Shown here: positions 1 to 64,000 of the stretch, piece by piece
Layout of the letters: each line of letters opens with the position of its first letter
How positions within the stretch are numbered: position 1 is the stretch's first letter
Origin: Nautilus pompilius
Taxonomy: Eukaryota > Mollusca > Cephalopoda > Nautilida > Nautilidae
DNA: 64,000 nt
Reading direction: 5' to 3'
Assembly: GCA_018389105.1 (NCBI GenBank)
Contig: JACATO010000046.1
Span: forward strand, 124,001-188,000
The notes under the pieces: generated by a model
Seen by the model: only the letters and a program-made list of their open reading frames with translations
Databases searched by the model: none
What the model was told of the DNA's origin: nothing
Position numbers and translations under genes: made by a program

Positions 1-779
1 TACCTTGTAAATAACTCAGGGCTGCTATTTTCTGAATCAGGCCGATTGCTGTAGCTAAGAGTCTGGAGGTCCTGGAGTTAATGCTGCTGCAACAACAACA
101 AAAAAAAAAAACAGAAAGCCCCATAAAGGTCAGTGCTTTGGGTGTGGTGCATGATTCATAACAATAATAATAATAATCCAGCTGGGATGGATGAAAGCTG
201 CCTGATGTGGATGAGGCCAGGGAGGGAGAGGGGGAGGAGAGGCCGACCTTCATCATCTCTCGGAAAGTTCTCATTAAATTGAAAGACTTTCTTCCGTCTG
301 TTACCTTTTCCTGTGTAGTCACCATTTGTTCCATTCATATGAGAGGGGAGAGAGTTGGGGCTTGTGTGTGTGTGGTGTGGGGGGGGGTCATAGGAAACTA
401 GGGTTAGGGTAATTTTAGGGACGAGGATTCTTTCTCTCGGTGCCGCCACCACCACCACCAGTATCGATTGCCAGTGATCGATAGATATACACATCCGATC
501 GGCTCCACCACCACCAGTTCTTCTCTCCTGGTTGAGAGGAGGAGGAGGAGGATTGGGGGGGGTCGGTACCCTAGATAAGGAAGCAGCTATCTGCAGCGGT
601 ACTTGGCAGGCGCCACCCCGGTTCCGGCCACCGAACGACGGAGGAGGAGGAGGAGGAGGAGGACACTGGGGGGGGGGGAGGTCCCGCCCGCCCGCCTGGC
701 CTTTCCCTCTCACCTGTGGGGCTTACGTCATCAATATCGGACAACAACAAAAGATGACGTTAATTCGAGCTCGGTCAAC
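1..779. promoter_or_regulatory. 5' flank / probable 5' UTR and promoter of the E93-like gene
   Basis: No coding sequence is recognisable. It contains purine-rich GGA repeats (about 536-552 and 642-662), G runs (669-680) and a pair of CRE-type half-sites in inverted orientation (ACGTCATC at 725-732, GATGACGT at 753-760) only 20-55 bp before the start codon. No TATA box can be assigned, and the transcription start site is not visible. Confidence 0.4.
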
Positions 780-873
780 ATGGTAGATTGTGGTAGTCTA
801 CGGTGTGTTCAGGAGAGACGGGGCTTGAGGAAGGAGCTGCTTTCGTGGGGCAAGAAGATCCCCGTCTTAATAG
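780..873 (+). CDS. E93: E93-like exon 1 (start exon)
   Basis: Encodes residues 1-31 and the first base of codon 32, beginning [20 protein letters not shown]. It ends at a strong donor (ATAG|GTAAGG). The [15 protein letters not shown] block is the most N-terminal conserved segment of the LCOR/E93 family, which makes both this exon and its ATG credible despite the 24.5 kb to the next exon. No in-frame ATG further upstream has any sign of conservation. Confidence 0.85.
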
Positions 874-3800
874 GTAAGGATTCGACCGGCGCCGCTGGGG
901 TCGGCGGGGGCGGGGCTCGGGTCGGGGTCGGTTTCCCTGCGCGGCGCGGCTTCGTTATTGTTGTCAAAAAAACCCCCTGTTCCGATGGCGCTCTTCTGCC
1001 AGCCACCCTCACCCCCTCCCCCCCCTCATACTGCCCCCTCCCCCTCGCCTCGCGGGTTCCGCCGCTGGAGGCCCGGCCCGGCCCCTCCCCCTCCCCCGGA
1101 CTTCGCTTTATTCCGCCCCGTCCTCGGTGGGGGGTGGGGGGAGTCGCGGCGGCGGCGCCCGTACGATCCACGTCGGAGTTCGTCGCACCTTAATTATAAT
1201 TGACTCATCGCCGCCTAATTGCCAAAACCATATTGATGCTGCTGCTGCTGCTGGCCGAGTGATGGATGGATGTGACGGACGGACGGACGGACCGCCATAT
1301 TTTCGGTGCTCGACCCCTGCCGCCAGTCCTGTCCTTTATCGATTCTTTGTCTCCTCCCTCCCTCCCTCCCTCCCGATACACGGCCCCCCCCCGCTCTCTG
1401 TGGGGTCCCAGTCCTCGCGGGGGGGGGGGGGGTAACACGGCCACCCTGACCCCGCCCTCGCCGCCGATGGATTCGGGGAAATCGATATCGTGCCGTTTTC
1501 CCACCCGTGACCTGCCGCTTACTGTGCGTATGTTAATTAGGGGCCCTCCCCCTCCCCCCCGATACTCAAACAAAACAAGACCCTGTCCCCTTTACCCAGC
1601 GCGCGCAGCATCAGCATCTAATCACTCACCCCCCCCCCCACACACACACACCACACGCACCAAATGCTGCTGTTCTCGAAATCGGAGTCACGCTCCGGTG
1701 CGTAATCGAACCCCTCCCCTCCCCCTCCCCTCCCCCCTGTCCGGTCGGTCGGTCGGCGGCTGGTTTTTTAAATAATCGAACGTTTGATCGCCCGTCCCTC
1801 CCCCGGGGCCGGGTCCCGTCGGTGTTCAGCCTGCACGGAAGCAGGTGCGAATCAGGAAAATAAATACCACGGCAGGGAATGGAATTAAATCTGATTTTAT
1901 TTACTTCTAAATCGATTACGGTTAAGGGGAGGGGAGGGGGATAATTTTGCTGACTCCCCCTTCTGCTACAAGACAGATTATTCGGTGTCTGCTCGGACCC
2001 CGACACCCCGTTTCCAGCCCCAGCCCCGTGTTTAAGAGTGGCCGACTTACTCTACTAATGCGCTGTCTCCATTTCCATCATGGAACTTAGGAGGAGGAGG
2101 AGGATATAAGCTAGGGGTTAGGGTTAGATTCTCGTGTTCTCCTCATCCTGCAGAGTTTCTTCTCCGGAAACTTTCCGACCGGGAAGTCGGCAGCAGACAT
2201 CAGCGGAGGAAATTCCTGGCTCAAACGGTGGAACACGTTTGCATTAGCATCAGCAGCTCAGCTCATCACTCAGCGGGCAGCCAATCAGGGCAGCGACATG
2301 AGCAGGCTCTCAGATTTTACCATTTTATTTACTTACCTTCCCTCTCTCTCTCTCATGTTAAGGAAAAGTCAGCACCACTGTTGTTTGAAGGTCTGCAAAG
2401 ATCTTACCAATTTGAGGGATGATATCCTATAAACTCTGAATCTTCACTTTTACACCTGATGTACTTTTGCCACTGCACTTTACACTGGTTGTCTTGGGTT
2501 CTTGTTTTAAAAAATAAATAAATATATAAATATATATAAAATTATTGACCATAAGTCATAACCTTTTTCATGGATTTTAACTTCACAAGGTTGTTTATGT
2601 TTGGATCAGGTTCCTAATATATCATTTTATTTCTGGAATGGCAAAAAAGAATCCTGCACTTTCCCAAAATTGTGAAAGTCACCTGCACATATATGTGATT
2701 ACCTCATTGATTAGAAACTACTACTACTACTACTACTACTACTAATAATAATAATAATAATAATAGTGTTTCAAATGAAGCCTAGGCTGAAACAGAATTG
2801 ATGTAATCGTATCCAGCCAAGTTTCATTTGAACACCCATAGTCTGTCCCTATGCGTACATAATCTGACATGGAAGGAGGACTATGGAGAATTTTGATGAA
2901 AGCATTTATTTGAAATATTTAATCTCAGTTTATTTGCTAATTTTGGTCAAAAAGCCACATGAGCTGAAGCTTAAATATCGTTTGTGGAAGTTGTTTTGTT
3001 TTCTCCCCCCCTTTCTTATCGATAGGGGCAGTTAATGCATGGGGAATTAACTGTCTCTGGATGGACTTTCAGGGTTGTCTTACCTTTATATATTCAAGAT
3101 TTCTCTTGACATATTTTGGATTTATGAGGAATTTATTTGTTGTAGGCTTTCTGCCCCTTTTCCTGATAGTATACAGAATGCTGACATAAAAAATGGGCTG
3201 TGACACATTTATTGGCCATTTTTGGCGACAGAGGTAGATGAGAACACTTGCGCACTTCAAAGAATAAATGTTGCATTAACAGTTTGTGCCAACCTTACAG
3301 CGGAAAATGGTGCCCCATGATGGGAAATAAGATGGGATTTAATAAAAAAAAAAACAATCAGAAGTCCAATCACTTGCTAAATCTGAATAAATAAGGCGTA
3401 CTTTCAAAGAAGCAAATATTAGTACTCTTCTGGCTACCTTGATAATTCCCTGTTGCTTTTGAATTCCTTTGTTTTTCTCTGTATTCTTGTTTCTAGACGG
3501 GTGAAGGAATAAACCAACTGGTTAACAGATACACTTTGCATGCATAAGATGTATGCATGAGTGTGTCAACTGCACATTTGAAAATATCTTCAATTAGAGA
3601 GAAAGTTCTGCAGAACTTATATGCTTTTGTATTCAGTCACTGTTTACAACAGTTATTTTTTAAATAAATAATTGAATATTTAAAAGGGCTTCTTGCAGCC
3701 CTTAATTTGATAGGAAATTCTAAATCAATTGCTAGTTTATAATTTCACACACATCCAAGGACAGCAAGAGAAGTAATTTAAATAAAACAGCTCTGAATTC

Positions 3801-6800
3801 TCTACGTTTGTCAGCTCGTGCAGTGTCACGGGTTTCACCAGATCAAATTATACGACAGTCATCTGGTAAAAGCTCAGTAAACGATAAAAACATCATCATC
3901 TTTTATTGTGATAAAAACAAAAGTTAGTGAAATAATGAAAATATGAGCCATCAGGTCCAGAAGCTTCATGATTTTATGTATTATTTTATTTAGAAAATTC
4001 TTTAAAATTAGTTCCTGCACAGTTAGAACTTCCAAGTTGCTCACCTCTTGTTGTCTTTCTTTCTTCTCAATTCTTAGTCTCTCTGTTCCATAAACTGATT
4101 ACCTCCCCACCCACAAAAAAAAAAAAAAATAAAGGATATGTATCTACAACCACAACAACAGAATCACACATCAAGTAGATGGCATGAAATTTCCACCACA
4201 TGTTTTAAAATATCATGACCTCAGAATACAAAAACAACATGAGGATGGTTCAGTAAAAGAATTTTTCAAAACAATTGGTTGGAATGACAAACAAGCGGCG
4301 TAAAGATGATCTATGCTTCTGTCCCGTGCCGATGGTGGGGGTGTGGGACCAACTACTGGAATTCTACATAAAACTTCCCTAAAAACACCTGTTATATTGC
4401 CAAACAGATGACACAGTTTACGATAACCTTGTATAAAGTGAAATGGTGGACAGAGATTAGTGCCAGCTAACCCATGTATGCACAAAGATCTAAAGTTCTA
4501 GACTGCAAGAATTATACAAGCAGGGTTCCAGTAAGATGAACAATGAATACGTAATTCAGGGAAAGCTCACATCATTGATTTTCAATTTACACCTTTTAAG
4601 AGTTTTTAGGCAGAGATTTTTGACATTTAAGAATTTCCATCTTGTGATTAGTTTGGAAAGTACACGTCACACGGATTATATGTTAAGGAGTCCATGATCT
4701 CCCCAAATGCAGAAGTCAGAACGAAAAGCTTATGACATTTCTTAGCAAATGCCTCTGGGGAATCTGATACTCGATAGCACGTAACTGGTGATGGCCCCTT
4801 CTAAGATTCCTTTGTATGTTAAGGGAGAAAAGCAACAGGTTGGTAAGAAGACTGTTTATATTGAGGTTGTGTTGAAAGATAAGCTGTTAAATAAATAAAG
4901 AAATTGTTAATGAAGGGGATACAACTTACCCTCAAAAGTAATTCATTTTCTATAAATCTTCTGAGGCTTCTAAAATATTCATCAAGCTTTCTCCTCTTTT
5001 TAGCATACTGACAAAAACAAGGCTCATACATCCAAGTTTGATGGTAAATATCTGTTATTATAGATAACCAGAAAGTTCGAAAACTTTCAACCATAAAAGG
5101 GTACAAAGCAGGTCCTTTAAAAACATTCAGCACCCTACTGCTCAAAGAAAACTTGTAACTTTGACGATTAGTTACTATATTGTATTATTTTATCATTTGT
5201 CCTGCTCAGATGGCTGAAAGTGCTGTAAAGTGTATTATTCACCTAAAAATTATATATAGCTTCTCTTTCCTTGAATTATTTTTGAATACTTCAATCAAAT
5301 CACCCTTAAAATAACGTTAGGCTAAAGTAAGCCATTTGAGCCTTTGTAGTCTTTCTAGATAACTATATATATAATTGCTCATGCCTCTGATCATCCTAGT
5401 AAATTTCCTTTGAACCTTTTCTTGACAGACAAACCCCATTTGGTAATGAGAACAGGATTCCATGCTTAGAAACTGCCACATTAAATGATTAAATAAAGTG
5501 AAGAGTCATATGCTACAGCCATAGCCAAAAGTTGTGCATCAACCTGGAATTTTCTGACTTTAGAAACAGTTATCTGCATCAAGCAAATTTAGCACTAGAT
5601 AACTTGCAATAGTGAATTAAACCAACCTGTTGCTTTTCTCCCTTAACATACAGAGGAATCTTAGAAGGGGCCATCACCAGTTACGTGCTATCGAGTATCA
5701 GATTCCCCAGAGGCATTTGCTAAGAAATGTCGTAAGCTTTTCGTTCTGACTTCTGCATTTGGGGAGATCATGGACTCCTTAACATATAATCCGTGTGACG
5801 TGTACTTTCCAAACTAATCACAAGATGGAAATTCTTAAATGTCAAAAATCTCTGCCTAAAAACTCTTAAAAGGTGTAAATTGAAAATCAATGATGTGAGC
5901 TTTCCCTGAATTACGTATTCATTGTTCATCTTACTGGAACCCTGCTTGTATAATTCTTGCAGTCTAGAACTTTAGATCTTTGTGCATACATGGGTTAGCT
6001 GGCACTAAATCTCTGTCCACCATTTCACTTTATACAAGGTTATCGTAAACTGTGTCATCTGTTTGGCAATATAACAGGTGTTTTTAGGGAAGTTTTATGT
6101 AGAACTTCCAGTAGTTGGTCCCACACGCCGCCACCATCGGCACGGGACAGAAGCATAGATCATCTTTACGCCGCTTGTTTGTCATTCCAACCAATTGTTT
6201 TGAAAAATTCTTTTACTGAACCATCGTCGTGTTGTTTTTGTATTCTGAGGTCATGATATTTTAAAACGTGTGGTGGAAATTTCATGCCATCTACTTGATG
6301 TGTAATTCTGTTGTTGTGGTTGTAGATACATATCCTTTATTTTTTTTTTTTGTGGGTGGGGAGGTAATCAGTTTATGGAACAGAGAGACTAAGAATTGAG
6401 AAGAAAGAAAGACAACAAGAGGTGAGCAACTTGGAAGTTCTAACTGTGCAGGAACTTTTTTTTTTCTCTAAAGAAACTCTGTGGCTCTATTTTTATTAGT
6501 CCCCTGACAATGACAGTGAGTTTTCATGATTGCCAGATATTTTATAATTTGGTCAGAATACTGACACCATGACACTGAATGCACCCACTTACACAGCTGG
6601 TTGTGCATGAAGAGTTCATAGGGGTTTTATTTGAATTGCTTATCCAGTTTTGCCTTTATTTGAAGTATGGCAATGCCCTGCCTGTCATTCTTCTTTTTAT
6701 TGCTGTTGGCAAAACTTTTAAAGCTATTATACTGTCCAACTGCTATTGTTAGTCAAGCAGAACTGCAACTTATTAACAGTATTTCCTGTTGGGGCTGGGT

Positions 6801-9800
6801 ATTGTTTACCCAGTGGCATGTGTTCCAGATAACAGGTTATCACTTATGTGAGGGCAGGTACAATTTAGTTCCTGTTGGGTCAGGGATTTAGCTTGTACAG
6901 TCTTCCTCCCTACTATAATTAGAATTTTTTTTGTAAGTTCTTCGTTAAAGTTAGTTTAAGTCAGTGTGCAATGGGCGCATTTGTATAGAGCTGTTGACTG
7001 TCATTTTGCAAACTTCTTCCTTGGCTGGCTTAGCTGGTGTGAAGTGCCTCATTATGAGACCTTTATTATCTGTGGTTTTCCACACACACACATATAAATA
7101 TATATATCAGCGATATTAGCTGTATCATTTTACAGGGGAGTTGAAACAGAATTCGGTATACAGCCAATGGATATATATATATATTAAAATGGCTAAAGGT
7201 TTGTTCAGCTAAAGTGGGGAGGGGACCTGCCATCGTGATCTGTGTACATTGTATGAGTTATTAAGAAAGAGACAAAAAACAAGTAAACACATCTAATGCA
7301 TTAATACTGGAATAGCGGCATCAAAATAGTTTCTTTTGACGCAGCAGTGAGACGAAAGCTACTCGCAGACACTGAATAAGCTGGGATCATCTGACTCGGG
7401 GGGGGGGGGCGGTGAACAGTGGACCAGTCAGGTGCCAGTGTGTGCCTCACACTAGTACAAATGCAGTGGTGTTTTCTCGCAGTAACCATCTTCAAGACAG
7501 CTCATTTACTGCAACTGTTGGCCATCAGGATGGCCAGAAGAAAGGAAATATGTCAGGAAATCATCTACTTTTTACACTTTGAGAGGCGGAGATGGAAAGA
7601 GAAGAGGCGAAAGCAGCTCAGAACATCTAACAAAGGTGTCTCATTGTGCATTGAAAAGAAAACAGCTCAGGGTGTCAAGCATGGAGTTAAAAAATGAACA
7701 GGACAAAAGGGAGTTGTAGCGTCTGTGTTAGAGGACAAATATATCATGCCAGAGTATAGCAAAGCTGACTTTCATGGAACCAAAGGCAGTTGTTCCTCTC
7801 ATGGCAGTGAAAAAGCATCTTAGAACTGCTGGTCTAAATGGGTATTTAAACCACCCCAAGATGATTAGGGTTAAACAGAAAAGGGAAAGAACTAAATGGG
7901 GAAATTTGCACATTATAGGCACAACTGAAAGTTTGACCTTTGTGGGTCAGGATGTAGAGCTTTTGTCCATCAACAGGTTGAAAAACATCAAACTGCTTGG
8001 TGTTATTGCTTTGGTGAAGTGTATGGCTGGCAGCACAAAGGTTAGAGGTGTTTTGAAGCATATCAGGTTGGCAATATGTACAGAAGTAGGGGAACATTAT
8101 ACAAGGAAGATTGCCATGATGTTTTATAATGACAGGTGATATTCTCTGTAGCATCCCGACTTATTGGTGAAGGGTTAATTCCCCATTTTTTTGGGGGAGG
8201 TAACACCCCCCAGGGCGCACTTTCTAGATTATGCAGATAGTCTGTGGGGCATTAAGCGGCAGCAAGCATGTGTTCTCCAAAACATGGTTTTGGATGTGTC
8301 AATGACCAGGTTTGTCATAGCTCGAACTTATTCATGATGAAAGCCGTCAGAAAAGTAAAACAAACAATGCAACACAGTTTTTCCACAACAAAATGCCATA
8401 GAATCCAGCAACACCAGACTGGTTTATTTTATGATATTCTTTGCTAGAAAGCAAAAAAATGTCTGGCTGCATTGATGACAGCGGTATGTAATCCCACCTG
8501 CCCCCTATAGCAGGTTAGTGGTATCTGTCTTTGAGCTGGCTACATATTTGGTCAGATATCATAACGCAGAACACACAGGGTTGGAGCTGTGTGGATTTGT
8601 CATCACAAAGGGCTACATTATTGAGGTAGGTCCTGTGTCATAGCCCCTACAGCTCAACCTGTGCCAAGTAATGCAGATTTAAAGGGTAGTGCATCCCAAT
8701 TGGTATACAGTGGGTTAAGTATAAATATATTAACTGTTCACTTCCAAATTTATGGCCAAAGGAATATGAAAGTCTGTTCTCAATAACTGTTTTAGTGAAT
8801 CAGGACGAAGATAGCTATAGTCTGGGTCAGTCAACTAAGAGCCTTCAGGCATAATTTTTTTCAGTAGAACTGTTCTCATTCTCACAGGACTTTTCTAGCC
8901 TGAACAACCAAGGCTCATTTGTAGCTCTAATCCCTTTTAGATCCGTGTCTTCTATCAGGGCCAGAGAGAACCAGTGTGTCTGGTTACACAGATCTGATGT
9001 TACTATCCTTTCTACTCAAGCAAACTATCTTGGTCTCAAACCTGTCGACATCGGAAAATTTAATTATAGCTTATATCCATTTCATTTGATAATTTTCGGT
9101 TAGTAATTGTAGTTATAACATTAAGTATAAGGAAACCTTTAAGGAGGCAGTTTATACCCGCAGAGCACTTTTGCTAAAACAAATATATGTCTACCAGATG
9201 TGGTACGTTCCTACATAATTACCAGTTCTGTTGGGTCTTCTGAAGTCAGAGAGATCAGGTGCATTTTTCTTGATTTTTAAATCCTTTTCTCTTCTCACTG
9301 ATAGTCTCAGTCCCCAACATAAGTTTCTTATTTCTATAGTAACTAGGAATAAGTGGTAACAAGAACAACAACAGGTGATTCTAAACAACCTTGTATTAAA
9401 AATATCGAAAAAAGATGGTTATAAGTGGCTTTGAATAAATCACATTGCACGGCTCCATTCTTTTAGCAAAATCTTTTGCGCTTGCTCATTTTTCTTTCTC
9501 TCTCCCCCTTTTTGTCTTTCTTTTTTTCTTTTTCTCATCATTTTCTTTTTCATCCTTCTCTCTATCTTTCAGCATCTCTATCTATCTTTCAGCATCTCTC
9601 TCTCTCTCTCTCATATATGTACACACTGTAAAATATATTAAAAAAACTCATAGTGGAACAGGTATTCCTAACATATGCTTTCATAACTGGTAAGGCTATT
9701 CTACTTTGCCCAATATGTATTAACTTGGTTACTGGTGTGCGATTATTTAGTCTTACCATTTTCAAACACTGATTATGAGTACTGTCATAAAAGGTAAAGC

Positions 9801-12800
9801 TAATTAACCTTAAATTTGCTACTCGTAACTTGTTATATGTAAAAGAGAGGGAGAGATCAATTTAACAGTATTAAAGCTAGGTGATCTACTTGTTCTAATT
9901 TACATGATGGAGAAAACAAACATTTCTCTACTGTTATGCATTGCTGCTCATTAAATGCCATTGAATAAATGTATAACACATACTGTGTGAGTCCAGTTGG
10001 TGCTGACTTGGTGTATTTGTTCCAAACATCTACTTAGATTTTTTCTCACACTTTGAATGCCATTGGCTGTGTTTCATGAGAACTTGCTATTCTTATCACA
10101 ACCACTTTCTCTCTCTGCCAATTTTCCACATCATCGTTAATTGCATTTTTAAAATTTTTTTCTAACTTAAATTTTAATTAAAACTTCCAAATGTTTTGGT
10201 TTTCTGTGCTGTCCCTGCACCACACATCTCAGGGTATCTGTCACTCTTGTTTCTTTTTTTTTTTCATTTTATTAACTGTGACTCTGGTAGGTAATGGCTT
10301 TGGACAGCTTAAAAACTGTGTAAGTAATGAGCTTTTCCAATACTTGGTCCAGAACTGCGTAAAATGCTATTAGGTGCACAACAGATGTAGGTAAGGAATT
10401 AAGACATCGCTGACATACAGCTGTAGTAGTTGATCCTTCATACGGTGATAAAGCTAACCAACTTCCGTGAAATGCTTTTCCTACTTTGCGAAAGGGAGGG
10501 GAGTCTGTAGATGGAGACTAAATTGCTATTGAGTGATGGGTTTTAAGCAGTTCATCAGATCTGCCCTTAAAAACATCTACTCTAGCTGTTTCTGAGCTTG
10601 GAAATTATTAAATCTAAACCATGGGTTTATATATATATAAATGTATATTGAATACTCATAAACACATCTCTGAATGATACAGCTTTCCTGATTCTTGAAC
10701 ATTAGAAATCTCAACTTAGCTACAGACCTTTTTTGTTTTTCTTCAGTAAAAACTTGCAGTGAGCAGAAACATTCCTCTCCACCCTATTTTAAAACATTAA
10801 TAATATTTATGGCCAAACATGCTCATGGTTGCTAAGCGATGGGTAGGAAACGTTTTTTGACCGTCTTTCTTTAGTTTTGTTTATAGGCCCTTCAACTCAT
10901 GGATTTGCCTTAGTTTTGAGGACCACGATCGGTCCGGCTTGATACAGCATCGTCCTGCTGCTTTTCTTTTTAAGTCAGCATAGGGGACAGTTAAAGGGTT
11001 CCTGTACCATACTCCACCTTTAAAGCTTCACACGAAATATATCTCGCACATTCCTCAGCAGAATAAGGAAAATTAGTTTAATTTGCTGTAGTGTTGTAAT
11101 TTTGGTTTGTTCATCTACACACAAGCATGCGCGGTACTGCATTTTTCTAGGTACGAGAATCTAACTTGGGTCCTTCAAAATTACTTTACTGACCACCATT
11201 TCCCCCCTTAACCTTATTTTGTACTTTAGCCCTAAAACAGTGAATCATTTGGCTACATTTTTCTTCACCACCTGTATCCAGACGTATTGACACGCATGAA
11301 TAGTTGCATGGATTTTGTGCACAGGCAGATACTAAACTGATGGCTGGCTTTGTTTGAACCTGTTGTTGGATGAGAGTGGGTCTCGCTGATGAGGAGGCAC
11401 TAATTAGGAAGAGGGCTGAACGTCTGATCTTTTGTTTTTGTTATGCACGCTAATGGCGGTTGATGAACTAGTAATTTGGACAGCAAAAGGGCAGCAGTCA
11501 CGAGAGTAGCGATGGACAAACCTATTCAGTTTTTCAAGCTTCTGATCAACAAGATGAAATTTGTACCTTATTTCATCACCAGTTTTTGCCCCCCCTTTTT
11601 TTTTGTTCAAGCACTTATTTTTAGAATTTGAATTTCCACTTTGTTGATCTATCTAAGTAAGTAAAATGGCATTCAAAGAATATTCTCGATGTGTAGTCTG
11701 TTCACTGCTACTGTCTGCTGTGGCAGGGTTAGAGTGGTTTGAAATAAAAAATGGATTCACATATTTGCTGCCCAGATCAGACTTAGATGTGAAATATAAA
11801 GATTTTGCAAGCCTATATCCATGGCCATGGGACTCCTCTATATCTTGATAAAACTGTATCCTTGATTTGAAATTTTAAAAAAAACCCTGGGGATCTTTTG
11901 CAATAAAGTTTAAGCCAAATTGATCTGGCCAGGACTCGTGTAGGTTTTCATGGGAGATACCTGATGTTAAAGCTGAAGTGAACTCAGATGTGCACACACT
12001 TTTTAAAATGTAGTCTAGTAACAAGCAGTATTTTTAATTGTTTGGATGGACAGAAAAATTTAAGATGCATCTTTTGGTCACCCGAATGGCTACTATCAAT
12101 GGATGATTAGGAGTTTGAGAGACTGCAAGTTGTTTCGTTGGATAACCCAAAGCAAGAAGAGATAGCCAGGGCAGAGAACAGAGTTGGAAAGACAAAGGGT
12201 CATCATCAATGTGCTAAAAAAAGAGTGGCCATTGCTTTAAAAGTATGCAACGATGTAATCAACAAGAGAACCGTCCTAACTTTGTGCATTTTGAATGTGT
12301 CACGCTAGGTGGACAGAGCAGCAGAGTTCAGGAGAAAAAGTGAAAAATAGGGATTTAGGCCTCCCTCTCCAAAAGAGCAAAAATGTAATTAATATTATTA
12401 ACTAGGGTAGATTGATCAATATAAATATCACATTTGCACTGTACTAGATAGCCAGAAACTGAGATTAAATTCTAGATTCTGCTCACACATAGTCTCTGGG
12501 TATAATAAGGCAGAGCAAAACTTATGCTTGGAAAAAATCGTAGCTATAAGTTTCAGTACCATATGAATGTAATTGCCAGTTTTTAATGAGGAAAACTGTT
12601 TTAGGTATTTGCTTTTCCATCAAAAGGGATTGTCAAGATTTATATCCATTTTTATAACTTAAAATGAAAGTAACTACATTGCAAAGCAGCATATTTAAAT
12701 TTAGCTCATTGCATATATACCACAAATGTATTAAAGAAGAAAAAATTTTTACTGTTTACCTTATACAGGATTTTCTTTCTGTCTTGCAATGGGTGATAGA

Positions 12801-15800
12801 CACAATCCACAAGCAAGTCTGTCCCTTGTTGTACCTGGTTTGGTGTTATTCTTAATAGACCTCTGCAGAAGATGCCAAAAACTTGGCCAAGGCTGCACTA
12901 ACCTGATCTCGTGACAACAAATAGGTTTCTTTCTGAATTCCTTAAACTCCTTACTCTGTTTGCACACATACTGATCAGCTGATCAGTAGTGACACTGAGA
13001 GGATTTGGAAATCAAATTAAAGATATGACATGATTTAAACTTTTGAACAGTGCTTTTCAGTATTTTACAAGTGAACAGCACTTGTTGCTAACTGGGAGAG
13101 CTCTCTCATAGTTAGGCATTTACCAGTCATACGTGTTGACTTGAATGTAGCTACAAATTATTGCGACACATCTTTGCCCTGACATTCGCATTTTGTCAGC
13201 CACCTCTATCCAAGGAGGCAACAAACAATATGGATTCTCTTTTCGCGTGCACCTTTTTTGACAAGTTCTGTTTTTGGTGGTAGGCAAGAAAAACTGCATA
13301 GCAATGGACATTGTTTTATGTAGGCTTTCTGTGTGGTCATTGACATTTAGTGGGTATTATGGGTCCTGCCACATTTTATAGCCAAGCATCTATGTACTCA
13401 TGAAGGCAGTAAGTCTTAAAATGACCAGTCAACACTTGTGGTTCAGCTAACAACTTTATTCTGGCTGCTGGTTCAAGAATTGCTTGACTTGACTGAGGTG
13501 TCTCAATCTGTACTGTGAATCAGAAATGAATGTTACCATTGTTTGCAGTTCACTTGGTACATGAGCTCCAGTACAGGAAGAGGACATTATTGGGGACAGA
13601 GGGATTTAGCTCGCATTTTCAGCAGTTTTTATCTGTACTACTAACCATTAAGATTAGTACGATATATGCAATTCCAGCCGATGCCACAATGCTACCTAGC
13701 AGCTGCATGGTTGCTGCAATGTTTGGACACTTGCCTAACCATCACAAGACAAACTATAACATGGAACCAAAATTTGCATCATCAACAGTGAACACTCCAC
13801 TGTCATCTCAAGGTGGGTGGCTCCCTGAAAATGGCTTTTCAGGGGAAAATAGCAACAATCAGCATTGCATTTAAATTTAAAGATTTCCCTTGGAAAACAC
13901 TGGAGCAATGCGTGCCAACCTAATGAACAGTTTCATGGACTTTTAATTTGCCGTTGTTATAATATTGCTGATAATCGCCTGTTTGAAACTTAGAAGATGA
14001 ATATATCTCAGACATTTGACCTATTTAAGAGAATATGCAAATATAATGATGTTAATAGGCTACCAAATACTTTTAAATGGAAAACACCATTATCTTTTCA
14101 AATTAGTTTTCATATTTCATGCTTGCAGAAAGTCCCATATACATTTTCTTTATCCATTTTTCATGTTTCATATAGCCCACAGATCTGTTGCTAAGAACAG
14201 ATGTGGCTACAGAACAGGTCAATGGTCTAGGAGTTTTACTACTAAACTACCAGGGTTGAGGACTCTACTTTGATTCCCAGTGGGGCTCCCTTCCTTTCCT
14301 TGTGAACCTCACATGCAAGTGCACTCACTGCCTTTGCGATGTATGCTATTCTAGCATTGTATGAATAAAGATTCATTATTGCACAATCTTGACTAAACAG
14401 GCTAGTTGTGTGTGTGTGGACAGCGATTAAAACATGTTAGCTCAGTGCTGCAGATTTTGAACTAATGCCATTTTTTCAGATGACTCTAGTTTATTACTTG
14501 CTGACAACAGGATCAGGGTTGGATGTTGTCCACATGGTTAATTTCCATTGTTCTATCATGGTATCATGGGATGGACTACGATAAATGGTTACTTTTAGAG
14601 TCAAATAGTGAGTGTAACCAAAGTCTGGAAGTCTAATGGACTGCATTGCCTATGATGTTCAGCAATATCTATTCCCCATAGCAAGCCTGCCATGAAATTC
14701 CTGAAACAATGAAGTCCACTGACCATCCAGATTTTCCTGATCTCAATCCTATAAAAAAAATAGGGGTCAGTCTTCACCAGCAGACACACATCACTAGTCC
14801 ATTAGACTATGTTGTGTCACAGCAAGAGGTGGCTGGCTATACCATGCACTGACTGACATGCCATTGGCATTCAGACATGCTGATGTCAAACGAACTGTTT
14901 TCATATGGATCAGTTTTGTCAGTTTCATGTTTCACTGTCCTATGATAGCCAACGTAACTAGTTATTGGTACCTTATTGCACTTTATCCCACTTTTTTGTG
15001 CCAATGGAAAAATGTATGGTTTATAAATATAACTTCTATTATTTAGGTAAATTAGGAAGGGGTAACTGACGTTATGCTAACTTATTTTTGTATTTTTGCA
15101 TTTCCAGAAAATGCTTATTTTAATTTTTCCTTTGTTGTGTGTGTGTGTGTGTGTGTGTTTATAAAGTAATTGTATAAAAGTGATACTTAGAATTTCTATT
15201 TGGTTGGAGATCTCGGTATTACAGCTGAAGTATTAGAAGTTTAAAATTGTATTGCTCTATAGAACCTGGAAGCCAGAAAGTTGAGTCCTGGTCGTGAAGA
15301 TTGGAGGAAATGAGAGTTAATTAGGTGAGATAGTTGACACAATGGTTGGTCAAGGTGGGGTTCTCTGAAAACAGTCGCCCTAGTGGTTTGTCATCTGTAT
15401 CGTGAAAACTTTGGTGGTTGTGTGTGTGTGTGTGTATATATATAAATTAAAAATTTATTGTAACTTTGTTTTTGTTTTTTTAAATTTAATTTTGAGTTTA
15501 TTATACACTTCTGTGAAACTTCATAGTTCTTAATAATCAGGGCAACACTGGCACTGTTGATTAGACAATTGGACTGGCAAGGCTAGGGACGAGTTCAATT
15601 CTTGCTAAGGATTGACTTAGTTTGGCATTTCCTCCTAGCATAGTTTCTTCCTATATCTGGTGGTAACAAAGAACACTAGCAGGAATTTCACCTGCTAAAA
15701 TCAGAAATGCCTGGCTCCTTGTAGCACAGGCTAATGGATAACCGTGGCACTACTATGTTCCTTTACCAGGATTGTTTCCATCATAGAGACTGGTGCAGGA

Positions 15801-18800
15801 CACTGCAACAACTTAAATAGTCTGAGGTATCAGCAGACCCCTCACGTGGTATATAAGTAAATTCTTAATGACAGGTACCCAATGTTGCATATTTAGACTT
15901 TGATAAAGTTTTTGATGACTGTGCAACTTTGGTTTCCTCCCACATCAGAAATTAAAGGATCTAGCAGGGACTTTCTACTTTACTGTTTGCCCCTATGAAG
16001 TTCCACACAATTCTCACCAAAAAATAGGTTGTTTTTGTTACACTTTTAATATGGAGAAACAGCTTTAAAGGATAGATGGTAGTACTGCTCTTTGTTGACA
16101 AGTCTGTCGGCAGGTCGTTTAGGTCCTCTGTTACCTTATGCAAATTGTCACAAACATACTGATGTATGCAGATGACCTCAAAAGATACACAGGAATGAAA
16201 ACTGAAAACATAAATGTTTTGATGAACCTGAATAATTTATTAACATGGTCATCTAAATAGAAAATATGTTTGAAATTATTTACAATCATTTTATGTAAGA
16301 CAAAAAATTTGATAATCTAGTTCCTCTAAGGGAGTCGTAAGTTATTTTATATATATATACATACAGTGGCTGGTGACCTTGTTAAGCCCTACACCTAATA
16401 ACTGGTTGGGCCACCTTTTGCCTGAATAGCAATTATGACATCACGTAGCGTAGAATCCACAAGGTGCGTGCTTGAAGGCATCCTCAGGGATTGTGGACAG
16501 ATGCCTGAAATCTTCATCACATTTGTCATACCATAAAAAACAATGTGGAATGGTGGACTGGACTGGAGCATTGTCGTCTTGGAATTAGTCTTCCCCATCA
16601 ATGAACATATGAAGTATCACTGAATGCACCTGATGGGAAATGATGCCAAAGTAATCTTTGTCATTTATTCTGCCTTTTAAAAGGGGTATGTCAGCAAAGT
16701 ATGTCTCAAACCCTGACTCTACCAACAGAGGTCTAGACAGTTGGGAGTACACAAGAAAGGTTGAGTGATTTGAATTGCTTTGTCCAAATCTGTCATCTTC
16801 CATCTCTGCAACAAAAAAAATGAAGTATGATTCATCAAACCACACCAGCTTTTGCCATTCCTCCACACTCCTTACACCACACCAGACGTTGTTGGTTCAT
16901 GTTGGTAAAAGTGACCAGTGGTTTCCTACTGGCATGGTCCATTTGTTAGAACATTCTTTACAATGTACACCTAGAGATGGGTGTGAAGGGCTTGGTCTAT
17001 TGTTTGGTGATGGTTAGACTTTACTATCCTGTCTAACTACCTTTTTTTTTCCCTGTCATTATGTCTGCTACTACAATTCCACCTCACAGCAGACATTTCC
17101 TTCACCTTTTGCCATTGTTGATAAGCTCAAATGACTGATGTCCTGGAACAGCCTCTACCAGTGAAACTATTTTGGCCACCACGGCAACTGTTAGACACCC
17201 ACCATCAAGCTGGTTTTTAATGCTGTGGTATCTTTGCCTTTTCCCATATCTGTTAGATTAACTACAAATGTGTGTCCACGTCACATATAGCGCTGGGGGG
17301 GGGGATTACCTGCCACATATGGTCAGTCTAATTTGCACCTGCAGTTCATATCAGGTCCAGGTGTCTGAAAGGGTCCCTAATAAAGTGGGCAGCCTCTCTC
17401 TTTCTGTGTGTGTATGAACTTAAATCTGAAAAACTATATTGGCAGAGAATAAAGGTATCAGGATGCTAAAAGTGAAATTAACCAAACTGTCAAGAATGTA
17501 AGTAGATAAAGATTATTTTCTGTCTTGTTTCCTATACATCTTAAACATGCTATACAGAGGGTTGGCATAGAGAACATTTCGCCTCATAGTTTTCCAAAAT
17601 AAGCAAGGATTTTGGGTGATATTTATTATGGACAGTTAAATATCAGAATTATAAACTGGCTAAAGTATTGGCACAGACTGATATTTTAAAATTATCTTTT
17701 TTTCAAGTATTTGAATTGTAAAAAGAAGAAAAAAAATTTTAAATAAGGTTGATAAATGTTTCTTTACTGTAAGGGAGGAAAGTCAAAATATCCAATTGAT
17801 TATATCAAGAAATCATGCATTGTATTTGATTGCTCAAAGACTGATTCTTTAATTGTAGAAATTAAATTCATTATAAACTCAGAGGAAAAAATAAAGGTAA
17901 CAAACAAATTCAGTATGACTAAATATTGGGTCTTGATCTAGTTTTGAATAATGTGGAGAAACTGAATTTTTAATTATTGATGTTGTGTCATATAATTTAC
18001 TAATAAATTTTGTTGTTTAAATATTTGCGAAATATATGCATGCCAATTTTTTTCCCTCTTCTATGGTTGGAAAATTTCCAGATAAGTTTTGAGAAAAAAA
18101 CAAACAATTTTGTTGCAATTTGTTTGCTATTTTACTTAATGAAACAAGGGCAAGCACTTGGTCATCAGAAGGTTCGCTCTTTACTACTATTGTGCCAGTC
18201 TTATTCTTCTCTCTTTGGTTGTACACATTTATGTGATGCTCTTAATGTCATGATAATATAGATACTGATAACTGATTTCTGTCACTACCACTCTGCTACT
18301 TAAGCAAGTAAACTTTACTTTGAATGTAACCCTCCATATACCAAGTCGGGTTTTACCTTAATTATACCACCTGACCAGCCTGGAAGCACTAGGTAGTATT
18401 TGTGGAACACACACACTGCAAAACTTGTGGGATTGGAGCAATGATTTGTCGTCATAAAAGGTTATACTAATGAGGAAGTTATCGTGTATGTCACATCCTT
18501 CGAGTATTACATGTTAGAAGGGTATTAGGGAGGCAAATACACCTATGTGGCATGAAATATGGAGGGTTAATCTGATTTGATGGTTAAACTGTTAGAAATA
18601 AACTTCATTTAGTGTGACAAGAATTTGCTCATTCTGATCATGTAATAAAGAAACAAAGTGCAGTGGTAATGGAGGTTCTCTCTCTCTCTCTCGCAATCAG
18701 AACCTGATTTCTGTCTGTCAGTGAATTGGAAAATCTTCCCAAAATGCAACACTACAAAACTCACCACAACCTTAAAGTCAGTGAAGTATCTGCAAGCTCT

Positions 18801-21661
18801 CAAAAGTATCTCCAAAACTAATTGTTTTGCAGTTGTATTTTTAACCCCCCCTTTTTTTTTTCTTTAGTGTGATTTATTTCCAGAAAAGTTGTTGCATTCT
18901 CTTCCTCTCATCTGCCAGAATAATGTAATAGTGAACTGTTTGGAAGCAATCAGCGATTATCAGATTATCAGAATGTGATTTGCACTGCACCGTGGGAAGG
19001 CTTTTAAATGATCTGCAATTAGAACTAGATTTAGATTACATGCAGAACAACAACACCTGAACAGAAGCAAAAGCTCTGATGGCACCACTAACATTGTTCT
19101 ATAATTGCATTAATATTCTACCTTTCATTTGTGGAAGAGCAAGCCAATAATATTACTGCTGCTGAAATAGTAATGCATTCCTTTTATTGTTTGTTTGTTT
19201 GTTATGATACTGGGGGAAAAAAGGAAAATGATATTTGTACCCTTCCCAGTGGGTGGGTGAGGGAAACAGTAGAAACGTGACGGTTGCAGCATGAGTGAGC
19301 AAGCTGGGTTTTTATCTGCGGGATGCATAATAACTATATTAGCAGACTGAGAGACTGGTTGACAGATCATATTGTGAAAATTTGCTGATGTAAAATGAAA
19401 ACTGATTTGCTAACTGCACCTGGCAGAAGTGTGTTGTTGCTGAGACATCAGAATTTGTGTATTAGATTTAAAATGTATTGTGCTGGACGTTCAGTTAGTG
19501 TTCACAGGGTTTGTGTATGATCTCATGATCATCTGCCACAGGCACGAGAGCAGGAAGGGGTCTCAAGGTGTTCAGGCCCTGGTTTTAAAAAAAAAATCAC
19601 TGAGTAGCTGCAGGATCCAACTAAAAAAATTCTGAGATTTGTAATGTTTGTACCTGTGGGGCAGGTGTTGGATAATATGCTAACTAATTATCAAAATATT
19701 AATCTGTGATGAAATCAAAAGGATAGTACTCTAGTGCTTATGTATGTATCCTTTTTGTTCTCTTTACTACTGTAAAGGTTATCTCCTTTAGGACATTTTT
19801 CTCAGCTTTTAAAAGGGGATATTCAAATTACTTTTTGGCTTAATTCTTTTAGTTTCTTAGGGTGGCTCTCCAAACACAAAAAAGATATTCATTATAACCG
19901 ACACTGTAACGTTTTCGTGTTAACAAATGAGTTTTTACAATGCTCTGTAACATATCACGCACAGCAAATTAAGAACATGGGATGGAATTTCTCAGTGCAA
20001 AAATATTTTAAAAATATATTACAGTAATGCAAATATTTCTCCATTGAGGTGTTACAGATAAAGGGTCAGACCATATGAACCTGTTTGTGTAGTTGCTGGA
20101 AATACAAGTCTATATTGGTCATTCGCAGCAGCTACAGATGATACCAGTTAAACAGGAGCAGCAGATCATCATGTTGATGAGTTTGTTGTGAGCAGAAGCA
20201 TCAGAAACTGATGTGTGATAGCCACAGGTTCGGGGCATTTTTCCTTTAAACTGCACAGAATCGCGGGTGCTGACCATTCACATTGTTGCATGCCATATGT
20301 TGTTTTGCCAGTGATTGGAACATTTTAGTGATACTTGCAGTTGGTGGATGTGGGCCTGATCGGCTAACCCGATGCTCGCGTGTGTCATTGTTTAGCATAA
20401 GCTTTAGCTGTGGCAGAATACCTGAGTAGAGGTGGCTCAATTAGCGGTACAGAAGTGGCTCAAGATCAGCATAGTGGAAGATCACTAATGGTCGGGGAAT
20501 GGAAGGCATCACAGACCATGGCAGAACTGAGCTAATTGTCGTCAGGGAACAAACATATTCGAGCAGATTTCAGTCATTCTCAGCATTATGGTCTGGGACA
20601 TTTTTTTGCCAAAATGGCTGTGCACATCCCTGTTAGGGAATTCATGCAGGCCACTGGAAAGGTGACTACTTGCCTTTTATCATCAGACCTCTTCACAAAT
20701 GAACATTTTTGGGGAGAGTCAGCCATGATTGCTAAAACACACGGAGGAGAATGATTTTCAGACTGCACACTATTACAATATGACTGGCGCCCGTTTTATT
20801 TCTCTCTGTACCCCGACATCATGCGACAGATCCCAGGTGGCTGCCAGTTTTTCCACAAACTGACCCCCCCCAACTAACTACCATCCCTAATGAAAGGCAA
20901 GCAACCTTCGAAGCAAGCAGCTCGCCACATCTTATTTGTTCATCCAACATCCATAATGTTTTGTCCACAGTACAATTAAAGCCCTTTTTTTTAGGGTGTC
21001 CCCAAAATCAAACGAGATGGAAACAAGGCCAAGCTTCTTCTTCTCCTTTCCCCTACCCACCCTCCCGTCATTTGTTTGTTTTTGTTTTTTCTCTCTTTCT
21101 CCTCTCTGTATTCGCTGCATTTACCTCCGTTTTTCCCAATATTTACATATATAATTTAGTTTCTGAAATTTATTTTTAACAGCATTATTGCTTCACATGG
21201 AGCAGTAGATCCCAACGAAGATGGGGATATTTAATTAAAATTGCATGTTTGCGCGTTGAAGCAGACAACAACATAATTGAGTCCGTTTATCAAACATGTA
21301 TGTATTAATACGGCTGTAGCCATTAACATGGAGGAAGGCGGCCTCTGTGCGGGGAAAGGGGAAATCGGGGGGGGGCAGATGGATTAAGAAAAATGTCAAC
21401 TTGGCTAACATGCCGCTCCATGTATACATGTCAAGTACACTAAATTATTGATTTCTGCCTGTTGCAATGCTGTGCGCTGAACGTGTAACCCAATATGGAG
21501 CTGAATTAGCTGGAATATTCAAATATGCATATCTTTGTTCATCACTTTGAAATCTTTCCAACACTTGGGAATTTGCTGGTTTTTGTTTCTTTTCCCATGT
21601 GATTTTAAAAATAAATAAAATAAATGTATTTCTTTGCTTTTATTATTACCATCATCATCAC

Positions 21662-21708
<47 letters not shown>

Positions 21709-22625
21709 TTCTTTCATAGTGATGGAAAACCAGACCTGGAGATTTGTTGGTCTAGTCCTGGTCCAGACTAATGGCTCTATGTGCTGCCTCCTGGTAGTCA
21801 TCACATTTCATCTTTTGTAACCCAGAATTTTTATTATTGAGGTCATTGATTGAACGCTGAATATCCCAGGTCATGGTAGCTCTTCCACCTGGGTCTGTAG
21901 TACTAACGTGGGGGGGGGGAGAGAGAGAGATTCAGCCTGGTTATTGTATTGTATTGCCCATGTAGCTCCACACCCACTAAGCTCCCTATCCCCCCCCCTC
22001 CCCCAGGGCTGGTTTTTACTACAGTTTCATCTGCCCCCCCTTTTCCTTAGAGAATTGCCATGGATGCAAACTTCTCCCCCTCCAAACCCATGGGAACTGC
22101 TGGAAATAGAAACACAGATTAGAAAGACAAGATTCTGCCCATCTTCTTATGGGCGCCCATTTCCATAATTATCAGGCATCCAGGTCATCTCTTTCTCTTT
22201 TTTATATGCTGATGGGGAAGTCGATTACTGACCTGATACCGTCTGTGCAAATGTCTTGGCTAATCGCGCTTTCTTCACAAACCCCCTGAACACAGGTCAC
22301 GCGGCACATCAACACATTAGAAAAACCTGCCTACAAAACCGAGACACCATTAGAACGGGCGACAAAAAGTTTACGGCCCCTTTTTCCTCACGCGGTGCGG
22401 CACGTACAGGTCTCTGTTTCGCGTGTGCTTTGGTGAGTCTGTAGACAACACACGGCCACACCCCACATCCCCCCCTTCCACGGTGTTCAGATAGGTGTTC
22501 AGATAAGCAGTTAACGCAGTATTCTGCCTCCCTTTTTTTTTTACCTGGATCGTAATCAGGGTTTAGGAAAACAGAGATGTTTATACGCAGACCCTTCCTG
22601 AATAAAAACCTGCTCATTGCTATTA

Positions 22626-22659
<34 letters not shown>

Positions 22660-23429
22660 CACACACACACAACTCCACAATTCAAAGTAAGTGTGCTTTC
22701 TCTCATTGATTGATATTTTTAAAAAAAATTTTTACTTTCCACTCTCAATTTTGTATCCACTAGGGGACATTTAGATGAAAACTGGAGCTGGGTGGGGCAG
22801 ATGCCACTTTGGCGATACTATTTCAGCTAAGTTCCATCTGAAAGTCTCCGGTAGTCCATCCACGGCTAAGATATAGTTGGGGGGACCACCGACCTACCGC
22901 CACACTGCTGAAGAAATACTTCTTTCTTCTTTTTTTTTTTTGAAGCAGCCTCTCTCTCCCTCTCACATAGGTTGTTGGTCCACGGTTTACTTCAGCCACA
23001 TCTTTGGCCCTGACGGAAAACAAGGAGAATCTCTTGCCTCCAGGTCGATGTCATTAATCACCGTCTCATCAATAATGTACATTAGGTTAGGGTCGGTTAA
23101 ATTCAGACCTGTGGCATTTGTTTACTTAAAAAAAAATTTTAAAGAGAATACTTGCTTTTCTTTGCCCAGACCCTCTCTCTCTCTCTCTCTCTCTCTCTCC
23201 ACTCTTCCCCATCCTCTCTCTCTCTCTCTCTCTCTCTCACTCTTCCCCATCTCTCTCTCTCTCTCTCTCCTCTCTTTCTCTCTCTTCCCATCTCTCTCTT
23301 CTCTCTTCTCTCTCACTCTTTTCCCCATCTCTCTCTCTCTCTCTTCCTCTCTTTCCCCATCTCTCTCTCTCCTCTTCCTCTCTTTCCCCATTCTCTTCTC
23401 TCTCTCTCTTCTCCTCTTTTCCCCCCCCA

Positions 23430-23468
<39 letters not shown>

Positions 23469-26400
23469 CTTTTTTAAAAAAAAATTACTACTGTACTGGG
23501 TTTGTTTAGAACTCCTTGAAGTAGGGAGTAACTTGATTGAATATAGATGGCGATGTGATTAATGGATTTGAGAGAAGGCTGGAATCTGTAGATATTGCAA
23601 TGAGTGCTTCATTACACATCAATACATTTCCTGTGGGTCCCGTTATTTGTGATGAATTGCCATATTCTCAATAGATGGATGAGTCAACGACAGTGGAGGA
23701 AGCTGTCATTTAAGTTTCTTTTTTTTAATTTGAAAACCAGTATATCAAATCCGAAAAAGAAAAAAAGCTATTTGATTCAGCTAACTTCAAACTTGAAATG
23801 TTTCTGCCTTTGTACGTGTTAGATGTGGAGGAGGAGGAGATGTTTGAGTATATTTGCTACATTGCCACTGTGGCATAGCTTGCAACTGGATGCTAGGAAA
23901 GTGCCAATTAATCAGCAGTCAGCCTAAGTAGTCATTTTGCCAAATAATTAAGTTATTAGACCTTATAACAGCAAATGGAAAACTTCAGTTTTTATTTTCA
24001 GTAAGAAAGAGCTGTAATGTCACTCTTCTGTTTGTTTTTTTCTTCCATATTACAACAAGCTTCATCGGCAAATCAGTTTATCCAAACCAACACATGACCA
24101 GGGGCACTGATCTGGCTTGGGAGGCTGAAGACTCATCCAGTCACCACTTCCCCACCCAGGATCAACACCCGTGCGTTGTTTATTATAACTTGGTCTGGGT
24201 CTTTCAAGTTTCCTTTATGCAGCAGCGGGGCTGTTTACTTTCTACCGAACTGTTTCTGCATTGTATTCAGTTAAGCAGGGTGTTTCACCTTTAAATGGAT
24301 TGTCGTGTTGGTAGTGGTGAATGTCTTTGCAGTTTTTCCACCTCGAGAGATTTCTTGATTGCAAAGCTTGTGTTTAGCTTTGATGGAACCTCCCTGAATC
24401 ACAGAATGATTGCAGACAGAGCTTTCTGAAGACTTCTCGACCTTTAAAAATATCTTTGCCTATAATTAGGCAGGAAACAGTGGAGAGATTTTCTGTATCA
24501 TATCAAAATCAATGAAATATGTAAAATATATGCGCATTCCATCATCAAAACAAAGTTTTAGATCCAATTTTGTAAAAATATTGTTTTATATTTATAAGCT
24601 GCGAGAGAATATTCTTATGATAATGCAAGCAATACAGTTACTCCGTGCACTGACCATCTCTGATCTCAACCATCCTTTAAATATTTTCAGCCCGTGTATC
24701 CATATGCATCTTAATCTGTTGCTTGTTTTTTTTTCCTTCAGGACACTATATGGCAGAATGTTTCAGCAATTACTCGGGGTATTTTTACTATCTAATTTTT
24801 ATCAGCAAATAAATTTCTGTTTTTTAAGATTTTAGGCAACTGAATAAAAATTTGGACCATGTACACACCACCTGTCCCAGTGGGAAAGAGGGCAGGCCTG
24901 TACATTTATCTGCTTATGATGATACTGTGTGTACAGAAATGAATTTATGGCTTCCCAGCAGGAGCAGGCCAAGAATTTTATTATCCATTTTACTAATTGT
25001 AATTGGCTATTTTGATAATTGGCCATACCTACCAGATGCACCTACATTCTGGTGTTTTCTGAGCCAGCTGCTCTGTAGACTAAGAGATCAAGCCGTCAGT
25101 GGTTGTTTAGTTGGTCCTAATTAATAGGTAGCAGAAGTTTGGCCGTGTCTATCATTTCTCTGAAAGTTAGATACATCCTCTTAATTTTAAAAAAATATAT
25201 ATATTTTTGTATTTTTATTTTTTTGCTTTTGTGTAAAATCTGAATGGTTCACTTTATCTTGACCTCGCTTGATGAGGAAGATGAACTGTATGTCATGGTT
25301 GGGAGAGTCTCCTCCTATATGCACGTGGAGAATCTCTCTTTGTAGTTTGTCTTAAAACTAATATTTTCACCTGAAAGCTTTATTATTCTAATCTATTTTA
25401 CTACTTTTCCAGGACTTGAAACAATAGCATCAGAATTTGCTGACCATAGCCTACTGACAGAACTGCTGCATCCATTTAATTGTAAGTAGTGTTTCTTTAT
25501 CTTTTTTTGTGCTACCTCCTTCATGTGTGACTGTATCTGAGAACATGTGAAATTTGCACAAAATGTTATTAACATTTTGCTGAACTGGTTTAACTTGTTA
25601 GGATAAGTTCACCACTTCTCTGGATCAGCAGGAAGAAGTTCCTGCATTCTTCACATCTTGCATGCCACCTTTCATACAGTTTGCTGGGGTGGGTAGGTAG
25701 GCCAGTAGATCTGGTAACTTGACGGGTGCTACATTCTCCAAGGGGGGGATAACCCTCCGATTCCTGATAACACTTGTTGAATTTCTGCAATAACTTGGCC
25801 AGGTGTAGATATGCATCTGATGGATCACGGCGCATCAGCCAATGATTTGTCTTCTCATATTGATGGATGGGGTTGTGCAAGACCCTTGAGCTGCATGGGC
25901 CTTGATGGAAACTCTTGACAAAAAGCACAAAAACACTACATTCATTCCTGTAGAAGAATCTCGCTACTACCTCATAGTGCGAATACAGTTTTGTGTTACT
26001 AGAGAGCACATGATTGAAATTTCATGTAAGGTTTCTATAATACATATGCACACATGAGTCTCTACAAGCGAGACTACTTTAGCAAGGAACTGCAGTGCTG
26101 TAGTTATTTGACAGAAAACTTCCTGTTTCTAGATGAGGGAGGCCCAAGTGGCCGGCTGGCAAAGAATGAGATGAAACCATGTCAAGGTAGTACGCCAAGC
26201 ACTGGGCTGCCAGCTGCCTCCTATGATATTCGACTGCTAAGTAAACAACATCTAGTCTTTTACCTGTACAGAAGTGGCTTGTTATCGCCAGGTTAATTTT
26301 TAATTTTCTATTCTGGTCTTTTTGTCACTGGCTATAAAGTAGTCAACTGCGTGATTTCACCAACAGGTAGAATGAAAAACCACTAAATACCATCTCTAAA

Positions 26401-29400
26401 TTCCAAAAGGTGTTTCTTTTCTTTGTTGTTCCTTTAACAAAATGAAAGTCCTAACCGAATCCAATGAGTTGGTCCTCCAGCAATAATGACAGCCATAACA
26501 GAAGCTCTTCAGAAAGGAGGATGCACATTTACTGATGATGCTGGACTGACTTAAAGTTAAAAAAACTGTATAAATATTCCTTAGTTTTTGTCTGTTGCTT
26601 CATTTTCCTGCAGATTGATCTTGAATGAATATCAGAACACTGGCACTCATTCATACTACTGACATATTGTGCAAGAAATTATACCAGCTATTTCTTTATA
26701 TAAACTAGAAGAAAAATATGGACCCAAAAAAATTATTGGGTTTACATGGTATGTAATAAATATGTGCAAGTCTGTAATGGTTGAGCTAGATAAAGTATCA
26801 TTAGTAGTTATGCCACACCTGACTGCACCTTCCTATCTTAAGGTATCAACAGAAACACTATAGTTTGTAATTGAACAGTTTTTCCAAATGAGAAGCCATC
26901 ATGTTTCTTTTTATCTTTTTTTGTTTCTGTGCTATGGTATGTATTAGTTGTTTTTGCTGTTTACAAATAGCTTTGTCTACTAACCATTACCAGTAAGTGT
27001 AACTAATTTTGCTGCTGAAACACAAACTAGGTGATAACATTCAGTAGTGAGGTAGGAGGAACATTACTGGACGCTGGAGGAAGCAGTTATCTAAGGTGAC
27101 AACGCAACCACACCGTTTTAAACTCACAGCTGGAAGCTCAGCTTTATCAAATGTATAAAGAAGCATACAAAAGTGGCAGAAGTAAAATGCATACCTAAAT
27201 AAATATGAGGTTTCCAGATGGCACCAACTGCTTGCAAGCAGGGGAGGTTGGGGGTATATTCAGTGCCTACTACATAAAAAAAAAGAAGAGAGAATGTAGG
27301 AGAAATCGACAATGTTGACAAATTTTAGCTGATAGATAAATCTCTATGGCCAGACATGTAGCCCAATAATCAGCTTGTATTCTCACCAAAACTCAGAGAA
27401 ATGTGATCCTTGTTTTAACTAATCATCTACCAAATGGAAAAGGGCCACTGCAGTTTCAGGTGTGTTAACATTGTGTGAAAAAAACAGAGAGCGAATCAAT
27501 TACAAAAAAATATTAAAGAGCCATAATAGGGCTATTCGAAGAGATGGTGCAGGTGCGTGAGAGAGAGAGAGAGAGAAATAGAGAGCAGGATAATAATTAT
27601 TTGATCATTATTGCAGTTACAGGTAGAGTCTGATGAAATTTTGTAAGCTTGATCTACAAGAGGAAAGATGATGATAGCTTTTAGGAAATGATTAAGATGA
27701 AAGGAAAATCATTACCACCTCACCTCGGGTTCAGCTGGCCTCCAGTCTCGCTCGGTGTCCAAGATGGAATTTTAATTGTAGATGCTGCTGGTTTGACCAG
27801 TTTAAAAAAGAAGGGAAAAAAAAAAAGCAGAAGCCTTAGAAGAAGAAAAAGAAATGTATCATTCGTATGCTGGATACAGTAATGAAAGCTGATGCAGGCA
27901 GTCTATCTTCAGCAGTACAAAAGAAAAATCGTCTGGTTTGATTCAGTCTTTTGGATAATCAGCTTAACAAGATTGAAATTTTTTGATTTATGCTTTGAAC
28001 GTTTTCCTCAGTGATACTGACAAAGTTTCCCACAACAAGAGTAATTCCAGTTATCTACTGAACTGTGGTGGTTATTTCCATACTTTCCAGTCACCTAACA
28101 ACTTCAGCCTGAAAAGTCCAGGGTTTTGGGTGGGGTCCTGTACTGATTCACTGTTGAGAACCTTGGAATCTCTTACCAGTGCTGCTGTGTGATCAGATCA
28201 GTTCTGCTCTGCCGTCAGTGGAATACTAAGTCTCTCTCTCTCTCTCCCAACACAAAATCTGCATATCCATCATTCATTACACAAGGTGCATTTTACATCT
28301 TTGTAATCCGTAAGGCCGTCTCTCTACCCCTTTATGTATTTTTTTTTTTTATGCGGTGATAGTGGGTGCCGTTGCATCTGCAAGCTTCACGTTCACACAG
28401 GTTTTGTGTTTTGTCCCCGCCACCACCTTTTGTACTTTAGCTTCAGCTCGTATTCGCTAACATCCTGAAGGGGGCAGTTCTGGCTAGGTTTTGATGGATG
28501 GCGTCCGTTCACAGTGGTTTTGCAAAGGGCACTGCTTAGTGCGCAGCTTCACAAGCAGAGTGTCTTTAGACCAAGTCATTTCTGCAGTTTTGTAGATAGT
28601 TTATTTAAAACAGTAAAGATGCTTGTCTGGAGCACCCTGTCACGAAGAGAGTACGAGCGTGGGTAAAAAAAATTGGTAGTGCTGAGCTTGTGAGCATTTT
28701 CCCGATTCTTGGCAATTTAACATTTAGCTTCCTGGTTCTTAAATAAGTTACCAGGAGGAAACTTGGCTGGTTTCTTAGAGTGGAAGGCGTTGGGAGTGAA
28801 GAGATCAGATGTTTCAGGGGGGTGGGTGTGTGTTTGGAATGGTTGTCTGTCTTGAATTGATGCATTTAAGGTGTCTCTCATTTTTCTTTACTGTACATTT
28901 CAGATTAAATAACCCTGATATTTTTATGGTCATATTTCTCTCCCCACCAACCCTCTTTGCTGCATCAGAAAGCAAGATGTCAATGAACTCTGAAACTGCT
29001 CAAAATGAAGGAGAATATTTCAAGTGTTACCGATGTCCTCATGACTGAAGTAACTTGTGTTCAGTGATTCCTGGTAAAGTCCTAGCTGTTGTCTCTGGTG
29101 GGCTAAGAACTGCAGGCCCACGCAGCTTCTAAAAGTCACATTTTCTAATTTCTGGGGGCCATTAGATGTCAAGTATTTGCGGTGTAGGGCCCCGCTGCTA
29201 CGTCCATGGAGGCAGACAAACTTTTCAAACTGACAGGCCTGGTTTGGTGGTGGTACGAGACAGCTCTCTTTAACACTGATGGTGTGGGCAACTTCTCTGA
29301 TTAGTGCCCTCCTTCCTTTTAGCTTATGGCTGCACGGGCATTGGAAACTGGAGGGCTATGGGTTAAAGCCACACTAGCAGTTGGGTAGAGAAAAGTGAGG

Positions 29401-32400
29401 AGACCCAACTCTTGCCACCTGACACAGCAAATACCCATCGAGAACCAAAATGCAAGCATGTTGCAATACCACGGCACTGACTCAACCCCACCCACATTCC
29501 TCTATGTTTACTATTCCCACCTGTGTATCTGCTTGTTTTTTCTTTCAAGCTTCCATCTTTTTTAGCCTGCCTGTTTAAACAGGGATTTACATTTCTTTTT
29601 TCAAACTCTTTTAAAGCAGCCAACTGTACAAAATCTTGTACAAACAGCCAGCATTTTACACTCTACTCCAACATTTTCTGTTGGGTAACAGGCCCCATTT
29701 GTACGAAATTATTAACCCTTGCACGGCTGCTGTGCAAACATGAGAATAGACAAACTCGCCGGTGGTTTGAAGTATTTGTATTTTCCTTGTTGCCGCCACT
29801 TTTAGGCCATTATCTCCACTTGGCTTTTATTGTAGCAGCAGATAGTTTACGTTTGTTTTTTCTTAGTTATGGAGAAAGACCAAGGAGTCTTTGGCTGCCT
29901 AGTTCGGCCTATGGATGTCTTCATGGGAACACGATAGAAGTATTTAAAAATTTTAATATATTATTTATTTGTTTACTTATTCTTCTTTGGAAAGGTCTTG
30001 AAACAGAAGAGATCAGTGATTGGGAACCTCAAGAAGTTTGCATTTACTGTGAAGGCAAAATAAAATTTCCAGTAAGTAAAACGAAAGATTTAATAAGAAT
30101 TTTTTTTTCTCCTCCTCGCCATTGTGCTTATTGAATTCTTCATAAGATGACTTCATGTTATATGATGAAGGCAGATTGATGTATGGTCTTGGTGTGTCTC
30201 AGGGTTATATAAACATCTACTATAAATCTTCAGTAGCTGCTGCTTTTATTTAATGACCAACAAGAGAATGAACAATTCCAGAGTTTCAGACTTAATTTAT
30301 AATATCCAGATGACACTTTGCAGACCGTGTTTGCTGCTCACAGATACTCTAGCTAGTGCATAGTAATTTAACTACTTAAGATGAAGCTTATCCCAAGTCT
30401 GCCACTACATCACTGTCATTTTTACAACTTGGTTTTGATACCCGAGTTACTAGTCGCTGCACACCATCATCTTATGCGAAGTTACCCCGACAGGACAACG
30501 GGAAATCTACCAGAGGTTTACTGAAACTGTCACCCTTGAAATAAACATGTGACATCTTTGTCTCTGTGGTAAAGGAGGGAAAACTGGATTTTCTTATTAA
30601 GATTTCATTGATCCTTTAAACATCTGCGAAGAATGCTAGTCTCTATATGGTCAGGTCATGTGATAAAAAACCAAAAAATTAGCAACAAGAATTAGAATAG
30701 GTTGCTGCTGTACTACTTGGCACTGTTAAAAGACAACAGGACATCTATGATTAGCCAATAGCCAGCTGAGATCAAAGGGATTTAGTAGCATCAGATTTGC
30801 AATTTTCAATCCTTTTTTTTGTTCTAGGATAATTCTGTTTTAACTCTCTGAAACACACAAGATTTTACCTTACTTCCTGATAACCTGGAACCATCAGTTA
30901 GTATCTACAACTGGGTGTGTATTTAGTCAGCACACTCTTAATGTAAAACACGACAGCTGGAGCAATAAAGGGATTTGTCATTACAAAAGGTTATGTTAGT
31001 AAAGAGGGCGCTGTATGTCAGTGCTTATGGATCAGCCTGCCCTGAGTAATTCAGATTTCAGATGTGAAAGAGGGTGGTTGTATACAAGGGGTTAAAGAGG
31101 ATCCAAAGACTTGTCATCTTGTTGAAGCCTGAATATATTTTAATTCTAAGCCAGTGTTGACCAAAGTTGGGTTTTATGGTTAGAACACCAACAATCTTAC
31201 AATATAGGAAGGGGACTATAGGAAATTGGAAATTCTCTTCTGTTGATCAAGGCTCTAACTAAACTTCATGATTTACTTTACATTGTAGGATCCCCTGGAT
31301 CCAAATGAAGACAGTGACAGCTTGAAGGGAAATTCTGGTAAATTTTTTGTTTGTTTTGTTTAATATGGAAATCTACAAGTTGTAACATTGGAGCTACAAG
31401 TGGGATACTTGATAGGGCTCTCATCCTCTTTGTTGTAAAGGTCCCTTTGGCCAAGTGGTGTTTCTGTGATACATTGGACATAGCTGGGGTTGACAATTAG
31501 GGGGCAATCCACAGCGTCAATTTTACGCGTGGTGAGATGGTCAAATTTATCTTTTGAGCTGCCAAATTAATGGACTTTGCCTCAGGTTTACTCACAAAAG
31601 TTGGTGAGAGAAGATGTCGGCAGTGGCCTACCTCGAAGTTGTCAGCCTTGTGATTGACATATAAAGGTTTTGCTATTAGCTGGTTACTTACTTTTTAAAA
31701 TTTTTCTCTCTCTCTAGTTTTCAAATGTACACCGGAGCTTCTGCCATATTGTCCACAATATTACACAGGCAGCTTCGACGTCTCTCAGCCTCTAGACCTC
31801 AGTTCCAATGGCTACATTGACAGCGTGCCATCTCCTGGCAGCAGCTGGGAGCTTGATGCTGTTACAAAACCTCATGTTGAGCTAAAGATACCACATATCG
31901 TACTACAAGCAGGGTAAGTAAGTCTGAGTGGACTTTCACAAATCCCCAACTGTTCTCTCATTGTTACTGACACAGCAGGAATGCATATAATGTAATCATT
32001 CTGTATTTCACTGGTTTACTAGTTTGTTTTTTTTTTTTTGTAAAAATTTGTCTTTCTTATCATAATAATTAGTAGTTTATGGCCATGTGTATAATACTCA
32101 AGACATTTTTTGTTTTAGTTGTAGCTTCTTTTTTTTTTTTCCACAACAGATCAGTTGACCCCAGTTCTTTTCATAGTCTGTGGACTGTTTAAGATCATTG
32201 CCTAGTTGCTTGATGAAGTTGTTGGGGTCATCAGTTAGAGCCCAGGAGGTACAGCTATTATGCTACAGAATTCCATGGTGCTGTCTCCTTTGTAAAAGAT
32301 CCATTGATTCTCTATAAATTTTCAAACTGAGACCGCGCTATTAAAATCTGTCTGTGCTTTACAGAAACCTCAGCAAATATCTCGTCTACCTGGGATTTGC

Positions 32401-34168
32401 TGGGAGGTTCAGTCCCGAGAGGGCAGCACTGGAGTCTGGGCCTGAACCTTGATGATGGCAACAGGGGAAGTTTACCAAAGAAATGAGGGGTTATTAATTA
32501 GCCGCGGTTCCCCTGATGAGGTGTTGGTGGGGGGGAGCCCTGAGAAAGTACACTTTCTACGATGGTGGTCTTTATCTTTCTTGGTTGACTTTCAGAAAAT
32601 GTAAAAAGGACCACCTGCAGAACGGAAAAAAGGCCTACACCGAGGAGGAGCTGGTGACAGCCGTGAATGAGATCCGCAGTGGGAAACTGGGAACACGCAG
32701 GGCAGCTGTGTTGTATGGAATTCCACGCTCAACACTACGTAATAAAATATTCAAAATGGAATCAGAAGAGCAGCAGCAGCAGCAGATCAAAGGTGTTGAC
32801 CAGGAGTGTAGCGAAGACAGTCAGCACTCTGAGTCAATGGCAGCAACTCATGGCGGAGACATGCTGCATCTGCAATCATACTCAGTATATTATCCGTCTA
32901 TGTCAAGCATCGTACCTTTTCATCATGAACTTCTGCAGAAGAACGAAGATGACTGGGAGAAAAAGCTTGAGCAGATCCGACGCAAGCATAATCTGAACAG
33001 TTCCAGCCAGAAAGTGGAAAAGCAGCAGCAGCAGCAGCAGCAGCCGCCGGGTGGGCCAGGTAGCGAACTCAGACTGCCACTGCTCCACAACCTGGTGCGC
33101 AGGATGGCTGAGCAGCGCCTCCTGCTGGAGCAGAGCACTTCACACTTGCGGTCACCTGCTGCCTTGGAGACGCATCACCACCAAGAGGCAAACTGTCCAC
33201 AGGCTGATCCCACCCAGTCTTGCAATGTGTCCCTAAAAATTCCGTCCTACAGGCCCGCCAAGGCCCAGAACACGATTGACGCGAGCAGCAGCAGCAGTGA
33301 GGGTGTGACAGGCCACCGGTCTTACGAGAGCGGCAGGATCGGCGAAGCGCTCAAGGACATCATCGTGAAGACGATATCGGAGAAGGTCTATAAGAGGAAG
33401 CAGCTGGGCGAGTCGCTGCTGCTCGGCACCCGCACCCAGGACGAAAACCACCCCAGCAAGAACTGCAGAACGTACGTGGATCCTTCCTCTCCATCATCCT
33501 CCCTCGCTGCCATGCCCCACCCAAACAAGAGATTCAAGAAGTCCCCCATTACCGACAGGAAAGATGACTCCTCTTCGCTCAGGGTTCCAGTGAAGAAGAC
33601 TCGTCCAAAGCGCGGCCAGTACCGCAAGTACAACAGCCAGCTGCTGATGGAGGCCGTGCGGGCCGTCCAGCGTGGGGAGATGAGCGTGCACCGCGCCGGC
33701 AGCTACTACGGCGTGCCGCACTCCACTCTTGAGTACAAGGTGAAGGAGCGGCACCTGCTGAGACAGAAGAAACTGAAGGAATCCCAAGTGCAGAAGGACG
33801 CGAGCAGTGGGGCCTCATCCGAGGATTCCAGCAACACGAACCCTCCGGCTCCGAGCACCGCCGACATGTCCGCGAAGTCGGAGAAACCGAGCAATAGCGG
33901 GGGGGCAAAATTCAGCTGCAAGCCCCTGACCCTGCCCTGGCTCCAGCCCTATGCTAACGGCAGCCCCCAGTATGACGGTACCGGCATGAACTTCTTCAGC
34001 AGCAGCTTCGCGCTGAGCACCCCCGCCTCGGAGCTCCTGCGCAAGCTCCAGCACAAAGTACAGAACAAATCAAATTCCTTCGCTCAGGACAGTAACTTTC
34101 TCGCTGGGAACCTCCACCGACCGAACGGCATGGGTTCGTTGGGCGGTAGCTTTCTTTTCATTAACTAA
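780..34168 (+). CDS. E93: E93 / Mblk-1 / LCOR-family psq-HTH transcription factor (6 coding exons)
   Basis: Joined exons 780-873, 25413-25481, 29995-30071, 31289-31337, 31718-31913 and 32596-34168 give 685 residues plus TAA, with every phase matching. Residues 1-80 match the vertebrate LCOR/LCORL N-terminal domain: a [13 protein letters not shown] block, G-L-E-T-I followed by exactly 22 residues to a Cys as in LCOR, then EISDW and C-I-Y-C. Residues 121-125 are PLDLS, a CtBP-docking motif. The first psq helix-turn-helix is about 173-215 ([22 protein letters not shown]) and the second about 500-552 ([19 protein letters not shown]), preceded by a basic, NLS-like run. Between them lie two poly-Q runs, the block [15 protein letters not shown] and the block [13 protein letters not shown] (from about 412), which I recall from E93-type proteins. 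The family are nuclear DNA-binding regulators; insect E93 is the ecdysone-induced adult specifier, and LCOR is a nuclear-receptor corepressor. The function here is inferred from family. Start choice: the ATG at 780 begins the conserved block. The name could equally be given as LCOR-like. Confidence 0.92.
850..1800. promoter_or_regulatory. CpG-rich stretch around the 5' end of the E93-like gene
   Basis: This part of the window is visibly GC- and CpG-rich compared with the AT-rich remainder, and has many short C/G runs (for example 1014-1024, 1386-1392 and 1420-1432), tandem GGAC (1275-1290) and CCCT (1355-1373) tracts and a GGTCG run near 1742-1755. It starts inside exon 1 and covers the beginning of intron 1. 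Such a block at the 5' end of a developmental regulator is promoter-like; the function is inferred from composition only. Confidence 0.45.
2718..2764. repeat. compound (CTA)n(AAT)n microsatellite
   Basis: About eight CTA units run directly into about nine AAT units. Intronic, with no coding role. Confidence 0.95.
4010..4844 (+). repeat. left arm of a 2.4 kb long inverted repeat
   Basis: The 835 bp from 4010 (AGTTCCTGCACAG) to 4844 (ACAGGTTGGT) is the near-perfect reverse complement of 5631-6456. Only a few substitutions and single-base indels separate the arms, for example GCACTAAT versus GCACTAAAT and the GGTGGGGGTG versus GGCGGCG region, so they look a few percent diverged at most. No transposase or known repeat family is recognised inside the arm. 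An open frame on the minus strand (4213-4485) is not preserved in the other arm. Confidence 0.95.
5281..5430 (-). mobile_element. LINE remnant (CR1/L2/jockey-type reverse transcriptase C-terminal end)
   Basis: On the minus strand it reads [15 protein letters not shown], then [12 protein letters not shown], a stop and frame loss, and [10 protein letters not shown]. This is the characteristic K-V-Q-R-R-x-T-K-M-I ... R-L-x-x-L-x-L-x-x-L-E-x-R-R-x-R-G-D-L-I-x-x-[FY]-K-I segment that follows the polymerase domain in CR1/L2/jockey-like LINEs. Inactive, and located in the spacer between the inverted-repeat arms. Confidence 0.8.
5631..6456 (-). repeat. right arm of the long inverted repeat
   Basis: Reverse complement of 4010-4844. 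It begins ACCAACCTGT and ends TGCAGGAACT, directly followed by a T run. The two arms enclose a 786 bp spacer. The inner and outer limits are sharp on both sides. Confidence 0.95.
8480..8720. repeat. dispersed repeat, copy 1 (about 230 bp)
   Basis: Shares an ordered series of blocks with 18340-18570 and 30866-31098: TATTTGGTCAG, AACACACAGGGTTGGAGC, GGATTTGTCATCACAAAGG, GAGG...CTGTGTCAT, AAGTAATGCAGATTT and a terminal GTATACAGTGGGTTAA. It is short, non-coding and the same size each time, so it is SINE- or MITE-like. No tRNA-like promoter boxes or terminal inverted repeats were seen. Confidence 0.7.
14200..14395 (+). mobile_element. possible tRNA-derived SINE remnant
   Basis: The order GTCAATGGTCTAGGAGTTTTACTACTAA then TTTGATTCCCAGTGGGGC resembles decayed A and B boxes of a tRNA gene, followed by about 110 bp and a short AT-rich tail with AATAAAG. 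No clean target-site duplication is seen, so this is tentative. Confidence 0.35.
15135..15158. repeat. (GT)n microsatellite
   Basis: Twelve GT units in intron 1. A second shorter GT/TA compound tract lies at about 15418-15444. Confidence 0.95.
15541..15840 (+). mobile_element. SINE-like remnants
   Basis: TTGATTAGACAATTGGACTGGC and GAGTTCAATTCTTGC are spaced like tRNA A and B boxes near 15558-15603. A second block (about 15711-15830) shares GTGGATAACNGTGGCA-type sequence and a following CCAGG with about 62025-62160, so it is probably another SINE copy. Both are diverged. Confidence 0.35.
15881..16330 (+). mobile_element. LINE reverse-transcriptase remnant
   Basis: Two diagnostic polymerase motifs of CR1/jockey-like LINEs are present in different frames. 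At 15881 the frame reads [12 protein letters not shown] (motif A). At 16156 it reads [13 protein letters not shown] (motif C, the YADD catalytic box) followed by [10 protein letters not shown]. Stops and frameshifts show that it is dead. It has the same orientation as the host gene. Confidence 0.8.
16364..17402 (-). mobile_element. degenerate Tc1/mariner element
   Basis: Minus-strand fragments read [14 protein letters not shown] (the W-x-x-V-x-[FW]-x-D-E-S region before the DDE core), then [14 protein letters not shown], and at the C-terminus [19 protein letters not shown], the typical Tc1 ending. The ends are imperfect inverted repeats: CAGTGGCTGGTGACC next to TA at 16362, and the complement of AATAAAGTGGGCAGCC near 17380-17395. 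Several frames are broken, so it is inactive. The right boundary is approximate. Confidence 0.8.
18340..18572. repeat. dispersed repeat, copy 2
   Basis: Same block order as 8480-8720. It carries the blocks TTTTACCTTAATTA, CCTGACCAGCCTGGAAGC, TTGGAGCAATGATTTGTC, CATAAAAGGTTAT and a terminal GGAGGGTTAA. It is diverged from the other copies, so the family is not recent. Confidence 0.65.
21662..21706. repeat. (TTA)n microsatellite
   Basis: About fifteen uninterrupted TTA units in intron 1. Confidence 0.97.
22629..22671. repeat. (CA)n microsatellite
   Basis: About twenty CA units with one CC interruption. Confidence 0.97.
23169..23466 (+). repeat. 300 bp (CT)n polypyrimidine tract
   Basis: Nearly 300 bp of C and T only, mainly CTCTCT broken by CCCCAT and TTCC spacers at irregular intervals (minisatellite-like variants such as CTCTTTCCCCATCT). 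The transcribed sense RNA would be pure pyrimidine. Long open frames here are artefacts of composition. Confidence 0.97.
25413..25481 (+). CDS. E93: E93-like exon 2
   Basis: A 69 bp exon between a pyrimidine-rich acceptor (CTTTTCCAG) and a GTAAGT donor, entered in phase 1 and left in phase 1. It completes G32 and encodes residues 33-54 ([18 protein letters not shown]...). The distance from the invariant Gly to the next Cys equals that of human LCOR, where FESILEGLYGP occupies this place. It is too short to be called from open reading frame alone; spacing, phase and splice sites carry the call. Confidence 0.8.
25482..29994 (+). other. E93-like intron 2
   Basis: A 4.5 kb phase-1 intron. It contains an unexplained 139-codon open frame on the minus strand (25590-26009), a stretch near 26460-26540 reminiscent of Tc1 termini, and an exon-like segment near 28975-29090; none is firm. 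Nothing else is recognisable. Confidence 0.7.
29995..30071 (+). CDS. E93: E93-like exon 3
   Basis: Encodes Cys55 (split codon) and residues 56-80, [20 protein letters not shown] and five more residues. The acceptor is GGAAAG and the donor is CCA|GTAAGT, so it leaves in phase 0. The pattern C-x-E-x-E-E-[IL]-[ST]-D-W followed by C-x-x-C matches the LCOR/E93 N-terminal domain, probably a small metal-binding fold together with the exon 1 cysteines (inference). Confidence 0.9.
30072..31288 (+). other. E93-like intron 3
   Basis: A 1.2 kb phase-0 intron whose centre (about 30866-31098) is the third copy of the dispersed repeat also found in intron 1. No coding sequence is visible. Confidence 0.75.
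30866..31098. repeat. dispersed repeat, copy 3
   Basis: Shares with copies 1 and 2 the blocks TTTTACCTTA, CCTGATAACCTGGAAC, AGCTGGAGCAAT, GGATTTGTCATTACAAAAGG, CTGTATGTCA, GAGTAATTCAGATTT and GTATACAAGGGGTTAAA. It lies in intron 3 in the same orientation as the other two. Confidence 0.7.
31289..31337 (+). CDS. E93: E93-like exon 4 (acidic mini-exon)
   Basis: A 49 bp exon (acceptor ATTGTAG, donor TCTG|GTAAAT) encoding residues 81-96, [16 protein letters not shown], then one base. It enters in phase 0 and leaves in phase 1, exactly as its neighbours require. It is low-complexity and acidic with no known domain. Because phases force either this exon or another of the same phase between exons 3 and 5, it is likely real, but it could be alternatively used. 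Confidence 0.75.
31338..31717 (+). other. E93-like intron 4
   Basis: A 380 bp phase-1 intron (GTAAAT...CTCTCTAG) with a poly-T/CT polypyrimidine tract before the acceptor. Nothing else is seen. Confidence 0.75.
31718..31913 (+). CDS. E93: E93-like exon 5 with CtBP-binding motif
   Basis: A 196 bp exon after a (CT)n-rich acceptor (TCTCTCTCTAG) with donor GCAGG|GTAAGT, phase 1 to phase 2, residues 97-161. It contains [14 protein letters not shown] is the consensus recognised by the CtBP corepressor and is found in LCOR and in insect E93. The end, [13 protein letters not shown], resembles the K-I-P stretches of LCOR-family proteins. Confidence 0.9.
31914..32595 (+). other. E93-like intron 5
   Basis: A 682 bp phase-2 intron (GTAAGT...TTTCAG). 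The end of it is open in the exon 6 frame from 32516, so retention would give a shortened protein starting just before psq domain 1. No repeats are recognised except T runs. Confidence 0.75.
32596..34168 (+). CDS. E93: E93-like exon 6 (both psq helix-turn-helix domains, stop)
   Basis: A 1573 bp terminal exon starting after TTTCAG; its first base completes Gly162 and it encodes residues 163-685 to TAA at 34166-34168. It carries psq domain 1 near its start, Q305-Q311, the conserved leucine-rich block [15 protein letters not shown], the [13 protein letters not shown] block, psq domain 2 and a Ser/Pro-rich tail. An open frame also runs upstream to an ATG at 32516, but the splice acceptor and phase show that this upstream part is intron. 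The GC content and coding density are far above the flanking introns. Confidence 0.95.
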
Positions 34169-34903
34169 ACTCGTCGACACTACAAGTATTTTTTTTCATT
34201 TGTCAAACCGGAAGCTGCCCCCACACGGCTCCCGGTCCCCCACACAAACATACCCTGGAACAACACCAGTGAGGGGAGGGGTTGGTCTCTTCTTTTTTTG
34301 CTTGTTGATGATCTCTTGTGGGCCGTATGGCTCAGTGTTATCGGTTTGATATAGACGTGGCCCCAGTAAGAGAGTGTGCAATGTAACTTATCGTCGTCGT
34401 CTGTTATCAACAATAAGCAAACAATATCACTTCAGTAACCCCACCAGTAGGCCCCTTCCCTCGTCGCTTATCAATTCCTCCTCCTCTCTATAAACAAACA
34501 GAAAAAGCTGTTGGTTTCTTTACCTTGTACATTATTAAATACCTGGAAATTTTAAACATTCTGTCTAAATGCAAAATGAAGACATTTTGTTCATTTTTTG
34601 CATTATTAAATTCTGTTTTCATTACCTGGTGGGATCCTATATATGTAGAATGTAAGCATCAGTTGGATTTGGAGTCAGATGTCTTTTGGCGTTCACCCTA
34701 TATCCTTTTAAAACACACAGCACCGCGCTGATGTGGAGAAAAGCTCTCTATCGACTGAAGAAATTAAATTTTACTGTGATATTGTTTGTTTACTTTTGTT
34801 AATCCCGACTGACCATAAAGCAGCGTTGCGTTTCTTCCGCCCCCCTGCTCAGTGAGTACCTGAGTGTTTCGGTGTCCTTTCGCTGTTTGACAGCGAGGCT
34901 TGT

Positions 34904-34934
34904 GTCAGTCAGTCAGTCAGTCAGTCAGTCAGTG
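34904..34934. repeat. (GTCA)n microsatellite
   Basis: About seven to eight GTCA units, probably within the 3' UTR of the E93-like gene. Confidence 0.95.
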
Positions 34935-35648
34935 TGTATCCGTGAATTGTCATCTGCTTCTGTCCACCATTTCCTTCTTGGACTCTTGTGAAGCAACCAG
35001 ACCGTTTGGATGCTACAGAATCCTTTAAAATTTATGCTTTTTTGGGGGGGGTGGGGGGTGGTTGACAGGGTTAATGGGATCTGTGACTGAGGTAGCATGT
35101 CATTGATTTTGGCATAAGTACCATCATGCCAATACTTTCTCCGGTGCTGTCTAACACATACACAGCCTGCTCAGATCTTTGGCACCTCATTCTAGTTTAA
35201 GTAGCTGGAACCTTTTTATTTCTGTCTGTCTCTCTATTTAATTTACTGAAACTTAGTTAGATGTGTAAATACTGATGTAGCCACCTCTTCTCCAGGGCTG
35301 ACTGAAGAGTCAGACTCATATCCAACAAAATCCTTGGTGTCTCGTTTTCATTTTAGCTATTGGAAGAGACCTCCAAACTGAGTGTTCTCGCAGGTGGACC
35401 CACAAATTCACCTACCATTCCTTGCCTATATTTCATTCCACAAGCGCTCTCTGTGGAGGAATTTGTTGTGTTGTTATTTTATTTTTTGTGTCTTGTAGAT
35501 AAAGGTGTCAAAGCTTTTATCTCTCTGTCACAAACACACAAACACATGCATGTTGAGACCTAGGCTGGACTGTATGAGATGTCTGTCACATGTTTGTCTT
35601 CTCATGCAGTTCCTAATCTGGTTATAAGTAGAAAATGAAAGGCAATGA

Positions 35649-35654
35649 AATAAA
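35649..35654 (+). terminator. candidate polyadenylation signal of the E93-like gene
   Basis: A canonical AATAAA 1.48 kb after the stop codon and 70 bp before the Tc1-like insertion. ATTAAA variants occur earlier, near 34534 and 34763. In AT-rich sequence such hexamers are frequent, so the assignment is weak. Confidence 0.25.
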
Positions 35655-35724
35655 TCCCTTAATTCAGTTATTCTTATTTCCCCTACCACTACTGGACTAA
35701 CCACTTTATGCTAATAAAAATATG

Positions 35725-36672
35725 CAGTATTGGAAATAGTTATGGAAACACAGAGAGGATATGCACCAATGAGTTATTATTGAAAATATGCAAAAACGAA
35801 ATGAATATGTTGTACAGTGCATTAGTATTTGATGTGTGAGCCCATCAACCCTTTTATGTTCCAGATATTTTTCCAGCACATTAGCTCTATACTTAATATC
35901 ATTATCGTGTTGGAAGATGAATTCCCCACCCAATGAATTGTCTTCCTAAGGGGATGATATGATGGATGACAACCTACCTGTACCTGTCAGCAGTCGGTTT
36001 ACCTTTATGAAAATGTCCCACACCCTTGGCCGATGTGCAGTCTCCCACTCATGTTGACTCACCCCATGCTTCACTGTAGCTGTTGTGCACCGACTATTAC
36101 ACCACTCCTCCCAGTAAACTGGCTGTTAGGGGGTTTTCAAGCACCTACACTCTATTGAGACCACTTCACACTAATGTGTATCTTACTTTTCTTGAAGAAA
36201 CATTAACACCTGTACATGCAGATACGTCATTGGCAAGATCTCTACCGTTTCATTGTCTATCATGTAGAGGACATCCCTGAGGTAATTAACATCACTTCTG
36301 AGAGTTTGCTTTTTCTTTCTTGACTGCATCTATTGTCAGCAGTACCAGTTTTGCATCTCTTCCTCAGTATTGCGTACAGCTGCTTCGGAAACGTGAAGTT
36401 GGACTGCAATCTGCCGCACAAAGTATCCTTCACTAGCTGGGATAGGAGCCACAGTGTTCACCACACTACAATGATATCACTGCCTATGCTTTTATAGTCG
36501 TTTTGTAGGTGTGGCACCTTCTGATCGCTTGAATGGCAACCAGTCTCAGCGCACCATCGACACACGACTGTGCTGTGAAGCATTTCATTTTAACACACGA
36601 GATGTGATTCTGTCACGTGTGATTTGTATTTATACCTGGTTTTTCCTGTTCCCATAATTATTTCCAATACTG
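35725..36672 (-). mobile_element. Tc1-like transposon with terminal inverted repeats, decayed
   Basis: Ends are CAGTATTGGAAATAGTTATG at 35725 and the complement of the same sequence (with one change) ending at 36672; TA follows the right end and TG stands where TA is expected on the left. On the minus strand it reads an N-terminal helix-turn-helix piece (about 36330-36420: RQIAVQLHVSEAAVRNTEEE) and a catalytic-domain piece (35814-35933: EFIFQHDNDIKYRANVLEKY), in which HDND matches the Tc1 QQDND box. At 948 bp it is shorter than a full Tc1 copy and contains stops. It is a different family from the copy at 16364. Confidence 0.88.
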
Positions 36673-38399
36673 TATGCTAGAAATTAATACTATGGTAGTT
36701 TGTTCTTTTAAAAAATGTGAAATCTGCTTTACAAAGTCAACTTTGTATCCATTCAGAAAAAGTCAATCAAGAACATTGTTACATTAAGGGTACTCTAGCA
36801 TTTCTCTTTCACAGCACATAGCCAGTTCTTCTTTGTAAGTATGCTACAAACAGGTTCCACTGTAATAATGAAAGGTAGACGTCCTTAACATCATCATCAT
36901 GCATAGATATTATTTAGAACATTGACATGTCATACATAGGCTGCCTGTGATGCAGACCTTTCTGTTGTTTTGGAATGTTAAGTTATTAGTCATTCTTTAA
37001 ATTAGAATTAGCTAGGATATCAAGAACAAAGGAGGAAAACCTAATTTCCAGATCATGATAGTGAGGTAGTGTGTTTTGGTCATTAAAAGAAAAATTTTTT
37101 AAAATTTTTTACTTGTTTCAAAGTTTGTAATAACATCTTCTTGCTTTATTCTCTCTCTCTCTCTCTCTCTGACCTTGACCTGAAGGAAAATTGGTGGAAG
37201 AAGCAGACTTTATTAATTGAACTGTGGTGAGATAATGATGCATAATTCTTGTATAATCATGTTACGCGAACTGTGCCTGTCTGACACAGATTCGACGATA
37301 TACCTGTGTATCTATGTGCCTGCCCTGGTGCTCGATCCGATGAAGCCTGCATCATATTTGCTGCTACAGCTGCTGACAAGATGATGATGACGATGCCGTC
37401 TTTGACGACAACTAAAGATTATTTTTATTTGTTCGCAATAGCTAGTCCAGACTTCAACAGCCAGGCAGAACGAATTACATCTAAGCAAGGAGAATTCTGT
37501 ACCGTGTGTTGAAATTCATTATCACATGGCAGCATGAAGACGTAATTATGGTAACATTATTATTAAATTTCCTTTTTTTTTTTTTGCTAATACTGTCAGA
37601 ACTGTTAAATCGGGAGAGCTATAACTTTTATATCTTTCCCTTTTGATTACCGTCCTATTTATATATAAAAAAGATTAAATTATATATATATATGTATCTC
37701 TCTCTATATATATACACATGTGTGGTACCATTTGTCAGTAGACACAATGTCGGGTTAGCCTTAATACTGAGAAAAGAAGGAAAAAAAGATCTTGGCCACA
37801 TTTGTAATTGCTCTGTTGCCTAGCATAAAAAGTGGGTGTAAGGCAAAGGGTCCATCCTGGCTCCTGTACTATTTATTCTTAAGGACCAAGGCTCAACCAG
37901 TTGTTATTATTACCTTTTTCTTTTGTCTGTAAATCCTTGCAGTTTTCATTTTTGTGATGTAGGCTTGGCGAAGTGTTTACCAGTACATATCCATTCTGTG
38001 TAACTAAGAAAACAAACAGATTGACGCACACGTTATTTCACTGCATCAGTCGGCCATTTCACCCCCCCCCCTCCCTCCCTCCCTGCTTTTTTATTTTGTT
38101 TCTTGGATTTTTTTTTTTTTTTATAAAAAAAGAAAAAAGTTCTGTTTGCTTAGGTTTTGTTTTTACTTAAAAAGAAATGTTTCCTTTTCTCTCTCCCTTC
38201 CCGCTGACCTGACCCCCGCTTGCATCGATTGTACACCAACTCGAATTGCAGGTGCACCTGAGCACTCAGCCCACCAGGTGTTATGAAGAGACTCCGGCAG
38301 GTCTGTGCCGGAATTGTAAATGGATGCGGAGATGGGATGGCCTAAGAAAGGAAAATGTGTATAAATGGTGATGTGTTGTGTGTTGGAGTATAATTGGAC

Positions 38400-38441
38400 A
38401 AGGAAGATGAAGATGAAGATGATGGTGATGGTGGTGGTGGT
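38400..38441. repeat. GATGAA/GGTGAT short tandem repeat
   Basis: Purine/T-rich imperfect hexamer array (GAAGAT x3, then GGTGAT and GGTGGT units). Confidence 0.85.
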
Positions 38442-41400
38442 TAGTGCTGTTGTCTGTCTTTGCTGTTAGCATTGGAAATGTTTTTCCAAGATTTTGTTTT
38501 TTTTTGTTGTGTTTTTTTTTTTTTCATTTTCAGCATCAGCTTCGTTAGTTCACGTAAGAACAGCAGCGACAGGCGGCGGTTCTGGGTCAGAATGAACCGT
38601 ATTGTAAATAGCGTCAGCGGATTTTTGTGAACAAAGGTCGTCGTCCCGTGGCGCACTGACCCCCCCCCCTTAGTGGCGAGACTCGGTCGATTGGTGTATG
38701 TATGCAGAAGAGGAGATGCGGTCCGTCTCTACCCTCCTCCTCCTCCCCCCCCCCCACACAGAGAGATCCTTGGAGGTTAGAATCTCGTTGTTTCTGAGAG
38801 TTTACTTTATTTTTTGTTATGTAATGTGTTGGTTGGCTGGTCTTCACAGACTCCGTTTTGTACGACCTTGCTTTGCTTGATTGCTGTTGCCGTTTGCAAG
38901 TGAGTCTTAGAACTTTGCCAGATTATCATTTTTATTTATTCTTTGATTTGTTTTTTTTTTCCTTTTAATCTTTGTCTTAAACATTCCATTTTTCTCTGTG
39001 AAGTCTTACATGGCGGAAGTTGTGCAATCCTACCAGTATAATGATGTATTTTCAAGTGCCTTTTGACAATATCAGTTTCGTGGTGAGTCGTTTGTTCATT
39101 TCATTCTGCATTACTCCTTCCTTCAAACGTCTCCTCTCTCCGAGTATCTCATGTCTTTGTCCTGATGTTTTGACAGAGTATATTTGCTCCCAGCAACCAC
39201 AACTTCGGGCAAAGTCACATCCCGAGTTATTTCTAACAGCAGTTCCATCTAAGACAACTTGTTTAGTTTGTTTGTTCATTTTAAAGAGCCTGGCAGTGTC
39301 ACAGACTCCTAACTGTGGAAAGCAGAGATGTCCACCATCAACCCTATTTTCTACCACCGTGACATCTTTAAAAAGACTACCCAGCTGATTTTTCAGACAT
39401 GTAGCGCCCTCACTGCACTTATCTAACGTGAGAAAAGATGGCACCCTAGCAATAGTGATTAATCTATAATACAGTAGACTTCCCTTTAATTATTTCTCTT
39501 TTTCTTTGTTTTATTCTGGACATATTGTAAAATTAGAACTAATACGTCCTCCGAAATTTCTTGAAGTCATGTCTGACGCTAACGTCAGGGTGGATGAGTT
39601 AGAACTAAGAAATGTCAGAAGATTTGATAAAGAATAAAATAGATTCTAAATTTTGCTGGCTCTACCCTAAATTTGAGGTTAGGTTATATTTAAATATGCG
39701 AAATAGAACCAGAAAACATTTGTTACTAAAGATCCATGGCGATGTACCTGTTCACCCCTCCCACCCTCCTATAAAAGTCACTATCTTTGTAAACAGCGTT
39801 TTTCTTTCTATGGGCTGCTTAAGAGAGAAATTCTGAAATAAGCTCTTTGTAGACCCGGGCTACACATTCATACTCCGCCTTGAAAAGAAAACTGTCCGTG
39901 ATGCATTAACATAAGATGGTATATTAATAATGACAGTAGTGCCAAAGGGTTAAAAACAGTTTTAAAAAAGAGCTTATGTAATTACATAGTTTGTATAATA
40001 CAACCAAAGTCAATACTTCTAAAAAATTTTACAATGGCTAGAATATTTCTATTCTCTCTCCCACACCCTGATTATTAATATAATTAAAAACGATACCTTA
40101 GAGGAGGAATGCAATAAGCAAAATGTCCAGGGCACTTTGCATCTCTCAGAATGTTGGTCTTCCATTCAATTTATTTCACGCTTCTATTTCAAATCACTGA
40201 ATGATTCAGAATTCACAAACAAAAACAAACCTAGTGTAGGGTTAAACATTAATCACTGGTTAACTTGGATTTCTAGCCTTTGTTTAAGAATAATTTCAAA
40301 TATTTTTCTTTGACGAACATTTTAGCATAGAGTTTTTTCCTTATTCCCCCCTTCGTACTCCATGTGTGAGATGTAAGCTAGAAGTTTAGCTAATTTCCAC
40401 TTGCAGGTTTACATAGAGACTACTGTCCACTGCCAATAGCTACTCAGCTATGCAGTTGTTCCAGGTTTGTTTGTTTTTTTTAAATTGTAGCTGTTTCCTA
40501 GAAAAGTCACTTAAAGATCAGGCCACACCATTTACACCTGTCTCTGAAGCAGACAGTCTGTGTAGTTCCCTCCCTTAACTCTGCCCACATTTAAACATCA
40601 GTCACCTCTGAAGCAAAAGTCATGCTTTCTGATAAAAAACTTCCTTCCCCTTTGACTGTTGTCTATATATTCTTAAGTTATCTCATGTGACAGATGCTAA
40701 TAAAGCTCCAAACCATTAATTACTATCATCTGAACAAAATGTATTTGTAAAATTAATAATATAGTATATTTCCTTTAATCTGGCAGGTACCGGATCACAC
40801 AGGGGTCGGACTAGGTAATAATGTGTCTGTTTATATCCACATAGTTAAATAATAGGCATAATTTACCTGAATACAGGGAATCACAATAACAATAACTCAC
40901 CCGTAATAGGACTAGGACTAAAGACAAAGTAGCTGCACCGTGGCACTAATGGTAACAAAACTCTCTTCCTCTCCATTCCACGGCTGGTTGACATTATAGA
41001 ATAATTCAGAGAGAAGAATTTTTTTTAGAGAAATAATATAGTTTTCACAAAGCATTAAATATCCAGACACATGCACCCAGCGAGCACGGGAAGGTTCACA
41101 GAGCCACACAGTGGTGGTAAATTACACTAGTCCAGCCTGGTGCTAGATTAAATGAATTTTACCGTATCCTACATTATCAATGTAGACATTGCATACACTT
41201 GAAATATACGGGTCATTCTCCTTCCCTAACAACTTTAACAGTTGTCGGCTCGGTGAAGAAAATACTGGTGCAGTAACCATGGCATTTCCCAAGTCTCTGC
41301 ATGAAGGTAAAATCCCAGATTAAGCAAGCAAACTAGTTTTTAGGATCCGTAACTCAAAATAACTAGTCACATCTTTTACAGAGGTTATCCAAATTAATTC

Positions 41401-43639
41401 CAGCCGCCTCAGTATCTGGAACTGTGTAAGGATGGTGCACCAGACTTCTTTGATTGAGAAACATACTTTCTAAAATCACAGTCTCAGTCAGTTTCTTCCT
41501 AATGAATCTTCCCAGTCAGATTGGCTGGCAGCCATGAATACGGCAACAGATCGGAATTTACGTATGAGAACTGGCAGAGAAGTGATAGCTAGGATGAGAT
41601 TGAAGGTGTCAGTCTTCTCAGTCTGTCTGTCTGGTTCTGCCAACTTTGGTTACTTCCCGAATTAAAGGAGACCCAATTGTTTCGGTGCTTCTCTTCCTTC
41701 TCATGCTTGGAGGATACCTATTTTTCTCCATCCTTCCAAAAACTACACTCCCTTCACCTTGGAGTTTCTCTTGTATTGTCAATTAAGAGTTGGTAGTAAT
41801 AATTTCATGGAAAAAAAATAATCGAGAGTTTTAGGATTTTGTTTATTATTATTACTTTTTCATAGAAAGATTTGGGGACAGAAAAAGGGGGTGGGAGGAC
41901 CTTATTCCAGTAAGAAAACGTCTGAATACTTATGAAATTGCCACTAAGTTTTCTTCAAAACCAACAAGAGCAAGCAGCTAATTGACTCATCAGCGAAGAG
42001 CACATGCAAAAGTTAGTCATTCTGATGTGAAAAGCCGTTAAAGTGTTCGCAAGATTCCACCATCAGCAACCCAGAGAACACCTGTGGTCTCAACAGCAAG
42101 GGATGAAGCAGCGCACTGTATGTTTATTAACGTTCTTACAGAGTTTTGATTAGCAAGTATTTCACAGGTGCTTCGGGCGATTTGCCACAAAAACTTGCAC
42201 ATTTTTTTCCACCTATGCTGGCTGGCATTCAAAAGAAACCCAGGGGCCTGATGCCGCTATTTCAGCCCTGAGGATGGGGATCGGTAGCTTCTGTTGATGA
42301 AGAACTTGGCCTGTGTCGTGTGCTAGTCTCTAGAGCTGTGTCCTGCTTAGTAGCAGAAGGATGTAGATTGGGTTTGACTGATGAACATGCAAAAAATAAA
42401 TCCCACCTGGAATGTCTGAAAAGGAAATTATCGAGATGACAGGTTACCTGTTGTTGTTGATGAATTACGGCTACTTCAAATAGTTTACTTGGTTTCTAAT
42501 TACAAAGGGTTGGAGAAGATGAAAAAAAAAGGAAAGAATTGAGCAAAGTTATTTAGTTTTGGTGGTCAAGGATTCATTTGACACTTCACAGCTCTTTCAC
42601 ATCAGCTTGGTCTGCCTTTTGTTTTATATTATTTTTGTAAATCTCCCAAGTTTGCAAACTGTCTGGTGAAAGCCGCTTGCGTTCGCTAGATCAGGTGTTT
42701 CTAAACCAATGCAGACTTTAGAAAACTAGTGCCCGTCAAATTGATGATTCTCTTTCATGTTTCAGATGTGTGTGGTGAATGAAGAACTGAACCTTTTACT
42801 TAATCCAGCCTTAAAAAGCCAACTCTGTAATTCCTGAAGAGCAGAAGCACGGAGCTGGAAGGGCTGTGCCATCCATGTATTGCTCCAAACCCCATATTAA
42901 CATTTGCAGCAAATTCAATACGTACTAACTGGTGGTGCTGGGTGGGTTAGGTAGTACAGGGTTAAAAAAGCAAGTAACAGAAAAGCTCAGCCAATTAAGT
43001 TGTCTCCCGTTTGATCAGAACTGCCTACCCAGGCATGGAACACTCCCGTTCACCGACTGCACAGGTAAGTTACATGTGCGTGCCTGGTATTTAACTTTAT
43101 GCCATGATATTTGAAGAAAAATCTAGTCAACTACTCAAAAAAAATTTTACCTTGAAACTCCTCAGAATCTCTCATTTTTAATACTGAAGCTGCTATAGAA
43201 TGGTGAGCTTTTCCGCCTAGCTTTCCTTGTGAACGGGATATTTGTCTGCGGGTGGAGTTGTTCTGTAGCAAAACCTTTTTAAAAAAGCCAATTTATTTTT
43301 TCACATGTCGCTGCATTGGTTTAAAACCACCTTTATTTGGTAATCTTCCGTAATTACGCTAGAAATAAATGATACAAAATTTGAAATCTGTTTCAGCTTT
43401 AAGATTGTGAACTTGCCAAATGAACGAGAGTTGGAAATTACCTTAGTCAGACTCCTTTCCCTGCCTGACACCTACAGCTGTTTATTTACACATTAGCCAA
43501 TGTTTCTATCTATCTTCCTGACTACTGACAGTAAGTAAATGAATGTTACCGATAAATTGGCATTTATCTGAAATTACTGTAGTATTTATGAAAAACTTAC
43601 CTGTATATTGTTATTGGTTTCTTCCTGTTTGTTCTGTTT

Positions 43640-43665
43640 GTATTTATTTATTTATTTATTTATTT
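43640..43665. repeat. (TATT)n microsatellite
   Basis: About six TATT units. Confidence 0.95.
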
Positions 43666-45459
43666 GGATGCCTAAATATGAATATCAGATTCAGTATTTT
43701 TAATAAATACAAATGACACTAAGTGAAAATTGCTGCAGACTTACAAATGCATTACTATGGATGTTCAGATGAAACCTGACCAGATTCCATTTACAGCGAT
43801 GCTATTTTAGATGGTCTTTTTTTTTCCCCATTGTCCTTTGTAAGTAGGAATAACCATTGAGCATACTTCATTTTAACTACTGAATCAGTGCTGGTCTTGA
43901 AGACAAAGTAATAGGAGCAGGCTAGCTGCTCGCCGCCAGTTCCCTTAAGTATGGATGTACCTGACCAGGTGCCATTTGATTAATGCTGCGTAACATTGAG
44001 CAATTCCAGGGTTATGTTTTACTGGCGATTGCTGTAGCATTTATTTTAGGCGATAAAAAGTCCAAATTAGTAAATCTAATAATCAATAGAGAAGCTTCCA
44101 TTTTCTTTTCCACGTCATCTCTTCGGAAGTTTTGCTCTAGTAAATCAACCACCTAACAGAATGACGTTTGCATTATCATTAGGCCAGACTGACACATCTG
44201 TTGATCCTGGATCTGATATTCATATAAGTGCTTTTTTTGTATGCTAAACATACTTGGGTTTGTAAAAGTTCTAATTTTAGTTTTGTATAAATAGTTCCTC
44301 AAACTGTTTTTCTCAGAAACTGCTGTTAGAGGAGGAAGTTACTTTCACCTACAAAGACACGGTTCATATTTACTCACTCAGGATAAAATCAGAGATATAC
44401 ACGATTGCCTCCCTTGCCATAAATTTATATACTTAGTGGGGGGATGGGTAGATGATTATAGTTGTGTATGTGTATATTTATTGTCCAGGAGGTATTGAAG
44501 ACATGCTAAACACTCCAACTATTTCTCACACCACACACATGAGGATATTGGTGGAATCTTTCTTAATAGGTGAAGATAGCATCTCCACTGGTCACACAAC
44601 AACTGAACGGCTGTCTGCCCGTTCTTAAGCTCGTGTTTTACAAGACAGCAGTTTCCGACGACAAACAGCCACGTGGAACCGCGAGGGTTAACGTTGCATG
44701 AAAACTGTCTAATCTAGTCAAAAAAAAAAACAACAACCACCAGCCTCTGGTAAGACCAGCTAGTGATATCTAATCGATGGACCATTGTTGTTGTATTGGT
44801 GCGCCTTTTTGTTTGTATTTTTTTCTTTTCTTCTAGCTGCAGCGTGTTATGATTTTTTTTTTTTAACTGTGGATTATCATCATTATTTAAGTTACTTGTT
44901 GGGAACTATATTACACTCGTTGTCTAATTTGAAATTTTTCTTTTGTTGTTGTTGTTCTTGTTTGCATAAGGAAATTTAGATTTAAAAAAGAAGGGTGTTC
45001 ACCTCCAAACACCTGGGTTTCTATAACCTGGCATCATTTAGAATGCACCAGATAAATCTCTTAAATGGTAGTCCATTATCTTTTCTCCTTGCTACGGTGA
45101 ACAACATGGTTACAGCCGAGTCTGTGATTAATCAGGACTCATTCAAAGAATCCCGCTATCTCACCTGTTTCAACCTGTGAGATGGCGGGAGTTCGAAATC
45201 TTAATCGATGCATTGCCTCCAATCTGAAACAAGTTTGTTGCAATTACTAACCCTCTCCAGAGGGGAGGGGAAAGTTTCAACTATAGGGAAAGGGTTAATG
45301 TTAATCACCCTCCTCTTGTTTTTTTGCTCCTGGAGGAAAATATAAACAAGCATAAGATAAAACCAATGTTAGGAGAAAGATTTTGGGAGGGGTTTGATCA
45401 GCTAGCATGTAACCAGGTCATTGAGAGGTGATAGTATCCTTCTCAGTGCATATTTTGGT

Positions 45460-45481
45460 AAACACACACACACACACACAA
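45460..45481. repeat. (CA)n microsatellite
   Basis: About ten CA units downstream of the NCAPH stop codon, possibly in its 3' UTR. Confidence 0.9.
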
Positions 45482-46497
45482 ACATACCTGAGCAGCTTTG
45501 AGCCTGAAACATTCCATTGTATAATTGTACAGCAGCCCGACTGCAAAATAAAAAAATACAGGTGGCCGGTCGCTTGACCTGGTAACATACTGCTGCAATT
45601 TCTGTAGGGGCCTTTGTTTTATCTAAGAAAAACAAAACAAAACAAAAAAAAAAAAAATAACCTGAACAAACATCATACTTTCTGCTTTCCTTCTTAACGG
45701 TGGTCTTTAATTTGTACATTTATCAAATAAAATATTTTGACACATATATATATATACACATCGCCTTCTGTTTTTCTTCTTGTGGCATTGGCTTGGATTT
45801 AGGTGAGTCACAGCCTTCAAGGACAACGGTGGAACAGCTGACCTGGCAAGCTGCCCGGTTTACTGATGAATACCCACCCACCATCCTCTGCAGTCCAAAG
45901 ACAGCTGTGTATGCATTTAGGAGACAAAGATGCATTCTTACAGCTTCTTGTCAAAGTCAAACCTCATCAAGTACAGGTGGGGGAGGGCCGGTGGTTTGCT
46001 CTGTTACTCGAACCTTGTAACCAGCCTGCAGCTGGATGGAGGCGAAGAGTGCAACGATGGCCACCCTCTCTCAGTAAATTGCTGACAGAAGTTGGGGAAA
46101 AATACACTGTCCACAGGAGACCAGAATATCTTTGTTTCCAGTTACTATAACAACCGATAATGTATAAAGTCAAATCAGTTGTCTTGGCCCTCAGTAATTT
46201 TGTTTTTTAAATTATTATTAAACACACTAACTTCTATTAGAGGGAGGTGTTGTGTCTTTAAGCCAAAGTCACTGGGATAATCTACAGGTATGGGAGGAGG
46301 AATCCCACTCCCCAAGGTACGTGCTCGTAGCTATAAACTATGAATATGCAGATACACAGGAAAAAATTCCAAGTTTACAGGAAAGATTGCTTAAATGTGT
46401 ACAATGTTTAAACAGACAGCAGTAGTAATGAGTCCAAGTTCTGTCCCCTGGTTCGTTCTTCCATCCAAATTAAAAGAAAGTATCTCCTCTGTCGGAC

Positions 46498-46551
46498 TCA
46501 GGGCTGGAAGATTTCTAGATCACCAAGATCACAATTAATGATTTCTAGACC
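46498..46551 (-). CDS. NCAPH: NCAPH last coding exon, residues 686-702
   Basis: Acceptor CTCTTTCAG in phase 0, then [17 protein letters not shown] and TGA at 46500-46498. The pattern resembles the human end NLKLEGTEDLSDVLVRQ in length and in the L-E ... D-L-x-D-[LV] order. It is short, but the phase, acceptor and position agree. No convincing polyadenylation signal was found close downstream. Confidence 0.85.
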   Translation of the reverse strand, partial: GLEIINCDLGDLEIFQP

Positions 46552-49500
46552 CTGAAAGAGAATAGAACTAGCATGAGCAATTAAGGCAAAAGAACAAGAT
46601 GTCAGGTTTTGAAGAGACCTAAAAATTTTTATCATTAAGGACAGACATAAGCAGGACTGGCGGAGTTATGTTATCAGCACCGATAAGTGAAAAAAAGAAG
46701 CAAAATTCGAGGGGCTTCACTTGTACTCACTCTTTCGTTGGCTAAATGCAGAAGACACACAAAAGCAACAGGCACACTGAGATTCTTGGCTGTGCGAGAT
46801 GACACCTTCCTTGGAAGCTCTTCAACGAGATTTTTGAAATGTACCTTGCCATTTAATTTTCCCACTTTCTTGCCGTCGTGAGCTGCCGTAGCATCTCTGT
46901 TTCCCTGAAATTACAAGCAGCCCATGACTACAAACTAATCCCTGGCTGAACTAGCAGGGTGCAAACACTACGAGTTTCTCTAAATGTCTTGGAAATTAGA
47001 ATTTCTTACCCTTGTTGTTTTGAGGGTGAGCAAGAGGTTACAAAAAAAATAGTAGTAACCAGATTTCTAATCGCAGGATATAAATGTGAGAGAGAGAAGC
47101 TGGGGAGGTCATAGAAGAAAATCGTGGAGAATGGAATGCTTAAGAGAAATGCAATGTTAGGAAAACAACCGATGCCGAAGTCTGGAAGTCTAGTTCCTTA
47201 ATTTAGATTAACTTATCTGAAGCTTCAGCAACAGACATTAATAGATCTATTGTCGGGCTGGTTACACATTATACAGAAGAAAAGGGGACACTGGGAAAGG
47301 TTCTGTTATATTTAAACAAGTATTTGTGCTCCACAGGGTTTACTCCTGAGAATGAATTTTGATGAAGCCAGTTGGAGTGGAAAGTGAATTCTGGTACAAA
47401 TGATAATCTGACAATAGGTATTCTATGAGGCTGTAATAGTGGAAATAACAGAAAACCATGTGGCATATTAACAGAGTTATCCAATTACGGATTTTAATTG
47501 AAGGCTACTGATAATTCTGTACATTTTTATCACAATTTCTGGTCATACAAGAGGAAATGGATTATTAACTGTAAAAAAACCCACCCATAATGTAAAAACA
47601 GCAAGGTTACCATGATAATTTAAACAAAAAGCCAAATTGTATAGAATAACTAAGAGTAATAACATCAAATATGATACGATACCCTATAGAACATTTTCAA
47701 AAAGATTGTACTAGAGCAGGTAAAACTGAACCAACTATGAGAGATGGTTGGCCAGTCATAGTGATTGGAAATTCTTTTATTCAAGTGATAAAATGGATCT
47801 ATTGGAAATCTTTATTTTCTGGTACTTTCACCTTAGAAAACTAATTTAATGTACCAGAAGAGAAGCAAACTTGTGACAAACATAGTAGTAATATAATAGT
47901 CATTACAGAGAATGATTCTGAGACAACTTTGTCACTTAAATATGACCAAGCAGCAGGGCCTGATAATACATTGTCTCCCACAGATTTGTGATAGGATTTT
48001 GAAATTTGCAGGGTAGCTGAATGCCTTGAGTTTGAAGAATACTGGTACTGAATCTTAGTAATGATAGATGTCTCTAAAATGGCAATATACCAGGCAGAAA
48101 TGAGATGTCTTTTGACAAACACCATACCTGAGCATGGTTTGAAGACAGGGTTGCAGGTCTTTCTTAGATCTTCAACCCAAGCACAACTCCAGATGCAAAT
48201 TGCTGAAACCTGAACTTATTGAAGAGTACACATCACCTATACTTGAGTATTTGGCCAGACATATCATCTGACTACACTTTATGAAGTGCTTTATTTATAT
48301 TGAACAGAGAGAATTTCTTACATGCTACACCCTCTAGTCAAGACAGCAGAGATGGTGTCAGATTGTTCTTTGGTTCAAACCAGTGATGGTAGCTCGAGAA
48401 GCTTGATGGTTAAGTGTGGATGTAGTGAGTAATGGTACGTTCTTGTGCTTTGTTGTTGAAGAACTTAGAGATCACATTTCAGCACCAGTGGCTCAAACTT
48501 TGTGATAGTATTGACCATTGATCCACAAAAAATGTCAAAATATTTGCCAATCTAGTGACAACTCAGTCCACAAGGGCCTATAATACACCTTTGGTTAAAC
48601 GAAAAAAAATATCACATGATCCACCCATCTTTCAGACAGATACAGTGCACCTCCATAAATAAACATACATATAATTATATTTTTGCTTTGTACATAAACA
48701 TCTGCACCTTAGTCACAAAAAAGTATATGGGTCCATGCAGCCAAAACCTTTGAAGATAGCAGTTACAAGTTAGCATTTCCATCATGTTCTTTCTCACCAG
48801 GGGGTCATTGGAAAAGTTCCAAGCTCAGTTGCATTATCCCTCCATCTGACTTTCACCAAGAAGCTGACTCACGTAACAGAAACAAAGGGAAGGTCAGTTG
48901 AGAATGAAGGAAGGAAAGAAAGAAACCAGGGAAGATGTGTTTAAAGGAAAAAAATTAATTATTGATTTATGGCGTGGCTGCTGTTTCCTAGCATTGGCAC
49001 AGAAGTTGTACACAGATCACGTGCCACGTCCAGAAAAGACCACTGTTGGCACCAGCTCTTCAAATAAAATTTGGCCCTGCCAATACTTACCTTGTCATTA
49101 TCGAAGGATCCTGTCATCAACTCCCACATGGACAGTTTCAGCTTATGCATGTTGAGCCGTTTGGCGGCCTTGGCATAGGAAATATCAATCTTTTCAACCT
49201 GTTTTAAAAAAAAAGTGTATGCAGTCAAACTGTTTATTTAATTCAGAGCTCTTCCAGAGAGAGAATTTACCTACTTGTTAAAATGACCATCACAACATTT
49301 TCCATTAAAAGTTTGTGAAAGGAAGCAAAAGAACAGAAATCTCTTGATAATTTTTTTGAGCTTCTATCTGTGTCAGGTCGAGAGCTCAGATTACATTAGA
49401 GGGTGTTCAAACTCCAACTGTCACAGATGGGGTCTGGCCCCTCTGACCGACTCTTACCTTGTTTGGCAGGGCCACTAGGTTGCTGCCGGCTAGGATGGTG

Positions 49501-52500
49501 TTATTGATGGAAGAAAACAGATCGCTGGAGAGATTCCCACTACAATCACTGCCAATGAACAGGCTCGGCTGCACTGCATCTGATGTAGAAGAATCTCCTC
49601 CGTAATTGTTGTCGTCATCCTGTTAAGAAAACAACAAATAAAAGCAAAAACTTGCTGTACTGACCATAGTCGTCACTATTTGTGGGAAATCTACCTTCAT
49701 GCTTCTGAGGTCCAAATCAAACCGTGTAGAGTTAATAAACAATTGTTTTCAAAGTTTGACAAAGCACCTCTTATTTTTTGCAATCAAGAGCTCCCCCTTT
49801 TTTTAAACCATAGAATCCAGGTTACAGCTGCACTAAAACAGGTCAAATACTGCAGTCTCTAGAAGGAAAGAGATCCCACATGAGCGCCCCAGTTAAAGGG
49901 AGAAAACTCCTGCATCACTGGTACACCACCAAAACTGCTTTGAATTTATCTTTGTACAACAAACAATAAAGGCTCCCATTGTCCTTTATATGAGAAAATC
50001 ATTTTGGCTGTTCTAACCAAATGATTTTGCTTTCACACATGTCCATCTCTCTAAAGACCCCCTTTTCCAATCAAGTTAAGAGAATCGAGAGATTCTTGCC
50101 TTAATAATGACAGAAAATATAGCACAAAAATTCAGTCAGATACATAAAAAAAAATACCCAGTATTTTCACACCTGGACATTTCAACAGAACAACAGTAAC
50201 AGGAGGTTACTTTGCTGCTTTTACTTCTGGGTCATGTGCCCAAATATCAAAAAAAAATTGGGAAAATTAACTCATGATTAATATTTCTGGCCACAAACAT
50301 TTCACCTGTTCATTGGCAGGACAGTAGTTGTTCTTATCATTGGCATTTTCATAATCATAGTTTTGAACAGCATCATCCACTCCTTCTGGTCTCTGCACCT
50401 GGCACTGAATCTGGAACAGAAATAAATTGGAAACAATTTAGTGTGGTGTCGTGATGATTTTCTGATGTGCCCAGAAGAATACCCTAGAACAAACTCCTTT
50501 ATTATTTACATTGAAAACAACAAACACCATTGTTCCTTTTCCATTTTGTTCAACCACTCCAAATTATTTTCTTGTAGAGAAGGTGAACAGCTTCTTTTAT
50601 TCTGGGAATTTAAGCAATGGAAATATAGGAAACAAAACTGATAAATGGGTCTGTGAACAGAGAAAACAGTAGTCTGAAATTTAAAAGCATAAAGGGGAAC
50701 TTGCCATGATGGAGGGCTTGAGAAATGTCTGGAACAAGCAGTTTGCCCTGTAATGGAGGTCCACAGGAAATTGCACAAATTCCTTGCTGTACTTGTTGAT
50801 TGTGTTCTTCGTCAGTGAATTGCTTCTTGCTTTCTTGAAAAACCTGTCAAAGACTGGTAGCTCTTCAGGGTCGTAATTGATGCGGAACGCTGGTGCTTTT
50901 ACGCTCTTTTTAGTTTTGTTCTTGCTGGCTGAACTGCTCAGGACAGCTGGAGAGACAGAGAGAATGTGCAGCAAGGACACAAACAGCAAGTTTCATTTAA
51001 TCGAAAAAGAAAAACAACAGATTTTTATAAGTGAAATGAAAAGCATTACTGAAAGAACTAGAAAGCTGCTTACTGTTGAAATGTAAACTGAGGCTTGGAA
51101 TTTTTGCTGCACAACTTTGGCGGTACCGTGAAATGCTTCCTGACGTTAGCTTGTGAAATAACTTCTGGTACCACATTCAAAACAGAAACAAAAGTTTCAT
51201 CTTTTATTAGTACACTAATGGCTACTGTCATGCGCCATGAGACCTAGCACTTCTGAATTCGGTAGACCCCCACAGACATGAAGTACATCAAACAGTGTCA
51301 GTCCCCAGAGAGTGAACCTGAGACCCTCAACTGTAGCAACTCACCATCCGCTGTTTTTTTACTTTAAGAATCATATTCCTTTCAGGGACATTGTCTGCCT
51401 TATTACTTGTCGCTTAGTTCTGGCCACCTACTCCTGCGACTTCACCTTTACCTGAACTTGATTGCCAGTCTATTTCTCCAAGTCTTTAGACACATGACTC
51501 TGCGTTCCATGGCTTGTAGTCTTTTGTTTGAGAGAGTCAAGTTGACAGTGGTGTAGTTCGAGACATTCTCATGTATGAGAAGACTTCCTCCCCCTCCCAC
51601 CTCAAAGAAGCAATTTCCTTACACTCTGCTGTTTGAAATTTTAAAAAGGAAACAAAGCAAGCAAAGTTTTTTGGGTGGTTGGCTTCTGTTCTGTAAAGTG
51701 AAGTGAGAGGCGGTGGACCTGTTACTGCAGCAAGAAGAAACGCACACACAAACACAAACCTCTGGACAATGGACCCGCCCTCCAGTGGACAGGACCAGCC
51801 CACATCTGCAGCAAGTTCGTGCCAAAGTACGAGTATTCAGACGGCTCTGATGAAATGACCTGACTCAGCGACATGACGCTGCCATCTCTGCAAACAAAAA
51901 GTTTTCCAGTCAGGCGGTGACTATGATGACGTGTTCTGCATCACCCTTTAGCCATTAAGCGCCATATCAGCTTGGAAAGCATCTGTCTGTAGAGAAGACA
52001 GACTAAAAGGAATTCTCATCACAAAATTTTCTTCCCTCAAAATCACATCACCTCGACCACCTAACCAAAATGCTAAAATTTAAAACAAAAAAACTAAAAT
52101 TTTTCATCTCAGAAACTACTTGAAGTGTGAATTTAAAATCATGATTGGCTTTTTCTTTAGCAGTATTATGTTGGACTCAAGTCTCCAATTAGCTTGTTTA
52201 CACATCACATAATTATATATATTAGTGCTCAGCCCACAGAATCAACATTCCCTAAGTGTGCACATTTTGAGAAATTCATTATTTAGTTTTTCACATAAAT
52301 GCAGAACAAAAACATTCTGCATCGACTGTTATAACTAAACATGTTTATATGCAGCGTTTTGATAAATTGGATCTAACTAGAATTTATTAGCAGCTAAAAG
52401 TTTAAAATGATACCATGTTTATTTGCCGTGATTTTTAATGATGAACAAGCATGTTTTGATTCTGCCAAAATTTGTATTAAGATTCTTTATTTGTTTCTCT

Positions 52501-55500
52501 TATTCCCACATCCTAGATACTTTAAAGAACTCACTCCAGTTTCCTCCATTGATGTACATCTCTACAGAAAAAGTGTTAAATCAACTGATAAGGAGGGATT
52601 CAGCTAGTCAATTATTTGCCATACACTGGAACTTGACATAGGTAAATAAGCACCAAAGTTTTAAAGAATGCCTCTTTATTCTGGAACTAAACAAAGCAGT
52701 GGTAGGTGGGTTAATTCCTTTGAGTCTTAGGTGTCTTATGTATGAGCTGAATAGACTAGAAATATATCCAAACTAACCAAATATTTAACTTTTACAATTC
52801 TGGATGTCTGCAGTACATAAGCCCAAAATTGTAATTCTACATCAGATAGCAGAAAATTCCCATCTCCAACACTGATACAATTCACTCCCTCGATGAATCA
52901 GGATCCAAAGAGGAAGCTGGCTACTGCCTCCCTTAACTTTCAAGATCCTAATGATTGTTGTTTTGCATTTTATACAAAAACAGTACATTTTCAACTTCAT
53001 TCAAACTAGCTTTATATTTTCTCTTTCTCTCTCAACCTTTCCTACTGCAAGTGTCAGAGGTAGAGACCAAAACAGCAGCAATAAAATTGACTTTAGTGTT
53101 TTTAAAGCACAACGCAGATCAAATTTCTCCAAACCTACTGAATGTTGCCGATGGTAGTTTGAAATGAATCTCCACTTCCAGGATCTTTGCCAAAATACGC
53201 GTCGGTTTCTGAAATAAAAAAGGAAGAGTAAGATCTCTGAGAATTGTTCTTTTTCAAATACATGCAGTGCATTAACAGAGCAATGCAAATTTACCTAATT
53301 AGGATTTTAGTTTTAGACTTCTCACCAAGTGGACAGTAACAGGCTCTTTCAGCTGTGTACAACAACTAATACTAGAGGCCACAATGACAAACAGCCTAAA
53401 ATGTCAGAATGGCTTTGTTAGAAACTTGCTCTAAGAGCATAATTTTAAATCAGTGGAATAAATTACTGGCAGTGGTAGTTAATAGTGATCAAAAACTGTC
53501 TTATTGATTGTATTGTATGCCATCTCTTCTCAATTGAGTCCAGTGACAATGACTTTCTTGCTACTTTAAATAACTATCATATTTTTCAGCATACATATGG
53601 AGTATAAATTGAATTGACTAATTTTCCCATATTGCTTCCTGTCAATCTTGAGTATAGGAGGAGACTATGGAAGTTAATCAAACAAAAACTTTGTAACTCT
53701 GTCACACCACTTCCAGGCTCACAAATATTAATGAGCTTTGTGCATATCATTGCACTAATTTATGGGATGATTTACTGGATAAATGGGGTGTTGGAATGGT
53801 TTTTCAACAAGTTTGTAATCATGGAAAGAGATTTGAAACAAACTGCAAGCGTCATTGTCGGTTCTGGTATCAAAAGCTGACATCAGTGGTGATCTCGTGT
53901 CATTTTCTCCTCCATGTTGAATCGCCTACTTTAAAAAGCTGAATGTGTCAGTTTTATCTGTCTTCGACACTTTCATTTTTGATAGCACAAGTAGATATTC
54001 AGCTCAGTTTCAAGACATCCAACATTTGGAGTTCAAAACTAGGCACCAACACGGTCACCATGTTCAGCTGTTCTCTGATTGGATAATATGGTACACATCT
54101 CCAAAACACCACCATGGTGAATGCTGTACACTAGCAAAAAGAAAGATAGGGAGAAATGTAAAGACAGTGGTCATCAGTTGCAGTTTCTTTGACCTTTAGT
54201 CTCAGCCACACATTTCTCCAACTTAGCTTCAATGTTAGACCAACCAGCTTTGCAGCTGCAATTTGCCCTTTTAGTTTTCTTCGTAGTTTGTAACGTATCC
54301 TTTGCTTTATGCTGGTCCCTAACACATTTTTCACTGACAGTATTTCCTGTGCATGCCCATATTACCAACATATTCTTCAGCAAACTTAAGAACTCCCAGC
54401 TTAAAAGCTGCTGTCTATGAATTGGTGACTTTACAAGAGGCATTTTGGGATGAAGTAGAGGATTTGTTGGAGGTATCTATACATAGAATTGAAATAGATA
54501 GATGGAATTTTATCGGCAGTGTTGACACTGATTGGATAATTTTGCATGCTTCAGTGAGCGCTTTAAAGGTGAATTGCTCGCCCAATCAGCAAACATTACA
54601 GGCAGTAATTTTTGTAGTCTATTTCAATGAGCAATTTTAGTTTATTGCAGAGAAAAAATCAGTGTCATTTTAAAAATTGTTTTCATTAAAGCAAACTGAC
54701 TCTATCCATAGATAAGTCAAGGCTCAGACTTCTAAGAGAAAAAGTAGACTCATACACCAAAAAAATACAGTAATCCAAACCATTCCACCTCATCGTTACA
54801 GTTATACTAATCTGAAGCCAGTCATGGGAGATGAGATAACGAGAGCTATCATAGAAATGTGAAGTCAGGCGACTGCCAACAGGTAACAGACCCACAAGCT
54901 AACTGCCTTTCCTTTTCATGCTTTGATATTGTATTTACCATTTCTACCTATATAGAAGGGCGTTGTTTTCAGAAAAACTAATGCAGAAAAATAAATATAT
55001 TAAGAGAATGTTAAGCATCAGATTCTTAAATGGAAACAAATGATATCACACAAAAACGAAGTAATTTTTGTTAATGTTCAGTTCAGAAGCATAGACAAAT
55101 GTGTTTTCTAAAACACAGAAACAGTTTGTTCTTTCTTTTTCACAATAAAGTTTTCTCTCATCAAAAAGGTCCCTCTACCTATTCCAACCTGATACAGTTG
55201 TCTAGCCTATCTTGGAAATGTTACACATATAAGTACACGACGGCACTGCCCCCACCCAATTTTTGTGCTCCACACACATCTATGAAGCAATTACAGGTGA
55301 CACCAACACACCGGTGGCTAATTGTTGTACTATTTTAACACAGCTAGCGCCCAACATTACTGTTAGTATGTCACAGACCAAGGCTGTCCCTGATTATTCA
55401 CCTCCATCCCAAACCTGTCATTTAGAATAGGCCAATACGGATCCTACCCTGATTTCCATTTTCACCAGCAGCTGTCTCTCCACCATCCTCCTCATCCATG

Positions 55501-58500
55501 AACTCATCCTCATCATCATTAATAACTGGCTCTGCATCCAGGCTAAAAGTACGACTGTTCTGCGTCTGAGAGGCTGGTAGAATATTCTGATGAAGAAAAA
55601 GTTTACAACAGGGTTAACAACAAAATAACCAACCCCACAAAGTTCTGACTCATACAAAGAAGCTAAACAGTCCGCCCGCCCTTTGATCTTTCTACCTTCA
55701 GGAACATTATTCTACAAGTTTCAATAAACAATACGTCAAAGTCAACAGCAGCTAGTTGTTTCATTCTTGATCATGAGTTAGTGTCAAGTGGTGGGATGCA
55801 ACATATAGCACTTCAAGAAAATATCCTCTCATGTTGAGTTTTACTTGCATTACAGACATAAAAATACAGGTGACAATTTCTTTGGTGAGTCTTATCTGAT
55901 CTCGGTTCATCACCTAACACATTGAACCCTTATAAAAAACCACATTTCCCACTATCTTTAGCTGGCACAACTAACCCCTTTTGCAACAGCTACCCTTAGG
56001 AGTCACTTGACACTGACTTTTCCACACTAGAAATTTTCAAACCAAACTGTAAAACATCCCTATAAATTGCATTTCCTGAGACAGTGGTGCAGGAAGCAGA
56101 ACTGATTTGCATTTTCGTCTATACAGAAGTTTTAAAAAACAAAAAGGAATTTTCTGCCCCTTTAGCTATACTACAGCTATTTACAGGTCTTTCAATTAGT
56201 TTATCTTCTAGACATCAACATAGTCATACATATGGCAAGCCTAAAATCTGTAATATACTAGTTCTCTCCAGCTAACTCGCAAATAAGATCGACATAACGG
56301 CCTCTCTTCCATCAAAGTTGATCTAAATGTACTTTTCAGTATCTTCTTGCACAGTCAAATGGTTTTCAGTGTCAAAATAGGCTTCTCTAGTTTTTATATT
56401 TATTGAGTTAAAAATGCTAAGAAAAGAGTAATGGGATAAGTTAGCCAGATGGGCAATTGATTTGAGAAAATGGTACAGACTAAATCCAGGACCAAAGACC
56501 TGGCAAATCATTTCAAGGATCCTCACTGACTAGACACTATTGCACGTGGCTTGGTGGAGTGCTTGGATCAGTCTAGTAGCTGAGCCCAGTGACTGATGAT
56601 AGTTTTTCTCCATCTCTGGATGGAAGGACAAGCTCATGAATAAACAAATATAATCAAATGTTAACATATTTTAGCTTGGATACCGTTCAATGTTTTACCA
56701 AAAAGATTGTAAGTTAGTGCTAACTACCATTGTAGCACGATTTTCTCTCTGGCTGTACAACTCACCAAACTGTTTTTTCCATCCCACCTAACGAGCTTGG
56801 AGTCTTTTAAAAATGCTGCAGACTCACGGTTGAAGAAATCCAATGTGTCAAACAGAGCTGAAAGAAAACAAACCTTATTTCTCTCTGAAGTTGCAGAAGA
56901 ACTCAACCAGGGAAGAAGCATTTAGCAGGAATTTCTGTTTAGATTTTTGTAGAAAAAGTTTAAAATTTAAAGTTATTGGATAAATGTTTTCTCAATGGTG
57001 AACAGTTTAGTTGTTTTGTTTTTTTAATAGTTAAAAAAAAATTAAAACAGTTTTAAACAGAAAATTAGCATGTGGCATTAAGTTATTGGCTTTCTTCTTA
57101 CATTTGATTTCTGTCAAATCAAGGAGAGGCTGACTGTAGGTGTCACTGCACGGCTTCTGCTCTACTTCACATATCACCATTGAAGAGTCAAGTACAATTT
57201 CTTGCCTGTCATTGTAGCAGCTTAGCATGTTCAGCAGCAGTCCGCTGGAACCATATTCATCAAAGGCAGACACCAGTTTCTTGAACACCGGGTCCATCTG
57301 AAACAAGATGGGTTAAGTCAGTTACCTCTCCCAATCTCAAAAAAATATCAGAGAACCCAGTCATTACCCTCAGTATTATTGTATAACAAACACTTATTAC
57401 GCAGATCTCACCTGATATTCCAGTTCAAATTCATCAACATTCAGGTTTTTTAGGTTGGTCTCAATGGTTTTGCTTTTCTGGTTCTACAAAAGAAAAACAA
57501 CACAGCCTAAGTGGATGATATGGTCAGCATCACTACCAGCCACTTTTGAACCAATAGGAGCCCTGACTGAAATAGTGGCCTAGCTGTGGAGAGGTGCACA
57601 GACTTCTACGCACTAGGGTCAGTGCCCTTCCTATGCCAGCAATGGCACATACAGTGCGATGTATGGGAGTTGTTGTTATCATGGCCAATAGCTAGCAATG
57701 GATACAAATAAATGTTCTCTGGATGGTCGACTATTCTATAATGGCTCCATAACTACTTTAAAACTGAGTTAAAATGACTATGTAAAAAAGGATGTTTATA
57801 GTATACACCCAAATAGATGACTACCTCCAGTTAATATTATAAAAGTTGCTTTCCTCTTTTTCTTTTCAATTTCATTTTTTGGGTAAGAGAGGTAATAATT
57901 TATTCCTTTTGTGAAAAATAGCTTAAGGCAGGAGTGTATTTGATCTAAATGTACTTCGTGTGGGCCATACAGCTGGGCACCCATAGGCTTGGTGAGGGTG
58001 GACAAACTGACCGAATGATGTCAAGTGCAGGTAATGTGCCCAGCAATGTCAGCATCATCTCTACATATAATACACGGTGCATGTCACATAACATCACGCT
58101 TGATTTCTCATAAAAAGAGGAATCATCAAAGCCAAAATTTGCGGATGATATTCTCCATGTTATTCTTTAGCAACTTTATCCTCGCATATCTTCCCAGTAT
58201 AGTTAACGTACTTCACAGCACGATTAGTGTTATAATGTCTCTGAACGTTGTACACATTGGCAACAGCAACCAGTTGTGTGCAAATCAACCAGGTTGGCAT
58301 TCCATCCACTTCCACAAAGAAATACGAATTTCTTTACTTTTCTGGAATCACATGACATTCTTTGTCTATTTATCATTTCTTTGATAACATAATTATGGAT
58401 CCTTATCATAGAGTTAAAAAATATCCTGCAATTAAAAATACTTAGCACGACTTGTTCCAAAAGCACAGCAGTGGGTGACTGATACTATCCCCCTTTTAGG

Positions 58501-61500
58501 TGTAGTTGTCAATGAGTAAGATTCCTCTTTGACACTCTCTCGGCTCGCTCTCTGTCTGTTGGTAGTTGGTACCTTGGTCGCTCTCGTGTCATCAACTAGG
58601 AAATTGAGACTGCAAGGTCAAATTCCTCTGGGTATTTTATACTCATTATAGTTTGAAAATCAGATCCAGTCGATAGCTTGATCAGCCTGCAAATCTTGTC
58701 CTCATTGGATAAAATGTGGTGTGGGCCACCAATCAAAGAAGGTGTTACTTAGTTTTAAGCAGTGGGAGCAAAACCAATCCAACTTACGATAGTTTGATTT
58801 GATATAATGTGAGTCAGTTTAGTTCTCTATACAAGGACTAAATTTTATTATACTGGGCTTTACTTCCTTGTATTTTATGTAACTCATCTCTTTTCTTATT
58901 ATTTGTTTTATTGTTGGGTGAGGATTAATCTTATTGTGCTTTTAATTGAATACAATAATTGTCGTACTTCCTCGAAACATCAGTCCTTTGTTCTCTTTAT
59001 TTGGTTATAGTTTGTATGTACATATATGAGAGAGAGTCAACCTGTTTGTCTCCCCACTTACTGCATGGCAATTGTCTCGCCACAATCGATCTTCCATACA
59101 CCAGATGTTCTACCATTAACATTGGCAGGTGATATAAAGGATGAGGTGCTAGAAATGTGTCTATAACAATGCATGTGCTAATGTCTTTAAAGAGCAGGAT
59201 GCAAATAAAAGGTTAGGAGGCATGGTCACCATCAGCCTTTCCACGGGCCGTATGTTTGACCCCCCCCCCCGGGCTTAAGGTAATTTTTAAAATGCCGTAA
59301 ATGAATGAAACAGACATAGATTGATAGAATTTTAGACAATCTCTAAAACTCAAACTCACTCTTTTCTTTATTTTCTGCTGTTTTGGAATGTCACCATGTA
59401 ACTCTTTATTCTCTGCACCATCATCACTGTCTAGGAAACAAAAAGAGCAAGAGAACCATCCAACTAGTTTCAAACAGAAAATCCCCCAACTTCGCTATAA
59501 CCAATCCCAAAGTAAAAAGACAAAAATCTACAAGGAGTTTAGAAAAGTGGGGGAGGAGAAAGAGAGAACAAGGATTCGTCTGTAATTAAAATCCAGTTGC
59601 CGAATAATTTGACAATTTATCTTAGTTCCAGGACCTAAAGCTGCAAAAAGGTCACCGAGAGCAATCCAACAGGACAGTCTCAATCTTTCTCCCTCTCTTT
59701 AATTCAAAGAATTTATAAAGTTTTAAAATTATTTTATGAAGATTCACGCACCAATGACACGGAGAAAAAAACAACAACAGAAAACCCAACTTACAACAGA
59801 TGTTTTCAAATAAATAACAATATTACAAAACATCTCTGTTGAATCCCTCCCACAAACCAGTTCAGCCTTTTCTGTTTGCGTTACCCTGTCTCAGGAATGA
59901 GTGAAATTTTATTTAAAAACCTGACAAAGGTAAAAAGAAAAAGAAAGCCAAGTGACTTCATATAATAGCTAAATATCAGTGGCTTGACGATATTAGCTAT
60001 ACCTTGGACAACTTTCAGAAACTGGACAAACTGTTTCCAAATCCCTTTAAATCAAAGGTAAATTTAATGTACAAAAGTACAGATAAACCAGACATCTGAG
60101 AGAAATTTGCAGTGAGCTTTTATTCCACTGTTACATCCAGATGTAATCAGAAACCAGACAACCCAAGATACTGATTCTAGGTTTCTGCAACGATGAAAGT
60201 GAAACTTATCCAACAGACCCAACAATGTACAGGTTTATTATAATAAATCCATCATATCATCAGTGCTAGATCTTCATTACTTACTGTTTCCCTTGCCAGC
60301 TCCCTGACTGAGGCTGCTCAGAACCTTATAAGTGTCCATATGGATAGCATCAACTCTTCCTGCATAGATCTTGGCACTAGCGTCCAGTGTGGTGCTGGCA
60401 ACCTGGAGGAATAAAAACACCACCCCGCAAAACCCAAACTAAACAGCTTGCTTCATTTCTGTGTCTGATACAACAACTATGCTAAAAATTTTCTCCCATA
60501 TTTTTCTTTTAGTCTGCTAAGTTGTCAAGGGTTATACACATATCCACATATTTTAAAGCCAGCAAACTGTAGTTGACAATGTTCCTGTAGTAAATACCAC
60601 AAAACTTTAGATAAGAGCACCTTGTCCATTTTCCCTGGTAACTTGCACACTACCCTGTCCACACAGATATCCAAATGTCTCAAAGGCTGTAACTAAAAAA
60701 ACAGCCACAAAACAACACATTACTAATGACAAACAAAACACATTACTGGCGATTTACAATCAAAATAAGTAAGCCTACCTGAAAATTTTCCAGTTCCTTT
60801 TTCTTCATCAGGTCAGTCATATAATCTATGAGGTGCAGTTCAAAGGCATTATTTGCATTTATTTTCTATTTAGAAAAAATTCAAATAAATTTAAGGAAAA
60901 AAACAAAATCATACTAAAAGGTAAATATATCAAAAAGTATCTTGTTTTATGCTAGTTTGTTTGCTTGACTTTTACAATACATCTATTGCTCATATCAGGC
61001 ATATCTAGCCTCTACAATTAAGGATGCCTCAAGTTATAATATCTATGGCACAATATTCTAATAGCTTAAGCAAACAAATATCTGCTGTTAAAGATATAGC
61101 AGCTGCCCACTTTATAAAATGGTTAAAAAAAAACAGATAATTTAATTAATAAGGCCTTAATGACTTTAAAAAGGTAGCCATTTTAATGGTGCATAGATGC
61201 TCATGAATACCTACATACCAAATTTCATTCATTTAGATTTTTGACTGTCATGTAAGTCATCTTCAGTTTCTTTGTACAATTTGGTGTTTAGACAGTACAA
61301 GTATCATGTGATGCAGTACTTACATTTTCAGTAGAGAGCATTATACAGTTGGAATAATGATCAGCAAGTTGGGAGCTGCTCAGCCCATTCAGCAGGTGAG
61401 AACTATTCCTGAAAAAGAAGCAACACTAAATGTCACCAAAACGATGCTAGTTAACCCATAGGATTGGCGGACTCACTGGCGTTAGACCAACAATAAAGAG

Positions 61501-63583
61501 GCCACCTGGAATGGCAGTTTACAAAAGAGACAAATTGTGAACCTTTAGTTTTAGTTAGCTGGAATGTTGGTTGACACATTGACAAACTGTGGACATTTAG
61601 TGTTACAAACTGTGAAGTCGGAATGCCAATTGACACAAGGAGAAATTTGAAACTCTTAGTGTTAATTAGTCCATTGGCAAACTGTAAATCTCAAATGCTG
61701 GTTGACTCATTAATAGATGGTGAACCTTTATGTGAACCACTGGCGGATCACAATCTATGGTGATTGACAAATCAAAAACCAATGATGTAAGATTCCCACT
61801 TACAAATGATGCACCTTTGCTACCAATTCCACTGATAAATAGCAGACTAGCTGGAAAATTGATATTTCAAAAATTTCGTTACTTTTCCAATGACTCGTGA
61901 GTATGGTCTCAAAACATTAGTTTTGAGTAAAAGGTATATCATCTCTCTCTCTTTATCAGCTGGCCAAATGGGTTTCCTCCAACATCTAAAAATGAAGAGT
62001 TCTAGTAGAGGTTTCCTTGCCAAAGTTTGAAGTGCCAAGCCTTTTATGGTGCAGGATAGGCATGCTCTCCAGTGGATAACTGTGGCATGATGCTCCCTCG
62101 CCAGGTTTTTTTGTTGTGTATAAAAGTTATCTTTCCTTACAGATTCTGGTGCATTACACAACAGAATACTGGAGCAAACTGCGTTAAAATCTATTGCAAG
62201 TAGTAGTTACCATACTCATATTGTCACAAAAAGAGAAGGTATAATTTAGTTTGTGGGATGGCAGCAAGAAACTGTAAACCTGATACAAAACCTCAAAATT
62301 ATATCTATCAGCAGAGTTTTTAATTGTGTAGTTTTATGCTGGATATTTAAATTAGTAAGCAGTGATATTTTGCAAGTCAGCCCAACCACAAAAAATAGCA
62401 AAGTCGTTCCGTCATCAGACTACCCTATCACAAATGTCCACAAGTGAAGTCCATGCAACAGCTAAAGGCTCAAAATGGATTATTTCCTTTGAAATTCATT
62501 CCCAAACACAGCTTCCTTAGCCAGAACTATATCCTGGGAAAACCAATCATAAAATCAGTATAATGCAAGAACCACTGCCATATCAAGTTTGTAAGGGTCT
62601 CTTTATTTGGACCTCATTAAAGTAATGATTTTTCTTTGTCTTTTGAATTTGTGGTCTGTGAAAAAATGTACCAGCCAACCATCAAAACGAACAATTTTGT
62701 GATCTGCACTGCTGTCAGTGGTAAAAGCAAATCACCTATGTCCTGTTTTCACAAATCTCATCTCTGTCTTGGTTCTCTATTGTATTTTAGAAAAATTTAA
62801 GAAGCAGGAAATATTCTTTCTTGGACTGTCTTTCATCCAAAGTCTCTGGCTTCAAATGCCTTCTGCTTTTTTTTCTTAATTCATCAAAGTCCACCATGAA
62901 TTTATTGAAATGTTAATGCAACAACATATGCCCAGACAGGATTTTTCAATGGGAAATTGGGAAATTTCATTATATGTTTCTCATAGAACTTCTGCTTGAG
63001 GATAGGTTTCTTCTCTTCTGTCTTATATTACTCCCTCACCATATTGCCAATTATGATTTCTGCAATAAGACAATCAACCAAGACATAACAAAAGTGGCAT
63101 GCAAAAGCAGCATTAAACATTTATTAAATGTCCAAATAATATCATTTACTGTATTTGCAAAAATTGGAAATTAACCAAATAAATAAACAAACTAAACTTG
63201 GACAATTTATCAATTAAAAAATATTTTTTTTGAAAAGAATGATAGAATAAAAAATTTGGAAAGTTGACATAAGTGTCAAAATTAGGAACAATTACACCAA
63301 ATCCAGACAGATGATAGATGACAAAGTTCCAGAGTGCAAAAGGTAAAGTATAAAGCAGACATGCCAAATTAACTCACCTATTCGGTGTTCCTGGACTGCA
63401 TAAATTCTTCTGAGCAATTTCCAGAATGATGGATTTCCGTCGCTGCAGTTTTTCTACATTATCATCATGTAATACAGTAATAGCTGGTGCCACCCCAGCC
63501 ACAGACTGGCAGCTGGTCGAAGGAGAAAGGAATGGATCAGAGCATGGCTGTCCCCTACCTGGTGGAGTGTAAGGGGTTAACAT
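46498..63583 (-). CDS. NCAPH: condensin complex subunit 2 (CAP-H / Barren kleisin), 17 coding exons
   Basis: Exons joined on the minus strand (63583 down to 46498) give 702 residues plus TGA, close to the 741 of human NCAPH. All phases agree. The kleisin bridges SMC2 and SMC4 and recruits the HEAT subunits NCAPD2 and NCAPG in condensin I, acting on mitotic chromosomes. Visible landmarks: EKLQRRKS near residue 44; [30 protein letters not shown] spans the SMC2-binding helix (about 82-112, human TEHYSTCIKLSTENKIT); [17 protein letters not shown] (about 131-147); [26 protein letters not shown]; an acidic stretch [33 protein letters not shown] (human YSYFSPRTMSMWAGPDHW); [20 protein letters not shown], the likely NCAPG-binding part; [20 protein letters not shown] and [17 protein letters not shown], the C-terminal SMC4-binding winged helix. 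The start is the first ATG after the 5' splice; an upstream exon may add sequence. Confidence 0.95.
46731..46904 (-). CDS. NCAPH: NCAPH exon, residues 628-685
   Basis: Acceptor TAATTTCAG, donor GAAAGA|GTGAGT. Encodes [20 protein letters not shown] and [12 protein letters not shown], matching human [17 protein letters not shown]. Reading on past the donor gives a non-conserved 18-residue tail, so the splice is preferred. Confidence 0.95.
46905..49090 (-). other. NCAPH intron with LINE fragment
   Basis: A 2.2 kb phase-0 intron. It contains the reverse-transcriptase scrap at about 47929-48130, listed separately. No other recognisable sequence. Confidence 0.8.
47929..48130 (+). mobile_element. 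LINE reverse-transcriptase remnant (N-terminal part of the polymerase)
   Basis: On the plus strand it reads [20 protein letters not shown] and then a stop, matching the [LI]-x-x-L-K-x-x-K-A-x-G-P-D-x-[IL]-x-P-x-x-L-K motif that opens the polymerase of CR1/jockey-like LINEs. Further diverged sequence follows. It is antisense to NCAPH and dead. Confidence 0.7.
49091..49198 (-). CDS. NCAPH: NCAPH exon, residues 592-627
   Basis: Acceptor TTTAAAACAG, donor GACAAG|GTAAGT, phase 0. Encodes [20 protein letters not shown] and KLSMWELM (human [20 protein letters not shown]), the start of the C-terminal winged helix that binds the SMC4 head. Confidence 0.96.
49458..49619 (-). CDS. NCAPH: NCAPH exon, residues 538-591
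   Basis: Acceptor CTTAACAG, donor AACAAG|GTAAGA, phase 0. A Ser/Asp-rich linker with SLFIGSD and [12 protein letters not shown], corresponding to human DLFVG ... ESNLVAEPQK. Confidence 0.92.
49620..50305 (-). other. NCAPH intron
   Basis: 686 bp, phase 0. Nothing recognised beyond short A runs. Confidence 0.8.
50306..50410 (-). CDS. NCAPH: NCAPH exon, residues 503-537
   Basis: Acceptor TCTGTTCCAG, donor GAACAG|GTGAAA, phase 0 at both ends. Encodes [20 protein letters not shown] then CP, matching human YDYNNPNDTSNFCP. Confidence 0.93.
50705..50946 (-). CDS. NCAPH: NCAPH exon, residues 423-502, followed by a GC donor
   Basis: Acceptor GTCTCTCCAG. Encodes the Lys-rich [30 protein letters not shown] and [20 protein letters not shown]. 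The phase 0 needed by the next exon is obtained only with ATG|GCAAGT, a GC-AG intron that otherwise fits U1 well. Confidence 0.92.
50947..51759 (-). other. NCAPH intron
   Basis: 813 bp, phase 1, with the weak GTTTGT donor at its upstream end. No recognisable sequence. Confidence 0.8.
51760..51887 (-). CDS. NCAPH: NCAPH exon, residues 380-421
   Basis: Acceptor GTTTGCAG, donor AGAG|GTTTGT (a weak donor). Encodes [20 protein letters not shown] then VHWR, the best conserved central motif of CAP-H. Phase 2 to 1. Confidence 0.95.
51888..53138 (-). other. NCAPH intron
   Basis: 1251 bp, phase 2. AT-rich, with nothing recognised. Confidence 0.8.
53139..53208 (-). CDS. NCAPH: NCAPH exon, residues 357-378
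   Basis: Acceptor TTTATTTCAG, donor ATTCA|GTAGGT (phase 2). Encodes [20 protein letters not shown]. The alternative read-through would meet a stop at once; the donor and phase 2 match the next exon. Confidence 0.8.
53209..55447 (-). other. NCAPH intron
   Basis: 2239 bp, phase 1. Minus-strand open frames near 54131-54443 have no recognisable similarity. No repeats identified. Confidence 0.8.
55448..55586 (-). CDS. NCAPH: NCAPH exon, residues 310-355
   Basis: Acceptor TTCTTCATCAG, donor AATCAGG|GTAGGA. Encodes [20 protein letters not shown], the acidic segment equivalent to human VFDINAEVDESD. Phase 0 to 1. Confidence 0.9.
55587..56765 (-). other. NCAPH intron
   Basis: 1179 bp, phase 0. Nothing recognised. 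Confidence 0.8.
56766..56857 (-). CDS. NCAPH: NCAPH exon, residues 280-309
   Basis: Acceptor TTCTTTCAG, donor AGTTTG|GTGAGT. Encodes [19 protein letters not shown], the position of human CPSLAGFQFTQWDSE. Diverged but phase-consistent (1 to 0). Confidence 0.85.
57102..57297 (-). CDS. NCAPH: NCAPH exon, residues 214-278
   Basis: Acceptor GTTTCAG, donor AAAT|GTAAGA. Encodes [20 protein letters not shown] and [19 protein letters not shown] (human IDPMFQKTAASFDECSTAG). Leaves in phase 1. Confidence 0.95.
57412..57483 (-). CDS. NCAPH: NCAPH exon, residues 190-213
   Basis: Acceptor TTTTGTAG, donor TATCAG|GTGAGA, phase 0 at both ends. Encodes [20 protein letters not shown], matching human RTIEQNINNLNVSE. 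Confidence 0.95.
57484..59359 (-). other. NCAPH intron
   Basis: 1876 bp, phase 0. A C10-type run lies at about 59260-59269. Otherwise nothing recognised. Confidence 0.8.
59360..59430 (-). CDS. NCAPH: NCAPH exon, residues 167-189
   Basis: Acceptor TTTCCTAG, donor AAAAGA|GTGAGT. Encodes a charged linker [12 protein letters not shown]...KIKKR (human has KPKKKHLHR here). Weakly conserved, but phase 1 to phase 0 fits its neighbours. Confidence 0.85.
59431..60284 (-). other. NCAPH intron
   Basis: 854 bp, phase 1. Nothing recognised. Confidence 0.8.
60285..60402 (-). CDS. NCAPH: NCAPH exon, residues 127-165
   Basis: Acceptor ATTCCTCCAG, donor AACA|GTAAGT. Encodes [18 protein letters not shown] and [13 protein letters not shown], almost the human sequence of this signature. 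Leaves in phase 1. Confidence 0.95.
60403..60778 (-). other. NCAPH intron
   Basis: 376 bp, phase 0. Nothing recognised. Confidence 0.8.
60779..60865 (-). CDS. NCAPH: NCAPH exon, residues 98-126
   Basis: Acceptor CTAAATAG, donor TTTCAG|GTAGGC, phase 0 at both ends. Encodes [16 protein letters not shown]..., the N-terminal kleisin helix expected to contact the SMC2 neck (human KITTKNAFGLHLIDFM). Confidence 0.95.
60866..61323 (-). other. NCAPH intron
   Basis: 458 bp, phase 0. AT-rich, with nothing recognised. Confidence 0.8.
61324..61408 (-). CDS. NCAPH: NCAPH exon, residues 70-97
   Basis: Acceptor TTTTTCAG, donor GAAAAT|GTAAGT. Encodes [14 protein letters not shown] at its end, matching human TEHYSTCIKLSTEN. 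Phase 2 to phase 0. Confidence 0.95.
61508..61790. repeat. degenerate minisatellite, unit about 53-72 bp
   Basis: Five diverged units start at about 61508, 61561, 61620, 61692 and 61756. Each opens with a GGAATG[GC/TT/CC]... or AAATGCTGG block, then TTGACACA or similar, a CAAATTGTGAACCTTTAG-like middle and GTTA. Unit length grows along the array through small insertions. Confidence 0.7.
62025..62160. repeat. SINE-like block shared with 15711-15830
   Basis: CCAGTGGATAACTGTGGCA, a CTCC...CGCCAGGTTT block and a TCTGGTGCA...ACAC block occur in the same order in intron 1 of the E93-like gene. Diverged; family unknown. Confidence 0.4.
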
Positions 63584-63604
63584 GGCGTTCACTACTATAG
63601 CGTC
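63378..63604 (-). CDS. NCAPH: NCAPH exon with the start codon
   Basis: Exon after acceptor CTAACAG; donor AATAG|GTGAGT. The ATG at 63583-63581 gives residues 1-68 and two bases of codon 69. It includes [11 protein letters not shown], then [12 protein letters not shown] (human NDDEKERLQRRRS) and SPGTPN. A GTG three codons earlier is in frame but is not a plausible animal start. Confidence 0.9.
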
Positions 63605-63862
63605 CTGTTAGGTAAAAAATTAAATAAATAGAAAAAATAACATTCCAAAACATTTAGAAATTCACAAACCATTTTTTTTTTAAATTTTTTAAATGTGTGT
63701 GAGGTGAGAAAGGCATGGAGTACATTTTAGAGAAACTGCCAGCCAGAAGCCAATTTTAAGGATTCTTCAGAAAATAAATTTGGAGACACCGTGTACACAT
63801 TAGAGGATTAATAAACAATGCTGGTAGGCAACACTCTCATCTTTACATTCCACCTCCCCTAC

Positions 63863-64000
63863 CTGACCCAAAGACACCAAATTCTTGTTAATGATTCTGA
63901 CAATTTCCCACAAGAAACCTTCCGTACAGCCTACCAGCAGGGTTGGGGAAACCGTCACCGAAATAGAGATCGCCGTCGCGGTTCGGGCGAATTCACAGTA
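63863..64000 (-). other. NCAPH: probable 5' (non-coding) exon of NCAPH, cut by the window edge
   Basis: Reading on the minus strand, a segment open in all of its visible length ends in GGGTCAG|GTAGGG, a good donor 258 bp before the acceptor of the first recognised exon. It contains CpG-rich sequence near the edge, promoter-like. No ATG lies in the phase that joins exon 2, so it is most simply 5' UTR. It remains open in that phase, so an N-terminal extension from beyond the window cannot be excluded. Confidence 0.5.

Follow-up and report, generated by a model that had tools for sequence, protein, structure and literature searches.

The window, as the whole 64-kb stretch of DNA analysed here is called, contains an inverted repeat of 2447 bp, in which two near-identical arms surround a spacer and whose left arm matched only the two arms themselves in one search of the assembly. 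The repeat is real, chance being excluded, and it lies within an E93/LCOR-like gene (sense strand), downstream of the coding exon that ends at 873 and upstream of a probable exon at 29995-30071. It probably arose through a local fold-back or template-switch event, which would have produced a single-copy inverted duplication, either young or homogenised by conversion, whose hairpin would be transcribed and have no dedicated function. No evidence of function was found, and the repeat looks like an ordinary copying accident.

Anatomy and intronic setting

The repeat was composed of the following parts:

4010..4844, forward strand: left arm, 835 bp, without four single bases of the right arm and with six fewer CpG
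4845..5620, no strand assigned: spacer (loop), 776 bp, 32% GC, CpG observed/expected ratio 0.15
5621..6456, reverse strand: right arm, 836 bp

The arms were reverse complements of each other from end to end, with an alignment comprising 832 aligned columns, 6 substitutions (99.3% identity) and 5 indel events that accounted for 7 gap columns, and with the longest perfect runs reaching 276, 105, 95, 95 and 78 bp. The arm match was recovered by BLAST over 845 columns at 98.1% (E = 0; 4004-4844 against 5621-6462), and, with low-complexity sequence masked, no other self-match within the window reached E <= 1e-5. Near-identical inverted arms with sharp ends had been described in the first-pass annotation of this DNA, and both observations were borne out by the arm-arm alignment, which nevertheless placed the start of the right arm at 5621 instead of 5631 and reduced the spacer from 786 to 776 bp.

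The setting of the repeat was established from the exons of the host gene, for which a human LCORL sequence was used as the query:

780..873, forward strand: coding exon 1 of the host gene, with the donor GTAAGG at 874; matches human LCORL (E 5.6e-4)
29995..30071, forward strand: probable next exon found, preceded by AG and followed by GTAAGT; weak match (E 0.44)
32630..33751, forward strand: part of the large exon, spanning two HTH_psq stretches, by Pfam and LCORL match

The large exon (~32.6-34.2 kb) was covered by a 556-aa open frame (32498-34165), in which the two HTH_psq stretches were recognised by Pfam (E 4.1e-28) and which matched pieces of human LCORL (E 7e-15), while NCBIfam returned no families for this exon. 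In this way, the intronic place on the transcribed strand that had been proposed earlier agrees with the donor of exon 1 upstream and the probable exon downstream, and the repeat is intronic unless a further exon lies between 873 and 29995. An imperfect CT-rich tract of 293 bp (23173-23465) was observed in the same intron.

Copy number and sequence content

The left arm was used in one search of its own assembly (727,640,739 bases in 2558 contigs), in which the best candidates are scored and very common words are skipped. Two candidates were obtained, both were scored, and both fell within the window, where they corresponded to the two arms; no other match was found at E <= 1e-3. The right flank (6457-7600) had one place in the assembly. 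Since the arm occupied two places and the right flank a single one, there was no sign of a repeat family or, for this flank, of a second haplotype contig. Two near-identical inverted copies and none elsewhere in this search are what defines a single-copy inverted segmental duplication. It had been considered beforehand that the arm could exist elsewhere as a member of a repeat family; such a family was absent from the search, and two inverted insertions of one family were disfavoured as an explanation, given that only the two arm places were scored.

The genomic background was sampled over 160 kb (16 stretches, each of 10 kb), and no comparable long inverted repeat was found among matches of at least 80 columns at E <= 1e-10, a sample that is too small to give a rate and that misses repeats cut by the stretch ends. 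Near-perfect short palindromes were observed in two of these stretches, at 2633-2763 of L003 (131 bp, 88%) and at 2419-2577 of L017 (159 bp, 91%), and are perhaps small elements of the hairpin type. The CpG observed/expected ratio was 0.75-1.0 in L003, L007, L014 and L017 and 0.15-0.43 in the other 12 of the 16, a pattern that patchy methylation or foreign contigs would give. None of the publication titles listed dealt with this repeat, so that its absence from print is not claimed.

Searches of the assembly revealed dispersed repeats in the spacer and none in the left arm:

5226..5470, no strand assigned: decayed dispersed repeat in the spacer, parts of which matched at least 13 other assembly places
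5506..5562, no strand assigned: short dispersed motif in the spacer, parts of which matched at least 10 other places at 82-94%

The spacer search, carried out at E <= 1, returned 24 places including the spacer itself, and alignments were viewed for 7 of the other 23. Among the matches to 5226-5470, 12 were at 68-81% and one, of 36 bp, at 94%. The motif at 5506-5562, about 45-55 bp long, was more alike among its places than the neighbouring decayed repeat, and it may be the conserved core of an old element. The spacer had previously been said to carry a decayed LINE scrap; the decayed dispersed repeat was confirmed by the assembly matches, whereas its identity as a LINE was not supported. A shark-type LINE end scored 24.5 against the spacer, below the best of 200 shuffles (37.5), and was dropped. 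A 121-aa open frame on the reverse strand (4822-5184), which lies mostly in the spacer, matched Pfam Baculo_LEF5 at E 0.0015 with 19 bits against a curated cut-off of 25, which is probably a chance match.

No gene was recognised in the arms. A 56-codon open frame was present in both of them (4133-4303 on the forward strand, with its mirror at ~6166-6336 on the reverse strand), and all four substitutions within it fell at third positions, three being silent and one exchanging Glu and Asp. Its interpretation as a coding sequence was rejected because open frames of at least 56 codons occurred about 4.1 times per 835 bp on both strands in 8001-29900 (107 in total), which places its length at the chance level, and because no relative was found in Pfam (0 families), PDB (0), phage records (no match) or viral contigs, where none of 38 pattern stretches was confirmed. 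The earlier statement that no transposase is recognisable was upheld by Pfam for the two repeat frames scanned, one in an arm and one in the spacer. Rfam at gathering cut-offs gave no hit over the window, and a tRNA scan likewise gave none.

Origin of the repeat and alternative explanations

The favoured origin starts from a break or a stalled replication fork near one arm, after which fold-back or template-switched copying would have reproduced ~835 bp of the intron in the opposite orientation, while the 776 bp that escaped copying stayed as the spacer between the arms. The event would be evolutionarily young, or else the arms would have been made alike by recent conversion; the earlier proposal, which offered gene conversion still in progress as the alternative to a recent inverted duplication, stands as an either-or. 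This origin is favoured by the 99.3% identity of sharply ended arms, by the two arm places being the only ones scored in the assembly search, and by the older look of the spacer, with its dispersed repeats mostly at 68-81% and its CpG observed/expected ratio of 0.15, against 0.36 and 0.54 in the arms. The intron would then be transcribed with the gene, giving a hairpin of ~830 pairs that would probably undergo nuclear editing by ADAR and then be spliced out, without any dedicated function.

It is also conceivable, although unlikely, that the inverted repeat itself is old and that gene conversion between its arms has preserved their likeness, as has been proposed for Caenorhabditis and for Y-chromosome palindromes (PMC1803023). 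The high arm identity beside an old-looking spacer would fit such maintenance, as would the uneven distribution of the differences, 8 of the 11 lying within 4165-4456 and the 276-bp perfect run being found further in. However, this clustering was not significant in shuffles, either for all differences (tails of 0.46, 0.09 and 0.15 in 150-, 200- and 300-bp windows) or for the substitutions (0.06 and 0.68 in 100- and 300-bp windows), and the inference of conversion from clustered differences was therefore dropped. Moreover, old arms would be expected to have accumulated dispersed repeats as the spacer did, and none was found in the one assembly search with the left arm.

Quite unlikely, too, is an artefact of assembly or consensus, affecting either the whole repeat or its fine differences. 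Arms so alike are hard to polish, and indels made up 5 of the 11 differences (tail 0.016 if a share of 15% is assumed), with all four of the single-base ones corresponding to bases absent from the left arm. These gaps hint at an imperfect consensus, real change and poor polishing being both possible. On the other hand, an artefact of the whole repeat would require two junctions flanked on both sides by other sequence, as well as 11 differences between the arms, and there was no N anywhere in the window and a single assembly place for the right flank.

The CpG content offered no guide to the direction of copying. Seventeen CpG were counted in the right arm and 11 in the left, all six differing ones being in the right arm. 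This asymmetry (two-sided sign chance 0.03, by hand) was not taken as evidence of copy direction, because neighbouring CpG are not independent. Among 27 intron stretches of 836 bp, four held at least 17 CpG and eight at least 11, so that the CpG content of the arms is unexceptional.

The capacity of the pre-mRNA to fold back, as had been suggested, was supported by structure prediction, in which 830 arm-arm pairs were formed and 2657 nt reached -1718 kcal/mol, against -598 kcal/mol in one shuffle of the right arm, a gain in stability of about 1120 kcal/mol. A transcript able to form a long hairpin is thus predicted, and the intronic duplex would likely be edited by ADAR; for paired Alus, editing was reported to depend on distance and homology (PMC526178). 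The same fold would suit an hpRNA locus, in which dicing of the hairpin transcript would yield siRNAs for the silencing of another gene, and in the sense RNA the mispairs comprised four G-U, one C-A and, from the single transversion, one G-G, four of the five transitions (among six substitutions) keeping a G-U pair. This proportion was, however, within chance (one-sided 0.19, by hand), and the hairpin would be intronic. In addition, an hpRNA and its target typically have sequence in common, over anything from a single siRNA to long stretches (PMC10317233), and no extended sequence common with a target gene was found when the left arm was compared with the assembly at E <= 1e-3. A hairpin-siRNA role is hence without support within the scope of extended matches, and an hpRNA locus is considered very unlikely.

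A mobile element of the foldback type, with terminal inverted repeats of 835 bp and a short middle, was regarded as similarly improbable. The shape of the repeat, with long inverted ends, a short middle and sharp edges, would agree with such an element, which had been proposed before as an undescribed one. The proposal was weakened by the finding of one scored arm pair in 727.6 Mb, where multiple copies would be expected, and by the ends, at which no flanking duplication of 5-12 bp abutted the outer borders among words sought within ~15 bp of them. For the whole repeat the longest shared word was of 5 bp, with copies at 3992 and 6472 that lie 14-16 bp beyond the outer ends. The longest for arm 1 was a 6-mer and for arm 2 a pyrimidine run of 7 bp, with one copy inside the arm in both cases. 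All of these words were of low complexity, none abutted both ends, and none looks like a target-site duplication. Microhomology at the junctions, which is the signature of fold-back or template-switch copying, would be hidden, because bases common to both sides are read as arm. The middle also contains old dispersed repeats, and the two frames scanned (one arm, one spacer) lacked a transposase.

It is also very unlikely that the hairpin is of recent origin and serves the E93-like gene in cis or as a source of siRNAs, in which case a long intronic double strand, its arms homogenised by conversion between them, would alter the processing of a metamorphosis-class regulator or feed short siRNAs to targets that it matches over single-siRNA lengths.

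Comparison with known systems

As an interstitial inverted duplication of small size within an intron, the repeat is a clean case, its arms having been recognised neither as a gene nor as a repeat family. With its age set through a relative, it would provide a simple natural test of whether youth or conversion accounts for the persistence of such arms, and of whether the host gene tolerates an intronic duplex of 830 bp; otherwise it is ordinary.

In human fold-back inverted duplications, uncopied spacers of 766-70,466 bp were reported, together with inverted microhomology of 2-8 bp at 13 of 21 sequenced junctions (PMC3907307). The present repeat resembles them in having inverted copies around an uncopied spacer, whose 776 bp are near the short end of that range. 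The human cases described in that source, however, stand beside terminal deletions, translocations or rings, whereas the arms described here are of 835 bp and interstitial, so that a fold-back would need a second switch.

Long near-identical arms and a spacer are also shared with the maintained inverted repeats of Caenorhabditis (PMC1803023), although those are described as intergenic, located between paralogous gene pairs and common to several species, while the repeat reported here is intronic and has no gene recognised in its arms. The hpRNA loci of Drosophila (PMC10317233) are alike in being transcribed inverted repeats able to form long dsRNA; unlike those described there, the present one is intronic and has no extended target match in the assembly search. 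Finally, the repeat has the predicted intramolecular pairing of inverted copies in common with ADAR-edited pairs of Alus in opposite orientation (PMC526178), many of which are intronic, although its arms are longer and no repeat family to which they would belong was seen. The feature is of a known kind, namely a single-copy intronic inverted duplication, either young or maintained by conversion.
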